A stretch of DNA of 64,000 nt from Candidatus Pelagisphaera phototrophica. GTDB lineage: Bacteria > Verrucomicrobiota > Verrucomicrobiia > Opitutales > Opitutaceae. The stretch lies in NCBI RefSeq assembly GCF_014529625.1, contig NZ_CP076039.1, forward strand, positions 1,426,001 through 1,490,000, given 5' to 3'. A program made the translations under genes and the position numbers. Shown here piece by piece: positions 1-64,000 of the stretch; positions within the stretch are counted from its first letter, which is position 1, and the number at the start of each line of letters is the position of its first letter. Below the pieces are notes generated by a model, which saw nothing but the letters and a program-made list of their open reading frames with translations, ran no database searches and was not told the DNA's origin.

Positions 1-1
1 C

Positions 2-151
2 ACCCATCGCGAAATCGAATCGGTTACGTTTTTTCCTGACGGGACTTGCACGCCATTCTCTGTAGATTTGAAAATTGGTGAATATGAAAGTGGATACCAA
101 ATTGATCCATGGACGGGGTCCCAATTGACGGCTCCCGAGGAAGACGCATGA
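2..151 (+). CDS. gspH: C-terminal end of a GspH-like type II secretion pseudopilin (partial)
   Basis: The window opens inside a gene whose last 49 codons read through to a TGA at 149-151. The fragment contains ITFFPDG-like sequence (seen as VTFFPDGTCTPFSVDL), the usual C-terminal beta-sheet pattern of GspH/FimT minor pseudopilins, and ends in an acidic tail. The N-terminal methylation motif lies outside the window. The stop overlaps the start of the next pseudopilin gene (ATGA at 148-151), so it belongs to the same operon. The GspH assignment rests on its place before I, J and K and on the FFPDG pattern. GspG is the main alternative. Confidence 0.7.
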   Translation, partial: THREIESVTFFPDGTCTPFSVDLKIGEYESGYQIDPWTGSQLTAPEEDA

Positions 152-618
152 GGGTTAGGGCGAAAAGGAAGAGGAGGCGGGGTTTTACTATTATAGAGGT
201 GATGCTCGCCCTCGCTTTGTTTGGGGTGGCCGTAACGACCTTTACTGCGGCCTATCTAAATATTATCAATGCCATCGCTGCGATACAGGTCGACCAGGCT
301 TATGAGCAAGACATGTCCATGATCCGGTTAGACGCGTTTTCGAGCGTTTTAGTCGAAGACTTGGAAGAGGGTGGGAAGGTTTTCACTGGAAGCCATGGTG
401 AGGCGTCTTGGAGAGTTGAGTACGAGCCCACTTTGGTTGCTGACCTTTTTCGGGTTAGTCTTCTCATGGAAATCTTGGACAAGGAAAAAGACGAGATGAA
501 GGAAGTGGAAGAAGTTCATTATCTGACACGACCGACTTGGTCGGACCCGGTGGAGAGGGCGGAGCTGCGGGCAGAAACAAGGGACCGGCTGCTTGCAAAG
601 CAAAGCGGCTTGGAATAA
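148..618 (+). CDS. gspI: type II secretion minor pseudopilin GspI
   Basis: This 156-aa protein begins with a strongly basic leader followed by the type IV prepilin motif: cleavage is expected between Gly12 and Phe13, and Glu17 is the +5 residue needed for methylation and assembly. A hydrophobic helix follows (GFTIIEVMLALALFG). The start at 148 is chosen because it overlaps the preceding stop and gives a short basic leader; an upstream ATG at 109 would lengthen the leader unnaturally. Known role of the family: a tip pseudopilin of the periplasmic pseudopilus that pushes folded substrates through the secretin. Assignment to I rather than another minor pseudopilin comes from gene order. Confidence 0.75.
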   Translation: MRVRAKRKRRRGFTIIEVMLALALFGVAVTTFTAAYLNIINAIAAIQVDQAYEQDMSMIRLDAFSSVLVEDLEEGGKVFTGSHGEASWRVEYEPTLVADLFRVSLLMEILDKEKDEMKEVEEVHYLTRPTWSDPVERAELRAETRDRLLAKQSGLE

Positions 619-620
619 GC

Positions 621-1301
621 ATGAGTCCAACAAAACAGCGAAACCGATCTCTCCGTTCGAGCAAAGGATTCACTTTGCTTGAGGTGATGTTTGCGGTGTT
701 CATGGGTTCCGCCTTGCTGGTCGCGGCGACCGCATTTGTGTTCGCCCTAGGAGAGCTGTGGGGTAAAGGGGCAAACGTTTGGCTATTTCAGAAACACGTG
801 CGAGGCGTATCCAGATTTTTGGAACAGTCCATACAAAAATCCGGCTGGAAGACGCCTGCGGGCGGAGCGCAGACCCCTGTCTATTGGTCAAGTCGTGGAG
901 GTCGGGCCTATGAGAATGAGCAATTTCTAACGTTCGAACTAGACAAAAGCCCGGGTGTGCTGGTTTGGCCGGAAATGCCCTTGCCGCATGTTGTCTGCTC
1001 GCTAGAGCTGGACGGGGAGGATGGGCTCTATTTGCTTTGGCGGTCGCGGCTTGAAACAGGCTTTGAAGAGGAAGAACCGCGCAAAACGCTCATCTCACCT
1101 TTCGTCACGGAAATAAAATACTTTTATCTAGACGCTGAGGATGAGGAAGCGGAATGGGAAATTGAAGACGATCCCAATAAGGAAGCAGATGGCCAGTTTC
1201 TCTTGCCGCAGCGAATTGAAATAACCTTCGAATACGAAGGCAGAGAAGAAAAGCGACAGATCGTGCTGCCTGTCTTTTTCGACGGGGTTCCCTTTTTCTG
1301 A
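621..1301 (+). CDS. gspJ: type II secretion minor pseudopilin GspJ
   Basis: The 226-aa product starts two bases after the previous stop. It has a 16-residue leader ending in Gly16, then Phe17 and Glu21 at +5 (KGFTLLEVMFAVF), followed by a hydrophobic helix of about 20 residues. The remainder is a soluble periplasmic domain rich in beta structure with an acidic stretch around residues 170-190. Length and position between GspI and GspK fit GspJ, a component of the I-J-K pseudopilus tip. An earlier in-frame start at 537 lies inside gspI and is rejected because it would bury the prepilin motif. Confidence 0.75.
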   Translation: MSPTKQRNRSLRSSKGFTLLEVMFAVFMGSALLVAATAFVFALGELWGKGANVWLFQKHVRGVSRFLEQSIQKSGWKTPAGGAQTPVYWSSRGGRAYENEQFLTFELDKSPGVLVWPEMPLPHVVCSLELDGEDGLYLLWRSRLETGFEEEEPRKTLISPFVTEIKYFYLDAEDEEAEWEIEDDPNKEADGQFLLPQRIEITFEYEGREEKRQIVLPVFFDGVPFF

Positions 1302-2341
1302 TGATGCGCCGTCTGGATTCAAACCGATGCCATTCTAAAAAGGGCTCCATTTTGCTGATGGTGTTGGTGCTAATCATTGTCTTGAGCTACGTGTTGACAA
1401 AATTCGTCGAGCGAGCCCAGGTCGAGGTCCAAGGCGAGGGCTACTATGTCGAGCGAACACGTTTAAGGCTCCAAGCTTGGTCGATGCTCGAAGTTGCGGT
1501 TGCGGTACTGGCGGATGTGAAAGTGATAGACGAAGCCATTTACGCTCCGGCCCAAGGATGGGGTGATCCGATTGACTACTCGAAGATTGAGATTCCGGAA
1601 GGAATGAATGTGACCTTCGAGTTCATAGACGAGTCTTCGAAACTCAGTATCAACGAGCTGGATGAAGGGTCGCTCTTTCTGCTGTTTGACGAAATGGACT
1701 TTGATTTGGATGTGAGCCAGACTTTGACGAACATGCTACTCGATTGGATCGACGAGGACGACGACGCCCGAATAGATGGAGCGGAGTCGAGAGAGTACAG
1801 CACGACCGAATTAGAGATGCACCCGGCCAATGGACCGCTCCGCTCTTTGGATGAACTTTCCTCGGTGATCGGATTTAAGGACCATTTCTTCGACGAGAAT
1901 GGATTTCCCAATGACAATTTTAAACGATTGTCCGAAGTGGTAACGTACCATCCCGTGCTGCAATTGAACGTAAACTCCGCATCTCCGCTTGCTCTCCAGT
2001 CCTTGGCGGGATTGAACGAAATCCAGGTTGAGACTATCCAGGACTATTTGGCAGGTCTTGATGGGGAGTCGGGGACATCGGATGACAACTACTTCGCCAA
2101 TGCGGGTGAAATGACTGATGTCATTGGCGAAATCGAGCGGGGTGTTCCGATTACGCAACAAATCAGTGTCTTAACAGTGAAAGTGACAGTGCAGGAAAAA
2201 GGAAGTTCGTACAGTTTGATTGGAACATTCAGTACGGATACTGAAACCACAGAAAATGGTGAAACCGGGGATCTCGAATATCCGTTCGTTTTCCTTGAGC
2301 TTAGGGAAGAGCCCGGTATAAATAACGCCAATCCCACTTGA
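1301..2341 (+). CDS. gspK: type II secretion pseudopilin GspK
   Basis: This 346-aa protein is much larger than the other pseudopilins, as expected for GspK, which caps the pseudopilus. The leader ends at Gly15 and is followed by a hydrophobic helix (GSILLMVLVLIIVLSYV). The +5 position is Met20 instead of Glu, which is the known hallmark of GspK. The mid-region contains an acidic stretch (LLDWIDEDDDARIDGAES) resembling the calcium-binding insert of GspK proteins, and a helix-hairpin-helix-like part (LNVNSASPLALQSLAGL). The ATG at 1301 overlaps the gspJ stop; a second ATG at 1304 is equally possible. Confidence 0.85.
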   Translation: MMRRLDSNRCHSKKGSILLMVLVLIIVLSYVLTKFVERAQVEVQGEGYYVERTRLRLQAWSMLEVAVAVLADVKVIDEAIYAPAQGWGDPIDYSKIEIPEGMNVTFEFIDESSKLSINELDEGSLFLLFDEMDFDLDVSQTLTNMLLDWIDEDDDARIDGAESREYSTTELEMHPANGPLRSLDELSSVIGFKDHFFDENGFPNDNFKRLSEVVTYHPVLQLNVNSASPLALQSLAGLNEIQVETIQDYLAGLDGESGTSDDNYFANAGEMTDVIGEIERGVPITQQISVLTVKVTVQEKGSSYSLIGTFSTDTETTENGETGDLEYPFVFLELREEPGINNANPT

Positions 2342-3546
2342 CCGACAAGTTTACAGTTGTGCCAGATACACCGACCAATCCAGAAAACGATAGATTGATG
2401 ACGATGCAGGTCTCTGCTGCGCCAGGGCATGTTTTTTTCTGTCGTAGAGTGGGAATCCCCGAGGATGTTGAAGATAGTGAACGGGAGAGCTATTTGCAGC
2501 TTCAGTTGGAAGGCATGTCGCCCTTTCCCTTGGAGCATCTTCAGTTTGGGTTTTGCGTTGATAACGCCACGCGATATGCCTATATATATTCTGGATACAG
2601 GCGGTCGTTCGACAGTACTGAGATGTCTGAATGGTCCAAGCAGGAAGTGGTGATTCCGGAATTTAGTGTAGGGGTTCTGGCTGGAAAAGGCGAAGAAGGG
2701 TCTCCTCTGTTGCTGGTTTCTGATTCGTCAATCAGCTACTTCGAGTTCGACGACCTGTCGGAGATACCGTGCTACTTTGAGTCCTTTCCCAGGAATTTAG
2801 ATGGAGATGGAGCCGTTCGGCCCGCCAGCGGGGATTTGGAGGTTGTCACAGAGCGTTTAAAAGATCGCATAGGTGAAGAGAGCCCGCGTATCTGGAATAC
2901 AATTACGAATATCACGATTGAACAGAAAAAATTTGAGTTTCAAGCTACGGAAGCGGGGAAGTCGATTGCGGTTCAGGTAGAACGTAAAGTTCTGTGGAAT
3001 ATGGATCTGCGAGATCCAGAGAGCGTTGAACAGGCGAAACAGGAGGAGCAGCGCAATGTTCTCGTATGGAGAGTGGTTCTCGCAGTCGCGGCCGCTCTCG
3101 CACTTTTAGTATTTGGAGAGCTGTTGTGGTTTGGAGAGCGTGGCTATCTGAACTTGCGCGAAGACTGGAATGCTGAGCAGGCTCCGATTGTGGAGCGCAT
3201 CATCTCCCAGCAAACAACGATCAACGAACTTTTGAGTTTTCAGGACTCGGACTTGGTGCCTTTCGACATGCTAGTGGCTATACAACCATTTTTGACGGAT
3301 GCGGTCTGGTTTACGAAAGTCGAAACCAACGGAACCAATAGCCTCAAAGTCTTTGCGAATGCGACGAGCAATGGTCAGGTTAATCAGTTTAAGGCAAGGT
3401 TGGAGCGTTTTGTTAAAATTGATACCGTGGAGCTGGAAAATATCCAGAGCGGTCCTGGTGGAACAACGTTTACGGCGTTTTTCTATTTTAAGACCGGTTC
3501 TTTTGCAAGTAGAAGCGTGATTGAGGAGGTCGCGAACAATGGTTAG
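2338..3546 (+). CDS. gspL: GspL/PilM-PilN-like inner-membrane assembly protein
   Basis: The 402-aa protein has a cytoplasmic domain of about 240 residues, one transmembrane segment near residue 245-265 (WRVVLAVAAALALLVFGELLW) and a periplasmic region of about 135 residues with a ferredoxin-like pattern. This is the architecture of GspL, which recruits the ATPase GspE to the membrane and pairs with GspM. Similarity of the N-terminal domain to the actin-like fold is inferred from length and layout; no clear nucleotide motif is visible. The start is a TTG overlapping the gspK stop (TTGA). An ATG at 2398 would remove 20 residues and is the alternative. Confidence 0.65.
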   Translation: MTDKFTVVPDTPTNPENDRLMTMQVSAAPGHVFFCRRVGIPEDVEDSERESYLQLQLEGMSPFPLEHLQFGFCVDNATRYAYIYSGYRRSFDSTEMSEWSKQEVVIPEFSVGVLAGKGEEGSPLLLVSDSSISYFEFDDLSEIPCYFESFPRNLDGDGAVRPASGDLEVVTERLKDRIGEESPRIWNTITNITIEQKKFEFQATEAGKSIAVQVERKVLWNMDLRDPESVEQAKQEEQRNVLVWRVVLAVAAALALLVFGELLWFGERGYLNLREDWNAEQAPIVERIISQQTTINELLSFQDSDLVPFDMLVAIQPFLTDAVWFTKVETNGTNSLKVFANATSNGQVNQFKARLERFVKIDTVELENIQSGPGGTTFTAFFYFKTGSFASRSVIEEVANNG

Positions 3547-4111
3547 TTCAAGTATCAAAAACGACTTCCAGTATTGGGTCGCTTTTTTGCGCGTCCGTTT
3601 CTTTCGACTATCGATGCGGGAGAAAGCGCTGACTGTTTTATTCGTCGGGGCTTTGCTAGGAGTGTGGTTTTCGTTCCAAATCGAAAGGCATGGCACCGCT
3701 CGTTTTGAGATTAGGGTCGCTAACAGTGCCGCTAAAAACCAGGGGGATTACCTGGAGCAGCAAGCGATTACGGAAGAGGATTACAATAGTTTAATCCAGG
3801 ATATCAATTTAGGCGAACTTCCCTCAGTGAATGAGGTCAATGCTCGTATAGACGATCTGATTCGAAAGTACGGTTTTGGAGACTTCAAAATCAATTCTCC
3901 TAAATCAAGTGCAGGCAATCCGCTGACCTTTCACACCTTCACCATAGATCTTGGGAAAGCGAACTACAACCGGCTCATCGAATTTACGAATGAGATTAAA
4001 ACGAATTTACCTTATGTCAGTCTGCGTCAAATTACGATTCAAGCCCAGCGGCGGACACCGGAATTTCTCGATGTGAAGCTAGAATTGAAATCCATCGAAT
4101 ATACACCATGA
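3539..4111 (+). CDS. gspM: GspM-like type II secretion protein
   Basis: This 190-aa protein has a short basic cytoplasmic N-terminus, one transmembrane helix (LTVLFVGALLGVWFSFQI, about residues 32-50) and a periplasmic domain. That is the layout of GspM/PilO, the partner of GspL. The ATG at 3539 overlaps the end of gspL by 8 bases and is preceded by a clear GAGGAGG ribosome-binding site around 3523-3529, one of the few strong ones in the operon. A start at 3521 would place the site inside the gene and is rejected. Identity rests on topology and position between L and D rather than on sequence motifs. Confidence 0.6.
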   Translation: MVSSSIKNDFQYWVAFLRVRFFRLSMREKALTVLFVGALLGVWFSFQIERHGTARFEIRVANSAAKNQGDYLEQQAITEEDYNSLIQDINLGELPSVNEVNARIDDLIRKYGFGDFKINSPKSSAGNPLTFHTFTIDLGKANYNRLIEFTNEIKTNLPYVSLRQITIQAQRRTPEFLDVKLELKSIEYTP

Positions 4112-6381
4112 ATTATTGGATACGAAAAGCGAATTTTGTCACCTTGGCTCTCATGTTTACCTGGGAAACGCTGTCCCCTCTCGGACTGGCCCAGGACGCG
4201 AATGCCCCTGTGGTGAATGCGGCGGAAGACGATCCCGTTAGAATCCTCTGGCGAGGAGAGCCGCTAGTGAGCGTTCTCCATTCTCTGGAGACCTTGACGG
4301 GTAGGTCTGTTATCCGCCCTCAAGCATTGCCTACTCCGGAGTTCACGTTCGACAGTCGCGGAGATATGACCCTTGGTGAAGCGATTCTGGCAATTGAAAG
4401 CTTGCTGAGTATCAATGGCATTGGGGTGACTCCTCTTGGGGACAAATTTCTCAAAGTAGTATCGATCAACACAATTCGGACCGAAGCCCCTGAGTTGGAA
4501 GTGGAAACGCTTTTAGATCGTCAACCGAGCGGGAAGGTAGTGAGTAAGCTGTTTCGCTTGCAGTATCTGGATTCCCAGACTTTCCAGTCCCAAATACAGC
4601 AATTCCTGAGCCCTGGATTTAGCACGATTATTCCGTTTCAGAATTCAAATGCGGTGCTGGTGACGGATACGATTAGCAATCTGCAGCGGCTGGAATATGT
4701 GGTCTCTGAAGTAGATAAGCCGAGTCGTCTCAATGTGAAGACAGAGTTCTACACTTTGCAATACGCTCAAGCCAGTGAAGTGGCGGAGCAAATACAGAGC
4801 CTCATTGATGCTGCGAGGGCAAATTTCGGGGAACAGTCTAATTCTGAATCGAACGCTAACAACCGAAACCAAACTAGGGGAGGTCAAAACGGTGGGGCCC
4901 AACCTGCTCGCCCCACGGTAAATGCGGCACCGGCGGGAGAGGGCGCCATTCCTAGCCAAATCCTGTTTGGATCAAATACGGCGATCGCCTCTGATGATCG
5001 CACGAATCAGATCATTATAATGACGGAACCGTCGAATATCGTGTTTTTCGACGAGATAATCGAAAAGCTGGATATCAAGTCTGACCCTGCCACGCGTATC
5101 GAGGTTATCATCCTAAACCATGCTCAAGCAACGGAAGTCGCGGGACTGTTAAGCAGTTTTGTCAGTGGCTCCACTTCCGCAGAAACAGGTGACCGGTCTC
5201 AGGCTAATGCCAACCAGAACACGCAGCAACAAAATCAGAGAGGCAACCAGAGCGTAAGTCAGAATGGTCGTCAACTGTTGCAGCAAAATCAGCCTTTGCA
5301 GCAGCAGGTAAGGAATGCCGTCAATACGACTTTGGAAGAGCGGGACAGCCAATTCAGCGAATTCATGACGATCGAGGCAGACGAGCGAAGCAACTCACTG
5401 ATAATTTCAGGTACTCGAAGTGATTTGGACTTGATGACAGAGCTGATTGCGAAAATCGATGTATTGCTCCCACAGGTACGGATTGAAGTGATCATTGCTG
5501 AGGTGAACTTAGATAAAGATTCGAATCGAGGAATGGATCAAATCACAGGCTCATATGTTCAAAACGAAGTGGCGGGTGAGCCCAATATAACGAACCTGCA
5601 AGGCCTGGACATTTTGGGGATCGGTGCGAACAACGTGTCATTTAATTTGGATGCAACGACCGGTATAATTTCTAACCTGAGTTTCGATGCAATTCTGTCT
5701 GCTGCTCAAACGAATAGCAACGTCCGTATCCTCTCAATACCGACATTGCTGACCACGCATAATCAGGAAGCGACCTTCACTGTCGGCCAGCAACGTCCGA
5801 TTGTAACGGGCACGACAACCGACAATACGCTGAGTACGTCGGTTCGGGAGACGGTTCAGTACCAGGATATCGCCATTGAGCTGAAAGTGAAACCGCTAAT
5901 CGGACCGAATGACATCATTCAGCTGGAAATCGATCAATCGGTGAATGACATTGATGGATCTGTCGAAATTAATGGAAACCAGCAGCCCATTATCGGTCGA
6001 CGTCAGATGGTTTCGTTTGTGAGCGTTAAAAGCAATGGTTTGGTGGTGCTTGGCGGTATGCAGCGAAGCAAGGAAACGAAAACACTCAACAAGATGGCAG
6101 TACTCGGCGATATTCCCATTTTTGGAAATGTTTTTCGCAGCCGGGGAACCGATTATGAGAAAAGAGAGCTACTTGTCTTTATCCGTCCCAAAGTCATCCG
6201 CGATTCCGATGAGGCGGATTTAGACGCACGGGAAAAGATGCTGGGCCATCCAATGGACAGTAAGCTCGGAGAGTTTTTAGATAAAGGCCGATTTGACCTC
6301 ACTAAAGACACAACGAAGGATTCGAATTCCAAAAAGAAAGAGTCGAAAGATTCCGTTGCCAGAAAACCTTACAAACGGTAA
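4108..6381 (+). CDS. gspD: type II secretion secretin GspD
   Basis: The 757-aa precursor begins with a signal peptide (hydrophobic to about residue 28, ending LGLAQ). It has an N0-like domain and repeated N-domains (residues about 40-420), interrupted by two low-complexity Asn/Gln-rich linkers near 245-270 and 355-400. The secretin C-domain contains the diagnostic stretches RILSIPTLLTTHNQEATFTVG and, near residue 672, VLGDIPIFGNVFRS followed by KRELLVFIRPKVI. It should form the multimeric outer-membrane channel through which folded proteins leave. The lysine-rich C-terminal tail may bind a pilotin, but no pilotin gene was recognised. The start overlaps the gspM stop (ATGA). Confidence 0.95.
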   Translation: MNYWIRKANFVTLALMFTWETLSPLGLAQDANAPVVNAAEDDPVRILWRGEPLVSVLHSLETLTGRSVIRPQALPTPEFTFDSRGDMTLGEAILAIESLLSINGIGVTPLGDKFLKVVSINTIRTEAPELEVETLLDRQPSGKVVSKLFRLQYLDSQTFQSQIQQFLSPGFSTIIPFQNSNAVLVTDTISNLQRLEYVVSEVDKPSRLNVKTEFYTLQYAQASEVAEQIQSLIDAARANFGEQSNSESNANNRNQTRGGQNGGAQPARPTVNAAPAGEGAIPSQILFGSNTAIASDDRTNQIIIMTEPSNIVFFDEIIEKLDIKSDPATRIEVIILNHAQATEVAGLLSSFVSGSTSAETGDRSQANANQNTQQQNQRGNQSVSQNGRQLLQQNQPLQQQVRNAVNTTLEERDSQFSEFMTIEADERSNSLIISGTRSDLDLMTELIAKIDVLLPQVRIEVIIAEVNLDKDSNRGMDQITGSYVQNEVAGEPNITNLQGLDILGIGANNVSFNLDATTGIISNLSFDAILSAAQTNSNVRILSIPTLLTTHNQEATFTVGQQRPIVTGTTTDNTLSTSVRETVQYQDIAIELKVKPLIGPNDIIQLEIDQSVNDIDGSVEINGNQQPIIGRRQMVSFVSVKSNGLVVLGGMQRSKETKTLNKMAVLGDIPIFGNVFRSRGTDYEKRELLVFIRPKVIRDSDEADLDAREKMLGHPMDSKLGEFLDKGRFDLTKDTTKDSNSKKKESKDSVARKPYKR

Positions 6382-6391
6382 GGAATTGATA

Positions 6392-6988
6392 ATGAACATG
6401 GCGGTAAAAGTAGGGGTCTTGCTAGCTTTCCTTTTTTTTGGGGGGTTGGTTCACGCTCAGGATAGCGAACCTCGGTCACCCTTTGCTCCGCCTTCGGCTA
6501 AAAAGCCCGTAGCAGCTCCCCCGAAAGCAGCTCCGGCGACCGCCTTGGATTCTATCGAATTTCGAGGCATTATCGAAATTGGTGGGACTGCATGGGTAAG
6601 TGTTTACGCTCCCAAAACCAAGAAGAGTTATCGGCTCACCAAGGACGAATTGGGAGAGGACGGGTTTAGCCTGGTTAATTACGATACCGGTGGAAAACCG
6701 GGAGAAGAAACGATCTGGATTCGGCAGAATGGTTTAACCAAGCAGTTGAGTCTTAAAGACGCCGACATTATCACTCTCAAGGAAACGCCTCGGCAGTCTC
6801 CGCAGCGGGCGGCAGAGAATGTGCAGCCAACTCCTGCCGTTCCGGTGAGGAGACCGACGCCGAATGGAAATCAGAACATGGAAGCTGCTAGTGATGAAGA
6901 GGTTCGCGAACGAATGCAGCGAGTCGCTGAAGAAATCCGCCGTCGCCGGGCACTCCGCAGCAATATTATAAATGACGGAAACCAGTAA
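6392..6988 (+). CDS. periplasmic GspC/PilP-like protein of the type II secretion operon
   Basis: This 198-aa protein has an N-terminal signal or anchor (MAVKVGVLLAFLFFGGLVHA), a proline-rich linker (SPFAPPSAKKPVAAPPKAA) and a small beta domain beginning LDSIEFRGIIEIGGTAWVS. The linker plus domain resembles the homology region of GspC and the PilP beta domain, which bridge the inner-membrane complex to the N0 domain of the secretin. The C-terminus is charged and likely helical (EEVRERMQRVAEEIRRRRA). The ATG at 6392 follows AAGGA at a usable distance; the longer reading from 6293 lies inside gspD. The specific GspC name is an inference because no other gene here could fill that role. Confidence 0.55.
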   Translation: MNMAVKVGVLLAFLFFGGLVHAQDSEPRSPFAPPSAKKPVAAPPKAAPATALDSIEFRGIIEIGGTAWVSVYAPKTKKSYRLTKDELGEDGFSLVNYDTGGKPGEETIWIRQNGLTKQLSLKDADIITLKETPRQSPQRAAENVQPTPAVPVRRPTPNGNQNMEAASDEEVRERMQRVAEEIRRRRALRSNIINDGNQ

Positions 6989-8676
6989 TGACGGTTGCTG
7001 AGCTAAATTTTTTGGATACACTCAAACTGAGCCAGGATCAACTGACCGAGTTGGAAGGATTGAGACGCTCGGAACGGCTCGAGCAACTCGCCGATTGGCA
7101 GAATAATAACCTGAGCGAAATGGTTGATCGGCTGGGAGATGAGACTGGAATGGCGGTTGTTTCCCATGAGCATTTTGATCTCGATCGATTGAGCGCGATT
7201 CCACTTCGCATTCTGCACGAGTTTCATTGCGTTCCTATCAAGCTATTGGATGGGGACTGGGAGGAGGACCAATTAGCCCTCGCGACCGGTTGGCCGGTTG
7301 AAGGTATTATGGATGACTGGGTGTACGCGACCTGCGGTCAGCGCCCCATTTGGAGATTGGCAAATCCGGACCGTATTTCTAAATTTATTACGCAAAATTT
7401 AGGGGTAGGCGCTGAAAGTTTAGACGAGTCGTTTGATATAGATGATGATCTAGTCTCCGCTGAAGTCGCGGAAGAAGAGGATGAGGACGCTGCGATCATT
7501 CGCTTTGTCAACGAGGTGTTCCACCAAGCCGTTGAAGATGGAGCGACTGACATCCATTTCGAGCCCATGGAAGACGAGCTTCGCATTCGCTATCGGATTG
7601 ATGGGCTGCTAGTCTCCGTTCCGGTTCCTGACAATCTCAGAAAGTTCCAGGACGCGATCGTCTCCCGACTGAAGATTATGGCGAAGCTCAATATTTCTGA
7701 GCGTCGCCTCCCTCAGGATGGAAGAATCAATCTGAAAACGGCGGATACTACTTTGGACATCCGCCTATCAACCATGCCGGTGATGTATGGCGAGAGCATC
7801 AGTTTGCGTTTGCTGAACAAAAAGAGCTCTCCTCTGAGCCTTCAGCAACTCGGCATGTCGGATGCGGATCAGCAGAAAGTGGACCGCGTGCTTGGACTAC
7901 CCCACGGCATTATTTTGGTGACGGGTCCGACGGGCTCTGGTAAGTCGACATCGCTCAACGCGTTTATTCGGAAAATCAATTCCGAAGACCGTCGCATCAT
8001 CACGGTTGAGGATCCCATCGAGTATGAGGTTCCGGGGGTGAATCAGATTCAAGTCAAACAAGAGATTGGCTTTGGGTTTGCCGAGGCACTAAGGCACGTC
8101 TTGAGACAAGACCCGAACGTCATTATGGTGGGGGAAATTCGCGACCGGGAAACGGCAGACATCGCGATTCGAGCCTCCCTTACGGGGCACCTTGTTTTCA
8201 GCACGCTCCATACGAATGACTCAGCAGGGGCGATCACGCGATTGACGGATATGGGTATTGAGCCTTTTCTCATCGCATCCGGTGTGGAGCTTGTTATAGG
8301 GCAGCGACTCTTGCGGAGGCTTTGTCAGGATTGCTACGAATTGAAACCGTTTGAACGAACGGTTGTATTGGATTCCCTCCGTGTATTGGATATGCCAGAT
8401 TCAGCGATGGATGGTGTTGTCGAATTGCCCGTGTCAAAGGGTTGTGAACGGTGCCGGAATATTGGTTACAAAGGGAGAATTGGGATTTACGAGATCTTAA
8501 GAGTTACGGAGGCTTTGCATGATCCTATCGTGAATCGTGAGGCGGCACCGCTAATGCGTGAGATCGGCCGCAAAGGCGGTTTGGTCACACTGGGAGAGTC
8601 CGGATGGAATCTCGCCCTGAAAAATCTGACTACTTTGGACGAAGTCGTACGTACGATTTCCGTTAAAGAAGGATAG
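6988..8676 (+). CDS. gspE: type II secretion ATPase GspE
   Basis: The 562-aa protein carries an N-terminal N1E-like domain (about 1-140), an acidic linker, then the secretion ATPase core. Visible motifs are Walker [10 protein letters not shown] at residues 313-321, the aspartate box and Walker B region ([16 protein letters not shown]) and the His box (GHLVFSTLHTNDS). Two Cys pairs, Cys446/Cys449 and Cys486/Cys489, form the zinc-binding CM domain typical of GspE. It should power pseudopilus assembly from the cytoplasmic face together with GspL and GspF. The ATG overlaps the preceding TAA (TAATG). Confidence 0.95.
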   Translation: MTVAELNFLDTLKLSQDQLTELEGLRRSERLEQLADWQNNNLSEMVDRLGDETGMAVVSHEHFDLDRLSAIPLRILHEFHCVPIKLLDGDWEEDQLALATGWPVEGIMDDWVYATCGQRPIWRLANPDRISKFITQNLGVGAESLDESFDIDDDLVSAEVAEEEDEDAAIIRFVNEVFHQAVEDGATDIHFEPMEDELRIRYRIDGLLVSVPVPDNLRKFQDAIVSRLKIMAKLNISERRLPQDGRINLKTADTTLDIRLSTMPVMYGESISLRLLNKKSSPLSLQQLGMSDADQQKVDRVLGLPHGIILVTGPTGSGKSTSLNAFIRKINSEDRRIITVEDPIEYEVPGVNQIQVKQEIGFGFAEALRHVLRQDPNVIMVGEIRDRETADIAIRASLTGHLVFSTLHTNDSAGAITRLTDMGIEPFLIASGVELVIGQRLLRRLCQDCYELKPFERTVVLDSLRVLDMPDSAMDGVVELPVSKGCERCRNIGYKGRIGIYEILRVTEALHDPIVNREAAPLMREIGRKGGLVTLGESGWNLALKNLTTLDEVVRTISVKEG

Positions 8677-8724
8677 TTTGCTTTAAAAAATGTCTATCTT
8701 CCTTCTGCATTTATGATTTAGTCC

Positions 8725-9981
8725 ATGCCAAGTTTCACCTACAGTGCAAAAGATCTAAACGGCGAGTCTGTAAGAGGGTCAATTGATGCCGTGAATCGAA
8801 AAGTGGCGCTGCAGAAGTTGACTGCACAGAAGCTTAGGCCGTTGTCGGTAAATGAGACTAATGAGTTGCGGGTGGGGAAAGTGGGCTTATCTGGGTTTAG
8901 CTCCCTGTTTAGATCGAATAGCTCTAAGCCAAAGGTGAAGGCTCTGAACCGAAGTGTGGCACTCCCGTTTTTGACTGGCATTCGTGAATTGCTTAATTGC
9001 GGTATTCAGTCTGCGGATGCGTTAAGGATGATGAGTACCCGTTTGAGTGATCCTCAACAGAAACTATTGGCTACCAATCTGTGGGATGAACTGAGTCAGG
9101 GTCGTTCCTTGTCGGAGGCCTTTAGGAAGCAGCCAAAAGTCTTTCATGAAAGCGTTGTTAGTCTAGTTGAGGCAGGCGAGGCGACCGGAAACCTGAAGAA
9201 CGTGCTTACGCGAATTGTGGAAAGCATGGAGGAGCAAAAAGCGATTCGAGGCAAGCTCGTCGCTGCTTTGTCCTATCCTTGCTTTCTGATACTTGTTGCT
9301 ATTGGTCTAGTGTTTCTTTTCCTGTTTAGTTTGCTTCCTCGTATTGAAGGATTGCTGGCGTCTTTGGGGGGTAATTTACCTGCATCGACGAAGATTCTGA
9401 TAGCAACTGCTGATGGACTTCTCAACTACGGCTGGATCGCGGCAATAGGGATTGCCCTTGTCGTTACGATGCTGGTTTCCTGGCGCAAATCCCCTGCCGG
9501 CCGTTTCAAGTTCGACGCCTTACTTCTCCGCATTCCTGGAGCAGGGCGAATCGTGAGGGATACTCAAATCCTGCAATTCACGCAAACGCTTTCCCTTTTG
9601 TTGGAAAACGGAATCATCATGGTCCAAGGTCTGGCCATGGCGGAGCGGTCGCTTTCGAATTATTCCATGCGTAGCACCTTTTCTGAAGCGCGCACGAAGG
9701 TGGTCGAAGGGGTTGCCCTTTCGACCGCGTTTAAGTCGACCGGGTATTTCGAAGATATGGCTCTGGACGTATTTACCGTGGGAGAAAATACAGGGGATGT
9801 CGTACCCGGGCTTAGGCAGATGTCTCGCCAGTATTCAGAGATGATAGACAAGTTTGTTAAGACGCTTCTTGGATTTATCTCAACGGGCGTATTGCTTGGC
9901 GTATTTGCGATGGTTGGGATGATCGCGTTTGGGATCATCTCTGCAGTGTTCCAGCTTTCCAGTTCGCTTTCAGCAGGGTAG
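8725..9981 (+). CDS. gspF: type II secretion inner-membrane platform protein GspF
   Basis: This 418-aa protein has the two tandem T2SSF domains of the GspF/PilC family, about residues 70-195 and 270-395. Each is followed by hydrophobic membrane segments (for example FLILVAIGLVFLFLFSLLP and GVLLGVFAMVGMIAFGIISAVF). The family motif GEATGNLKNVL, with its second copy GENTGDVVPGL, is present. It starts MPSFTYSAKDLNGESVRG, a typical GspF N-terminus. It is the last recognisable gene of the secretion operon, 48 bases after gspE. GspN and the prepilin peptidase GspO are not in the window. Confidence 0.93.
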   Translation: MPSFTYSAKDLNGESVRGSIDAVNRKVALQKLTAQKLRPLSVNETNELRVGKVGLSGFSSLFRSNSSKPKVKALNRSVALPFLTGIRELLNCGIQSADALRMMSTRLSDPQQKLLATNLWDELSQGRSLSEAFRKQPKVFHESVVSLVEAGEATGNLKNVLTRIVESMEEQKAIRGKLVAALSYPCFLILVAIGLVFLFLFSLLPRIEGLLASLGGNLPASTKILIATADGLLNYGWIAAIGIALVVTMLVSWRKSPAGRFKFDALLLRIPGAGRIVRDTQILQFTQTLSLLLENGIIMVQGLAMAERSLSNYSMRSTFSEARTKVVEGVALSTAFKSTGYFEDMALDVFTVGENTGDVVPGLRQMSRQYSEMIDKFVKTLLGFISTGVLLGVFAMVGMIAFGIISAVFQLSSSLSAG

Positions 9982-10007
9982 TCGAAGGTGGGCGAATCAA
10001 GTTGGCG

Positions 10008-10775
10008 TTAGTTGGAGCGCTTTTTGGTGAGTACTACAGCGTCATGGTGATCGACGATGCCTCTTTCGACATAGTCAATGATGGTGAAAAATCGTGACCA
10101 GTTTTCCAGGACGTACTGCTTTGTATGGTGAGCGTCTTGATAGAACTGAGGCAAACCGTCCTTCTTGAAGAATCGTCGCTTGGAGTCATTGAAAACAAAT
10201 CCACTCATCATGTCGAGCTCCCGGGAATGGAGCTCTCGATGGTGTTCACCATGGACCGAAGCAATGAGGATCCCGCCAGGCTGAAGCAGGCGGCTCATTT
10301 CTTCCAGCCATTGGTTTTGGCGACGTTCATCGAGATGGGTGAAAACAGAAATTGAGAATATCAGATCGAACGATTCCCTATTGAAACATGTAGGAGGATT
10401 GGGATCTATATGCCCAAATCGAGCACCGTGAAGACGCTTCTGACACCAGCGTATCGCAGCGGAGTCGATATCAATGCCCCATAGGTTTGTTTTATCGCTG
10501 TTTGTTATATTGCGTAGGACGCGGCCGGTTCCACATCCAAAATCGAGTATGTTTTCAAATCCATCGATCGGACGATTGAGGTTGGCCAGAATTTTCTCGA
10601 TACTTCCCCATGACAGTCTTCCCACTTCAATATAGCCATGAGGCTCTGTCGATCCGTGTACTCGATATCTGAGTCTTGGAGATGGAACTGCTGGAACCTT
10701 TTCTTTTTTCGGCCCTAGTCTCTCAGCTAGACCTAGAAAAAGAAATCTTAATTGGAGAACCAAATAGCTAATCAT
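10008..10775 (-). CDS. class I SAM-dependent methyltransferase
   Basis: The 255-aa product shows the Rossmann-type SAM-binding motif I (ILDFGCGTGRVLRNI, residues about 80-94), followed by an acidic residue after the second strand (LWGIDIDSAAIRWCQ) and a motif IV region (FDLIFSISVFTHLD). The C-terminal part (LLQPGGILIASVHGEHHR) also matches the Methyltransf_11/25 type. A hydrophobic N-terminus (MISYLVLQLRFLFLGLA) could associate with the membrane. The substrate cannot be told from sequence. It is convergent with gspF and divergent from the ABC permease gene, so it is probably a single-gene unit. Confidence 0.8.
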   Translation of the reverse strand: MISYLVLQLRFLFLGLAERLGPKKEKVPAVPSPRLRYRVHGSTEPHGYIEVGRLSWGSIEKILANLNRPIDGFENILDFGCGTGRVLRNITNSDKTNLWGIDIDSAAIRWCQKRLHGARFGHIDPNPPTCFNRESFDLIFSISVFTHLDERRQNQWLEEMSRLLQPGGILIASVHGEHHRELHSRELDMMSGFVFNDSKRRFFKKDGLPQFYQDAHHTKQYVLENWSRFFTIIDYVERGIVDHHDAVVLTKKRSN

Positions 10776-10882
10776 TTGTTTAGTTGGGTTCCTTCTGCTC
10801 TTGGATCAAAATTATCTTGTGGTTAAAGGAATCGCGCAATGGCTTCTTATCCGTCTTTTCAGTATTTTGGAAATACACCGTA

Positions 10883-12136
10883 ATGTCACCCACAATCAGA
10901 ATAGCTATCCGGTTCTTGCTCGCTAAAAAACGCTCGATGTTGATGAGCTTGGCAGGAATTGTTTTTGGAGTAGGCTTTTTCATTTCGACCCAAGCTCAAC
11001 TGAGCGGTTATCAGGAGCTGTTTATCGAAACTATCCTTGGAACCGATGGAGCGATAAGAATTGAAGATCGCATCCAAGACGCGAATGTCTTTGTGGCTGC
11101 TTCAACAACGAAAAACACCAGCACGAATTTCTTCATCACCGACAAGAACAACCGGCGTTTTGTCGAGGGTATCGAGCATCCTGATAGCGTAATTGAAGCC
11201 ATCAGTGAATTGGAAAATTTCGAAGCGGCGTCTCCGGTGATCAAGGGGAGTATCCAACTGCAGAGTCCTCTTCGAAAAGACAATGGTCAAATTTACGGTA
11301 TAATGGTTGACGAGCATATTGCGGTTTCCGCCCTTGAGGACCAGATTCAGTTGGGGTCAATAGAGGATTTCAGGGGCTCCCCCACGGGAATCATTATGGG
11401 GCACAAGATGGCGGCACGCCTGGATGTGACGGTGGGTGACTCGATTATCATTCGGGCAGTGGATCAGCAGCGAAGGTATAGAATCACTGCGATTTTCGAG
11501 ACAGGGGTATCGGACATCGATAAGACCCGTGTATTTATGCACCTGAGCGCGGCCCGATCGCTATTAAAGAAGCCGCACGGGGTCAGCTTCATTCAGGTTA
11601 GCATCTATGACAGGGATCACGCCATGGTGGATGCGGAGGTGATCGAGCGGGTTGCCAAGCATTTCTCGGCTCCTTGGCAGGAGAGGGAAAAGTCATGGAT
11701 GCAGCTGTTTAAAACCCTACAGATTTCGGCAGCGATTACTGTTTCGACGATAATTATCATTTCAGGACTGGGTATGTTCAGCACGTTGTTCATGATCGTC
11801 ATGGATAAGACTCGAGAGATCGCGATTCTCCGCTCTATGGGCTACACCCGTAATGACATTTCGAATATTTTTCTTTGGCAGGGGGTGATCGTTCTAATCT
11901 GTGGCACGATTCTTGGTTGTGGAATGGGTTACCTTATTACCTTTGCTATTTCCTATCTGCCGATGCCCCTTTCAGGAATTTTCGCCACTGAGTACTTTGT
12001 GGTCAATTCGACGGCATGGCACTATGTCCAAGCGGTGATCGCGGCGATTATTATTGTGATGATTGCCTGTTTCGCTCCTTCCCGCAAAGCGGGGAAACTT
12101 GTGCCGGGAGACGTTATTAGGGGAACGGCGGCATGA
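10883..12136 (+). CDS. ABC transporter permease, LolC/MacB (FtsX) type
   Basis: This 417-aa protein has one N-terminal transmembrane helix (SMLMSLAGIVFGVGFFISTQA), a periplasmic domain of about 230 residues, and three C-terminal helices (near residues 280-305, 330-355 and 385-405). This is the four-helix topology of the MacB/LolC/FtsX family. The motif DKTREIAILRSMGYT between helices 2 and 3 is the family coupling region. The start at 10883 is preferred to 10784 because it puts the basic RFLLAKKRS segment just before the first helix. Its ATPase partner overlaps it by 4 bases. The substrate is unknown; lipoprotein release or efflux are both possible. Confidence 0.85.
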   Translation: MSPTIRIAIRFLLAKKRSMLMSLAGIVFGVGFFISTQAQLSGYQELFIETILGTDGAIRIEDRIQDANVFVAASTTKNTSTNFFITDKNNRRFVEGIEHPDSVIEAISELENFEAASPVIKGSIQLQSPLRKDNGQIYGIMVDEHIAVSALEDQIQLGSIEDFRGSPTGIIMGHKMAARLDVTVGDSIIIRAVDQQRRYRITAIFETGVSDIDKTRVFMHLSAARSLLKKPHGVSFIQVSIYDRDHAMVDAEVIERVAKHFSAPWQEREKSWMQLFKTLQISAAITVSTIIIISGLGMFSTLFMIVMDKTREIAILRSMGYTRNDISNIFLWQGVIVLICGTILGCGMGYLITFAISYLPMPLSGIFATEYFVVNSTAWHYVQAVIAAIIIVMIACFAPSRKAGKLVPGDVIRGTAA

Positions 12137-12834
12137 GTGAGATTGAAGTGGGAGGGCAAAAGGAAGTCGCTCTGGAATGTCGCGAGCTCCACAAGCACCT
12201 TGGGGAGGGCGAGACTCAAGTGCATGTGCTGCGGGGGGTGAACTTGAAGCTCTATCGCGGCGAGGTCTCAGCGATTGTCGGGCCCTCGGGTTGTGGAAAG
12301 AGCACTTTGCTTTATCTTCTTGGGCTGTTGGATTTGCAGGACTCGGGCTCTATTTTGATCCAAGGGGAGGAAGTGCCGCCAAACAATGATGGAGAGCACA
12401 CGCGGATCCGTGGAGAAAATGTCGGGTTTGTATTCCAGTTTCACTTCCTGTTGCCTGAGTTTAGTGCATTGGAAAACGTGATGTTGCCGATGCGGAAGCT
12501 AGGGCGGCTCAATCCGAAAGAGATGAAATCGCGGGCCCATGCTTTGTTAAATGAAGTCGGGCTTGGCGATAAGACACATCGCTTGCCTTCCCAGCTTTCT
12601 GGAGGCGAGCAGCAGAGAGTTGCGATCGCCCGGTCATTGGCAAATACGCCAGGTGTGTTACTCGCGGATGAGCCGACCGGCAACTTGGATGTTAAAAACT
12701 CGCTAATGGTGTTCGAGTCGCTAACTCGTCTTGCAAAAGAGAAAGGTCAAGCTGTTTTGATAGTCACTCATAATCCCGACCTGGCCGAGAAGTGTGATCG
12801 GATTCTGAGGATGCAGGACGGACAGTTTATCTGA
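12133..12834 (+). CDS. ABC transporter ATP-binding protein, LolD/MacB type
   Basis: The 233-aa ATPase contains Walker A (GPSGCGKST, about residues 54-62), a Q-loop (VFQFHFLLPEFSALENV), the signature LSGGEQQRVAIARSL and Walker B followed by the D-loop (VLLADEPTGNLD). These features, and the length, match LolD and other class 3 ABC ATPases that work with FtsX-type permeases. The start overlaps the permease stop (ATGA), so the two are translationally coupled. With only one permease gene the transporter would be a homodimer in the membrane, unlike the LolC/LolE heterodimer. Confidence 0.92.
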   Translation: MSEIEVGGQKEVALECRELHKHLGEGETQVHVLRGVNLKLYRGEVSAIVGPSGCGKSTLLYLLGLLDLQDSGSILIQGEEVPPNNDGEHTRIRGENVGFVFQFHFLLPEFSALENVMLPMRKLGRLNPKEMKSRAHALLNEVGLGDKTHRLPSQLSGGEQQRVAIARSLANTPGVLLADEPTGNLDVKNSLMVFESLTRLAKEKGQAVLIVTHNPDLAEKCDRILRMQDGQFI

Positions 12835-13261
12835 TCAATCGATCCCGATGCGGTGGGCTGTAGCATCCGAGAGACCCGTTCCAACTAATGGCTTTTTATT
12901 AGATTCTCAATTCCGATTCAAAGGCCGTTCTAATAACTTTCAAAACTGAAGCCGCAACTCGCTAATTTTATTTGCTATTTGAACAGGCTTTCCTTCACTC
13001 CCGATGCTTAAATTGACCATCCTCCAAACAGTGAGTTCCGAAAATTACCGCAAATCATTTATTTTAAGATCGCTGGCTGCTATTTCAGGATTAGTGGCAC
13101 TGCCAACACAGCTAAGTCGAAAGCGGTCAAAACCATCGAATCCAGATAAAATCGCGACCGCCTTCAATCTGCAAAGCGATCCTAACGCAATTTCGAGAAG
13201 CGAATCGGGATCAGTCTAGACCGCCTCTCTTAAAAAATAGAGCGACAAAGAATATCACGTC
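12835..13261 (+). other. intergenic region upstream of the ACIII operon
   Basis: About 427 bases separate the ABC ATPase gene from actA. No RNA gene or convincing promoter could be read by eye. One plus-strand reading frame of 71 codons (13004-13219) is open but has no recognisable domain, no good ribosome-binding site and a Ser/Arg-rich composition unlike the neighbours, so it is not called as a gene. The region is AT-richer than the flanking genes and most likely carries the promoter of the long respiratory operon that follows. Confidence 0.5.
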
Positions 13262-13918
13262 ATGTCAAGAGTGTTTCCAAAGTGGTCTAACGCGCTTCCT
13301 TTAAAGATAATTGTCTTTGTATTTATATTAGCGGCGGCCGTTGTTTCTGGAGTAACATACTACGCAACTCCAAACTACACGCGTGTTGGCTACCAGCCAG
13401 CGCAACCCGTACCCTACGATCACAGTTTTCATGTGGGTCAACTTGGGTTGGATTGCCGGTATTGCCATAGCAAAGTTGAGGAGTCCGGTCACGCTAACGT
13501 CCCGTCTGCGGGCACCTGTATGTCCTGTCATAGTCAGATAAAAACCGATAGCGAGTTGCTGGAGCCAATTAGGGCGAGCTACGCATCGGGGGACCCGATT
13601 CCTTGGGTTCGCGTCCATGAAGCACCGGACTATGTTTATTTTAATCACGCGGTACACGTAAACCGTGGTGTTTCTTGTGTGGAATGCCACGGTAAGGTGA
13701 ACGAGATGGAAGTCGTGACCCATGACCAGCCCCTCAGCATGGGTTGGTGCTTGGATTGTCACCGCAATCCAGAAGAGCATATTCGTCCTGTCGACCTGGT
13801 TACCAATCTCGATTGGGTGCACCCGGGCGGCAAGAAAGGCCAGATCGAAGATGGCTTGAAGTTTGTCGAAGAGTGGAACATTAACCCGCCTCAAAGTTGC
13901 TCAGGCTGCCACCGATGA
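13262..13918 (+). CDS. actA: Alternative Complex III subunit ActA, pentaheme cytochrome c
   Basis: The 218-aa protein has an N-terminal membrane anchor (IIVFVFILAAAVVSGVTYY) and five CXXCH heme c sites in order: CRYCH, CMSCH, CVECH, CLDCH and, at the very C-terminus, CSGCH. A membrane-anchored pentaheme cytochrome heading an act operon is the defining feature of ActA. In the known complex it passes electrons from the iron-sulfur subunit towards the monoheme cytochrome and the oxidase on the periplasmic side. It overlaps actB (ATGA), so translation is coupled. Confidence 0.93.
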   Translation: MSRVFPKWSNALPLKIIVFVFILAAAVVSGVTYYATPNYTRVGYQPAQPVPYDHSFHVGQLGLDCRYCHSKVEESGHANVPSAGTCMSCHSQIKTDSELLEPIRASYASGDPIPWVRVHEAPDYVYFNHAVHVNRGVSCVECHGKVNEMEVVTHDQPLSMGWCLDCHRNPEEHIRPVDLVTNLDWVHPGGKKGQIEDGLKFVEEWNINPPQSCSGCHR

Positions 13919-16900
13919 AACCGATTAATTCCACACCTTCTACTATGGCAGAGCAAACGGGGCCTCGCTACTGGCGAAGCCTTGACGAGTTGTCCCAGTC
14001 TCCTGAATTCATCGAGCAAGTACACCGTGAATTCGGCCCCGAGGCATCGGAGATGAACGAGGTCGACCGCCGTCATTTCTTCAAGATAATGGCCGCATCT
14101 TTCGCCTTGGGCGGAGTAGGCTTTACCGGCTGTCGTCGTCCGGAGTCCTATATTTTGCCGCATTCGAAGGCTCCCGAGTACCAGGTGCCGGGCCAGCCGC
14201 TTTACTATGCGTCCCAATTTTCTCTGCGGGGTGAAGGGATCCCTTTGCTCGTCGAGACTCACGCGGGTCGCCCCACAAAAATCGAGGGAAACTCCGATTA
14301 CAGGGGCTACAGCGGCGGAACCAGTCTCAAAGCCCAGGCCTCATTGCTCGAGCTCTACGATCCTGATCGCTCGACCCGCTACACCAAAGACGGTGCGAAC
14401 CTTTCAAAAGAGGAAGCACTCGATACCCTCAAGAATTTAAATGGAGCGTTTAACACTTCCAAAGGAAAAGGCGTCGGCGTTTTAACCGAAAAGTCCTCGT
14501 CACCCACTCGCCTCCGCCTGAAGAAGGCCTTTTTAAAGGCCTATCCTAATGCGATTTGGTCTGAGTATGAGCCGGTTGTGACAGAAAACTCGAAGGAAGC
14601 AGCAGCTTTAATTGCCGGCGCCAATCTCGAGCCGAAGTATGACCTTACGGACGCAGAGCGCATTCTCAGCGTTGAGGGTGATTTTCTAGGAGACAATCCA
14701 GGGAGCCTTAGTCTGAGCAAGCAGTTTGCCGATGGCCGACGGGTGCGTTCAGCGGAAGATCAAATGAATCGGTTGTATGTTGCAGAAAGCGGTTTCAGCA
14801 TGACCGGAGCGATGGCGGATCACCGCAAGCGTCTTGCAAGCAGCCATATGACGGCTTTACTCGCGGCGGCGGCGCTCGAAATCAATCTTGGAGTGGAAGG
14901 CGAAGCCTTGCAGCCGATCTTTGAGAAACTTGCTAGTGGCCTCGATTCGGAAACGAGAGAATGGATCAGCGGGGCCATGGTCGACTTAGACCACTTCAAA
15001 GGCAAAAGTGTGGTCTACGCTGGACCGCAATTGAGCAAGGAAGCTCAGGGGATCGCGTTGCTGATCAACGAGAAACTTGGAAATCTGGGCAAGACGCTCA
15101 AGTTGGTTGAAGTTGAAGAGGATAATTCAGCAAGCATCCAGAAACTGAGCGAGGCAATTGACTCCGGTTCGATTGAAACGTTGATTATCGCTGGCGGTAA
15201 TCCGGTCTACAACGCGCCCGCTGATCTTGATTTTGGTCCTAAGCTAGGGAAGGTTGAATCGGTTCTTCGACTGGGTTACTACGACGATGAAACGTCCGAG
15301 AAATCCAATTACCACTTTGTTCAGTCCCACTACCTAGAGGCTTGGGGGGATGGCCGTACTTACAATGGTGATATCCTCACCCAGCAGCCAATGATCTTGC
15401 CTCTGTTCGATGGCATCTCGGAGATTGAGATGCTGGGACGATTAGTTGGTGAAGAGAACGTAGATGGGCATAGTCTTGTTTACGGAACTTTTCAGAATAT
15501 TGGTTCCAGTGGGAAACGGGCATTCGACAAGTTCCTCCACGACGGCTTCCTGAGCGATTCGGGTTTCAAAGTGAACCGGTCCCTAATTTCAGGAATGAAA
15601 CTGGCGAATGTACTTGCAGATGCGGAAGCTCCGGTTTCGCCGACTGGTAAAGATAATTTAGAAGTCGTATTCACGGTAGACTCTTGCGTTGATGATGGGC
15701 GTTATTTGAACAACGGATGGCTTCAAGAGTGTCCGGATCCCATGACGAAGATGACGTGGGATAACGCTATTTACGTAAGCCCGCGACTAGCCAATGAGCT
15801 GGACATCGTGGCAGCGGATTCATTGCTGCAAATCACCCGCAAGAATCCAAACGTAGTCAAAGACGGACGGTCTTACTCTCCTGCTGGCAAGGTTTCGGTG
15901 GGAGGGCGCGAGGTTACAGGAGGCATTCAGATCCTTCCAGGCCTAGATAATTATTCGATCATTCTTCCTCTTGGCTACGGTCGTGCCCGTACGGGTAGAG
16001 TGGGTACCAATTCTGGCTACAGTTCCTACTCAGTAAGGACATCGGATACCGCTCATTTCGCTTCCGGTGCTTCGATCGAGCTGACCGGTGAAGTCATCCA
16101 GCTCGCGAATACACAAGAACACTGGTCGATGGAAGGTCGGGCGATCATTCGCGAGTCCAATATCGACGACTACGCGTCGGATCCGCATTGGGTGGACAAG
16201 ATGGGTATGGAAAGCCACTCGCCTCCCGTACTCGGGAAGGACAAGGGGATGTCTGTACAGGAGCGTTCGATGTCCACTCCTCGTGGAGGATCCGCTTACG
16301 AGCATCCCAACCACACCGGTATCCATCAGTGGGGAATGTCGATCGACTTGAACGTCTGCTCGGGTTGTAATGCCTGCGTCGTTGCCTGCCAAAGTGAAAA
16401 TAATATTCCAATCGTAGGGAGAGACCAAGTACGTCGCGGTCGGGAAATGCACTGGATCCGGTTGGATCGCTACTTCTCTTCGAGCGATGTCAAGCGCGAC
16501 AAAGACGGAAATCCGATTTTAGATAGCCATGGAGAAAGGCAGCTCGATCTAGCAGCGATTCCGGAGGATCCGCAAGTTTCACTCCAGCCGATTGGCTGCA
16601 TGCATTGTGAAACCGCGCCTTGCGAAACGGTTTGTCCGGTCAATGCGACGGTACACGATGAAGACGGCCTCAACACGATGGCTTACAATCGCTGTATTGG
16701 AACTCGCTACTGTGCGAACAACTGTCCGTACAAAGTGCGTCGCTTCAATTTTATGGATTACCAGCAGCGTCCTTTGGACCGACTGTACGAAGGACCGTTA
16801 GCACCAAAGGGGATGCCGGAATTGGTCCAGATGGCCCAGAATCCAGATGTTTCGGTTCGCATGCGTGGTGTGATGGAAAAGTGCACCTATTGCGTACAGC

Positions 16901-17289
16901 GTATCCAGCAAGCGAAGATCGCCCAGAAAGTAAAAGCTAGTGATAGCAACGACATTCGGATTCCTGACGGAACGATCAAGGTAGCCTGTCAGCAGGTTTG
17001 TCCGATGGATGCGATCGAATTTGGGGATGTTAGTGATCCTAACAGCAAGGTTTCAGAGCTACAGGCTAACGAGCGTAACTACGCGGTTCTTGGATACACC
17101 AATGCTCGTCCACGTACGACCTATCTCGCAAAACTGCGAAACCCGAACCCAGACATGCCGGATTACTATGATCAACCGTTGGCTAAGGCGGAATACAAGG
17201 CGACGAAGCCAAAGAAAAAGGGCGGGTATGATTCACACAACGACCACGGTTACGAGGATGCCCATTCAGAGACAGGAGGGTCGCACTAA
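13915..17289 (+). CDS. actB: Alternative Complex III subunit ActB, molybdopterin-like and iron-sulfur fusion
   Basis: This 1124-aa protein fuses an N-terminal molybdopterin-oxidoreductase-like domain (to about residue 780) with a C-terminal ferredoxin-like domain. The N-terminus has a Tat-like stretch ([16 protein letters not shown]) and a following Cys (GFTGC) that could be lipidated. The C-terminal part carries four cysteine clusters: [37 protein letters not shown] and CTYC with CQQVCP, matching the three 4Fe-4S plus one 3Fe-4S cluster set of ActB. In this family the first domain has lost its molybdenum cofactor. It is the electron entry side from quinol oxidation. Confidence 0.93.
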
Positions 17290-18701
17290 TGGCTAGCTCA
17301 CATCCTATTTCCGACGAAGTTAAGCCGGCTATTCTCCAAGAAGTTGATCCGGTCGATATCCCGCGTCCCGCTCTTGTCGACAACAACCGGGGCTTTAATT
17401 GGATAACCGACAAGATCTGTGGAATCGTTGAAGAGAAAACGCCTACCTGGTGGTGGGTTTGTTTCATTATGGCTTGTGCGACGGCTTCGTTCACAGTGAT
17501 CGGGCTCGTCTACTTGGTCGCCACTGGAACAGGTGTTTGGGGACTGGCAAATCCCGCAAACTGGGGATGGGCGATTGTAAACTTTGTTTTCTGGATCGGT
17601 ATTGGTCACGCGGGTACTCTTATTTCCGCGATCCTCTGCCTCCTTCGCCAAAAGTGGCGGACTTCTATTAATCGAGCGGCCGAGGCGATGACGATTTTCG
17701 CGGTGGTTTGCGCGGGCATCTTCCCGGTATTCCACGTAGGACGTGTGTGGATGGCTTGGTTCCTTTTCCCTATACCGAATGCAAACGCAATCTGGCCTAA
17801 CTTTCGGTCGGCACTTCTGTGGGACGTTTTTGCGGTGTCAACTTATGGTACGGTATCGGTCCTTTTCTGGTACGTTGGATTGATTCCTGATTTGGCGAGT
17901 GTGCGCGACCGCGCGAAGAACAAGATCCGTCAGGTTCTCTACGGAATCTTTGCGATGGGGTGGCGGGGATCAAATCGCCAGTGGAGCAACTATGAAATGT
18001 GCTATTTGATTTTGGCGGGACTATCGACGCCACTGGTACTTTCGGTTCACACGATCGTATCGTTTGACTTTGCGATTTCTCTTTTGCCCGGATGGCACAC
18101 GACTATCTTTCCGCCGTACTTCGTTGCTGGTGCTATTTTCTCGGGCTTTGGCATGGTATTGACGCTTATGCTGCCTTTGCGAGCGATCTACCGTCTGGAG
18201 GATCTGATTACACAGTATCATATCGACTGTATGACCAAGATCATCTTGGCCACCGGTACGATGGTGGGATACGCCTACGGTATGGAGTTCTTCATAGCGG
18301 CATACGGAGCGAATGACTTCGAGATTTTCGCCTTCGTCAACCGTGCCTTTGGAAACTACGCCTGGGCTTATTGGATAATGATCTCCTGCAATGTGCTTTC
18401 GCCTCAATTCTTCTGGTTTAAGAAGATTCGCGAAAATACGGCCTTGGTTTGGATCATTACGATTTTTGTCAACATCGGCATGTGGTTTGAGCGGTTCGTG
18501 ATTGCCGTCACGACATTGACTCGCGACTTCTTGCCATCGAGCTGGGGTTACTATTCGCCCACAATCATCGACATTTTCACTTACGTGGGGACGTTCGGAG
18601 TGTTCTCTGTTCTCTTCCTCCTATTCCTTCGCTTCCTGCCACTTATGGCGATGGCGGAAATAAAGGCCGTCACTCCACAGGCGGACCCTCACAAACATTA
18701 G
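17289..18701 (+). CDS. actC: Alternative Complex III subunit ActC, NrfD-like quinol-binding membrane protein
   Basis: The 470-aa product is an integral membrane protein of about ten helices with the NrfD/PsrC pattern, for example [19 protein letters not shown] near the first helix and [15 protein letters not shown] in the second. In ACIII, ActC and ActF are the two NrfD-like subunits, and ActC is thought to hold the quinol site and a proton path. The start overlaps the actB stop (TAATG). The C-terminus is short and soluble ([15 protein letters not shown]). Confidence 0.93.
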
Positions 18702-18723
18702 TTGAAAGCGAATTCCTCCGACA

Positions 18724-19278
18724 ATGGTTAATCAACACGGACTTATCGCTAAATTCGATACCCCTGCCGACATCATGCATGCGGCAGAGAAGGTGAGAGA
18801 TGCTGGCTACAAAAACTGGGACGTTATCACGCCGTTTCCGATCCACGGGATGGATCCAGCTATGGGAATCAAGAGGTCTCTAGTAGGACGATTCACCATC
18901 GTTGGTGGCACCATTGGACTTACAACGGGAATGTTGATGATTTGGTTCACGGGAGCATCAGAACTCAGTCTTCCTTATATGGAAGGCTACAAGCTCATCG
19001 TTGGCGGCAAACCGTATTTCAGCCCGCAGTTTGCATTTCCTGTCTCTTACGAGCTAACCATTCTGTTTTCTGCCTTTGCTTCCATTGGAGGCATGTTCAT
19101 TTTGAATAAGCTGCCGAGGCACCATCATCCGGTTTTAAAGTACAAGGACGTTGCCGCCAGCTCGGACGACAAGTTCTTTCTATACATCGAAAATGAAGAT
19201 CCGCAATTCGACGGGGAGAAGACACGCTCTTTCCTTAACGATCTCGGACCAGTTGAAGTCGGGGAGTTGGAGGAATAA
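18724..19278 (+). CDS. actD: Alternative Complex III subunit ActD (DUF3341 type)
   Basis: This 184-aa protein has a soluble N-terminal domain resembling DUF3341 (HGLIAKFDTPADIMHAAEKV, then WDVITPFPIHGMD) followed by two membrane helices (IVGGTIGLTTGMLMIWFTGA and FPVSYELTILFSAFASIGGM). This is the usual ActD layout. In the complex it is a cytoplasm-facing accessory subunit with no cofactor. It lies 22 bases after actC and 5 bases before actE. A short acidic C-terminal tail follows the family pattern. Confidence 0.92.
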   Translation: MVNQHGLIAKFDTPADIMHAAEKVRDAGYKNWDVITPFPIHGMDPAMGIKRSLVGRFTIVGGTIGLTTGMLMIWFTGASELSLPYMEGYKLIVGGKPYFSPQFAFPVSYELTILFSAFASIGGMFILNKLPRHHHPVLKYKDVAASSDDKFFLYIENEDPQFDGEKTRSFLNDLGPVEVGELEE

Positions 19279-19283
19279 TTTCG

Positions 19284-19892
19284 ATGCGATACGTTTTTCT
19301 AGTATTTATTCTTGGTGTCATCGGGGTGTTAGCGATTCTCGGTCCACGAGGTGAGGTTTCAACTCGACCACCACTGGAAGTATTTTCAGACATGGATCGG
19401 ATGCCAAAGTACCAACCCCAAGCGAAAAGCGCTTTCTTCGCGGATGGCCGTACCGATCGGCTCCCAGTTGACGGAACAGTTGCTCGAGGTACATACTACG
19501 AAAACGAATACTATAGCACGGGGGAAAGCGGTGAAGAATTCGGCAGTGGGTTTCCTATTGGGGTCGACTATGACTCGATTTCACGCGGTGAGGATCGATT
19601 TAATATATACTGTTCGATTTGTCATGGTGCGGCAGGGGATGGAGACAGTATGACTAAAAAATATGGCATGCTGACGGTAGCGAACCTCACAGAACAGCGA
19701 TTGGTAGACTACACGGATGGGCAGCTTTACGACGTGGTTAAGAACGGTAAAGGGCTTATGCTTGGATACGCGGACCGTCTCACGGTCGAAGATCGCTGGA
19801 ACGTTGTCCTTTACGTCCGTGCTTTACAGCGGGCCGCAAACGGCACTGTTGATGATTTGACGCCTGCTAAGCGAGAGGAGCTCGGACTATGA
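19284..19892 (+). CDS. actE: Alternative Complex III subunit ActE, monoheme cytochrome c
   Basis: The 202-aa protein has an N-terminal hydrophobic anchor (YVFLVFILGVIGVLAILG) and a single heme c site, CSICH, near residue 110, within a class I cytochrome c domain. A candidate axial Met lies in GKGLMLGYADRL. A membrane-anchored monoheme cytochrome between ActD and ActF is ActE, which is expected to hand electrons from ActA to downstream carriers or the oxidase. Its stop overlaps the actF start (ATGA). Confidence 0.92.
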   Translation: MRYVFLVFILGVIGVLAILGPRGEVSTRPPLEVFSDMDRMPKYQPQAKSAFFADGRTDRLPVDGTVARGTYYENEYYSTGESGEEFGSGFPIGVDYDSISRGEDRFNIYCSICHGAAGDGDSMTKKYGMLTVANLTEQRLVDYTDGQLYDVVKNGKGLMLGYADRLTVEDRWNVVLYVRALQRAANGTVDDLTPAKREELGL

Positions 19893-21112
19893 GCGAAGAT
19901 TTTTCACCTAAGCCAAAAAAGTGGCTGGCGATCGGAGTCGTTGGACTGACCATTTCGTTTGTCGGCTTCTTTGTTGATACGCAACTAGCGGTATGGTCGT
20001 ATCTCATCGGGTTGATTTTCATCACATCCATCGCTGTCGGGATGCTGTTCCTGGTGATGATCCACCATATTTTCGATGCAGAGTGGTCCGTTATCGTGAG
20101 ACGGCAGGCGGAGCACTACATTTCTGCCCTACCATACATGGGATTTCTCTTTATCCCCCTTTTCATTATTACCTATATGGGCAAGGATCAAGGGGTGCTT
20201 TGGTTATGGATGAATCAGGATGCGCCTCTTCATGGTCATGGTACCGTGAGCACAGATATACTTTACCAAAAGAAGACTTGGTGGCTGTCGGAGACTTTTT
20301 TCTGGTTTCGAGCTGTTTTCTGTTTTGCGGTCTGGACCTATTTTGCTCGAGCGTTTCGGAAAAACTCGTTCACGCAGGATGAGGACGGTTCCCCTAATCA
20401 CACCTTTTCGAGCCGCAAACACGCTGCCGCGGGACTCATTCTGGTTGCCCTAACTTGGACCTCCGCGGCTTTCGATTGGATTATGGGCCTTGAGTACCAC
20501 TGGTTTTCCACTATGTTCGGTGTATGGATTTTCGCGAGTGCTATGCGTGCGGCGTTAGCGGTGATGCTTCTAACATGCGCGTTCTTGGTCGCGAAGGGTC
20601 CTTTGAAAGGAATTCTGAATACGAAGCATTTACATGACGTGGCCACTCTAGCCTTTGCGTTTACAGTATTTTGGGCTTACATTACCTTTTCCCAGTATTT
20701 CCTGATCTGGAATGCCAACATTCCGGAAGAGACTTTCTGGTTTAACGATCGCGAGCAGGGGATTTGGTGGCCGATCTCCATGATTTTGATCTTCGGTTAT
20801 TTTCTATTCCCGTTTCTCTATATGCTCCAGTTCCCGCTCAAAACGAATTTCAAGTCTATGACTTTCATGGCTACCTGGTTGCTGTGCATGAACCTGCTGG
20901 ATGTTTTCTTCAACATTCTTCCGTCTTTGAAGGACTCGCATGGCGAGCCATTTCAATTGTTCTCAAGTTTTCATAATATCATTTGGTACATTTCAGGAGT
21001 TGCTGGAGCCGGGGGAGTTTTACTTTGGGCCTACTGGTCGAGTTTCCTGAAAACGAAGATCATACCGATTCGCGATCCACGCATTCAGGATTGCTTGAAC
21101 CACAACCATTAA
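19889..21112 (+). CDS. actF: Alternative Complex III subunit ActF, NrfD-like membrane protein
   Basis: This 407-aa integral membrane protein has about ten hydrophobic helices and includes the family stretch VIVRRQAEHYISALPYMGFL and FHNIIWYISGVAGAGG. It is the second NrfD-like subunit of ACIII, paralogous to ActC, and is thought to be structural or to bind quinol less tightly. It ends with a cytoplasmic tail (DPRIQDCLNHNH). A 92-aa membrane protein follows after 11 bases, which suggests that transcription continues into the CcoN-like genes. Confidence 0.9.
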   Translation: MSEDFSPKPKKWLAIGVVGLTISFVGFFVDTQLAVWSYLIGLIFITSIAVGMLFLVMIHHIFDAEWSVIVRRQAEHYISALPYMGFLFIPLFIITYMGKDQGVLWLWMNQDAPLHGHGTVSTDILYQKKTWWLSETFFWFRAVFCFAVWTYFARAFRKNSFTQDEDGSPNHTFSSRKHAAAGLILVALTWTSAAFDWIMGLEYHWFSTMFGVWIFASAMRAALAVMLLTCAFLVAKGPLKGILNTKHLHDVATLAFAFTVFWAYITFSQYFLIWNANIPEETFWFNDREQGIWWPISMILIFGYFLFPFLYMLQFPLKTNFKSMTFMATWLLCMNLLDVFFNILPSLKDSHGEPFQLFSSFHNIIWYISGVAGAGGVLLWAYWSSFLKTKIIPIRDPRIQDCLNHNH

Positions 21113-21123
21113 TTTAAAGAGCG

Positions 21124-21402
21124 ATGAGCGAAACCGCCCAAACACCTTCACGAAGCGCCTTCCCAACGACTGTCGCTATATTGGGAAGTTTACTGATCTT
21201 CTATTTCTTTATTAGTTTCACGTATCTGGATTCAGAAGTCGAATCGGGAGAGCCTTCCTTAGAGCGACCCTCATTGGTAGAGCACGAAGCAATCGTTTCG
21301 GAAAAACTTTCCAAGTACTCGGTTATGGACGCCTCCACAGGTAAAGTTCGGCTGCCCATAGAGCGCGCCAAAGAGCTTATCGTTTCTGAAAACTCAAAGT
21401 AG
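21124..21402 (+). CDS. 92-aa single-pass membrane protein linking actF to the CcoN-like gene
   Basis: The product has one helix near residues 17-35 (VAILGSLLIFYFFISFTYL) followed by a periplasmic tail. The end of the tail contains DASTGKVRLPIERAKELIV, a short motif that, from memory, recurs in small proteins placed between act genes and oxidase-type genes in Verrucomicrobiota. No heme or metal site is present. Position and topology suggest a small accessory subunit tethering ACIII to the following complex. This is inference; no function is established here. The ATG follows AAAGAGCG. Confidence 0.7.
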   Translation: MSETAQTPSRSAFPTTVAILGSLLIFYFFISFTYLDSEVESGEPSLERPSLVEHEAIVSEKLSKYSVMDASTGKVRLPIERAKELIVSENSK

Positions 21403-21443
21403 TTTATACAGACTGAGGAGTTCATCGAATTGTAGTTTTGAAT

Positions 21444-22922
21444 ATGAATTTGATCGGCAATATTTGCTCTTCGCTTTTTCCTGATCTCTCGGGAGATTCG
21501 AAGAACCGTGAGGGTGTCCGTGGGATTGATGCGTCGATTCGCTTTCCCCTACTTGCACTGATCATAAGCGCGTTTGTTTGGCTGATTGTAGCGACTGTTT
21601 TCGGATTGATTGCCTCCATAAAATTGCACTCGCCTGGATTCCTTGCGGATTACTCGTTCCTCACTTACGGAAAGGTGGCCCCTATTTTCTGGAACTCCTT
21701 GGTGTACGGCTGGCTTTTTAATGCCGGTCTGGCCTGTGCGGTTTTTTTGTTGAGTCGACTAGGCGGGAACAACGCAGGACTAGGAGAGTTTCTAACTATT
21801 TCTATCACTCTTTGGAATACCGGAGTCACGGCTGGGATAATTGGAATCATGTGGGGCGAGCAATTACCTTTTCAGTGGCTCGAGTTCCCCGCGTTTGCAG
21901 CACCGATATTGTTCTTAGCGTTCCTAGGAATTGGGACTTGGAGTTTGCTGACCTTTAGGGCTCGAATTCATAGATCGAGCTACGCATCGCAATGGTGGAT
22001 TCTCGCTTCAATTTTTTCGTTTGCGTGGATCTACACGGCTGCACAGGTAATGTTGGTCGGCATGCCGGCGCAGGGAGCCATTCAAACATTGGTCAACTCC
22101 TGGTACGTTGAGAATGTATTTGGATTGTTTATTGCTCCGTTAGCATTCGCGACTCTCTATTATCTTCTTCCCAAAACGTTGGGCGCGGCAGTTGTTGGGT
22201 ACAAGTATTCGAGTTGGGCGTTCTGGTCATGGTTCTTGTTTGCTAGCTTTTCAGGAATTGCGGATCTCGCGAATGGTCCAATACCTGCGTGGGTATCCTC
22301 TTTAGGGGTTATCGCGACTTTTGGCCTTCTGATTCCAACGACTACGATGTCGATCCAGTTCTTATCCAGTTTGTTCAGCCGTTTCAGTGTGATATGGGAC
22401 TCAGCAACCGCCCGCTACCTATTTGTAGGTTGTATTACATTCCTACTTGTAATGTATCACAAGATTTTTGGAGCACTCAGAGGTTCACTGGATACCACTC
22501 AGTTTTCCCTCTATGACTCAGGCGTCACTCAACTTGCGCTGTTTGGATTCGCTGGGATGACTTTTACAGGTGCCATTTATTTTATTCTTCCACGCCTTTT
22601 GAATAAGGAACTTCCTTCCACTTCTCTGATCGATTTGCAGTTTTGGTCCCATTTGATGGGGTTGATTCTCGTATCCATAGGACTGATTTCAGGAGGCACT
22701 CAACAAGGAGAACTGATGAACGGAAGCACTGCTGAAGCGCTCGTTGTGGTAAAGACGATGCAGAGTAGTTTCTATCTAACTACCATTGGAATGGTGTTCT
22801 TTCTTTTTGGAGCTGTGGCTAGTGGAGCAACTTACATTGGAATCATGCTTTCGACTCGGACACCGGAGGAAACCGAAACTAGTCTTATTAAAGAGGCTCC
22901 GGAATTGGAGTATAGCACCTAA
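21444..22922 (+). CDS. CcoN-like membrane protein lacking all heme and copper ligands
   Basis: The 492-aa protein has the length and about twelve-helix layout of cbb3 oxidase subunit I (CcoN) and aligns without gaps across key helices. The metal-binding residues are replaced: the first low-spin heme His in PxHxN is Phe82 (PIFWN); the CuB His in WxxHN is Glu223 (WYVEN); the CuB His pair in GPHHLHY is Ala273-Asp274 (GIADLAN); the HAH or HVH heme ligands are Val361 and Gln363 (GVTQLALFGF). The tyrosine cross-linked to CuB His in cbb3 enzymes is Ala267. The only four histidines lie elsewhere. It cannot be a normal oxygen reductase. The intact frame argues for selection. The ATG at 21444 is chosen over a TTG at 21438. 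Confidence 0.88.
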   Translation: MNLIGNICSSLFPDLSGDSKNREGVRGIDASIRFPLLALIISAFVWLIVATVFGLIASIKLHSPGFLADYSFLTYGKVAPIFWNSLVYGWLFNAGLACAVFLLSRLGGNNAGLGEFLTISITLWNTGVTAGIIGIMWGEQLPFQWLEFPAFAAPILFLAFLGIGTWSLLTFRARIHRSSYASQWWILASIFSFAWIYTAAQVMLVGMPAQGAIQTLVNSWYVENVFGLFIAPLAFATLYYLLPKTLGAAVVGYKYSSWAFWSWFLFASFSGIADLANGPIPAWVSSLGVIATFGLLIPTTTMSIQFLSSLFSRFSVIWDSATARYLFVGCITFLLVMYHKIFGALRGSLDTTQFSLYDSGVTQLALFGFAGMTFTGAIYFILPRLLNKELPSTSLIDLQFWSHLMGLILVSIGLISGGTQQGELMNGSTAEALVVVKTMQSSFYLTTIGMVFFLFGAVASGATYIGIMLSTRTPEETETSLIKEAPELEYST

Positions 22923-23584
22923 TGAATCGTGGTCCTTTCATATTTTTAGGGATTTTCCTCATCGTCGCAACTTCTTGGACGTTCGTTCTTTTTAAAACAA
23001 ACCAAGGGGTAGGGAACCTTTCCGCAGTACTTGATGAGGATCTAGGTAAGTACGTTCCTGGTAAAACGATTGGAGCAGCGGCCCACGGCAAGGAAGTCTA
23101 TCAAGAATTGGGCTGTATCGCCTGTCACACGCAGCAGGTGCGAGTGGCATCTGGAATGGACATCGCTCGAGGTTGGGGTGAACGGCAGTCTGTGGCTCGC
23201 GACTATATTAATGACGAAAGATCACTCATTGGAAATGTTCGGATTGGTCCGGATCTTTCTAATGTTGGGGCACGTCAATTAGACAGGAATTGGCACCTCC
23301 TTCATTTCTACAATCCCCAAATCAATTCCCAGGGAACGAACATGCCACCGTATCCATTTCTTTACGAAGTGCGTGAGGTCGTTGGTGAGGCATCAGCGAA
23401 CGCCCTTGATCTGCCGGAAGAGTTTTCTCCTGGAGAAGGACTTGAGGTGATCCCGACAAGAAAGGCGGAATCGCTCGCTTCATACATGCTAAGCTTGAAA
23501 GTTGATTACGATTTAAAGGAAGCCCCTAAATCGAACGAAACGATGGCTGAGGAATTAGCCGTTGCGTTGGAGAATGCACAGTAA
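22922..23584 (+). CDS. ccoO: CcoO-like membrane-anchored monoheme cytochrome c
   Basis: This 220-aa protein begins with a membrane helix (GPFIFLGIFLIVATSWTFV) and carries one heme c site, Cys65-Cys68-His69 (CIACHTQQVR), with a probable axial Met141 in TNMPPYPFL. The RIGPDLSNVG segment also matches CcoO of cbb3 oxidases. All heme-binding features are intact, in contrast to the CcoN-like neighbour. In canonical cbb3 enzymes CcoO receives electrons from CcoP and delivers them to CcoN; here the recipient has no heme. The start overlaps the previous stop (TAATG). Confidence 0.85.
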   Translation: MNRGPFIFLGIFLIVATSWTFVLFKTNQGVGNLSAVLDEDLGKYVPGKTIGAAAHGKEVYQELGCIACHTQQVRVASGMDIARGWGERQSVARDYINDERSLIGNVRIGPDLSNVGARQLDRNWHLLHFYNPQINSQGTNMPPYPFLYEVREVVGEASANALDLPEEFSPGEGLEVIPTRKAESLASYMLSLKVDYDLKEAPKSNETMAEELAVALENAQ

Positions 23585-24231
23585 TGAGTGACGAATTCCA
23601 AAATCGGGATTTACCGGGAATCGACCAATCGCTAGCCAGCGATGGGAGTATCGTAAAGACCCATGCGCGGATCCGTCGCGAGCCATCTACGGCTTTCCCA
23701 GTACTTTTTTTTACCTGCTCGGCGGTAATCGCCGTAATAATTTTTAGTTGGTTTTACGCTCGACGTTACTTAGGCGAGGAGAATTCTTATTTGCACGAAA
23801 GAGCTGATATCGCTCTACACAATGATTGGCAGGAGCGACCTAGAGGTCCAATCGTTTACGATTACTTTGCGATTGGAGAATCGCTCTACACAAAGATGGC
23901 TTGCGTGGGCTGTCACCAGGCGGATGGAAATGGTCTTCCGGGTCAGTTCCCTCCATTGGCAGGTTCTGAGTATGTGATCACCGAAGACCAGGCTGTGCCA
24001 ACGAAAATTTTGCTAGCGGGTTTAGTAGGCCCAATCACAGTTAAAGGAAACGAATATAATGGGAATATGCCGGCTTATGGTCTGGGCTTAAAGGATCATG
24101 AAATTGCAGGTCTAGTTACCTATATTCGTAATAACTGGGGCAACGAGGCAGGCGAGGTCAACACTGATCGAGTTGCCGCTATACGAGCCGAAATCGGGGT
24201 TCGTAGCCCGTATACTGCAGAAGAACTCTAG
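23584..24231 (+). CDS. CcoP-like membrane-anchored monoheme cytochrome c
   Basis: The 215-aa product has a soluble cytoplasmic N-terminus of about 45 residues, one membrane helix (AFPVLFFTCSAVIAVIIFSWF) and a periplasmic class I cytochrome c domain. The heme site is Cys107-Cys110-His111 (CVGCHQADGNG) and Met162 in NMPAYG is the likely sixth ligand. Canonical CcoP has two hemes; this has one, so the name is by position only. It overlaps the CcoO-like gene (TAATG) and ends the respiratory operon, 30 bases before the convergent proC. Confidence 0.8.
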   Translation: MSDEFQNRDLPGIDQSLASDGSIVKTHARIRREPSTAFPVLFFTCSAVIAVIIFSWFYARRYLGEENSYLHERADIALHNDWQERPRGPIVYDYFAIGESLYTKMACVGCHQADGNGLPGQFPPLAGSEYVITEDQAVPTKILLAGLVGPITVKGNEYNGNMPAYGLGLKDHEIAGLVTYIRNNWGNEAGEVNTDRVAAIRAEIGVRSPYTAEEL

Positions 24232-24261
24232 GCCGGATTGCACGGTTTATTCGAATACTAT

Positions 24262-25068
24262 TCAGCCTGCTGGTCTGGATAGTTCTTCCGAACGATTAAC
24301 CGCTTTATATATCCCTTTGTGGATCGTTTCGGACCAATCGGCGGACTTGAGGCTCTCCAGCAAAGCGTGGGTCACACCGTTGGGCGAGACCACTTCATCG
24401 ACTAGTTCAGAAGGAAGCTGGCCGCTTTGCTTCATTAGTTCGAGGGAACCGATTCCGGTCTCTATCGCTAGTTGAGTGGCAAGGGAGCGTTCTAGCCCAT
24501 GCGTTTCAGCTGCTTGCGCGACAAAGTCGATAAACTGAAAAAAGACTGCGGGTCCGCAGCCGCTTACCGCGGTAACGATGTGCATTTGCGGTTCATTGAC
24601 TTCGTAGCTGGCCCCCAACGCCCCAAGCATTGATTCCACGATTTCTCGGTCGTCGTTGGTGGGAGGATTTTCAAAGCAATAGGCACTCACCCCTTTGCCA
24701 ATTCGCGATGGCGTGTTGGGCATGACTCGAACCACGTTTCGAGCTAAAGGAAATGCGCTTCGAAGTGACGGCAGGTTGCGTCCGGCGAGTACGGAAATCA
24801 ACAATGAGCCTTTGGCAGCATTTCCTTCCTCTTCCGTTATGGTATCCAAATGCTGGGGCTTGAATGCTAGAATAACGGTATTGGACTGGTTGAGGAGCTC
24901 GAGACGCGAGGAAGATAGTCTAATACCCGCTTCCAGGGAGAGAGCCCGTGCGGTCTTTCCCGATCCCGAGATGCAACTGACTTCTTGCGAGGAAAAAACG
25001 CCTTTTTTTAAAATGCCAAGTACGATCGCCCGAGCGAGGTTTCCTGCACCAATAAATCCAATACTCAT
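24262..25068 (-). CDS. proC: pyrroline-5-carboxylate reductase ProC
   Basis: This 268-aa enzyme starts MSIGFIGAGNLARAIVLG, the NAD(P)-binding GxGxxxA fold of ProC, and includes VVRVMPNTPSRIGKGVSAYC, the conserved segment after the Rossmann domain. The C-terminal motif reads TAVSGCGPAVFFQFIDFV and LVDEVVSPNGVTHALLESL (family consensus SPGGTT; here SPNGVT, a small departure). It reduces 1-pyrroline-5-carboxylate to proline in the cytoplasm. The start at 25068 is chosen by family alignment; the longer frame to 25125 runs into the preceding kinase gene, which ends 5 bases upstream. Confidence 0.92.
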   Translation of the reverse strand: MSIGFIGAGNLARAIVLGILKKGVFSSQEVSCISGSGKTARALSLEAGIRLSSSRLELLNQSNTVILAFKPQHLDTITEEEGNAAKGSLLISVLAGRNLPSLRSAFPLARNVVRVMPNTPSRIGKGVSAYCFENPPTNDDREIVESMLGALGASYEVNEPQMHIVTAVSGCGPAVFFQFIDFVAQAAETHGLERSLATQLAIETGIGSLELMKQSGQLPSELVDEVVSPNGVTHALLESLKSADWSETIHKGIYKAVNRSEELSRPAG

Positions 25069-25073
25069 ATAAA

Positions 25074-26195
25074 CTAGGCGTCGCTTTCTTGATACGGATG
25101 AGTGAACTCGGCCGTGACTCCGCAAGTCTCATTTTTATTGATTCGAATTTCACCTCCCAAAGTGCGAATGGCGTGGCGAGCGATTGTCAGCCCCATTCCG
25201 ACCCCAACGGTGTTTTTCGTGCTGACGAAGGGTTCGAACATATTGTCTTCCACCTCTGGGTCGATTCCATCCCCTTTGTCGATGACTTGAAAAACCACAT
25301 TCTGCTGGTCATCGGAAAATTGGGTGGTGAGCCTAATGGGCCGCTCTCTCTTCTTGGATGGGATATAGCTTTCCCAAGCATTTAGGATTAGTTTGGAAAG
25401 GGCATCCTCGAAGGCTTCAATGTTTGTCTGGATCGACTTTCCATCGAGCTGGTTGTCTATATCGACAACCATGCTCGTGCCCGCAGCTTCATTTGCTCGC
25501 TCGATACTATTGGCAACAAGCTTGTCGATCAACATGCTGTGTAGCGATAGCTTTGTAGTGAATGCAACCGTACTCAGCTGTTTTATGATACCGACGATTC
25601 GGTTTGCAGCTCCTTCAACCCGGGTAAGGTTGTGCAAAACTTTCTCCGCGTCATTGTGATTGGCTTTCGCCAGTTCCATGTAACCCATAACGACTCCGAG
25701 GAGGTTATTGAGGTTATGGGCGATGCCCTGGGTGAGCGCTCCAATCGATGCGGCCCGTCGCGATTCGCCGAGCCGTTTGGTCAGTTCGATATTATCCTGA
25801 TTAATTGCCAGATATTTGAGTTGCGACCTAATTCGAGCGGTGGTCTCCTCCAAATCGATGGGCTTGGTGATGTAGTCTACTGCACCGGCTTGTAGTCCTT
25901 CCAGCTTTCCTTTTTTTGAGTTTTGGGCGGTTACAAAAATGACCGGGATAGATTTTGTGCGTTCATCCTCACGGAGTCTTTGGCAGACTTCAAAGCCATC
26001 CATGCCGGGCATCATGATATCCAAAAGTATGAGATCGGGCGAACCCGACCGAGCGAGCTCGAGTCCCTCCTGCCCGCTTCGAGCGGTTAGTACCCCGAGC
26101 CCCTCTAGTTTGAGTTTACGACTCAAAACCTGAATATTAACCGGCTCATCATCGACTACCAGTATCGTGCGATCGGGCGAATTTTGCTCGGTCAT
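25074..26195 (-). CDS. response regulator-histidine kinase fusion protein
   Basis: The 373-aa protein is soluble. Residues about 10-125 form a receiver domain (ILVVDDEPVNIQVLSRKL, phosphoacceptor Asp in LILLDIMMPGMDG, Lys in DYITKPIDL). A short coiled linker leads to a kinase core with the dimerisation histidine in GIAHNLNNLLGVV, an N box (EDALSKLILNAWESY) and G boxes (DKGDGIDP, GVGMGLTIARHAI). A receiver before a kinase, without a sensor domain, suggests it is switched by another kinase's phosphate. It lies between folD and proC on the same strand. A GTG at 26222 is an alternative start. Confidence 0.85.
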   Translation of the reverse strand: MTEQNSPDRTILVVDDEPVNIQVLSRKLKLEGLGVLTARSGQEGLELARSGSPDLILLDIMMPGMDGFEVCQRLREDERTKSIPVIFVTAQNSKKGKLEGLQAGAVDYITKPIDLEETTARIRSQLKYLAINQDNIELTKRLGESRRAASIGALTQGIAHNLNNLLGVVMGYMELAKANHNDAEKVLHNLTRVEGAANRIVGIIKQLSTVAFTTKLSLHSMLIDKLVANSIERANEAAGTSMVVDIDNQLDGKSIQTNIEAFEDALSKLILNAWESYIPSKKRERPIRLTTQFSDDQQNVVFQVIDKGDGIDPEVEDNMFEPFVSTKNTVGVGMGLTIARHAIRTLGGEIRINKNETCGVTAEFTHPYQESDA

Positions 26196-26232
26196 ATTTG
26201 GAAGAAATGAATTATTTGACACATTAAGCCAA

Positions 26233-27105
26233 TCAAGCGTTTTGCAATTCGTATGCTTTAACTGTATTTTTCATTAATATTGCCACGGTCATCGGACCAA
26301 CGCCTCCCGGAACGGGAGTGATTCTCGAAGCGAGAGGGGAAACTTCGCTAAAGTTGACGTCTCCCACAAGTTTGTACCCCTTTTTCTTAGATGAATCTTC
26401 GACCCGGTTAATCCCGACGTCTATCACGACGGCACCCTCTTTCACCATGTCGCCGGCGACCATTTCCGGCTTGCCAATCGCCGCTACGAGAACATCCGCT
26501 TGTCGAGTGATTTCCTTCAGATTCCGCGTTCTAGAGTGACAGACCGTAACCGTCGCATTCGCATGCGGTCCTTTCTGCATTGCGAGAAGAGAAAACGTTT
26601 TCCCGACGATTAAGCTGCGACCTAAAACGACGACATGCTTTCCTTCAAGTGGGACGCCTTCCCTTTGGCAGATTTCGATGATTCCAGCTGGAGTACAAGA
26701 AACGAACCCGGTGGGATCCTCTTGAACAATCCTACCAGCGTTGACGACGTGAAAACCGTCGACGTCTTTGATCGGGTCTATGCGGTTGAACGCGGACTGT
26801 TCATCGAGTTGTGAGGGTAACGGTGATTGTATCAAAATTCCGTTTACCGAGCTATCTGCGTTTAGTTCGTCAATTTTTGCAAAAAGCACGTCCTTTGTGA
26901 TCGTGTCTTCAAAGGCGAAAAGCAGGGGACGAATCCCGATTCTTTCAGCGGTCTGATTCTTGCTTCGAACATAGGAAACAGACGCCGGATCTTCGCCGAC
27001 TCGAATAAAGGCGATACAGGGTTTGGCTCCCTTTATCTGAGATACTTTTGAATTGAGCTCATCGACAATATCGCGAGCGATTTGTTTGCCATCAATTAGT
27101 TTCAT
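26233..27105 (-). CDS. folD: bifunctional methylenetetrahydrofolate dehydrogenase/cyclohydrolase FolD
   Basis: This 290-aa enzyme shows the FolD signatures: the catalytic region around [15 protein letters not shown] with its Lys, the stretch [31 protein letters not shown] in the NADP-binding fold, and the C-terminal [18 protein letters not shown]. Both activities, oxidation of methylenetetrahydrofolate and hydrolysis of the methenyl form, share one site. It lies between the secreted hypothetical protein gene and the kinase fusion, in the same orientation, and probably in one operon. Confidence 0.96.
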
Positions 27106-27145
27106 TTAGATGCAAGCGAATCTACCAATTATGAGTGTGAAACGG

Positions 27146-27892
27146 TTAGTTTTTCTTTTTCAACATCTTGGCGCGAAGCACGATGGAATCTATGTTTTCA
27201 AGGTCATCGATCGTCCCCCAAGCCGTTAATCGTGTATTCACGAAATTGGTAAACGGCTCCGCATCAGGAAGCTTCGAGTGATCGACGTAGGCAATTGTTT
27301 CATTGTCGCTGTTGATCAACTTGAATTTGTATCCCGATCGAGTTGACTCGAGATAGCTAGCAGAGACAAGTATGCCTTCCAAGGATTGACCAGAGTCGCT
27401 AACGATTTTGGGCTGCTTGGGCACTACGGTTCTTGCCGCGTTCGGCTTAAGTTTTGGTGTGGGCGGCACCGAGTAGTCGCGAATGTAACCGAGTACGATA
27501 GTTTCAAGGTTTATATGGCAGAACCGCGGGTCGATAGAGACAATCTCCGCCTTGTCCAGGTCGGTTGCGATCGCGAGGATATCAGCATCGGATCTTGGGC
27601 TTAGCAAGTAGCGAGAGCCAGGAAGTGGAAGGAAATTTTTTCCTATGTCTTGGCTATCTAAATACACAAGAAACTCGCCTCTGTAGTAAATCGGTCTCCA
27701 CCCAGAGGCAGGTTCGGTATTCTTTGGCCACTCTGCGTTCACAGCGAGCGAAAGGGAAGGGAGTTTTCCAATTTGAGTGGAGTTAGGGTCGGGGCGAATC
27801 CGAACGTTGATTGACTCTTGGGCGAATGTGGAAACGCCACCTGCCAGGGTCGCTAGTAGCACCAATATAGGTAGGATGATGACAGCTTTCAT
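27146..27892 (-). CDS. secreted protein of unknown function
   Basis: The 248-aa product has a clear signal peptide (ILPILVLLATLAGGVSTFA, cleavage expected after FAQ near residue 25). Two regions of beta-rich sequence follow: one near 28-80 resembling a small SH3-like barrel (ESINVRIRPDPNSTQIGKL), the other near 165-240 (GILVSASYLESTRSGYKF). A linker between them is Pro/Lys-rich. No catalytic motif or membrane segment is visible. The start overlaps the upstream pseudouridine synthase stop by 4 bases, so the two are cotranscribed. The function is unknown. Confidence 0.75.
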   Translation of the reverse strand: MKAVIILPILVLLATLAGGVSTFAQESINVRIRPDPNSTQIGKLPSLSLAVNAEWPKNTEPASGWRPIYYRGEFLVYLDSQDIGKNFLPLPGSRYLLSPRSDADILAIATDLDKAEIVSIDPRFCHINLETIVLGYIRDYSVPPTPKLKPNAARTVVPKQPKIVSDSGQSLEGILVSASYLESTRSGYKFKLINSDNETIAYVDHSKLPDAEPFTNFVNTRLTAWGTIDDLENIDSIVLRAKMLKKKN

Positions 27893-28641
27893 AAGGTATT
27901 CTCGTGTTTGAATAGTTTCTGAATCTCGTTTTTTTGTAGAATTATTCCGACGCCCTTAGGCATTCCTTTGATGCTGAAGGTTCCGATTTGGTATCGTTTC
28001 AGTCGTTTGACGTCGTATCCAAGAACCATGAACAGATTGCGGATTTCCCGCTTCTTTCCGTGGTGCATCTGGACATCGACTTCTTTGGAGGCATCGTTGC
28101 TCTGGTTTCCAAGAAGGGCGGCCTTCTCCACTTTCATTCTCTCCCCTTCGTAGTTTATGCCCTTGATGAGTTTAGGAATGCTTTTTTTTGGGAATGGTTG
28201 TTTTAGAGATACCTGGTAGCGTTTCACGACGAGATTCGACGGATGCATCAGTCGGTTTGCCAAATCTCCGTCATTGGTCAGAATGACTAGCCCTTCGCTT
28301 TCCTTGTCGAGCCTTCCCGCACAGAAAAGTCGAAGGCTTTGATAGTCCTTGGGAATGAGATCGAAAACAGTGCGGTCGTTGTGTGGATCGTCGTTGCTGC
28401 AAATGAACCCTTTGGGCTTGTTCAAAGCGAATACAGCCTGACCTTGCTTGCGATGCCGAATCCGCTGCCCTTCGTAAATGACTTCGTCGATACCTGGTTC
28501 AATTTTATCTCCAATCTGGGCGATCTTGCCATTGACCATGATCGATCCATCACGGATGAGCACTTCCGCTGTTCGTCGCGAGCAGACGCCCATTTCAGCC
28601 AGATATTTTTGAAGTCGCAGCGAGTTAGTTTTAGTTGCCAT
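27889..28641 (-). CDS. rRNA pseudouridine synthase, RsuA/RluB family
   Basis: This 250-aa protein has an N-terminal S4 RNA-binding domain (LRLQKYLAEMGVCSRRTAEV, residues about 8-65) and the pseudouridine synthase domain with the catalytic aspartate in CAGRLDKESEGLVILTNDG. KREIRNLFMVLGYDVKRLKR is the conserved C-terminal motif. The family isomerises a single uridine in 16S (RsuA) or 23S rRNA (RluB, RluE, RluF); which one cannot be decided here, though the S4 domain and length are closest to RluB. It is the first gene of the minus-strand group running to proC. Confidence 0.9.
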   Translation of the reverse strand: MATKTNSLRLQKYLAEMGVCSRRTAEVLIRDGSIMVNGKIAQIGDKIEPGIDEVIYEGQRIRHRKQGQAVFALNKPKGFICSNDDPHNDRTVFDLIPKDYQSLRLFCAGRLDKESEGLVILTNDGDLANRLMHPSNLVVKRYQVSLKQPFPKKSIPKLIKGINYEGERMKVEKAALLGNQSNDASKEVDVQMHHGKKREIRNLFMVLGYDVKRLKRYQIGTFSIKGMPKGVGIILQKNEIQKLFKHENTL

Positions 28642-28910
28642 TTTTGGAATTGCACGGTAGCCTAGAGGTGGATCTAAATTTTAGTACTTTTCCTTGCTTG
28701 AAAACGCGTTAATTTCCTTGACCGAGTTGCTTGCAATCATTTGACGAAATAAAGATGGTCCCGACCAGTGAGAGCAAGCGGAAGCAGGGTTTACGTGCGT
28801 TTTTCGCTGAAAACTAACATTGCCTAAGCGCTTCTAGAGCTTTGGACTGTTTGCTTTGGTTTAACTTAGCAGTTATTTAGCGTTTTAGAGCGTATTCGAG
28901 ATAGGAAATT

Positions 28911-29657
28911 ATGAGTCTTACATTTGAAAAAAAATTGGCATTGGTAACCGGTGCCGGTAGGGGGATCGGTCGTGCTATTGCAGAGGAGCTTGGGAAAGCG
29001 GGCGTGACCGTAATTTGCGTTTCCTATTCGGAATCGTCCTGTGGTGAAGCGGCGCAAGCGATCAACGATGCGGGTGGAAAAGCGATCGCAAAGGCGGTTG
29101 ATGTGTCTGATTCGGCCGCGGTTGCGGCGGCAAGCGAAGAGTTGCTTAACGAATACGAGAATATCGACATTCTGGTCAACAATGCAGGCATCACCAAGGA
29201 CAACCTGCTTTTCCGCATGTCGGAGGACGACTGGACGAGCGTAATCAACACGAATCTGAACAGCTGCTTTTACTGGGTTAAAGGGCTCGCCCGCCCAATG
29301 ACGCGAAAGCGTTGGGGCAGAGTCATCAATATTTCGTCGGTATCCGGGATCATGGGCAATGCGGGCCAAACCAACTACGCTGCGGCGAAAGCGGGTATGA
29401 TCGGTTTCACGAAGAGCCTGGCCAAAGAATTAGCGTCCCGAAAAATTACGGTAAATTGTGTCGCTCCAGGGTTCATTAAAACCGACATGACCTCTAAAAT
29501 GGCCGATGCAGCCCTGGATTTGGTGCTCCCCATGATCCCGCTTAAACGGATGGGGGAGGCCAGTGATATCGCGAATATGGTCGCCTACTTGGCTTCTGAG
29601 GAAGCGAATTATGTCACAGGCCAAGTTTTTACCGTTGACGGCGGCATGGCTATGTGA
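28911..29657 (+). CDS. fabG: 3-oxoacyl-[acyl-carrier-protein] reductase FabG
   Basis: The 248-aa short-chain dehydrogenase has the cofactor motif GAGRGIGRAIAEEL at the N-terminus, the NNAG motif (VNNAGITKDNLLFRM) and the catalytic Ser-Tyr-Lys set (INISSVSGIMGNAGQ, then NYAAAKAG). The C-terminal EANYVTGQVFTVDGGMAM is typical of FabG. It reduces 3-ketoacyl-ACP with NADPH in fatty acid elongation. It is followed by acpP after 39 bases and fabF. The 269 bases upstream have no gene and probably hold the promoter of this cluster, which diverges from the pseudouridine synthase gene. Confidence 0.95.
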   Translation: MSLTFEKKLALVTGAGRGIGRAIAEELGKAGVTVICVSYSESSCGEAAQAINDAGGKAIAKAVDVSDSAAVAAASEELLNEYENIDILVNNAGITKDNLLFRMSEDDWTSVINTNLNSCFYWVKGLARPMTRKRWGRVINISSVSGIMGNAGQTNYAAAKAGMIGFTKSLAKELASRKITVNCVAPGFIKTDMTSKMADAALDLVLPMIPLKRMGEASDIANMVAYLASEEANYVTGQVFTVDGGMAM

Positions 29658-29696
29658 TGCCTCCTGAGTTCAATTTATTACTAATCTGTCTAGAAA

Positions 29697-29957
29697 ATGG
29701 CTGACGAAAAAAGCATCGAACAAAGAGTCTCAGAAATCATCGTAAACCAGCTCAACGTTAACGAAGAGCAGATCACGCCGGAAGCCTCCTTCCTCGATGA
29801 TCTTGGAGCTGATTCACTCGACACCGTTGAGTTGATTATGGCATTTGAAGAAGAGTTTAAAGACGAGATCCAAGGTGAAATCCCGGAGTCTGACGCGGAA
29901 AAGCTGCAGACGGTCGGTGACGTCACTTCTTACATTAAAGAGAAAGCGGGAGCTTAA
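29697..29957 (+). CDS. acpP: acyl carrier protein
   Basis: This 86-aa acidic protein has the phosphopantetheine attachment Ser in [20 protein letters not shown], the invariant DSL motif of acyl carrier proteins, and four predicted helices. It carries growing acyl chains as thioesters between the fatty acid synthase enzymes. The position between fabG and fabF is the conserved order in many bacteria. The C-terminal end ([11 protein letters not shown]) is slightly longer than in E. coli AcpP. Confidence 0.97.
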
Positions 29958-30026
29958 CCCACTTCCCCATCCCAAACTTGGCGCTAGAACCCCCTTTCTG
30001 GTGCCCGACACTCGCGAGACGTATCT

Positions 30027-31277
30027 ATGACTGAGCTGGCGGACAGCCAACGTGTAGTTATAACCGGTCTAGGAGCCATCACTCCGCTCGGACTGGGGGT
30101 GGACTCTTTTTTTCAGGGCCTTCTCGACGGCAAGAATGGCATCAGCAAAGTTGAGTCTTTCGATACTGAAAAGTTTACCTGCAAGATTGGTGGAGAAATC
30201 AAGGATTTCGACGCCACCAACTACATGGACCGGAAAGAAGCGCGCCGCAATGACCGCTTTGTCCATTTTGCTTTTGCCGCCACCAAGCAAGCCGTAGCGG
30301 ATGCAGGCTTGAACATGGACCAGGAGGACCCTGACCGAGTGGGTGTATTCATAGGGTCGGGCATTGGAGGGATGGATACCATCGAAAAAAATTGTATCAA
30401 GCTGATCGAGGGAGGTCCGCGTAAGGTATCTCCTTTCATGATTCCCGCTTTGATTTCCAATATGGCTTCAGGAGTCATAGGGATAGAGCTGGGGGCGATG
30501 GGGCCAAACTTTTCCATTGTCAGCGCTTGTGCTACGGGTGCCCACTCGATTGGTGAATCTCTTAAGACGCTTCGTCTAGGCGAAGCCGATGTAATGATTG
30601 CCGGTGGTAGTGAAGCCACAATTACTTCTTTGAGCTACGCGGGATTTTGCTCGATGAAAGCTATGTCCACAAACAATGACGATCCCGAACACGCAAGCCG
30701 TCCCTTCGACTTGAATCGGGACGGATTCGTTATGGGAGAAGGAGCTGGCGTTGTTGTGTTGGAAACTCTTGAGCACGCGAGAAAGCGGGGTGCGAAAATT
30801 CATTGTGAACTCGTAGGGTACGGAGCTTCTTGTGATGCGAATCATATCACGGCACCGCACCCAGAGGGAAAGGGACTTATTGGAGCCATGAAGCGAGCAT
30901 TGCATTCCGCGCAGTTGAATATAACTGACGTTGATTACATCAATGCTCATGGAACGTCCACACCCTACAATGACAGGTTCGAGACGATGGCGGTCAAAAC
31001 TTTCCTCGGTGAGCACGTGAAGAACGTTCCCATGAGTTCTACCAAGTCTATGACTGGTCATTTACTTGGTGCGGCAGGTGGAGTAGAAAGCGTGGCATGT
31101 GTGCGGATGTTGGAGACGGGAATGCTGGCGCCGACGATTAATTATCAGGAGCCAGATCCTGATTGCGATCTAGACTACGTGCCTAACGAAGCGCGGGAAG
31201 CAAGAATCTCTGTAGCTATGAGCAATAGCCTGGGATTCGGGGGTCAGAATGCTTCGCTAGTTTTTAAAACTTATTAG
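30027..31277 (+). CDS. fabF: 3-oxoacyl-[acyl-carrier-protein] synthase II FabF
   Basis: The 416-aa condensing enzyme contains the nucleophile Cys in SIVSACATGAHSIGESL, the first catalytic His in INAHGTSTPYNDRFE and the second in STKSMTGHLLGAAGGVES. The C-terminal signature SNSLGFGGQNASLVF is that of KAS I/II enzymes. It extends acyl-ACP with malonyl-ACP. Length and the absence of KAS III features support FabF. It starts 69 bases after acpP. Confidence 0.95.
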   Translation: MTELADSQRVVITGLGAITPLGLGVDSFFQGLLDGKNGISKVESFDTEKFTCKIGGEIKDFDATNYMDRKEARRNDRFVHFAFAATKQAVADAGLNMDQEDPDRVGVFIGSGIGGMDTIEKNCIKLIEGGPRKVSPFMIPALISNMASGVIGIELGAMGPNFSIVSACATGAHSIGESLKTLRLGEADVMIAGGSEATITSLSYAGFCSMKAMSTNNDDPEHASRPFDLNRDGFVMGEGAGVVVLETLEHARKRGAKIHCELVGYGASCDANHITAPHPEGKGLIGAMKRALHSAQLNITDVDYINAHGTSTPYNDRFETMAVKTFLGEHVKNVPMSSTKSMTGHLLGAAGGVESVACVRMLETGMLAPTINYQEPDPDCDLDYVPNEAREARISVAMSNSLGFGGQNASLVFKTY

Positions 31278-31335
31278 AAATCATCGTTGGCCGAAAGAGG
31301 CGAATTAGAATCTTATAATCAACGAGTACAATTAG

Positions 31336-31752
31336 ATGGAAAAAACCTTCATTATTCTCAAGCCCGATTGCATGGAAAAAGGTCTCGTTGGCCAGGTACT
31401 GCAACGTTTTGAAAGCGAGGGCTTCTCAATTGTCGCCACTAAAATGGTACAATTAGAGTCCTCCATCCTTCGTGAGCATTATGCCCATGTGGCGGACTTG
31501 CCTTTTTTTCCGGAGATCGAAGAGTTCATGAGCTCGCGCCCAGTAATCATGGTAGCTCTGCGGGGTGAAAACGTAATCCAGCGCGTGCGCGATCTGCTTG
31601 GCCCCACCGATTTTTTAAAGGCTCCCAAAGGAACAATCCGCGGCGATTTTGGCACCGACATGATGCGCAACGTGGTCCACGCCTCCGACGGTCCCGAAAC
31701 GGCCGAAGCTGAACTGAAACGATTCTTCGTAGACGGCGAAATATTTCGTTAG
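31336..31752 (+). CDS. ndk: nucleoside diphosphate kinase
   Basis: This 138-aa enzyme has the catalytic histidine in NVVHASDGPETAEAEL and the typical N-terminal strand EKTFIILKPDCMEKGLVGQV. It transfers the gamma phosphate from ATP to other nucleoside diphosphates through a phospho-histidine. Length matches the bacterial family. It follows fabF after 58 bases and is convergent with comM; functional linkage to lipid synthesis is not implied. Confidence 0.96.
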   Translation: MEKTFIILKPDCMEKGLVGQVLQRFESEGFSIVATKMVQLESSILREHYAHVADLPFFPEIEEFMSSRPVIMVALRGENVIQRVRDLLGPTDFLKAPKGTIRGDFGTDMMRNVVHASDGPETAEAELKRFFVDGEIFR

Positions 31753-31787
31753 AGTGCTTTCAGCGGGTGCCCGTTTTCTGCGGTTTA

Positions 31788-33323
31788 TCACACCCGCGTC
31801 GTGCGATCTAGGCTACGGTATTGGATGGCCTCGGTCAGGTGGTTGAGCTGTATGGCGTTGGATTCCGCTAGGTCTGCGATGGTTCGGGCGACTTTCAGGA
31901 TGCGATTATAGGCACGGGCTGAGAGGTTGAGTTTCTCCATTGCAGTTTGCAGGATGGATCCCATCTGAGGCGTGATGGAGCAATGGGTTTCGATGGCGGA
32001 TTCCGACATGCTGGAATTGGTGACGTAGTCCGTGTGGTGAAACCGTCTCTGCTGTATTTTGCGAGCGGCAGAGATTCGCTGCCTCATGACTTCTGAACTT
32101 TCGCCTTTATCAGATGTCCTCAATTCTTCGATACTGAGGGCAGGTGCCTCAACATGAATGTCGATCCGGTCAAGCAAAGGGCCGCTGATGCGGCTGCGGT
32201 AGCGCTGCACTTGAATTGGGGAGCAAGAACAATCTCCTTGGTGGGAACCTAGGTAGCCACAGGGACAAGGGTTCATGGCGGCGACCAGCATGAAATTGCA
32301 GGGTAGGGTGACCTTGCCAGCAGATCGGGAAATGGTCACTTGCCCGTCTTCCAAGGGTTGTCGCATCACTTCTAGGGCTGAGCGCTTGAATTCAGGTAGC
32401 TCGTCCATAAACAGTACGCCGTTGTGGGCGAGTGAGATCTCCCCGGGTCCAGGGATTGCACCGCCACCCAGCAGGCCGACATCGCTAATGGTGTGGTGAG
32501 GTGATCGGAAGGGTCGCTTCTTCGCCAAAGTATCCCACCGTTTGGTCGCCCCCGAGGCAGACTGGATTTGCAGGATTTCCAGGTATTCCTCGAGGGTGGG
32601 ATCTGGCATGATGGTAGGAATTCGTTTAGCGATCATCGACTTACCCGAGCCGGGTGGGCCGATAATCAGAAAATTGTGTCCTCCAGCGACAGAAATCTCT
32701 ACTGCTCTACGGGCCTGTTCTTGTCCTTTTACATCAAGGAAATCAAGACCAGTTGGTTCGGCCTTCTGGTCAAACAGACTCGAATGGTTAAATCGGGTGA
32801 GTTGAAGCTCCCCTTCAAGAAAACGTTTGGCCTGGTCCAGGGTCTCCACGCCGTAGACTTCGATACCCCTTACCAAAGCAGCCTCACGGGCAGATTTTAC
32901 TGGAAGAATGACTCCGCGCTGTCCCTTTGCCTGTGCCTGTATCGCGAATGCCAAACCTCCTCTTATTGCTCTGACTGCACCGGATAGGCTGAGCTCGCCG
33001 GCGATCGTAAACCTCTCGAAGCGTCCTCTGGCGTTCATCTGACCGGTTGACTCCAGGATTCCCAACGCGATAGGGAGGTCGTACATGGGACCTTCTTTTT
33101 TCAGGTCGCCGGGAGCGAGGTTGATGGTGGTTCGGGTTTGGGGTTTGCGAAATCCTGAGTTTGCCAAGGCGGAGAAAACGCGGTCGTCAGACTCCTTCAC
33201 CGCGGTGTCAGGTAGACCGACCATGATCAGTCGCGGATCTCCGCTTTCGCCAGAGTTGACTTCGACGAGAACGGGGACGGCTTCGATGCCCTGCAAAGCG
33301 GCGCTTTTGACGGTAGCTAGCAT
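31788..33323 (-). CDS. comM: YifB/ComM family Mg-chelatase-like AAA ATPase
   Basis: This 511-aa protein starts [20 protein letters not shown], matching the family N-terminus. It has a Lon-type substrate-like domain (about 1-160), then the AAA core with Walker [16 protein letters not shown], a cysteine-rich loop ([17 protein letters not shown]), and [15 protein letters not shown], the sensor region, followed by a C-terminal Mg_chelatase_C domain. ComM is a hexameric helicase that promotes branch migration during natural transformation. The start at 33323 is chosen by family alignment; the frame extends to 33425 without similarity. Confidence 0.9.
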
Positions 33324-33513
33324 TGGATTGAGGGGAAAATGGGGTAACAACTCATCGTAATCCGATTCTGTCGCTGGCGAATTGGCAAGATGAAAGGGAT
33401 TCTGGATAGTGGAATTCAGATCCACTCACCAAGTTTCAGTGGCGGTTTAGCTTTCAAGAAGGAAGCACATAATCGTTGTTGTCCAACTGGCTGAATTGGT
33501 CACCCTAGTCCCT

Positions 33514-34086
33514 ATGGTTGTCGGTTTGACAGGAGGAATGGGATGCGGTAAATCCACGGCGAGTCGAATGTTCGAAAAGCGTGGCTTCAGGCGTCTCGAC
33601 AGTGACCAGATCGTGCATGATATGCTGGAGAGCGATCCTGTGACTATTCGGGAGGTGGTGGATGTGTTCGGGCCGAAAGTGATTTCAAGCAATGGCGGGG
33701 TGAACCGTTCATTGCTGGGATCGATTGTGTTTGGTGATGACGAGAAACTCAAAGCTCTCGAGGATATTATGCACCCAAAGGTTCGAGAGACCTGGGAGGG
33801 GGCAGTCGCATCGGATCAAGAGGCGAATTGGATTTTGGAGATCCCTTTGCTCTTCGAAAAAAACCTGCAGAATAGGGTTGATTTTACCATTTGCGTGTTC
33901 AGTGATCTTAAAACGCAGGTCGAGCGTTTAGAGCAAAAAGGCATAGGCCGAGCTCAGGCGTTGGCGCGCATTAATCGACAAATGCCGCTCTCCCAAAAGG
34001 CGGAGAATGCCGATTTTGTACTGCTCAATGAGGGATCCCTCGAATTTCTGGAAGACCAAATCAAAACGCTTCTCACGCGACTATAA
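33514..34086 (+). CDS. coaE: dephospho-CoA kinase CoaE
   Basis: The 190-aa enzyme opens MVVGLTGGMGCGKSTASRMF, which includes the P-loop GGMGCGKST, and then RLDSDQIVHDML, the substrate-binding DxD-type region of CoaE. EIPLLFEKNLQNRVDFTICV is the family LID segment. It phosphorylates dephospho-CoA in the last step of coenzyme A synthesis. The ATG at 33514 gives the standard N-terminus; an upstream TTG at 33496 adds six residues and is less likely. Confidence 0.93.
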   Translation: MVVGLTGGMGCGKSTASRMFEKRGFRRLDSDQIVHDMLESDPVTIREVVDVFGPKVISSNGGVNRSLLGSIVFGDDEKLKALEDIMHPKVRETWEGAVASDQEANWILEIPLLFEKNLQNRVDFTICVFSDLKTQVERLEQKGIGRAQALARINRQMPLSQKAENADFVLLNEGSLEFLEDQIKTLLTRL

Positions 34087-34173
34087 TTTTCGACACTACC
34101 CATCGACCATCTTTTTGGAAGCGGTCAGCCGATGCGGCGCGATCCTCCAAGTGAAGGTTACACCAATCCTCCT

Positions 34174-36120
34174 ATGTCTAGCGAATCTGAAGATACGAAC
34201 GAATCAAACGTTCCTACTGAATTGGATTTGGGCGATAGTCCCAAGCCACCTAAGAAAGTAGCCCGTAAGGCGGCCCGCAAAGCGGCCAAGAAGGTTGCGA
34301 AGAAAATCGCCAAGGAAAAGGTGCCGGACGCAGGTTTAAATAGTGAGCCATCTGCGGAATTGAAAACGGAATTCGCGCCACCGAAAGAGGAAAGCTCCGA
34401 ATTCCGCCCCGTAGATTTTAAGGGTAGGGGCTCGCATTTTGACGATGTCGATAAAATCGAAGTGGTTCGCGATGTGCTAGAGGAGAAGGGAGATCGTGAT
34501 GCGCCAGAAAAATCCTCTGATTCTGATACGGGCAGTGACAGAGACGATAAGCGCTCCGGCAATGAGGATCGCGAAAAACACTCGAACAAAAGGAATCAAC
34601 CGCACCGCCACAAAAACCAAGGCGGAAATCGACACCAGAACAAGCAAGGTCAGCATCCCAATCAGAAAAATCGATCCAAAAACCAAAAAGGTGGGCATCG
34701 TCAAAATCAGCAAGACCGGAAAGGTGGAGGTGGTTGGAAGCAGCCTTTGCCTCCAAAAGAAACCGACCACGTGGGCGGAGTGCTGCCAGACGCCGCCCGA
34801 TATAAGAAGTTTGAGGACGTAAAAGCGATTCTGGACGAGTTGGGTGAAATCGAGAACCCGGTTGACCTCTCAGAGTTGTACGAACTTTCAATCGATCAAG
34901 GTCGTCTGGGTGCGGAATCGCTAGGAGTGGTCTTTGAAGAGAAACCAAGCCGAAAGCAGATCATTGAGGAGGTCTTTAAACTGGCAGCGGAGAAGAAGCT
35001 GCAATTCAAAGACGCCGGTTTTCTAGATGTCTCCGACGAAGGTCACGGATTTGTGGTGCATGCGGCTAGCAATTATCAGCTTAAACCGGAAAGTGTTCAT
35101 GTTCCAGCATCCTTGATCAACCACTACAGTTTGAAAAGGGGTCATGAAATCGAGGTGATCGCAACCGCTCCTCAGGAAGGAGAGCGTTGTCCTGCTTCAA
35201 TCAAGATCGTATCCGTAATGGGCGGAGAACCCGAGTCTATCGATAAGGTACCCCCTTTCGAAGACCTAATTCCCTATTACCCTACGGAGCGCTTTGTGCT
35301 AGAGACGCCTCTACCAAGTAATAGCAAGAAAGACGTCTCCATGCGAGCCTTTGACATCCTTACTCCGATTGGCCTAGGGCAAAGGGGGTTGATCGTTGCA
35401 CCTCCTCGTACTGGAAAAACAATATTGCTTCAGGGGCTCGCCCATTCCGTGCAGGAAAATTACCCGAATGCCCATTTGATCGTATTGCTCATTGATGAGC
35501 GTCCCGAGGAAGTAACGGACTTTCGTCGCAAAGTGACGGGCGAAGTGGTCAGCTCAACCTTTGACGAGACACCGTCAAGCCATGTCCATGCGGCTGAGAT
35601 GGTAGTGGAAAAGGCAAGACGAATGGTGGAAGTAGGCAAGGATGTGGTCATCTTACTTGACTCGATTACACGTCTGGCTCGTGCCTATAACGCCCTCGCC
35701 AGTAATAGCGGTAAAATCATGAGTGGTGGTATCGAGGCAACTGCGCTGCAAAAGCCGAAACGGTTTTTTGGCTCGGCTCGCAACATTGAGGAAGGCGGCA
35801 GTTTGACGATCATGGGTACCGCCCTTGTGGATACGGGAAGTAAAATGGACGAAGTCATCTTCGAGGAATTCAAAGGCACGGGCAATATGGAAATACACCT
35901 TGACCGCGATCTCATCAATAAGCGTGTTTTCCCAGCGATCAATTTTGAGCGTAGCGGAACCCGGAAGGAGGAGCTCCTTTATCATCCGCAGGAATTGGAA
36001 AAGGTATATGGTCTCCGTCGCGTTATGCAGGGAGTGCCTGGCGTGGAAGCGATGGAGATGCTCATCAAGCGGTTGAAGGCGACCAAGTCGAATGCGGAAT
36101 TCCTCATGTCGCTGAAGTAG
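34174..36120 (+). CDS. rho: transcription termination factor Rho with long disordered N-terminal extension
   Basis: At 648 aa this Rho is far longer than the 419 aa of E. coli. Residues about 24-50 are a Lys/Ala/Arg-rich repeat ([17 protein letters not shown]), residues about 120-190 are Asn/Gln/His/Arg/Gly-rich, and the ordered protein begins after about 200. The cold-shock RNA-binding domain lies at about 278-333 ([14 protein letters not shown]), and the ATPase has P-loop PPRTGKT at 410-416, Walker [17 protein letters not shown], and the secondary RNA site region around [12 protein letters not shown]. It unwinds RNA from RNA polymerase. An ATG at 34132 is an alternative start. Confidence 0.95.
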
Positions 36121-36207
36121 GGAAGGATGGAGGTTTCTGGTTCGGATTGGCGTGTATGTAATTAGGCTTTGTCAAATGAGATCCATTCTCTATCTTTAAC
36201 ACACTCT

Positions 36208-37923
36208 ATGTCCGATTCCGCTCTCATCATACAACTCATTGTTCGGAAGGGTCTTGTATCCAAAGAGCAGTTGCGGATATTGGAGGAGGGCAGTGAACGG
36301 GTAGACCCAAACGGATTATTCGAGGAACTCGTTAAAAAAGGCTTTGTTGAAAGGAAAACGGTTTACCGGTTGCTGGCAGACGAATTTGCCATGCGGTTCG
36401 TCGACTTTACCGATCTCGATCTCCCCAAAGAGCCGGATGACTATTTGCAGGAAACGATTGCCCGGCAATTTCGAGTGTTCCCTCTCGAGTTTGTGGACGG
36501 TTCGTTGCTGATAGCGATTGCGAATCCGCTTGAAGTAGAGTCCCTCGACGGACTGTCTCATTTGATTAAGACCCCTATCGAACCCGTCCTAGCAGATGGC
36601 AGGCAAATTGAAGAAGCGATAAACACTCGCTACGACCGAAATAGCCTTGGCGAGAGCGAGATCGACGAGGAGAAAAGCGAGGATGTCTCGGTCCAGGTTC
36701 GCGATGAGACTTTGGACGTTGAGCAGGATGGGCCTGACAAATCGGATGCACCGATAATCCGATTGGTGCAGCTAATCATCGCAGAAGCCATTCGGAGGAG
36801 GGCTTCCGATATACATCTGGAACCCTTGGACACGCGTTTTCGAGTGAGGTTTCGGATTGACGGCGAGTTGCAGGAGATGGCTAGCCCACCCCCGAAACGC
36901 CTCCAGTTGCCGGTGATATCCCGTATCAAGGTCATGGGACGTTTGAGTATTGCGGAAAAGCGACTCCCACAGGATGGCCGGATTCAAGTTCGCGTGGAAG
37001 GAATTGACTACGATCTCCGGGTCTCATCTCTGCCTACGGCTTACGGTGAGAGTATTGTCATGCGGATCTTGGATAAAACAGGCCTCATGAAAGGGCTGCC
37101 GGAGTTAGGGTTTCTCAGTGATGATCAGGATACTTTTGAGCGGCTTGTAACCCTTCCTGACGGTATCTTGCTTGTGACGGGTCCGACTGGATCGGGGAAG
37201 ACGACGACTCTATACAGTTGCTTGAATTACGTTAACAACCCAGACCGCAAAATCATTACGGTCGAAGACCCGATAGAATACCAGATGCCGGGAATCAATC
37301 AAGTACCGGTGCGCAAACGAATAGGGATGACGTTCGCGGCGGCTCTTAAAGCCATGCTGCGTCAGGCTCCGAACATAATCATGGTGGGTGAGATTCGGGA
37401 TCGAGAGACGGCTGAGATCGCTATCAATGCGTCTTTGACGGGTCATATGGTTTTGAGCACACTTCACACCAATGACGCTCCGTCCGCGGTGACTCGGCTG
37501 GTTGATATTGGCGTAAAGCCCTATTTGGTAGCGACTTCCCTAAGGGCTTCAATGGCCCAACGGCTGGTTCGACGTATATGCCCGGACTGCAAGCAACCGC
37601 ACGAGCCGACGCGAAGGGAGCTGCTGGCCATTGGCTTAGAACGGGAATCGATTCGGGACGCTCGTTTTATGAGAGGTGCCGGTTGCCCAAAATGCCATAA
37701 TCAAGGTGTGAAAGGCAGGTTCGGGATCTTTGAGATATTCGAGATCAATGAGGAAATCGAAAAGCTAATCTATACGGGGGGGACCGCCGCTCAGATGCGA
37801 AGTATCGCTAAAAAGTTGGGAATGAGGACGATGCGGGAGGACGGAGTACGCAAAGTGCTCGCTGGTCAAACCTCCGTAGAGGAAGTCTTGTCAGTCACCG
37901 TAGATGAGCCCACATTGGTTTAA
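36208..37923 (+). CDS. GspE/PilB family secretion or pilus-extension ATPase (second copy)
   Basis: This 571-aa protein has the MshEN/T2SSE N-terminal domain (about 10-160), an acidic linker, and a secretion ATPase core with Walker [10 protein letters not shown], the [17 protein letters not shown] segment, [16 protein letters not shown] and the His box [13 protein letters not shown]. Cys pairs CPDC and CPKC form the zinc domain. It is paralogous to the GspE at 6988 but lies next to pilT, so a type IV pilus extension role (PilB) is more likely than type II secretion. No pilin or pilM-Q genes are nearby. The ATG at 36208 is preferred over a TTG at 36169. Confidence 0.85.
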
Positions 37924-38000
37924 GTGTTTTATGGATGACGAGCCCTCGTTCCATTGGGCTATTTGTTCAAAAACCCCTAATTCTAGCCGATAGACATCCT

Positions 38001-39083
38001 ATGAGTTACGAAATGAACGAATTGCTCGAGTTGGTACTCGAGGAGGGTGCTTCCGATCTGCACATTCAAGTGGGTAAACCACCTACATTGCGATTACACG
38101 GATCTATGGTCTCAGTAGATGGACCGGACTTGACCCCCGCTGATACCGAGAGATTGATGCAGTCGATCGCAGCGGACTCATACGTGCAAGCAGCGAAGAC
38201 CGAAGGCGGCGCCGATTTCGGTTTTGCTTATATGGACAAGTCGCGATTTCGCGTAAGCGTACTTAGGGCCAAGGGGAGCTACGGACTAGTGCTGCGTCAG
38301 ATTCCCAACGAATTTTTCGATTTAGAGGACATTGGGATTCCCGACCAAATCAGGGACTTGCTTTATCGTCCTCGGGGACTCGTCCTTGTGACAGGACCCA
38401 CCGGTTCTGGGAAAAGTACGACGCTAGCGTCGATGATTAACTATATTAATCAAAAACGTAGTGGACATATAATTACAATTGAAGACCCTATTGAATATTA
38501 CCACGACCATAAAAAGTGTCTTATAACACAACGTGAAGTCGGGGATGATGTTCCTACCTTTTCAGAAGCTATTCGACGCGCCATGCGTCAGGATCCTGAT
38601 GTGATTCTAGTTGGAGAAATGCGTGATCTCGAAACGATTGAAGCAGCTATTAGCGCAGCGGAAACCGGTCATCTCGTCTTCGGCACTTTGCACACCAACA
38701 GTGCTGCTAAAACGGTCGATCGCATTGTGGATGCGTTTCCGGCGAATATGAAAGAGATGATTCGAACGCAGTTGGCAACCTCTCTCGTCGCCGTCGTTTC
38801 TCAAGTGCTATGCAAGAAAGAAGGCGGAGGTCGTGTCGCCGGACTCGAAGTCATGGTTACGACTACGTCAATTGCGGCTCTCATTCGCGACAACAAGACC
38901 TATCGTATTAACTCGGATATTCAAACGGGCGCGAAATTGGGCATGTTTACGATGGATACCCATCTAATGAGTCTTTACAATCGTGGATTGATCTCAGCTA
39001 GAGAGGCTTTTGAAAAAGCGCAAGCGCCTGATGATATGCGAACACGATTGGAGAATCTCGGCGGCAAAGTTGCGGCGTCTTAA
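38001..39083 (+). CDS. pilT: type IV pilus retraction ATPase PilT
   Basis: The 360-aa protein matches PilT in length and motifs: [21 protein letters not shown] at the N-terminus, Walker [11 protein letters not shown], the Walker B region [20 protein letters not shown] and the His box [20 protein letters not shown]. It lacks the N-terminal domain and zinc cysteines of the PilB-like neighbour. PilT depolymerises pilus fibres to retract them, driving twitching motility. The ATG at 38001 gives the family N-terminus [12 protein letters not shown]; the frame reaches back to 37935 without similarity. Confidence 0.93.
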
Positions 39084-39103
39084 AGTCTACAGCGAATTCC
39101 GTC

Positions 39104-39754
39104 TTGATCGTCTTTGAGGGTCAAGAGTGCCATGTTCACAGCGGAATTGATTCTGTTAAGGGTCGATTGCGTAGTTTCGAGCCTCCCTCAGACCTGCGCA
39201 CTGCATTGGGAGCCAGTATGGAGAACGCTTCGAAGAAGCGGTACTTTCGTCGAACGTTCACACGATATTTGGCCTTGGCAGTAAGTCTGGTGGTTGTAGC
39301 GGGCATTTGTTTTCAGTTTATTGTTGATTGAAGCGATGAGTATACGGGTCCTTTGGTTGACCGTGCCTTCGACTATTCATTCGACGGACTGAGACTTAAG
39401 TATTTCAATAAGAACACCACGAAAATAACCGACTGGCTTATGGAACAGAATTCTGATTTAAGTCGGCAGCTGCATCTTCGATTCCTCGCTCCGGAAGGCA
39501 TAGGATGTCGCCCACTCAACTGGTAGGATAGCATGGTGGCTATGATCTGCGTCGATGCGGAGGTGGTCTATCAATTATTTGTCGCCAAAGGAGAAGAATT
39601 CGAGGAAGTGAATTTGTCAGATAAGTTTGAATACTAAAAACGAAAATCGGGCTGGACCGTGAGTAAATGGGAATCTCAAGGGCATGTATTTGTTCTAACC
39701 GCTAAAGCAAGCCAGGAACGAATGGAATCCATGCGGGCAGAGTATTTACCTTAA
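39104..39754 (+). pseudogene. decayed membrane-anchored anti-sigma-factor-like gene
   Basis: One reading frame holds protein-like sequence for 216 codons before its natural TAA at 39752 but is broken by three stops: TGA at 39329, TAG at 39524 and TAA at 39635. No frameshift is needed. The N-terminal part has a basic segment and one membrane helix (YLALAVSLVVVAGICFQFIV). The outer part includes GIGCRPLNW, MVAMICVDAEVVYQLFVAKG and SGWTVSKWESQGHVFVLTAK, matching, from memory, the periplasmic end of single-pass anti-sigma factors that follow ECF sigma genes. No sigma gene adjoins it. The original start is uncertain; TTG at 39104 is a placeholder. Confidence 0.7.
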
Positions 39755-39831
39755 TCGTTGAATTGGAGACTGAGGAGACTTCTTCTTTGGCATTGTCATT
39801 GGCCTGACTTGCATTGAAACTGGGATCGCTG

Positions 39832-40656
39832 ATGATAAAAACTGGTCCTATTATTTTCCGAATGAGGAACTCTCTACTTTATGTCTCAGGATGCCTGATC
39901 CTATCTATCCTGTGTGGCTGTCAAAGAGAGATCAATACAGAAAGCGAGACCGTTCATGTCTTCGCCGCGGTCAGTTTAAAAGAGGCGATTGAAGAGATCG
40001 GCACGCTGTTTGAGAGGGAGACCGGTTTTGAGATTTCCTTGAATTCAGCAGGTTCCAACGTTCTGGCTCAGCAAATCGAAGCGAGTTCCCGAGCGGATCT
40101 GTTTATCAGCGCGGACTCGGGCTGGATGGATTATCTCGAAAGTGGGGTAAAGTTGGGGGACAATACTCGGATCGATCTTTTGAGGAACACCCTCGTAATG
40201 GTCTGCGCAGAGGGCGTTAGTTGGGATGAGGAGAAAGTCGAAACGTTGTGCGGGCTAGATTTTACTTTTTTGTGTATCGGGGACCCGGACGCGGTTCCGG
40301 CTGGCAGGTATGCGCGTGATTGGCTCTCCGGGTTAAACTGTGGTGATTCGACAGTTTGGGAAGCGTTTCAAGGGCGTTTGTCACCGGCTCCAGACGTGCG
40401 AGCGGCTTTGTCCCAAGTGGCCAGCAGTAAAGACCGGATCGGTATCGTGTATTTCACTGACTATCTACTTTACCAAGATCGTTTGAAATTGCTTGTAGAA
40501 GGGCCAAGTGAAAAGGCTCGATATCCTGCTGCGATGACGGAGCAAGGCATGGAAAAACTAGCGGCTGGCCTATTCTTCACCTTTCTGCAATCGAATAAGG
40601 CCAGATTGATCTTTGAAAAATTTGGATTTCGAGTCGATTTGTCAGAAGTAGATTAG
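39832..40656 (+). CDS. modA: molybdate ABC transporter substrate-binding protein ModA
   Basis: This 274-aa protein is a periplasmic lipoprotein: a hydrophobic N-terminus ends LSILCGC, with Cys30 as the likely lipidated residue. The mature part begins VHVFAAVSLKEAIEEIGTLF, the ModA signature region, followed by LNSAGSNVLAQQIEASSRAD, the oxyanion-binding Ser loop. PDAVPAGRYARDWL also matches. It binds molybdate or tungstate and delivers it to ModBC. ATG at 39832 follows GGGA at a reasonable distance; ATG at 39862 is an alternative giving a shorter leader. Confidence 0.9.
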   Translation: MIKTGPIIFRMRNSLLYVSGCLILSILCGCQREINTESETVHVFAAVSLKEAIEEIGTLFERETGFEISLNSAGSNVLAQQIEASSRADLFISADSGWMDYLESGVKLGDNTRIDLLRNTLVMVCAEGVSWDEEKVETLCGLDFTFLCIGDPDAVPAGRYARDWLSGLNCGDSTVWEAFQGRLSPAPDVRAALSQVASSKDRIGIVYFTDYLLYQDRLKLLVEGPSEKARYPAAMTEQGMEKLAAGLFFTFLQSNKARLIFEKFGFRVDLSEVD

Positions 40657-40736
40657 GGTTCACGCTTGCAAGCAGGAGCTTGCAGGGTGATTTTCGTACG
40701 TTTCCCTAAATCCGGATTGATCCGGCAACTTTCACC

Positions 40737-41417
40737 GTGCCAACGATTTACGAGACAGTTTCATCCACTTTGCTTTGGGCCGTTTTAGCGAGTCTCATCG
40801 TTGCCGTGCCGGGATTGACGATTGCCTACTTGTTGGCCCGACGAGAATTCTTTGGGAAAAAAGTTCTATCGACTTTTACCACCTTGCCTTTGGTGCTTCC
40901 GCCTACTGCCGTTGGCTACTTGCTTTTGCGACTGTTTGCCGATGATGGCTGGCTAGGCCCGGAGCGACTCGGCTTCGATCTCGATATTATCCTAAGCTGG
41001 AAGGCAGTAGTCATCGCTTGTTCCATAATGTCTTTTCCAATCTTCGTTCGTACGGCACGGGTCGCCTTTGAGGAGGTCAATCCCCGTTTGGAACGTATGG
41101 GTCGAACGTTAGGAATGGGCCGGCAGAAAGTTTTTCTTTCAATTACTCTGCCGCTGGCCTCACGGGGACTGGTTGCGGCGACTTTGCTCGGATTCACTCG
41201 GGCATTGGGTGAATTTGGAGCAACCATAATTCTGGCAGGAAATATTCCGGGTAGAACGCAGACCTTGGCTTCGGCTCTTTTCAGTGCCCAGCAAAGCGGG
41301 AATGAAACCCTGGCAAATCAGCTATTGGGGGTCGCCTTGCTGGTTGGTTTTATCGCGGTTTACACTACGGAAAGGCTTGCTTCAAAACGTTCTCTAAGAA
41401 AGGAGCAGACGGGATGA
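40737..41417 (+). CDS. modB: molybdate ABC transporter permease ModB
   Basis: The 226-aa permease has five to six membrane helices and the EAA-type coupling loop seen as [21 protein letters not shown] with the downstream [19 protein letters not shown], a hallmark of ModB. It forms a homodimeric channel with ModC. The start is a GTG at 40737, the first start codon giving the standard ModB N-terminus. modC overlaps its end by 4 bases (ATGA). Confidence 0.92.
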
Positions 41418-42526
41418 AAGCGGTAAAAACGATTTTCAATATCTCATTAAAGGCTTGCTTTGGTAGTCTGAATTTGGATCTTGGATACAAGGGTTCCAAG
41501 CGTGTCCTAGGTGTCTTTGGGGTTTCTGGCGCGGGAAAGACGACTTTTCTGGAATGCCTGGCAGGACTGAGAAAAGTGATGTCGGGGCAGATCACAGTAG
41601 CTGGTGAAATCTGGCTGGATACGGAGACTAGCTGCTTTGTCCCCACAGAGAAACGTCATATGGGCTACGTGCCCCAGGATCATTTATTATTTCCTCATAA
41701 AAATGTGCGAGGAAACCTGGAAGCGGGAAAGGCAAGGGCGGTGCAAGGCGGACAGGACTTTCAAAGTATATTGAAAAAAGTCGTCGCTGTTCTCGAATTG
41801 GAGCCTTTGTTGGACCGATCGATTGACCAGCTGTCTGGAGGAGAACGTCAGCGAGTATCGCTAGGACGAGCGCTTTGCTCGGGCCCCAAACTGCTTTTGT
41901 TGGACGAGCCTCTCGCATCGCTTGATCTTCCCTTGAGAAGAAAAATCCTTCCGTTTCTAATCCGCATCAAAGAGGCCTTTGAACTGCCGATAGTTGTAGT
42001 TTCTCACAACCCCACGGAATTGCAGGTCTTGTGTGACGAGGTTCTCATCTTGGAGAACGGTCGGAATGTTATGACCGGCAGTCCTAACGAGCTCTTCACC
42101 AGTGATTCATTGTTCAACGTGGCGAAAGAGCATGGATTTGAGAATGTGTTTTCAGGTACCATTATTGAAAAATCAGATCAAGTGGACCGGTTGAGTCTTT
42201 CGGGAAAAGATATTGATATGAGTATACAAATTCCGGCGACAGATGCTCTTTTGGGAGATCGGGTATTGGCTAGCATAGGTTTTGACAATGTACTAATCGG
42301 TCTTGAACAGCCGCGGGGATTGTCTGCCCGCAATTGTTTGTCAGCGACAATCTCCCGAGTTGAAAACGCTGGAACTCGATGGCTGGTCCAAGCGGTAGTT
42401 GTGGATGCGGTTCCAGAATTTGTCGTTGAGGTGACCTACGATGCGATTGAAGCATTGCAGTTGGAATCAGGAGCAAGAATCTACTTGGTTTTTAAAACGA
42501 GCTCCGTTTCCACCTTGACCGGTTGA
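41414..42526 (+). CDS. modC: molybdate ABC transporter ATP-binding protein ModC
   Basis: This 370-aa ATPase carries Walker A ([14 protein letters not shown]), the signature [18 protein letters not shown] and Walker B with the D-loop ([12 protein letters not shown]). The C-terminal about 70 residues ([20 protein letters not shown]) form a Mop-type oxyanion-binding domain, which in ModC provides regulation by bound molybdate. Overlap with modB indicates cotranslation. No ModE regulator or Moco riboswitch was recognised upstream. Confidence 0.93.
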
Positions 42527-42797
42527 TAGATTAGTTTGCGAGAGAATCGGTAGCTTTCCCAGATAGGGGGGGTCTAATTGATCGAAGCACAAAGGGAACT
42601 CTCTGCCAGTGGGGCTAATATTGTTTCAAATTCAATTCTTCGTTAGCCGACGGCAACCCGCTGTTTCTGTCAAAACAATCGCAATCCAGGTTTCGCATTC
42701 TAAGCAGGGCTTTCAAGGGACTTCTGAATCATCAATGCGTCGATCGTTGACGCGTGGTTCAAGGAGTGCAGAGTATCTCTTTTTCAGTCTAAATCCT

Positions 42798-44873
42798 ATG
42801 AAATCTGCTTCCCCTGTGTTTTCCCGAATGGGCTCTTTTTTCGGCCTATTGATCCTCTTTTTGGCTCTTGCTAGTTCCCTTGGAGCGAATCCGAGCGGAT
42901 CTAAACCAAATATCATCCTAATTTTCACGGACGACATGGGTTATGGCGATATAGGTGTGTTGCACCAAAACCAGAGAACGGGGAAAAAACACGCCACGCC
43001 AAATCTGGACCAAATCGCTCGTGAAGGCATTCAACTGCGCCGACACTATTGCCCGGCACCCGTCTGTGCCCCATCCCGTGCCTCTCTCCTTCGTGGCTTG
43101 CATCAAGGGCACACGGAAGTTCGTAACAACGATTTTGACAAAGCCATTCCTGATAATCACACTTTGGGAACGGTGTTAAAGGAAGCAGGGTACCGGACGC
43201 TGCACGTGGGCAAGTATGGTTTGCCAGGTTTGGGTGAATCCAGGGATTCGTTCAAAAATCCCGACGAATGGCCTGCCTATCCTACCAAGCGAGGGTTTGA
43301 CGAGTACTTGGGCTACGTTCGTCATGTTGATGGTCATGTTCACTACCCCAACAACGAATGGCCCATTGGGAATTCTGAATCGCATCGAACCGGAAAAGAG
43401 GTCTGGCACAACGAAAAGGAGATTTCTGCCCAGCTCGACAAGTGCTACACAACCGACCTCTTTACGGCCTATACTAAGAAGTGGGTTATGGAGCACGCGA
43501 AAGCCGCTCGCGATGAGCCTTTCTTCGTTTATCTCGCGTATGATACTCCTCATGCGGCGTTGCAGGTTCCTACCGAGGCCTTTCCGGAAGGAGGCGGCCT
43601 GAAGGGCGGATTACAGTGGCTGGGTGAACCCGGGAAAATGATCAATACAGCCACTGGTGAGATTGATTCCTGGATACATCCAGATTATCGCAATCCGAAC
43701 TGGTCCAATGTAGAGCAGCGGTTTGCGACCATGGTTCGTAGGATCGATAGTGCAGTGGGAGATTTGGTGCAGCTGTTGAAGGATCTCGATATCGATGAGG
43801 AAACACTCATCGTGTTTACGAATGACAATGGTCCCCTGTCCGTGAGTTATATTCAAGGAAAGCCCTTTACCCCGATTCACTTTCAGTCCTATGGACCGTT
43901 CGATGGGGAAAAGCGTGACGTTTGGGAGGGAGGCATTCGCATGCCTGCTCTGGCTCGTTGGCCGGGAAAAATTACAGCAGGAAGTATCGACCACACCCCT
44001 TCGCAGTTTCATGATTGGATGACGACCTTTGCGGATCTTGCAGGTTTGCCGCTACCGGCCCTGTCTGACGGGGTGTCGCTCGTTCCAACGCTTACCGGGA
44101 CAGGTGAGCAGGAGCCGGGTACTGTTTATGTTGAATATTTAAATGGCGGGAAGACGCCAAATTATCCTGATTTTGATCCGAGTCATCGGAATCGCACGCG
44201 GAAAGAAATGCAGGCGATTTTTCTAGAAGGCTACAAGGGGGTTCGCGTGGACATTCAACGCCACAGCGACGACTTTGAAATCTACGATGTGAAAACGGAT
44301 TTGAAGGAAGTAAAAAATCTCGCTGGGACAAATGACTTTTTTGTGGGCCTGCAACAGCGCATGAAGGATCGTTCGCTGCAGCTGCGCCGACCCAACGGGG
44401 ACAATCCTCGACCGTACGACGATGAATTCGTGCCCTCAGTCGAAGTAGCGGCGGTGCGACCGGGTGCGCGATGGGTGGCTTACGAAGGAGATTTTCCCTG
44501 GGCACCAAAGTTTTGGAACGTGACTCCCGGCTCTCTCGGAGGGTTGACCCAGATAAGAGGCGACGTGGGTCCGGAAAACGGTGCGGTCGTTTACACGGGT
44601 TACTTGGATGTGCCTCAGGATGGAGAGTATCGTTTCTCGCTTACGGCTGATTCAGGTGCGGTCTTCCGTATTCACGATGCAAACATTATTGATGCGGACT
44701 ACGGCTATAATCAAGGTTCAGAGGTTTCAGCCCAGGTGAAGTTAGCCGCCGGTCTCCATCCCTTCCGAATAAATTATTTGAAGCAGTCGGGCAACAAGCC
44801 CCAACTTGACCTGAAATGGAGTGGTCCTTCGATCGAAGAGCAGACCATACCGGTCGAGCGTTTGTTTAATTGA
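42798..44873 (+). CDS. secreted type I sulfatase with C-terminal PA14-like domain
   Basis: The 691-aa protein has a signal peptide (SFFGLLILFLALASSLGA), then the sulfatase N-terminus KPNIILIFTDDMGYGDIG with metal-binding Asp residues. The formylglycine site is Cys90 in CAPSRASLLRG, the Cys-type motif C-x-P-S-R. HVGKYGLPG and VFTNDNGP supply further active-site residues. The last about 130 residues (GYLDVPQDGEYRFSLTADSG) resemble a PA14-type carbohydrate-binding module. It is likely to act on sulfated polysaccharide outside the cell. The frame extends to 42609, but only the ATG at 42798 gives a normal signal peptide. Confidence 0.9.
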   Translation: MKSASPVFSRMGSFFGLLILFLALASSLGANPSGSKPNIILIFTDDMGYGDIGVLHQNQRTGKKHATPNLDQIAREGIQLRRHYCPAPVCAPSRASLLRGLHQGHTEVRNNDFDKAIPDNHTLGTVLKEAGYRTLHVGKYGLPGLGESRDSFKNPDEWPAYPTKRGFDEYLGYVRHVDGHVHYPNNEWPIGNSESHRTGKEVWHNEKEISAQLDKCYTTDLFTAYTKKWVMEHAKAARDEPFFVYLAYDTPHAALQVPTEAFPEGGGLKGGLQWLGEPGKMINTATGEIDSWIHPDYRNPNWSNVEQRFATMVRRIDSAVGDLVQLLKDLDIDEETLIVFTNDNGPLSVSYIQGKPFTPIHFQSYGPFDGEKRDVWEGGIRMPALARWPGKITAGSIDHTPSQFHDWMTTFADLAGLPLPALSDGVSLVPTLTGTGEQEPGTVYVEYLNGGKTPNYPDFDPSHRNRTRKEMQAIFLEGYKGVRVDIQRHSDDFEIYDVKTDLKEVKNLAGTNDFFVGLQQRMKDRSLQLRRPNGDNPRPYDDEFVPSVEVAAVRPGARWVAYEGDFPWAPKFWNVTPGSLGGLTQIRGDVGPENGAVVYTGYLDVPQDGEYRFSLTADSGAVFRIHDANIIDADYGYNQGSEVSAQVKLAAGLHPFRINYLKQSGNKPQLDLKWSGPSIEEQTIPVERLFN

Positions 44874-44921
44874 TTCCGATATAATTGTTTAGTTAATCCA
44901 TGAATTGTAAACCAGTTCCTT

Positions 44922-46364
44922 ATGAATAGATGTATCAAAATTATAGTTTCACTGAGTATCCTTGTATCCGTGGTGAACGCCGCATCAACGAAGCCGAACA
45001 TTCTCTTCATCTTTCTAGACGATTTCGGATGGAAGGACACGAGTTATATGGGCTCGGATTTCTACGAGTCGCCTCACCTCGACCGAATAGCTGCTGACGG
45101 GATGGTCTTCACCAATGCTTACTCTGCATCCGCCAATTGCGCTCCTGCGAGAGCGAGCCTCTTGTCGGGACAGTACACCCCTCGGCACGAAATTTATAAC
45201 GTTGGTACAGGACCCCGTGGAAATTCGAAGTACCGTCGTTTACAGCATGTATCCGGTGTGGATGTGCTGGATACGAACATTAGGACATGGGCCCATCAAA
45301 TTCAGGCCTCCGGCTACAAAACCGCGTCGATGGGGAAATGGCACCTGAGTGGTGATCCTATTCCTTATGGTTTCGATATCAATATTGGTGGAACGCATTC
45401 GGGTTCTCCGCCCAAAGGCTATTACCCTCCGCATCCGAATATCCCTAGTTTGCAAGGATTGCCGGAGGATTCCTATTTAACGGACTACTTGAGCGATCAA
45501 GCCGATGCCTTCATTCGTGAAAACAAAGACCGGCCTTGGCTGCTGTATCTGACCCATTTCGCCGTGCATACTCCGCTTGATGCAAAGAAGGAGCTTGTGG
45601 CAAAATACGAGTCGAAGGAAAAAGGAAAGCTGCACGACCATGTCGCCATGGCGACGATGATTCAGTCGGTCGACGATGGGATCGGTAAAATTCAAGCGAC
45701 CCTAGAAGAGATGGGAATTGCGGATGACACCATCGTTCTATTCTTTTCGGACAATGGCGGATATGGACCTGCGACAGACATGGATCCACTCAAAGGATAC
45801 AAAGGGACCTACTACGAAGGAGGTATTCGAGTGCCCTTTTTTGTCAAGTGGCCGGGAGTCGTGAAGGCGGGGACCCGCAATGAAACTCCTATTACCGGAG
45901 TGGATGTCTATCCAACATTGTGTGAGATGGTCGGGGCCGATTTACCCACAGGCCAGGCCTTGGATGGGGTTAGCCTCGTCCCATTGTTTGGGGGTCAGAA
46001 AACGAATTTAAAAGAGCGTCCTCTCTACTGGCACTTTCCCGCCTACCTGCAATCCTATGCGGTGACCGATGAGCAACGGGACATCCTATTTCGGAGCCGA
46101 CCGTGCAGCATCATCCGCATCGGTGACTGGAAGCTGCACCAGTATTTCGAAAGTGGAGACTTGGAATTGTACAACTTGAAGCGGGACATTGGCGAAAAAC
46201 GTAACCTGGCCAAACGAAACCCAGAAAAAGCTAAAGAACTTCTGGCTCAGCTGGAAGCATGGAGGGCGGAAATCGGAGCTCCGGTGCCCACATCGCCTAA
46301 TCCTGATTTTGATGCAAAAGTTGAGGCTGAGGCTCGAAGCGGAAAAATGAAAACGCGTTCGTGA
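44922..46364 (+). CDS. secreted type I sulfatase
   Basis: This 480-aa enzyme has a signal peptide (CIKIIVSLSILVSVVNA) and begins KPNILFIFLDDFGWKDTSYMG. The formylglycine precursor is Cys73 in NCAPARASLLSGQYTPR, a C-x-P-x-R motif with Ala in place of Ser. The histidines MGKWHLSG and FSDNGGYGP are in place. It is about 35 percent shorter than its neighbour and lacks the PA14-like end, so the pair is not a recent duplication. It is probably exported for sulfated glycan desulfation. The maturation enzyme is not in the window. Confidence 0.9.
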   Translation: MNRCIKIIVSLSILVSVVNAASTKPNILFIFLDDFGWKDTSYMGSDFYESPHLDRIAADGMVFTNAYSASANCAPARASLLSGQYTPRHEIYNVGTGPRGNSKYRRLQHVSGVDVLDTNIRTWAHQIQASGYKTASMGKWHLSGDPIPYGFDINIGGTHSGSPPKGYYPPHPNIPSLQGLPEDSYLTDYLSDQADAFIRENKDRPWLLYLTHFAVHTPLDAKKELVAKYESKEKGKLHDHVAMATMIQSVDDGIGKIQATLEEMGIADDTIVLFFSDNGGYGPATDMDPLKGYKGTYYEGGIRVPFFVKWPGVVKAGTRNETPITGVDVYPTLCEMVGADLPTGQALDGVSLVPLFGGQKTNLKERPLYWHFPAYLQSYAVTDEQRDILFRSRPCSIIRIGDWKLHQYFESGDLELYNLKRDIGEKRNLAKRNPEKAKELLAQLEAWRAEIGAPVPTSPNPDFDAKVEAEARSGKMKTRS

Positions 46365-46397
46365 ATTTTATCCAATGTTCTGGACTAGCTCGGCGAG

Positions 46398-46604
46398 TCA
46401 ATAGCGATTCAAAGTGGCTTCTCCTTTTACGATCACGGCCATATGTCTGTAGAAATTTCCTTGATTGTTGAGAATGTAGCCACGTTGTCCTGGGTTTTCC
46501 TGAAAAGCGATTTATAGGGCTGCTCTTAGGGTCTCCCAATTTACGGGAGCCTCTGGGCAAGGAACATGGCTCTGCGGATTTCGAGTGAATCTGAAGCAGG
46601 CATA
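46398..46604 (-). pseudogene. remnant of a MoaD/ThiS-family gene
   Basis: On the minus strand one frame reads FRFTRNPQSHVPCPEAPVNW then a TAA (46512-46514), then IAFQENPGQRGYILNNQGNF and YRHMAVIVKGEATLNRY before a TGA at 46398-46400. The pattern TRNxQxHVxCP, a middle with NPGxRGYxLxxQGxxxRHMxVxVxG, matches the family of small ubiquitin-like MoaD/ThiS proteins that I recall beginning with TRNLQRHVxCP. It lacks a start codon (an in-frame TAG lies just upstream), has an internal stop and has lost the C-terminal GG end. It is the only content seen in the 519 bases between the sulfatase and lepA. Confidence 0.6.
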
Positions 46605-46883
46605 AAGCTATGAAGTGATTGGAAATGTTAGTATGAGGCATTTCAGAATGGTTAGTCTGCAGAATGCGTGGAAAAATCAGTCCGCTGGACACTTGTCGCT
46701 ACAATACTCCGATTGGATATCATTGTCGTCATCTATCCGACGTAGGAAGAAATGCTGGGCTCATTCCATCAGCCCCATGCTCGAGTCGGCAGAAGGGTTT
46801 GTACGTATTCCGACGCTTTATCTTAAAATTCCCACATCGCGGCTTGAAAGGGGGGAAAGGACCTACCAAGTTCTTCCGCTTTG

Positions 46884-48680
46884 ATGAAAACGGACCATAA
46901 GCGAAATTTCAGCATCATAGCCCATGTCGACCATGGGAAGACGACTTTGTCGGACCGGTTGCTGGAGAATACGGCGACCGTTACCCAGCGAGTGTTGACC
47001 GAGCAGCATCTGGATTCGATGGATCTGGAGCGGGAGCGGGGAATCACGATCAAAAGCCATCCCGTGACAATGCACTACAAGGCGAAGAACGGGGAGCTGT
47101 ATCAGCTAAACCTGATGGACACGCCTGGCCATGTCGACTTTTCCTACGAAGTGTCTCGGAGTCTGGCAGCCTGTGAAGGAGCGCTTCTCCTTATTGACGC
47201 GGCTCAAGGCGTTGAGGCCCAGACAGTTGCCAACGCGAACCTGGCGGTAGAGCAGGACCTGGTTATCATTCCAGTGATCAATAAAATTGACCTGCCCAGC
47301 GCTAATCTGGACCTGTGCTTGAAACAGCTGGAGGACCTGCTGGCAATCCCGGCGGAAGAAGCGATTCTAGCGAGTGCTAAGAACGGGATCGGAATCGAGG
47401 AAATTCTGGATGCAATCGCTCTTCGTATTCCGCCTCCAAGGTGGACAGATTGCGCGGAAACGAGGGTGGGAGTTTTCGACTCAGTTTACGATGCCTATCG
47501 AGGCGCGATCGTCTACATTAGGGCTTTCTCGGGAGAAATTAAGCGTGGCGACCAAATCGTCATGATGAGTGACAATACGCGAGCAGAGGTCAAAGAGGTG
47601 GGTGTATTCACACCTTCGATGCAGAAGTCGGAAACGTTGACTGCGGGCGATGTGGGGTACTTGGTTTGCAATATCAAGAACGTGGCGGAAATAAAGATTG
47701 GCGATACGATTACCCATTACCACAATCAGGCCAAGGAGATGCTGCCCGGCTATCAGGAAGTCCGGCCACTCGTGTTTTCGGGTATCTACCCGGTGGAGAC
47801 ATCGGACTTTGAAAAATTGAAAGCAGGAATGGGAAAGCTTCAGCTCAATGATGCCGCATTTAGTTTTCAGGCAGAAAGTTCCATGGCCCTTGGTTTTGGC
47901 TTTCGTTGCGGTTTTCTCGGTCTGTTGCATATGGAGATTATCCAGGAGCGAATACGACGGGAGTATGACGTCGATATCATATCAACGTATCCAAGTGTTA
48001 TATACAAGGTAGAGAAGGTGAATGGTGAAGCAATCGAAGTTGATAATCCGATCAACTTGCCGGACCCTTCCGCGATTGAACGAATTTTGGAGCCAACGAT
48101 CAAGGCGACCATCCACGTTCCGAACGACTCTATAGGTGACATCCTCAATCTAGTCATGGACAAACGAGGTGTTTGCGACCACACGGAGACACTCGACGAA
48201 ACCCGTTTGATGTTGGTGTGCAATCTGCCGTTGAACGAGATTTTAGTCGATTTCAACGATCGCTTGAAGAGCATCACGCGTGGATACGGATCGATGGACT
48301 ATGAGCTCGACGAGTATCGAGAGTCCAAGCTGGTCAAGATGGACATCATGGTGAATGGCGATCCGGTGGACGCTTTCTCGTCAATCGTACATCAGGACAA
48401 GGCACGGGAGAAGGGGAAGGTGCTTTGCGAAAAGCTGGCTGATATTATACCGATGCATCTATTCAAGATCGCGGTGCAGGCCGCAGTCGGCGGTAATATC
48501 ATCGCTCGTGCCAATGTGCGGGCGATGCGTAAGGACGTTACGGCAAAATGCTATGGCGGGGATATAAGCCGAAAGCGAAAGCTTCTCGACAAGCAGAAGG
48601 AAGGTAAGCGGAAGATGAAGAATATTGGTAATGTCTCCATTCCGCCGGACGCCTTCATTAAGGTCTTGAAGAACGATTGA
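46884..48680 (+). CDS. lepA: elongation factor 4 LepA
   Basis: The 598-aa GTPase begins MKTDHKRNFSIIAHVDHGKT, with the G1 loop AHVDHGKTTLSDRLL, the G2 threonine region, G3 DTPGHVDFSYEVSRSL, and G4 NKIDLPSANLD. The C-terminal end KDVTAKCYGGDISRKRKLLD is unique to LepA. It back-translocates or remodels stalled ribosomes under stress. Length matches the family exactly. The start at 46884 is the ATG directly after a TTG, and gives the canonical N-terminus. Confidence 0.97.
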   Translation: MKTDHKRNFSIIAHVDHGKTTLSDRLLENTATVTQRVLTEQHLDSMDLERERGITIKSHPVTMHYKAKNGELYQLNLMDTPGHVDFSYEVSRSLAACEGALLLIDAAQGVEAQTVANANLAVEQDLVIIPVINKIDLPSANLDLCLKQLEDLLAIPAEEAILASAKNGIGIEEILDAIALRIPPPRWTDCAETRVGVFDSVYDAYRGAIVYIRAFSGEIKRGDQIVMMSDNTRAEVKEVGVFTPSMQKSETLTAGDVGYLVCNIKNVAEIKIGDTITHYHNQAKEMLPGYQEVRPLVFSGIYPVETSDFEKLKAGMGKLQLNDAAFSFQAESSMALGFGFRCGFLGLLHMEIIQERIRREYDVDIISTYPSVIYKVEKVNGEAIEVDNPINLPDPSAIERILEPTIKATIHVPNDSIGDILNLVMDKRGVCDHTETLDETRLMLVCNLPLNEILVDFNDRLKSITRGYGSMDYELDEYRESKLVKMDIMVNGDPVDAFSSIVHQDKAREKGKVLCEKLADIIPMHLFKIAVQAAVGGNIIARANVRAMRKDVTAKCYGGDISRKRKLLDKQKEGKRKMKNIGNVSIPPDAFIKVLKND

Positions 48681-48829
48681 GAATATAGCCGAGGATCGTT
48701 AAAACCGGAGAACTGGGATCTCAACAGATTGCGAACGGTCGTTAAATTCCTTCCAAATGAGAATTTTAGACTTTCTATCGGACCAGATACCTTAGAGGCT
48801 GTTCTGCTAAACACTTTCAAACCCTTCCT

Positions 48830-50167
48830 ATGTTCGGATTCCTCCAATCAGAAAACTCGAAACTTTGCGGTGCTGCCAAAAACTGGCTCTATCTCGGGCA
48901 CAAGGTCTACAATTTTCGGAAAGACCAGCTCACCGATTCCGAGATTTCGGAACTGGGCAAAAGATTGGAGGAGCTGAGGGTACAGTTGAAGGCGAAGACC
49001 GCGGACGCGGGCAAACTCAAGCTTGCGATCGAAGGAGTGGAAGGGCACATGAAAAAGGTGGGGGGTGCCTTTTACCCGCAGTCGATGATTGGCGAAAATG
49101 TAGATTTCGCGCTCTACTTTCTGATCCTCTACCTGGGTTTCACGGCTTTCTTTATCAAGCCGTTCAAGATTCCAACAAACTCGATGTGGCCGACCTACAA
49201 CGGAATGACGAGTGAGGTGTGGACGGAAGACAATCCTGCTCCGGGGGTAATCAGCCGGGCATTTAGACTGATCGCTCATGGAGCAATTCGCTACGAATTG
49301 AAAGCCCCGGCGGATGGGGAACTCCTAATACCGATTTCGACCCGGATTCGATCTAACAGCTTGTTGCCGGTCAATACGGTTAGCAAGCGGCACCATTTGA
49401 TAATACCGGGTAAAGGCAATGGTTTCGCTTTTGAGATCGGAGGGAAGCCGCTTCTGCTGAAAACGCCGCAGGAATTCGATGTTTCCAGTGATATGCCTAT
49501 GCTAAATGAGCAGGATCAGAACATATTGCTCAAGTCCTGGTTTCCGGAAGAGAGTTCGCTTCTCGAAGTCATCCAAAAGAAGATCAGCTCTGGAGAAACC
49601 GCTGGTAGGGGACAAAGAACGCTGGCCAATGGACTAGTGACGGACGTGATCCTCGTGAAGACGGGCCGGTTCTTTGAAAAAGGGGAAACGGTTTTGTCTT
49701 TCGATATTCACACCGGCGACCAGCTATTCGTGGATCGGATGAGCTACCATTTTGTCAGGCCGAAGGTTGGAGACGGATTCGTTTTCAAGACGAGTGAAGT
49801 CCCCGTGCTGACTCGGAGAGGCCGGGATAGTTATTATATCAAGCGACTGAGCGGGGTCCCAGGAAATGAACTCCAGATCGACAATGGCAAACTCCTTGTG
49901 AACGGGGAAGAGGCGCAGGGCTCGGTCGGTTTTGTAAAAAACAATTCAAAAGTGGCCCCTTACGATGGGTATTTCCACATTGGAAATTCTCTATTGAGAC
50001 GAGGGGAGACAATCGAAGTACCTGAGGAGAGGTATGTGGCGCTGGGCGACAACAGTGCCCACAGCTCCGACAGCCGCGACTGGGGTTACGTGCCAGAGCC
50101 CGCCATTGTGGGTCGTCCGGTGCTGATTTTCTATCCGTTCACCAAGCGTTTTGGGCTGACAAAATAG
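48830..50167 (+). CDS. lepB: signal peptidase I with large insertion between catalytic Ser and Lys
   Basis: This 445-aa protease carries the catalytic Ser118 in IPTNSMWPTYNG and the general base Lys338 in YYIKRLSGVPGNELQI, followed by VALGDNSAHSSDSRDWGYV, the family box E. In E. coli the Ser and Lys are 55 residues apart; here they are 220 apart, so about 165 extra residues lie between, including KAPADGELLIPIST, which looks like a small beta domain. The N-terminus has a coiled-coil-like segment (LGKRLEELRVQLKAKTADA) before the membrane helix at about 88-110. It cleaves signal peptides of exported proteins such as the sulfatases. Confidence 0.88.
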   Translation: MFGFLQSENSKLCGAAKNWLYLGHKVYNFRKDQLTDSEISELGKRLEELRVQLKAKTADAGKLKLAIEGVEGHMKKVGGAFYPQSMIGENVDFALYFLILYLGFTAFFIKPFKIPTNSMWPTYNGMTSEVWTEDNPAPGVISRAFRLIAHGAIRYELKAPADGELLIPISTRIRSNSLLPVNTVSKRHHLIIPGKGNGFAFEIGGKPLLLKTPQEFDVSSDMPMLNEQDQNILLKSWFPEESSLLEVIQKKISSGETAGRGQRTLANGLVTDVILVKTGRFFEKGETVLSFDIHTGDQLFVDRMSYHFVRPKVGDGFVFKTSEVPVLTRRGRDSYYIKRLSGVPGNELQIDNGKLLVNGEEAQGSVGFVKNNSKVAPYDGYFHIGNSLLRRGETIEVPEERYVALGDNSAHSSDSRDWGYVPEPAIVGRPVLIFYPFTKRFGLTK

Positions 50168-50496
50168 CCTTGGATTTAGGGTACCTAGCCGCTTTTGATT
50201 GAGCGGAGTGACAGATCGATCTGGTTGGACGAGATTGGGAAGGATTTAACTGCCGTAATGAGTGTGGGCAATCTGGTAGATTTTACCTTGACACAGGGCG
50301 TGCCGCCCAAGGTATTAGGCGGTCTTATGATCGGTTATATTCCAAACAGAGAACAGCCGGGTTCCCCTTCCGAACGGGCTGGGAACCGTCCTCGAGTTCA
50401 AAGTCTTCCTTGTGGTGCGTATAAAAAGCTTTAATACATTCTTCAATTTGCAACTAATGCTATACAGGTATCCGGTATTTGCTAATAATCTTACCC
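50168..50496 (+). other. intergenic region after lepB
   Basis: About 330 bases without a convincing gene. A plus-strand frame at 50195-50434 is open but starts with TTG, has no recognisable domain and no ribosome-binding site. A 7-base inverted repeat, GGTTCCC at 50360-50366 and GGGAACC at 50381-50387, could form a hairpin, but no T-run follows, so it is not called a terminator. The 60 bases upstream of 50497 are AT-rich and may hold the promoter of the cytochrome c and aa3 oxidase genes. Confidence 0.4.
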
Positions 50497-51156
50497 ATGA
50501 AATCGATCCGATTTGATGCGGGGTTTTATTCTTCAAAGTCAATCTTGGTAGCACTGTCGCTTCTCGCCGTCGCCGTCGTTAGCTCGACGCTGAAGGCTGA
50601 CAAGCGAGGCGAGCAACTGTACCGGAATTGTACTATTTGCCATGGTCCCGACGGACAGGGAATTCCGTTGCAACTAGCGCCGGCTCTGACGGCTCTTTCT
50701 GAGAAGTATATTGTGGAACAGCTAAAAAAGTATAAGGCGGGAATACGTGGTGCTCATGCAGAGGACACTGCGGGTCTCAGAATGCTGCCGATGGCCCAGA
50801 CGATGATTACGGAAGATGACATGCAAGCAGTCGCGAGCTACATCGTTTCGCTGGGGTCTTCTCCAGTTGAGCCGACTCTCGAAGGTGGAGACCCGGTCAA
50901 AGGACAGGCAACTTACGCGACTTGCCTCGCGTGCCATGGCCCTGACGGTAGAGGCAATGACCTCCTGAATGCACCGAGTCTTGTGAATCAGCACGATTGG
51001 TACCATCTAGCCCAGCTTAAGAAATTCAAGTCAGGTGTTCGCGGATCGAATCCGCAGGACATAACAGGGGCCCAGATGCGTCCGATGTCGATGCTCCTAG
51101 CAGATGAGCAGATGATGAAGGACGTAGTTGCCTACATCAAAACGCTTGGCAATTAG
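50497..51156 (+). CDS. secreted diheme cytochrome c (c4 type)
   Basis: The 219-aa precursor has a signal peptide (SILVALSLLAVAVVSSTLKA) and two similar cytochrome c domains with heme sites Cys45-Cys48-His49 (CTICH) and Cys143-Cys146-His147 (CLACH). Each domain ends with a Met ligand candidate (RMLPMAQ and RPMSMLL). Two tandem class I domains are typical of cytochrome c4, a soluble electron carrier to oxidases. It directly precedes the aa3 oxidase genes and is the most likely donor to CoxB, possibly taking electrons from ACIII. ATG at 50497 is chosen because it sits at the signal peptide start. Confidence 0.88.
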   Translation: MKSIRFDAGFYSSKSILVALSLLAVAVVSSTLKADKRGEQLYRNCTICHGPDGQGIPLQLAPALTALSEKYIVEQLKKYKAGIRGAHAEDTAGLRMLPMAQTMITEDDMQAVASYIVSLGSSPVEPTLEGGDPVKGQATYATCLACHGPDGRGNDLLNAPSLVNQHDWYHLAQLKKFKSGVRGSNPQDITGAQMRPMSMLLADEQMMKDVVAYIKTLGN

Positions 51157-51191
51157 GCATTCGGTCCTTATCCGTGAAAAACTGAAATTTT

Positions 51192-51329
51192 ATGAGCGAT
51201 AGCGAAAACGAACTTGATCTAGAGGCGGAAGCCTATGCTTACTCTACCACTCGTAAGATGTTCTATTACACGGTTGCAGGAACCATTGGCTTTTCGGCGG
51301 TAATTATAACGCTGTGGTACGTTTTTTAA
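51192..51329 (+). CDS. 45-aa single-pass membrane microprotein in the aa3 oxidase operon
   Basis: A complete short frame starts with ATG at 51192 and ends with TAA at 51327-51329. The product has an acidic N-terminal half (MSDSENELDLEAEAYAYS) and one hydrophobic helix (YYTVAGTIGFSAVIITLWYV) with a positive boundary (TTRKM), as expected for an inner-membrane protein with the N-terminus inside. It sits 35 bases after the diheme cytochrome gene and 36 bases before coxB, on the same strand, with little spare space. Small helical subunits are common in oxidases, so it may be an oxidase subunit or assembly helper. That is inference. Confidence 0.65.
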   Translation: MSDSENELDLEAEAYAYSTTRKMFYYTVAGTIGFSAVIITLWYVF

Positions 51330-51365
51330 AAAGCCCGAATTGAAAACTTTCCTCCCTGTTTAGTC

Positions 51366-52139
51366 ATGTTTGAATTTTTAGATAAATTTATGCCAGGAAT
51401 CTTAGAGTCTTTGCTCCCTCGAGCATCGAGCTTCGCGGTAGAAATAGATGTCCTTTTCGACATCATCACGATTCTAGTGGGTTTCTGGTTTTTCTTGGTA
51501 CTCGGGTATTTCTTCTACCTAATCTTTCGTTATCGCCAGCGGGATGGTCACAAGGCCGAGTACATTTCAGGTGAAACGCACAAGCAGAAGCAAGCCATAG
51601 AAATTCCGCATTATCTGATACTTGTGTGCGACGTGGCGATCATCATCCCGACCTTTCTCGTATGGTTTAATATAAAGATAGATGTTCCTCCGCCTGACGA
51701 AGAGGTACGAATTGTAGCGCAGCAGTGGGCGTGGACGTTCTACCATGCGGGCGAGGACAAGGTTTTAGGTACCGAGGATGATATTGTATCGGTGAATGAG
51801 CTTCACGTCAAAAATAACACCCAGTATTCTTACCATCTCGAATCGAAAGATGTGATGCACAGTTTTTCCGTTCCCGTTTTTCGATTGAAGCAGGACGCAA
51901 TACCGGGCCGCGTTATCAGTGGACACTTTAAACCGATCTTGGAAGGTGAGTGGGATATCCAATGTGCGGAAATGTGCGGGGTAGCACATGGCATCATGGG
52001 GGCTAGAATATTTATTAAGTCAGAAGCCGAGCACAATGCGTGGCTAGCGGCGAATACGCCCGATTCCACTGGGGCAGGCACTCTAGCAAGCGCAAACCAA
52101 AATCCATCTCAAGAAAAGAAGGACCAAAACAATGGCTGA
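51366..52139 (+). CDS. coxB: cytochrome c oxidase subunit II CoxB
   Basis: This 257-aa subunit has two N-terminal membrane helices (DIITILVGFWFFLVLGYFFY and LILVCDVAIIIPTFLVWF), then the cupredoxin domain with the aromatic stretch RIVAQQWAWTFYHAG and the CuA ligands in CAEMCGVAHGIMGA (two Cys, His, Met and the Glu backbone position). It receives electrons from cytochrome c on the periplasmic side. There is no fused cytochrome c domain, so it is aa3 rather than caa3 type. It overlaps coxA by 8 bases. Confidence 0.95.
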   Translation: MFEFLDKFMPGILESLLPRASSFAVEIDVLFDIITILVGFWFFLVLGYFFYLIFRYRQRDGHKAEYISGETHKQKQAIEIPHYLILVCDVAIIIPTFLVWFNIKIDVPPPDEEVRIVAQQWAWTFYHAGEDKVLGTEDDIVSVNELHVKNNTQYSYHLESKDVMHSFSVPVFRLKQDAIPGRVISGHFKPILEGEWDIQCAEMCGVAHGIMGARIFIKSEAEHNAWLAANTPDSTGAGTLASANQNPSQEKKDQNNG

Positions 52140-53844
52140 AGTCGTACACGTAGAGGTGGGTCATGGGGAGCACCATGATGACCACCACGAACTTTCCTTT
52201 TGGAGCAAATACATTTTCTCCACTGACCACAAGATAATCGGTTTCCAGTATTTGTTTACGGGAATGGCGATGGCTCTCATCGGAGGCTATTTCGCTTATG
52301 TCTTCCGTATGCAGTTAGCGTTTCCGGGTTCTTCGATTCCTTTTTGGGGGACATTGTCACCTGCGGCCTACAACAGCCTAGTAACAAATCATGGGACTAT
52401 CATGATTTTCTGGGTGGCAATGCCGGTATTAATCGCGGCGATGGGGAATTTTCTGATTCCCCTGATGATAGGTTGCGATGATATGGTATTTCCGAGAATC
52501 AACCGGCTTTCTTACCAGATTTTCCTCCTAAGTGCGATTGTTCTCCTCGCTTCCTTTTTTGTTCCAGGTGGTGCATTTGGGGGAGCCTGGACGTCTTACG
52601 CGCCTCTGTCCGCGAAGGCCCAATACAACTCGACCCCTTTTGGGGCCCCCTTGTGGCTGATAGCGGTGACTCTCGAAATTGTGGCTTTCTTACTAGGGGG
52701 TATCAACTTTATTACAACGACGATGAATGCTCGGGCAAAGGGTATGAAAATGTTCGATATCCCAATGATAGTTTGGATGATCGTGATCGCCAGTATTCTG
52801 TTCATGTGCTCTGTAGGTCCATTGGTGGCAGGCGCTGTGATGCTACTTTTCGATCAGACTTTGGGGACTGCTTTTTTCGACGCAAACGCTGGGGGGGACC
52901 CCGTTCTCTGGCAGCATTTGTTCTGGTTTTTTGGTCACCCTGAAGTGTACGTCGTCCTTCTCCCTGCAATGGGTATTGTGGCTGAGGTGACTTGTACATT
53001 TGCTCGCAAGAAGCTCTTCTCTTACAAGCTGATTCTTTACAGCTCGATTGGACTGGGCATCCTAAGCTTTTTCGTCTGGGCGCACCATCAATTTATCTCT
53101 GGGGTGGATCCTAGGGCGACCTATCTTTTCACGACAACGACGCTGCTGATATCGATTCCTGTGGCGATTATGTTGTTCGCCTTTGTCGCGACTCTTTACG
53201 GAGGATCGATCCGGTTCACAACTGCAATGCTCTTTGCTCTAGCCTTCACAGGGGAGTTTCTCCTAGGAGGAGTTACGGGGATTTGGCTCGGATCTAGTGG
53301 AACAGATATCTATCTCCATGACACGTATTTTGTATTGGCCCACTTCCACTACACGTTTGTGCCTATCGCTATCATAGCTACGTTCGCGGCCATTTACTAT
53401 TGGTTTCCGAAAATGTTCGGGCGAAAGATGAATGAGAGTTGGGGAAAAATCCATTTTTGGGGTACCATCATTGGTTTCAATGGAATCTTCATACCACTAT
53501 TCATTTTAGGAGCAGGTGGACAGCACCGTCGCATATACAACTTCCAAAATTATCCCGATCTCGCTGGGGCCGACATGCAAGACATGCGGGTGTTTGCGAC
53601 GATGTCACTCATCGTTATGTTGGTGTCCCAAATCCCGTTTTTGATAAACTTTATCGTAAGTATAAAGCGAGGCGAGAAGGCAGGCAGAAACCCATGGAAG
53701 GCGAATACGTTAGAGTGGGTCGCCCCATCGCCTCCACCTCATGGGAATTTCGGTCCGGTCTTGCCTGAGGTGTATCGTGGCCCATACGAGTTCTCAGTCG
53801 ATGGTCGGGAAAAGGATTATTGGCCGCAGAACGAAAAGCCGTAG
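52132..53844 (+). CDS. coxA: cytochrome c oxidase subunit I CoxA
   Basis: The 570-aa catalytic subunit has twelve helices and all expected ligands: low-spin heme His in VTNHGTIMIFWVAMPV, CuB His and the cross-linked Tyr in FFGHPEVYVVLLPAMG, the CuB His pair in WAHHQF, and the two heme His in DTYFVLAHFHYTF. The GHPEVY Glu marks an A-type enzyme with a D channel. It reduces oxygen to water and pumps protons. Its complete ligand set contrasts with the CcoN-like protein at 21444. Confidence 0.97.
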   Translation: MAEVVHVEVGHGEHHDDHHELSFWSKYIFSTDHKIIGFQYLFTGMAMALIGGYFAYVFRMQLAFPGSSIPFWGTLSPAAYNSLVTNHGTIMIFWVAMPVLIAAMGNFLIPLMIGCDDMVFPRINRLSYQIFLLSAIVLLASFFVPGGAFGGAWTSYAPLSAKAQYNSTPFGAPLWLIAVTLEIVAFLLGGINFITTTMNARAKGMKMFDIPMIVWMIVIASILFMCSVGPLVAGAVMLLFDQTLGTAFFDANAGGDPVLWQHLFWFFGHPEVYVVLLPAMGIVAEVTCTFARKKLFSYKLILYSSIGLGILSFFVWAHHQFISGVDPRATYLFTTTTLLISIPVAIMLFAFVATLYGGSIRFTTAMLFALAFTGEFLLGGVTGIWLGSSGTDIYLHDTYFVLAHFHYTFVPIAIIATFAAIYYWFPKMFGRKMNESWGKIHFWGTIIGFNGIFIPLFILGAGGQHRRIYNFQNYPDLAGADMQDMRVFATMSLIVMLVSQIPFLINFIVSIKRGEKAGRNPWKANTLEWVAPSPPPHGNFGPVLPEVYRGPYEFSVDGREKDYWPQNEKP

Positions 53845-53878
53845 CCTGAGGCATCCTGAATCCAAAAAAAAGTTCAAT

Positions 53879-54460
53879 ATGGCTCACCAAATAGTAGCTA
53901 CAAGTCGCAGTCGCACAGGAATCCCCACAGGTCGCTTAGCAGTTTGGTGGATAATCGGTTCGGAAATCGTTATTTTCGGCGGACTCATCGCTACCTACTT
54001 ACTAAACCGCTTTAATCATGGACCATCATGGTCTGCAGAGGCGGCACACACGAACACCTTTATCGGAGCGGCGAACACCTTCTGGCTTTTGACTTCCAGC
54101 CTCTTTGTCGTGTTCGCGCACGCTGCGTCGGAGCGAAAAGATGCCAATAAGACGCGCATGTGGATCTGGCTAACTATCATGCTGGGCGGTTTCTTCATGG
54201 GTTTCAAATCCTACGAATACGCGACAGAAATTTTGCACGGCTACACAATCTTCACGAGCAACTTCTGGAGTTTTTATTACTTAGCAACAGGATTGCATGG
54301 TTTCCACGTGTTATGTGGAATGGTGATCATGGCGATTATAGCCGAAAACGACATCAAAAATGAGCGCAATTGGCACCGTGTGGAAAACATAGGACTGTAT
54401 TGGCACTTCGTAGACATCGTTTGGATCTTCTTATTTCCGTTGATGTATATTGCAAAGTAA
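53879..54460 (+). CDS. coxC: cytochrome c oxidase subunit III, first copy
   Basis: This 193-aa membrane protein starts MAHQIVATSRSRTGIPTGR and shows the five-helix subset typical of short bacterial subunit III (VWWIIGSEIVIFGGLIATYL; FYYLATGLHGFHVLCGMVI; LYWHFVDIVWIFLFPLMYIA). The GLHGFHVLCG His motif and the WHFVDIVW end are family signatures. It stabilises subunit I during turnover. The ATG at 53879 is preferred; the frame reaches back to 53741 inside coxA without similarity. Confidence 0.9.
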   Translation: MAHQIVATSRSRTGIPTGRLAVWWIIGSEIVIFGGLIATYLLNRFNHGPSWSAEAAHTNTFIGAANTFWLLTSSLFVVFAHAASERKDANKTRMWIWLTIMLGGFFMGFKSYEYATEILHGYTIFTSNFWSFYYLATGLHGFHVLCGMVIMAIIAENDIKNERNWHRVENIGLYWHFVDIVWIFLFPLMYIAK

Positions 54461-54479
54461 TCAAAAAAAAAGCCGAAAA

Positions 54480-54911
54480 ATGTCAGGACACAAGCATCCC
54501 AGTTACTTAAAGATCTACTTTACTCTGCTCATATTATTTATCATCAGTGTACTCGGTCCGGAAATGGCTCACGTTCTAGGCTTGGAAGGAGTTTCACGGG
54601 CACTTTTAGTATTGTCGACCGCCTTTGGTATCGCAATATGGAAAGCTTACTTGGTTTGTGCGTACTTCATGCACTTGAAAGTCGAGAAGATCTACGCTCC
54701 CTATATTCTACTGGCCTGCCTTTCATTGCTTTTCGTTTTCTTTTTCGGAACGGCAACCGATGCGATGTTCGCTAATGGACATAATTGGGTAAAGAAATAC
54801 TCTGAGGACAAAGCGTTAGCAGAGGTAATCGCTCGAGATGAGCACCATGAAGATGATCACAGCCATAGCGAATCTCACAACGAATCGCACAGCGAAGAAA
54901 AGTCGCATTAA
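54480..54911 (+). CDS. cytochrome c oxidase subunit IV family protein with His-rich tail
   Basis: The 143-aa protein has three hydrophobic segments (YFTLLILFIISVLGPEMA; ALLVLSTAFGIAIWKAYLV; ILLACLSLLFVFFFGTATD) and the AIWKAYLVCAYFMHLK motif of subunit IV (CyoD/CtaF family). It ends with an unusual tail rich in His, Glu, Asp and Ser (EHHEDDHSHSESHNESHSEE) that may bind metal ions such as copper; this is inferred from composition. It starts 19 bases after the first coxC. Confidence 0.85.
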   Translation: MSGHKHPSYLKIYFTLLILFIISVLGPEMAHVLGLEGVSRALLVLSTAFGIAIWKAYLVCAYFMHLKVEKIYAPYILLACLSLLFVFFFGTATDAMFANGHNWVKKYSEDKALAEVIARDEHHEDDHSHSESHNESHSEEKSH

Positions 54912-54950
54912 TTGGCTTAAAACAGGATTCGTAAGTTAGCAGTTTCAGAT

Positions 54951-55547
54951 ATGAAAACGATGGAGCCAGCATATGGAGGACGTGAGGTCCCCAGGCCTAA
55001 GAGGGGATTGAACAGCAGTGCTCTCGGCATGCTGATGTTTATCGCCGCTGAGCTGATGTTTTTCGCCGCATTGATAAGCGCATTTCTAATTATAAGTGCT
55101 GCTGCTGAAGCCTGGCCACCGCCGGACCAGCCTCGACTTCCAATCGTCGCCTCTGCTTTAAATTCACTCGTCTTGTTTGCGAGCGGCTGGATGATTTTCA
55201 AGGCATACCGCTCCTTTAAAGCAGATCCTACAGGCGAGGTTGTCAGAAAGCAGGTCAAGTTTACGCTTTGGCTGGGTTTGGCTTTTGTTGGAATTCAAGG
55301 TATTGAGTGGATTCGACTCTTGAGTTTTGGACTGACGATGACCTCTAGCCAGTATGGAGCTTTTTTCTATCTTGTTATCGGCACGCACGCAATTCACGCA
55401 GTTGGGGCCTTGATCGGGCTATGGCGTCTGTCCGTCAAGCTGAACGCAGGGCAATTGACGGAAGATACCTTTCATGCGGTCCAGCTGTTTTGGTTCTTTG
55501 TCGTTGGTATTTGGCCCATCTTGTATGTACTTGTGTATCTCAGTTAG
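54951..55547 (+). CDS. cytochrome c oxidase subunit III family, second copy
   Basis: This 198-aa protein is a second subunit III-like membrane protein: LGMLMFIAAELMFFAALISA near the first helix, IGTHAIHAVGALIGLWRL, and FWFFVVGIWPILYVLVYL at the end. It is clearly diverged from the coxC at 53879, with Glu in the first helix retained (AAELMFF). Two subunit III-like genes flanking subunit IV occur in some related bacteria, from memory. They might pair to reconstitute the full seven-helix subunit or be alternates. Confidence 0.85.
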   Translation: MKTMEPAYGGREVPRPKRGLNSSALGMLMFIAAELMFFAALISAFLIISAAAEAWPPPDQPRLPIVASALNSLVLFASGWMIFKAYRSFKADPTGEVVRKQVKFTLWLGLAFVGIQGIEWIRLLSFGLTMTSSQYGAFFYLVIGTHAIHAVGALIGLWRLSVKLNAGQLTEDTFHAVQLFWFFVVGIWPILYVLVYLS

Positions 55548-55552
55548 TAAGC

Positions 55553-55753
55553 ATGGATCTTAGGCGACTCAGACTTGTTACTGGAATCTTACTTTGCTTA
55601 GCGGCAAAGAAAGCTGTGCATGCGTGTGCGGTTTGCTCGGTCACAAATGAAGCGTCGCGTTATGCCTACTATGGTACAACTGTGTTTTTGACGCTTCTGC
55701 CTCTTTTCATGATAGGTGGTGTGGTCTACTACATCGCTAAAAAGGGAAGATAG
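55553..55753 (+). CDS. 66-aa membrane protein with CAVC motif
   Basis: The small product has a signal-like N-terminus (VTGILLCLAAKKAVHA), a CAVC motif just after it (CAVCSVTNEASRYAYY), and one membrane helix (VFLTLLPLFMIGGVVYYIA) before a basic end. CAVC is reminiscent of small proteins near oxidase genes that could bind copper, but no family function is known to me. It starts 5 bases after the second subunit III gene, so it is most likely the last gene of the oxidase operon. The frame extends upstream to 55421 inside the neighbour, which is rejected. Confidence 0.65.
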   Translation: MDLRRLRLVTGILLCLAAKKAVHACAVCSVTNEASRYAYYGTTVFLTLLPLFMIGGVVYYIAKKGR

Positions 55754-55943
55754 GGATAGCGGGGATATTATAGTGCCCATTTGGTTGGTTCAAAGGGAGT
55801 GAAGTTTTCCAACCCGCCACGAAGAGGGCTGAGATTACAGAACTAACTTTATCGCCTACCTAAAAATTTTCTTTCTCAACGTGTGCAAATGGAGTAAAAG
55901 ATACTGTCCAGAGTTAGGTCACAATCAGTAACTTGTAACGAAA

Positions 55944-57104
55944 ATGAAATCGTGGATTAGTACAGTACTGTTTTTAGCTTTATCGATTTCCTTTTGCGGG
56001 TGTTCGAAAAGTGGTGACCCAGGAAAAACGACCGCGTCCAACGAAGCGAAAGAGGAAAAGGGTAAGTCTGGTAAAGACGAAAGGCAGGAAAGAGCGGCTA
56101 GAATCCGCCCGGCTGTTCCGGTAAAGGTCTCCGAAGTGGAGGAAGGTATTATCACTTCATCCCTCGTTTTCGACTCAGTCCTTGAAACGGAGAGTTCGGT
56201 AGAAATATTTGCTGAAACTGCAGGTCTTATTCTCGAGGTGCATGTCGAGGAGGGCGATCGCGTTGTTGCTGGGCAAATTCTCGCACTCATGGAAAATGTG
56301 GAGGAGGGTGTAGATGCGGAGGAGGCGGAAGCCCGCTATGAGCACCAGAAAGCGAATTTTAAGCGTACGGAAGACCTGTACTGGCGTAAGCTCATCAACC
56401 AACAGGAATACGACAATGCGAAATTCGATCTCGAGCAAATGCGGCTGAGATTCGAGCGAGCTAAGATCCAATTGGAAAACACGATTGTACGTTCCACTGT
56501 GAGTGGCGTCGTAACTGAGCGCAATACCCAAGCAGGCCGGCGAGTCGCTACTAACCGAGCAATGTTTTCGATAATGAATTTGGACGAGCTATTCGCCAAT
56601 GTGAACATTCCAGGACAGCACATGCTGAGTATCGAGCAAGGTCTTCAAGCCGTTATCGACTCGGATTTAATTGAAGGTGTCCGATATGACGCGTTTGTTA
56701 AATTGGTGAGTCCAATTGTTGACCCCGAAAGTGGGACGTTCAAAGCAAAAGTGGCAGTATCTAAACTGAACGGTATGCCCATCTACCCGGGGATGTTCGT
56801 AAATGTACGCGTAATTGTGGATACGAGTGATGACGCGGTTCTGATTCCAAAGGAGGCGATTGTACACGAAGGTGACCTAAAGTACATTTTCAAGGTCCAA
56901 AATGGAAAAGCCAAAAAGACTCTTCTTCAGGAAGGCTACTCCAATGTCGGTTTTATTCAGGCCACATCAGATATTGTTAAAGGAGACTTAGTAATCGTGA
57001 TGGGTCAGAGTGCTCTCAAAGATGGAGCGAATGTCAAGATTGTGAAAGAAGCGGTAGCTGCCGAACAAGGCATAACTAATGCAAGCGATGCAGGCCAAGG
57101 CTGA
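55944..57104 (+). CDS. RND efflux periplasmic adaptor (membrane fusion protein)
   Basis: This 386-aa lipoprotein has a signal ending ALSISFCGCSKSG (Cys near residue 17), a basic disordered region, then the split lipoyl domain (EIFAETAGLILEVHVEEGDR and VRSTVSGVVTERNTQAG), an alpha-hairpin coiled coil between (about 130-185), and a beta-barrel plus membrane-proximal domain (DAVLIPKEAIVHEGDLKYIF). This is the HlyD/AcrA family layout. It should connect the RND pumps that follow to an outer-membrane channel. No TolC-type gene is in the window. Confidence 0.92.
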   Translation: MKSWISTVLFLALSISFCGCSKSGDPGKTTASNEAKEEKGKSGKDERQERAARIRPAVPVKVSEVEEGIITSSLVFDSVLETESSVEIFAETAGLILEVHVEEGDRVVAGQILALMENVEEGVDAEEAEARYEHQKANFKRTEDLYWRKLINQQEYDNAKFDLEQMRLRFERAKIQLENTIVRSTVSGVVTERNTQAGRRVATNRAMFSIMNLDELFANVNIPGQHMLSIEQGLQAVIDSDLIEGVRYDAFVKLVSPIVDPESGTFKAKVAVSKLNGMPIYPGMFVNVRVIVDTSDDAVLIPKEAIVHEGDLKYIFKVQNGKAKKTLLQEGYSNVGFIQATSDIVKGDLVIVMGQSALKDGANVKIVKEAVAAEQGITNASDAGQG

Positions 57105-57224
57105 GCCTGGATTTCACCGCAGTGAGACGTTGAATACGGTCAGGCCGAAACTGTTTCTGGTTTGCGAATCAGTGGAATTAGATGGCTTCGTCTGGTCTTT
57201 GAATCCTGAGGATAGGATCGTGTT

Positions 57225-60200
57225 GTGAAAAAAGTTTCCCATTTTGCAATAGCGACGCGCCGGCCGGTGTCTGTTTTAATGATCGTTCTCGCAGTTTGCG
57301 TCTTCGGGTACGTTTCGTATCGCAAGTTGGCTCTGACTTTGATGCCTGATATCTCGTACCCGACTCTGACGGTGCGTACCGAGTATCCGGGGACGGCTCC
57401 TCAGGAAGTGGAGACACAGGTTTCGCAACGCTTAGAGCAAGAACTGGGAATTATTCAAAAACTGAATTCGATCACCTCAATCTCCAAAGCCGACCAGTCG
57501 GATATTATCATGGAGTTCGCTTGGGGCGCGGACATGAGCGAGGCGACACAGTCCATTCGGGAAAAGCTGGACCGGGTGAGAATGCCGCGGGATGCGAAAC
57601 GGCCGCTCATTCTCCGATACGATCCGACCTTGGACCCGATAATGCGGATAGGGATGACAGGTCCTTATCCCCTGGACGAGCTGCGGCTGTATGCGGAGGA
57701 AATTGTCCAGCGGGAATTGGAGGGAGAGGAAGGCCTAGCGGCGGTAAAGGTCATCGGAGGACTTGAGGAGGAATACCAAGTTCGCATCTACGAGGATAAG
57801 CTAGTTTCCTTGAATTTAGATATTCAGCAGGTGAATTCCCGCTTAGCGCAAAATAATGTCAATTTGCCCGGTGGGCGTCTGCAGGAAGGTAGAGTACGAT
57901 ACTCGATCCGCACTTTGAATGAGTTCAAGTCGATTGAGGAAATCGGATCGATCGTGATTGCTCGAAAAAACGAGGTCAACGTATTGCTCAGTGATATCGC
58001 TGACATTGAGCGGAGTCACAAGGAAATTCAAATCGAGACCAAAGTGAATGGCCGAGAGAGCGTTGAAATTGAGATCTACAAGGATGCCGACGCGAACATT
58101 GTCGAGGTAGCACAGCGAGTTCGAAACCGCATCTATGGGACACCCGAGCAGCGGGATTATGTTGCGGATCAGTTAGCTGAAAACGGTGGTCGGAGAAATC
58201 GTGCCGAGCGGAGTATGAATACAAGCGAGGAAAGGCGGTTGGCCGCACTCGCCGCTCGGGAAGAAAGAGCCATGACCAACTATGTCGAGTACACTTTGCC
58301 GGAAGGCTATTCCCTAGAGGTGCTTACCGACCAGTCTATCTTCATTAAACAGTCGATTGACGAGGTAAAGGGGAACGCAGTAATTGGCGGACTAATAGCG
58401 GTATTCGTTATTTTTCTATTTCTAAGAAACGTAGGGCATACCGCGATTATCGGGATTACTATTCCTGTCTCGATCGTCGCCACCTTCGCTCCGATGGAGC
58501 TTTCGGATGTGTCATTGAACATCATTTCACTGGGAGGATTGGCTCTTGGCGTCGGAATGCTGGTCGACAATTCGATCGTCGTGTTGGAGAGCATTTTTCG
58601 GTGCCGTGAGGAAGGAGACAGCTTTGTCGATTCCACAGTTCGAGGCGTGTCAGAAGTGGGAGGTGCGGTGACCGCCTCTACCTTGACGACAATCGCCGTA
58701 TTCATGCCAATCGTTTTTGTGGAGGGAGTTGCCGGTCAGGTCTTTGGTGACATGTCATTGACCGTGGTCTTTTCGCTTCTAGCGTCTCTTGCAGTGTCTC
58801 TCTATTTTATACCCATGCTCGCGTCACGAAAATTTGGTGACGAAGGCGATCGGCCTGCTAGAAAGCTATCGGATGTCTTCAGTCTCGTTTTTTTGACTGA
58901 TTCCTGGCAAAAGTTTACTGGGTCCATTCACAGTTATCATAAAGGTTTTAATACGGGTGGGTGGCTTTACCGAACCGTAGCGGGGCTAGCCTATCCTGTG
59001 GTGGCGCTGGTCCTGTTTACGTCTCTTCCTTTCCGAATTCTCATGTGCTTGCTGGGTAAGGTGGTTACCTTCCTCTTCATGGCGATACTGTTCGTCTTCG
59101 GGCTATTCGTATGGGTGGGTAAACAGCTCATCCGTGCCATAGGACCTTTCTTGAAAGTTTTCGATTTTGCTTTCGAAAGTATCCTCTCATTCTATCGGAA
59201 CTTTTTGAATTGGGCGCTGAACAACAAGATTTTCGTTGCGAGCATCGCGTTCGTTTCTTTCGGCCTCACGATTGGATTTGTCTTTCCCCGGTTGGGAAGC
59301 GAACTGATACCTTCGGTTCACCAGGGTGAGTTTAATGTGAAGGTCAAACTTCCGGTGGGTACTCCGATTGAGGATACGATTGAAGTGATTCGATCAATTG
59401 AGGTGAGAGTTCTAGAAAGCGAATATGTAGCCCGTACTGCGGTTCTTGTGGGAACGGATGGCGGAGCTTCTAGTGGGTCGGATGAAGGGGAAAACACTGG
59501 GGTCATTACGACCGCTCTGATTGACGGTTCCAGCAAGCAGATGGAGGCAACGGTACTGGAGGATCTAAGGCAGTATGCTTCCAACATTCCCGACATAGAG
59601 ATCGAGGTCAGCTATCCGGAGCTCTTTAGTATAAAGGCTCCCATAGAAGTAGAACTGTTTGGCCATGATCTAGAAGACATGAAAATCGCGAGCACCTTAG
59701 TTGTTGCGGCAATTCAGGCGATTCCAGGAATTGTTGATGTGCAATCGAGCGTACTAAAGGGAAATCCAGAAGTTCAGATTATTTATGATCGGCAGCGGCT
59801 CTCTCAATTGAATATTGATTTGAAAACGGTGGCCGAGCTCGTTCGAAACAAGATCCAGGGGCAAATTCCGACGGAGTTTCAAAAGCGAGACCGACAAGTC
59901 GACATCATGGTCCGACTGGAAGAGAATGACCGGATGGGATTGGACGAGTTGAGAAGCATCATCATAAACCCTCGGAGTGAAGTTCCTATACCACTGTCAT
60001 CGATCGCCACTTTGAGAGTTAGAGAAGGGCCGAATGAAATACGACACTTGGATCAGCAACGCGGTGCGATCATTTCTGCAAATGTAAATGGGATCGATCT
60101 ATCGGAAGCGTCGTTATTAATCGAGGACGCCTTGTTAAAGTTGGAACTGCCACCTGGGTTTGACTATGATGTGACGGGTCAGGCGGCTGAGATGAAGCAC

Positions 60201-60755
60201 TCAATTGACAGCTTGATGTTCGCGCTAGCCTTGGCACTTTTCTTGGTTTACATTGTTATGGCTAGCAAATTCGAGTCGCTGATCCATCCATTGATTATTC
60301 TCTTTACGGTACCTCTCGCGATTATCGGGGTCGTTATCGTTCTCTTCCTCGGAGGATGGTCGCTCAATATCCTTGTATTCATCGGACTGATTATGCTCGC
60401 AGGCATCGTCGTGAACAACGCCATCGTACTGGTCGACTACATAAATAACTTACGTCGGGGTGGAATGGAAAAAATGGAGGCGGTGAAGACTGCTGCACAA
60501 GCGCGTTTCCGTCCTATCTTAATGACTACGATGACCACTGTCTTAGGACTTATCCCGATGGCGCTTGGGCTGGGGGAAGGTTCGGAGATTAGAGTGCCCT
60601 TGGCTATTACTGTGATTTCAGGCCTGACAACTTCAACATTCCTAACGCTTATTGTCATTCCTTCAGTCTACCTCTTGGTAGACTATAAAAAGATCGAAGT
60701 AGAGTCGGAAGAAATGGTGGAGGAATTAGAGAGAGAAGCGGCTCTGGGGGGTTAA
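57225..60755 (+). CDS. RND efflux permease with extra membrane segments in the central loop
   Basis: The 1176-aa permease shows the RND fold: a helix near residue 15-30, porter domain (SYPTLTVRTEYPGTAPQEVE), TM4 motif LGVGMLVDNSIVVLE, and the second half ending GIVVNNAIVLVDYINNLRRG. AcrB has an Asp-Asp pair in TM4; here it is Asp-Asn. Two insertions are seen: an Arg/Glu-rich helix at about 324-353 before TM2, and about 578-645, where AGLAYPVVALVLFTSLPFRI and LLGKVVTFLFMAILFVFGLF add two or more hydrophobic stretches to the normally soluble central loop. The start is GTG. The next pump follows after 9 bases. Confidence 0.9.
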   Translation: MKKVSHFAIATRRPVSVLMIVLAVCVFGYVSYRKLALTLMPDISYPTLTVRTEYPGTAPQEVETQVSQRLEQELGIIQKLNSITSISKADQSDIIMEFAWGADMSEATQSIREKLDRVRMPRDAKRPLILRYDPTLDPIMRIGMTGPYPLDELRLYAEEIVQRELEGEEGLAAVKVIGGLEEEYQVRIYEDKLVSLNLDIQQVNSRLAQNNVNLPGGRLQEGRVRYSIRTLNEFKSIEEIGSIVIARKNEVNVLLSDIADIERSHKEIQIETKVNGRESVEIEIYKDADANIVEVAQRVRNRIYGTPEQRDYVADQLAENGGRRNRAERSMNTSEERRLAALAAREERAMTNYVEYTLPEGYSLEVLTDQSIFIKQSIDEVKGNAVIGGLIAVFVIFLFLRNVGHTAIIGITIPVSIVATFAPMELSDVSLNIISLGGLALGVGMLVDNSIVVLESIFRCREEGDSFVDSTVRGVSEVGGAVTASTLTTIAVFMPIVFVEGVAGQVFGDMSLTVVFSLLASLAVSLYFIPMLASRKFGDEGDRPARKLSDVFSLVFLTDSWQKFTGSIHSYHKGFNTGGWLYRTVAGLAYPVVALVLFTSLPFRILMCLLGKVVTFLFMAILFVFGLFVWVGKQLIRAIGPFLKVFDFAFESILSFYRNFLNWALNNKIFVASIAFVSFGLTIGFVFPRLGSELIPSVHQGEFNVKVKLPVGTPIEDTIEVIRSIEVRVLESEYVARTAVLVGTDGGASSGSDEGENTGVITTALIDGSSKQMEATVLEDLRQYASNIPDIEIEVSYPELFSIKAPIEVELFGHDLEDMKIASTLVVAAIQAIPGIVDVQSSVLKGNPEVQIIYDRQRLSQLNIDLKTVAELVRNKIQGQIPTEFQKRDRQVDIMVRLEENDRMGLDELRSIIINPRSEVPIPLSSIATLRVREGPNEIRHLDQQRGAIISANVNGIDLSEASLLIEDALLKLELPPGFDYDVTGQAAEMKHSIDSLMFALALALFLVYIVMASKFESLIHPLIILFTVPLAIIGVVIVLFLGGWSLNILVFIGLIMLAGIVVNNAIVLVDYINNLRRGGMEKMEAVKTAAQARFRPILMTTMTTVLGLIPMALGLGEGSEIRVPLAITVISGLTTSTFLTLIVIPSVYLLVDYKKIEVESEEMVEELEREAALGG

Positions 60756-60764
60756 AATCTTATC

Positions 60765-63700
60765 GTGGATAAGTCTAAATATAGTTTATTGCCATCGCTT
60801 TCGGTCAATCGGCCGATTACAGTTATGATGGGGTTGCTTACGATTCTAGTGCTTGGAGTGATTGCCTATACTCGGATCAAAGTGGAGCTTTTCCCAAGCG
60901 GAATGGAGGAGAAGCGTCTCTATGTTCGGGCGGACTATCCAGACTCTACTCCGTTGGATACGCTAGATAAGGTTGTTGAGCCAATGGAGGATATTCTGGG
61001 TACGGTTACAGGTATCGATCGAGTTCATACGCGTGCCTATTCAACCTCTGGAAGGGCTTACATCTACTTCCATAATAGCGTCAACATGGACGCCGCCTAT
61101 GATGATATCAAGGACCGTATGGATCGCGTCTTAGTCGAGATGCCCGAGGAAGTGGAGCAGATCCGCGTATATAAGCACGACTCTGATGATGAGGAAATCC
61201 TTTTCGCGTCCATGACTTTGGGAGAAAACATCGACAATCCGGAGTTTTTTATAGAGCGCTATTTCGCTCCCGCCCTACAACGCATCGACGGAGTGGGGGA
61301 GGTGGATATTCATGGAGATAACCGACTGGAAATACGAATATCTTTGGACCAAGATAAATTACGGTCCCACAACATTGATGTCTTTGAGCTATCGAGACGA
61401 TTGCGGAACCAGAACTTGAACCTAAGCGCCGGGCGGGTAGCGGAAGGGGGACAGGAATACATGGTTCGCTCAGTGGGACGGATCGAAGATCTGAGCTATC
61501 TTGAAAATTTTATCGTAGACAAAGAGAAAGGTGTTCGGCTGGCAGACTTGGGCGAGGTCTATATAAGCAAGCTGGAGAGTTCGGGGACCTGGCGATTGGA
61601 AGGAGGGCGCGCCTATGGCATTGAAATTAAGCGCTCTGGGGAGGCGAACATTGTGGATATTTGCGAACAGGTGAACAAGGTATTCAATCGTTTCACCGAT
61701 TCCAAACGTTGGGAGGGAATTCAAATTCGCGTATTTAAGGATCAGGGAAAGCATATTATTCAGTCGATTGAAAATTTGAAAACGTCGGCAATCTGGGGAG
61801 GTATTTTTTCATTTATTGTTCTATTAGCATTTCTACGATCAATAAAGATCACTCTGACGATCACCCTTTCTATTCCTTTGTCACTTTTGTGTTCGGTGAT
61901 CGTGTTGTACTTCATGGACTGGACTCTGAATATTCTCACAATGATGGGACTTCTAATCTCAGTTGGCCTTGTCGTTGACAACGCTATTGTCATGGTGGAG
62001 AACATACATTCAAAGCGAGAAAGTGGACTGAATCCGAAGGAGAGTGCCTTGATGGGGGCTAGTGAAATCTCGTTAGCGATCACCATGGCTACGTTGACAA
62101 CCATGGCGGTGTTCATCCCGTTGCTATTGATGGATGCGGGGGGTGAAATCCGTTTCATTTTTTATCGTATTGGAATTCCGGTGATAGCCTCATTGAGTGC
62201 GTCATTGGGAATAGCCCTTTTGCTAATTCCTCTAGCGACTAAAACTTTTTCTCCGAAGCGCATAAAGTCCGTGAGTGGTAGAAAATCGGGTAAACTGAGC
62301 GGAATTTATGGGTCGCTTCTGAAGTATTCGTTAAACGACAAAGGACTAGCGATGCTTGTGATTATCATTCTAGTTGGAGGTTCCTTTTATCCGGTCTACG
62401 ATCAGTGGATCGATCGTCGTGAAGGGAGTAGCAATGCGAGTGTGATTAGTATCAGTTTCAATCTTCCTGCTGGGGTGCAAAAGGAGCAGGTCGGTGAATG
62501 GGTGGAGTATGTAGAAGACTTCTTAGAGGAGAACCGAGGACAGTACGATTTCGAATCTTACTCCTCCTACCACAGCTATGCTTCGATGTATGTACGCATG
62601 AATATGAGGCAGGAGTCCTTGAACTGGTATCAGGTAGCGTTTCGCTGGGCTAGAGATCTTGTCGGAATGGGACAACCTACGCCTATGACTCGAGCAGACG
62701 TTATGCGCGATGTTGCGGAGCGGTTGGAGATGCCTCCAGGACTGATAATGCGCTATGGGTACAAAAGCAGGGGTTCAAGTGATCCAACACGATCGTTCTA
62801 TTTGTATCTCTACGGAGATGATACTGAAACACTCTATGGCTTGAGTGAGGAGGTGGCTCGACGATTGGAGTCAATTCCAGAGCTAGTGGCGATCGATATG
62901 GATTTGGAGGAAAATATTCAGGAGCTGAATATCCAGTTAGATCGCGAACAGGCTCAAAAACTAGGAATAAGCACGAGAGATGTTTCCAATGGAATTTCTG
63001 CGACGATGCGGGGATCTTCTGTGGGTCGTTTCTACACAGAGGACGGGCAGGAAATCAATATCGAGGCTCGGTTAAGAGAAGAAGACCGTAAGTCGCTGGA
63101 TGAGTTGAGTAGGATTAGTTTCCTCTCAAGTAGTGGAACGGAGGTTCCTTTAGAGTCAATTTCGTCGCTAAGTTTTCGGGATTCTACCTACTCCATAAGG
63201 CGCGACGATCGAAAAACATCCATGCGGATTAAAGCGATGATGGATACGGATGATCTTCGTGCCACCAACGCCAAAATCCACGCACTCATGGAAGGTTTTG
63301 AAATGCCAAGAGGCTATCGATGGGATCGAGGTAGTTCCTCATACCGGATTGATAAGGAGGCTCAGGATGTCAACTTTGCCTTGGCGATGATATTCATCTT
63401 CGTTCTGTTTCTCATGGGTATTCTCTTTGAGTCCTTTATCATGCCGATGGCGGTGATAGCTACTGTACCAATGGCAGGTGTAGGAGTCGTATGGATACTG
63501 ATTGCGACGGGGACTGCCTTCGATCGTATGGCAAGTGTCGGAGCCATGATTCTGATGGGGATCGTAGTGAACAACGGAATCGTGCTCATAGATCTGGCTC
63601 AGAGGCTTATGAGGGAGGGACTTGCTCGAAACGAAGCGTTGCGGGAGGCCAGTCGCCGCCGCTTTCGACCCATATGGATCACTTCGCTCACCACGATAAT

Positions 63701-63920
63701 TGGCATGATACCAATGGCCATTGGCGGGTCTAAGCTTATGGACATGTCGTATTCGCCCTTGGGGCGCGTGATTATTGGAGGTCTAATGGTATCAACTTTT
63801 TTAACGCTGATCGTGGTCCCGCTTTTTTACGCGTTACTCGATGACCTACGCAATTGGTTTACGATTACGGTCAAAGGGATTTTGAACCCTAGTCGGAAGA
63901 TTGTGGAAGAAGCGAGCTAA
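60765..63920 (+). CDS. RND efflux permease, second and divergent copy
   Basis: The 1051-aa permease has the standard twelve-helix RND layout, opening SVNRPITVMMGLLTILVLGV, with TM4 motif SVGLVVDNAIVMVENIHS (Asp-Asn again) and second-half GIVVNNGIVLIDLAQRLM. Length matches AcrB-type pumps. It is clearly diverged from the preceding permease and lacks its insertions. Two different permeases after one adaptor recall MdtBC, which form a mixed trimer; whether that is so here is inference. The GTG start at 60765 follows the previous stop after 9 bases. It ends 80 bases before the window edge. Confidence 0.92.
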   Translation: MDKSKYSLLPSLSVNRPITVMMGLLTILVLGVIAYTRIKVELFPSGMEEKRLYVRADYPDSTPLDTLDKVVEPMEDILGTVTGIDRVHTRAYSTSGRAYIYFHNSVNMDAAYDDIKDRMDRVLVEMPEEVEQIRVYKHDSDDEEILFASMTLGENIDNPEFFIERYFAPALQRIDGVGEVDIHGDNRLEIRISLDQDKLRSHNIDVFELSRRLRNQNLNLSAGRVAEGGQEYMVRSVGRIEDLSYLENFIVDKEKGVRLADLGEVYISKLESSGTWRLEGGRAYGIEIKRSGEANIVDICEQVNKVFNRFTDSKRWEGIQIRVFKDQGKHIIQSIENLKTSAIWGGIFSFIVLLAFLRSIKITLTITLSIPLSLLCSVIVLYFMDWTLNILTMMGLLISVGLVVDNAIVMVENIHSKRESGLNPKESALMGASEISLAITMATLTTMAVFIPLLLMDAGGEIRFIFYRIGIPVIASLSASLGIALLLIPLATKTFSPKRIKSVSGRKSGKLSGIYGSLLKYSLNDKGLAMLVIIILVGGSFYPVYDQWIDRREGSSNASVISISFNLPAGVQKEQVGEWVEYVEDFLEENRGQYDFESYSSYHSYASMYVRMNMRQESLNWYQVAFRWARDLVGMGQPTPMTRADVMRDVAERLEMPPGLIMRYGYKSRGSSDPTRSFYLYLYGDDTETLYGLSEEVARRLESIPELVAIDMDLEENIQELNIQLDREQAQKLGISTRDVSNGISATMRGSSVGRFYTEDGQEINIEARLREEDRKSLDELSRISFLSSSGTEVPLESISSLSFRDSTYSIRRDDRKTSMRIKAMMDTDDLRATNAKIHALMEGFEMPRGYRWDRGSSSYRIDKEAQDVNFALAMIFIFVLFLMGILFESFIMPMAVIATVPMAGVGVVWILIATGTAFDRMASVGAMILMGIVVNNGIVLIDLAQRLMREGLARNEALREASRRRFRPIWITSLTTIIGMIPMAIGGSKLMDMSYSPLGRVIIGGLMVSTFLTLIVVPLFYALLDDLRNWFTITVKGILNPSRKIVEEAS

Positions 63921-64000
63921 CGAGGTGACTCGAGTCCCAAGACGAGTCTATCGTTTTGGATTCTGTAAAGCTCCGTCTTCGAGCCGACTCACGCCAAGAG

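Follow-up and report, generated by a model that had tools for sequence, protein, structure and literature searches.

By the window we mean the whole stretch of Candidatus Pelagisphaera phototrophica DNA that was analysed, 64,000 nucleotides long. It contains an alternative complex III (ACIII) cluster, ActABCDEF, in which PF14522, PF03916, PF11821 and PF13442 are matched in order and ActB and ActF are recognized by position and homology. On the forward strand the operon runs from an ActA-like multiheme cytochrome c (13262–13918; Cytochrome_C7 PF14522, with QrcA NF041781 below its cut-off) and an ActB-like gene (13915–17289; labelled from its position and the known gene order, with homologous open reading frames in the operons of relatives and a start that we chose) through ActC, the NrfD-type membrane subunit (17289–18701; PF03916), ActD (18724–19278; PF11821, E 7.2e-60) and ActE, a monoheme cytochrome c (19284–19892; PF13442), to ActF (19889–21112), which has no Pfam match and is labelled by position, with a homologue preceding CcoN at 91 of the 94 loci that have flanks. 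Next on the same strand come a 92-amino-acid protein with one membrane helix by eye (21124–21402), the CcoN homologue under study (21444–22922), a CcoO/FixO-like monoheme cytochrome c (22922–23584; PF02433) and a CcoP-like membrane cytochrome c (23584–24231; PF00034), the two cytochromes each retaining one CxxCH motif. CcoN and CcoO overlap by a single base, which ends one gene and begins the next, and CcoO and CcoP overlap in the same way; with the ACIII genes upstream and the CxxCH motifs downstream, these overlaps bear out an earlier sequence-only reading of this DNA, which had described a coupled operon whose partner cytochromes keep their hemes. The 92-amino-acid protein between ActF and CcoN has no family match and is detectable by BLAST at the equal place in some relatives, both liganded and ligand-less. 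Behind the operon, on the opposite strand, lies a proC-like gene (24262–25125; label by eye), which BLAST also finds behind nine other ligand-less loci.

The frame of the CcoN homologue is open throughout its 492 codons, as had been claimed, and its product matches COX1 (PF00115) over residues 37–451 with 98.2 bits, which is homology across the whole of subunit I. Against the ccoN model TIGR00780 it scores 80.3 bits, far below the cut-off of 583 that defines the NCBI equivalog, and five distinct cbb3 subunit I chains among the PDB sequences match it at E 4.5e-13 to 1.4e-10. In three alignments with PDB CcoN chains, the positions of the histidines that we take, from the known cbb3 structure, to be the heme and CuB ligands correspond to F82, E223, A273, D274, V361 and Q363, and that of the cross-linking tyrosine corresponds to A267. 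The replacement of all seven residues, the central claim of the earlier reading, is therefore what the alignments give; histidines at the six positions, the result it had named as contrary, were looked for there and none was found. A count made without any alignment yields four histidines in the entire protein (62, 176, 339 and 403), from which six ligands are impossible, and this count rules out chance or misalignment as the source of the absence. With the six ligand histidines and the tyrosine absent and only four histidines in total, the usual cbb3 mode of heme and CuB binding is impossible for this protein, and we infer that it would carry neither heme b nor CuB and would be unable to reduce oxygen. 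An AlphaFold2 prediction from seven sequences reached a pLDDT of 41, and the model was not used.

In the kinship set of 57 genomes, the protein's own included, a match was found in 50. A profile (A1) built from 36 family members matched 215 of 286 genomes of the class at E ≤ 1e-40, a figure that sets a ceiling for the ACIII-linked form, since cbb3 CcoNO fusions match the profile too; among 18 further, lower-scoring class genomes picked by hand, 17 held a ligand-less member and the remaining one, G229, had no more than a CcoNO fusion. In a phylum sample of 145 genomes, 11 from outside the class matched at E ≤ 1e-30, and the members from four of them (L162–L165) keep all ligands and have no adjoining Act gene. 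For comparison we drew 123 family rows by rank, usually taking a single row from each genus other than the window's, and added 20 cbb3-type CcoN rows. All seven residues are retained in 20 of the 20 cbb3-type rows, which are mostly CcoNO fusions, and in 39 family rows; the remaining 84, the window's among them, have lost at least one, so the loss recurs in relatives, as the earlier reading had proposed to check. These 84 ligand-less rows keep none of the seven residues in 38 cases, one in 33, two in eight, three in four and six in one. The 39 liganded members have 14–22 histidines per protein and the cbb3-type rows 10–18. Independently of alignment, both an HH and an HxH motif occur in 39/39 liganded, 20/20 cbb3-type and 9/84 ligand-less rows, in the last mostly away from the ligand sites, L095 excepted. 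When the 115 rows with neighbour sequence were sorted by metal site, 31 had both sites, four had the low-spin pair without the CuB/b3 site, and 80 had neither whole, so that both sites are broken in 80 of the 84 ligand-less rows.

The four low-spin-pair rows are L095, which has lost one CuB histidine, and L106–L108, which keep just the low-spin pair. In L095 that single CuB histidine is an arginine while the other ligands remain, which could mark the onset of decay or be an error of sequencing. L106, L107 and L108 belong to family f30, in which a relative, L111, lacks the low-spin heme b pair as well, and they are a possible one-heme-b intermediate. Two other members stand apart: L187 lies next to a CcoO-like gene in genome G232, which also holds the ligand-less L171, and is a further CcoN-like gene without ligands that differs from L171, and the liganded L119 (genome G279) has one TGA within the matched stretch, the only stop among the matches listed.

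The two states were further compared column by column between the 39 liganded rows and 75 ligand-less ones, a set that excludes nine rows closely related to the window's. Forty-five columns conserved at ≥90% in the liganded rows drop below 50% in the ligand-less rows; the six histidines are among them, and so are R79, W219, N224 and R446 (liganded letters), which are likely pocket residues. Columns kept in the ligand-less rows include W46, G76, R105, W124, N125, G138, P149, W220, P243, F260, P279, P281, Y379, P383 and G406. The joint loss of so many columns around the metal sites argues against a CcoN that still binds heme or metal through other ligands, a reading we regard as very improbable, although L095 and L106–L108, by keeping the low-spin heme pair or more, attest to partial cofactor retention within the family. 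No substitute ligand stands out: H62 and M337 are the one histidine and the one methionine that never vary among ten rows of the window's genus, and no position holds an unvarying histidine or methionine throughout the 13-row clade.

The letters now found at the emptied sites bear on another possibility, that CcoN has gained a membrane activity: ions or protons might be conducted through it, or quinone bound in the old heme cavity, in either case adding to the energy conversion of ACIII. Some local uniformity fits this: the former CuB histidine E223 is Glu in 10/10 sequences of the window's genus, the former heme ligand F82 is Phe in 13/13 sequences of the wider clade, and Arg-His occupies the former CuB pair in 9 of 12 rows of the QQGRHQQ group. 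Over the 75 ligand-less rows, however, no letter is shared at the six former histidine sites, where the commonest reaches only 23–36%, and the former tyrosine site is Gly in 38; immediately beyond the genus the place of E223 is taken by N, G or S, and separate lineages would each need a new function. We consider such a gain unlikely.

Evolutionarily, dN/dS values for CcoN indicate purifying selection in the window's genus: for the three close pairs among the window, L033 and L038 they are 0.091, 0.088 and 0.102 by NG86 (dS 0.23–0.42) and 0.124–0.146 by YN00, and in the same rows CcoO gives 0.054–0.089 and ActE 0.112–0.170. The earlier reading had called for values below 1, and relaxed selection was looked for in this genus and not found. 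Between the states the protein diverges quickly. In a same-genus pair, L102 with all ligands and L123 with 0/7, identity is 94% for ActC, 89% for ActD, 87% for ActF, 68% for CcoO, 64% for CcoP and 49% for CcoN; with L095 set aside, CcoN is less alike than ActF in 11/11 liganded/ligand-less pairs (in which rows recur), and the reverse is true of four liganded pairs. CcoN thus changes faster than its neighbours after the loss, so that the constraint on it is weaker than in the enzyme. The same acceleration would fit a decaying pseudogene, but frames are near-complete in 84/84 ligand-less rows, each filling at least 392 of 401 core positions, and an assembly artefact sits poorly with ligand-less members in single-contig genomes such as G013 (L047) and G069; we give decay or artefact almost no credence. 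For the window's CcoN itself, the pseudogene reading is ruled out by the intact frames and a dN/dS of about 0.09.

How often the ligands were lost depends on the genes consulted. A CcoN tree made without the ligand columns has at least 6 state changes in 128 rows and 5 in 35 rows, and a tree of the neighbours ActC–F has at least 21 in 115 rows and 12 in 32 rows. Many ligand-less rows, the window's included, fall into one 50-row group of the CcoN tree (support 98, from a quick tree), in disagreement with the neighbour tree; this group may have formed because rows that evolve fast attract one another, or it may stem from a small number of ancient losses or from operons that exchanged genes. The AU test rejects one common origin for all ligand-less rows, with p_AU of 6e-8 for 32 neighbour-gene rows and 5e-6 for 35 CcoN rows with the ligand columns removed, on rows that were hand-picked after the first trees to hold close pairs of different state, a choice that makes rejection easier. 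On these trees the ligand-less state arose more than once; we speak of several losses and claim no number, because the CcoN and neighbour trees disagree and the AU tests used subsets picked after the first trees.

The operon around CcoN is kept in both states. Among the loci with useful flanks, the upstream ActF homologue is present in 68/68 ligand-less and 23/26 liganded ones, and the sequences place ligand-bearing CcoN members of relatives in the same ACIII operon. The three loci that lack it, L039, L088 and L099, are all liganded; L039 (genome G023) is an open frame of 999 residues without adjoining Act genes, in a genome that also holds the family member L017. In four loci (L051, L126, L128 and L142) a CcoP-like cytochrome lies between ActF and CcoN. 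Beside the ligand-less rows other than the window, CxxCH is present in 83/83 CcoO and 80/80 CcoP proteins, three CcoP not being found. The axial-methionine motif MP behind CxxCH is absent from 20/83 CcoO and 33/80 CcoP proteins at ligand-less loci and from 4/38 and 12/37 at liganded ones, by a crude and unreliable test, as several of the failing sequences do have a methionine there. The kept gene order, together with the scaffold columns conserved across the protein, is also what would be expected if CcoN did no more than passively stabilise the membrane arm of ACIII, with CcoO and CcoP working without it; the retention of CcoO and CcoP heme motifs beside every ligand-less row in which these proteins were found fits a shared complex, and we think the purely passive role quite improbable.

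Two PF00115 matches occur in the 4.09 Mb genome (one contig, 97.9% complete): the window's CcoN and a CoxA-like subunit I at 52132–53844 of the window on the forward strand (446.7 bits), which is preceded by the CoxB-like subunit II of this other heme-copper oxidase (51366–52139, +; labelled by eye from its sequence). No match to cytochrome bd was found in the genome, nor any to the cbb3 assembly protein FixS at E ≤ 1, with a small model that was noisy in controls. The most likely route of oxygen respiration in this organism is the aa3-type oxidase whose operon lies 27 kb from CcoN. Just ahead of that operon, at 50479–51156, is a cytochrome carrying two CxxCH motifs, which could be a soluble electron carrier. 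We surveyed other oxidases in 80 of the 122 genomes that supplied family rows, 54 with a ligand-less and 26 with a liganded member. Another PF00115 gene is present in 54/54 genomes with a ligand-less member, with a best E ≤ 8e-111 (a count that includes G161, from which L095 comes). In G046, one of the 26 liganded genomes, no PF00115 match other than the ACIII-linked CcoN gene occurs, an indication that the liganded form is a functioning oxidase. Ligand loss showed no clear association with an aa3 oxidase behind CcoP, CoxA/CoxB lying downstream, within a 3 kb flank, of 21/62 ligand-less and 6/25 liganded loci.

From a mechanistic perspective, the explanation that we favour, and hold to be reasonably probable, is that CcoN descends from a cbb3-type subunit I ancestrally joined to ACIII, that its catalytic site was later lost, and that it now serves as a heme-free scaffold seating CcoO and CcoP as the outlet of ACIII. 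The ancestor would have been a working cbb3-type oxidase attached to ACIII; in its present form CcoN would be a membrane scaffold that seats the hemes of CcoO and CcoP on ACIII, a role deduced from genes and their order. Electrons from menaquinol would then pass through the ACIII hemes to CcoO/CcoP and on to another acceptor, which in this genome may be the aa3-type oxidase at 51–55 kb, reached directly or via a soluble cytochrome such as that at 50479–51156. The sequence-only reading had offered a heme-free scaffold or a quinone- or proton-handling subunit that docks c-type cytochromes to ACIII; what it built on held, namely the ligand-less homologue, the ACIII operon, the heme motifs of the partners, the recurrence and the purifying selection, and between its two roles we retain the scaffold as the probable one and the quinone or proton function as doubtful. 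Three things lay beyond a reading of this DNA by itself: the survival of liganded members in the operon of relatives, the repetition of the loss, and its extension to methanotrophs in culture. Extended to the whole class, we lean slightly towards the view that many independent conversions have made an ACIII-joined terminal oxidase into a cofactor-free 'pseudo-oxidase' adaptor passing electrons onward to other acceptors, the 'cbb3' of Methylacidiphilum included. The series, from full ligands through the low-spin pair only to none, unfolds in a single conserved operon and serves as a natural experiment on the non-catalytic role of subunit I, and the handing-on of electrons by ACIII becomes testable in a cultured strain.

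Compared with the CcoN of cbb3-type (C-family) oxidases, the window's protein shares full-length homology, the motifs around the ligands and the CcoO- and CcoP-like genes downstream, but lacks the six ligand histidines and the cross-linking tyrosine, and its CcoP-like partner has one heme motif where canonical CcoP has two. Supercomplexes of ACIII with an oxidase are known (PMC5928083), as ACIII-aa3 and ACIII-caa3 of Flavobacterium johnsoniae and Rhodothermus marinus; these likewise join ACIII to a heme-copper oxidase, but theirs is active, whereas the subunit I linked to ACIII in the window lacks sites for the cofactors. Closest is the ACIII-linked C-type oxidase of Verrucomicrobia, attributed to Opitutaceae and methanotrophs (Refojo 2010, as cited in PMC8498564), which has the same gene place and, as far as tested, belongs to the same family, liganded members of which exist. 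That system is described there as an oxidase, whereas many members, those of methanotrophs included, lack the ligands. No earlier mention of ligand loss in ACIII-linked CcoN was found in the literature covered, partial texts with subscription papers mostly outside its scope.

For verrucomicrobial methanotrophs, a cbb3 oxidase next to ACIII is listed in PMC8498564, PMC6688271 and PMC11102522. In family f29, PF02461 (the pMMO/AMO subunit A family) is present in 10/10 genomes tested, and 8/8 loci examined (L159–L161, L169 and L172–L175) are ligand-less, of SESSHFV or ADAAHQT type. The PF00115 set of G069, putatively Methylacidiphilum fumariolicum SolV, comprises two aa3-like, two ba3-like and one NorB-like protein (by eye) besides the ligand-less CcoN. 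As this leaves only the ligand-less protein to be the 'cbb3', the annotation is in our view wrong, and the 'cbb3 oxidase' beside ACIII in these methanotrophs, such as M. fumariolicum SolV, is, judged by its missing ligands, probably not an oxidase. Homology and operon context are thus insufficient to call a heme-copper oxidase, and a verrucomicrobial 'cbb3 oxidase' may reduce no oxygen, with consequences for what has been said about the oxygen affinity of verrucomicrobial methanotrophs and the branching of their respiration. The f29 genomes have one CcoN-like match each, except G063 with none, and at L159–L161 an aa3-like CoxA follows CcoP.
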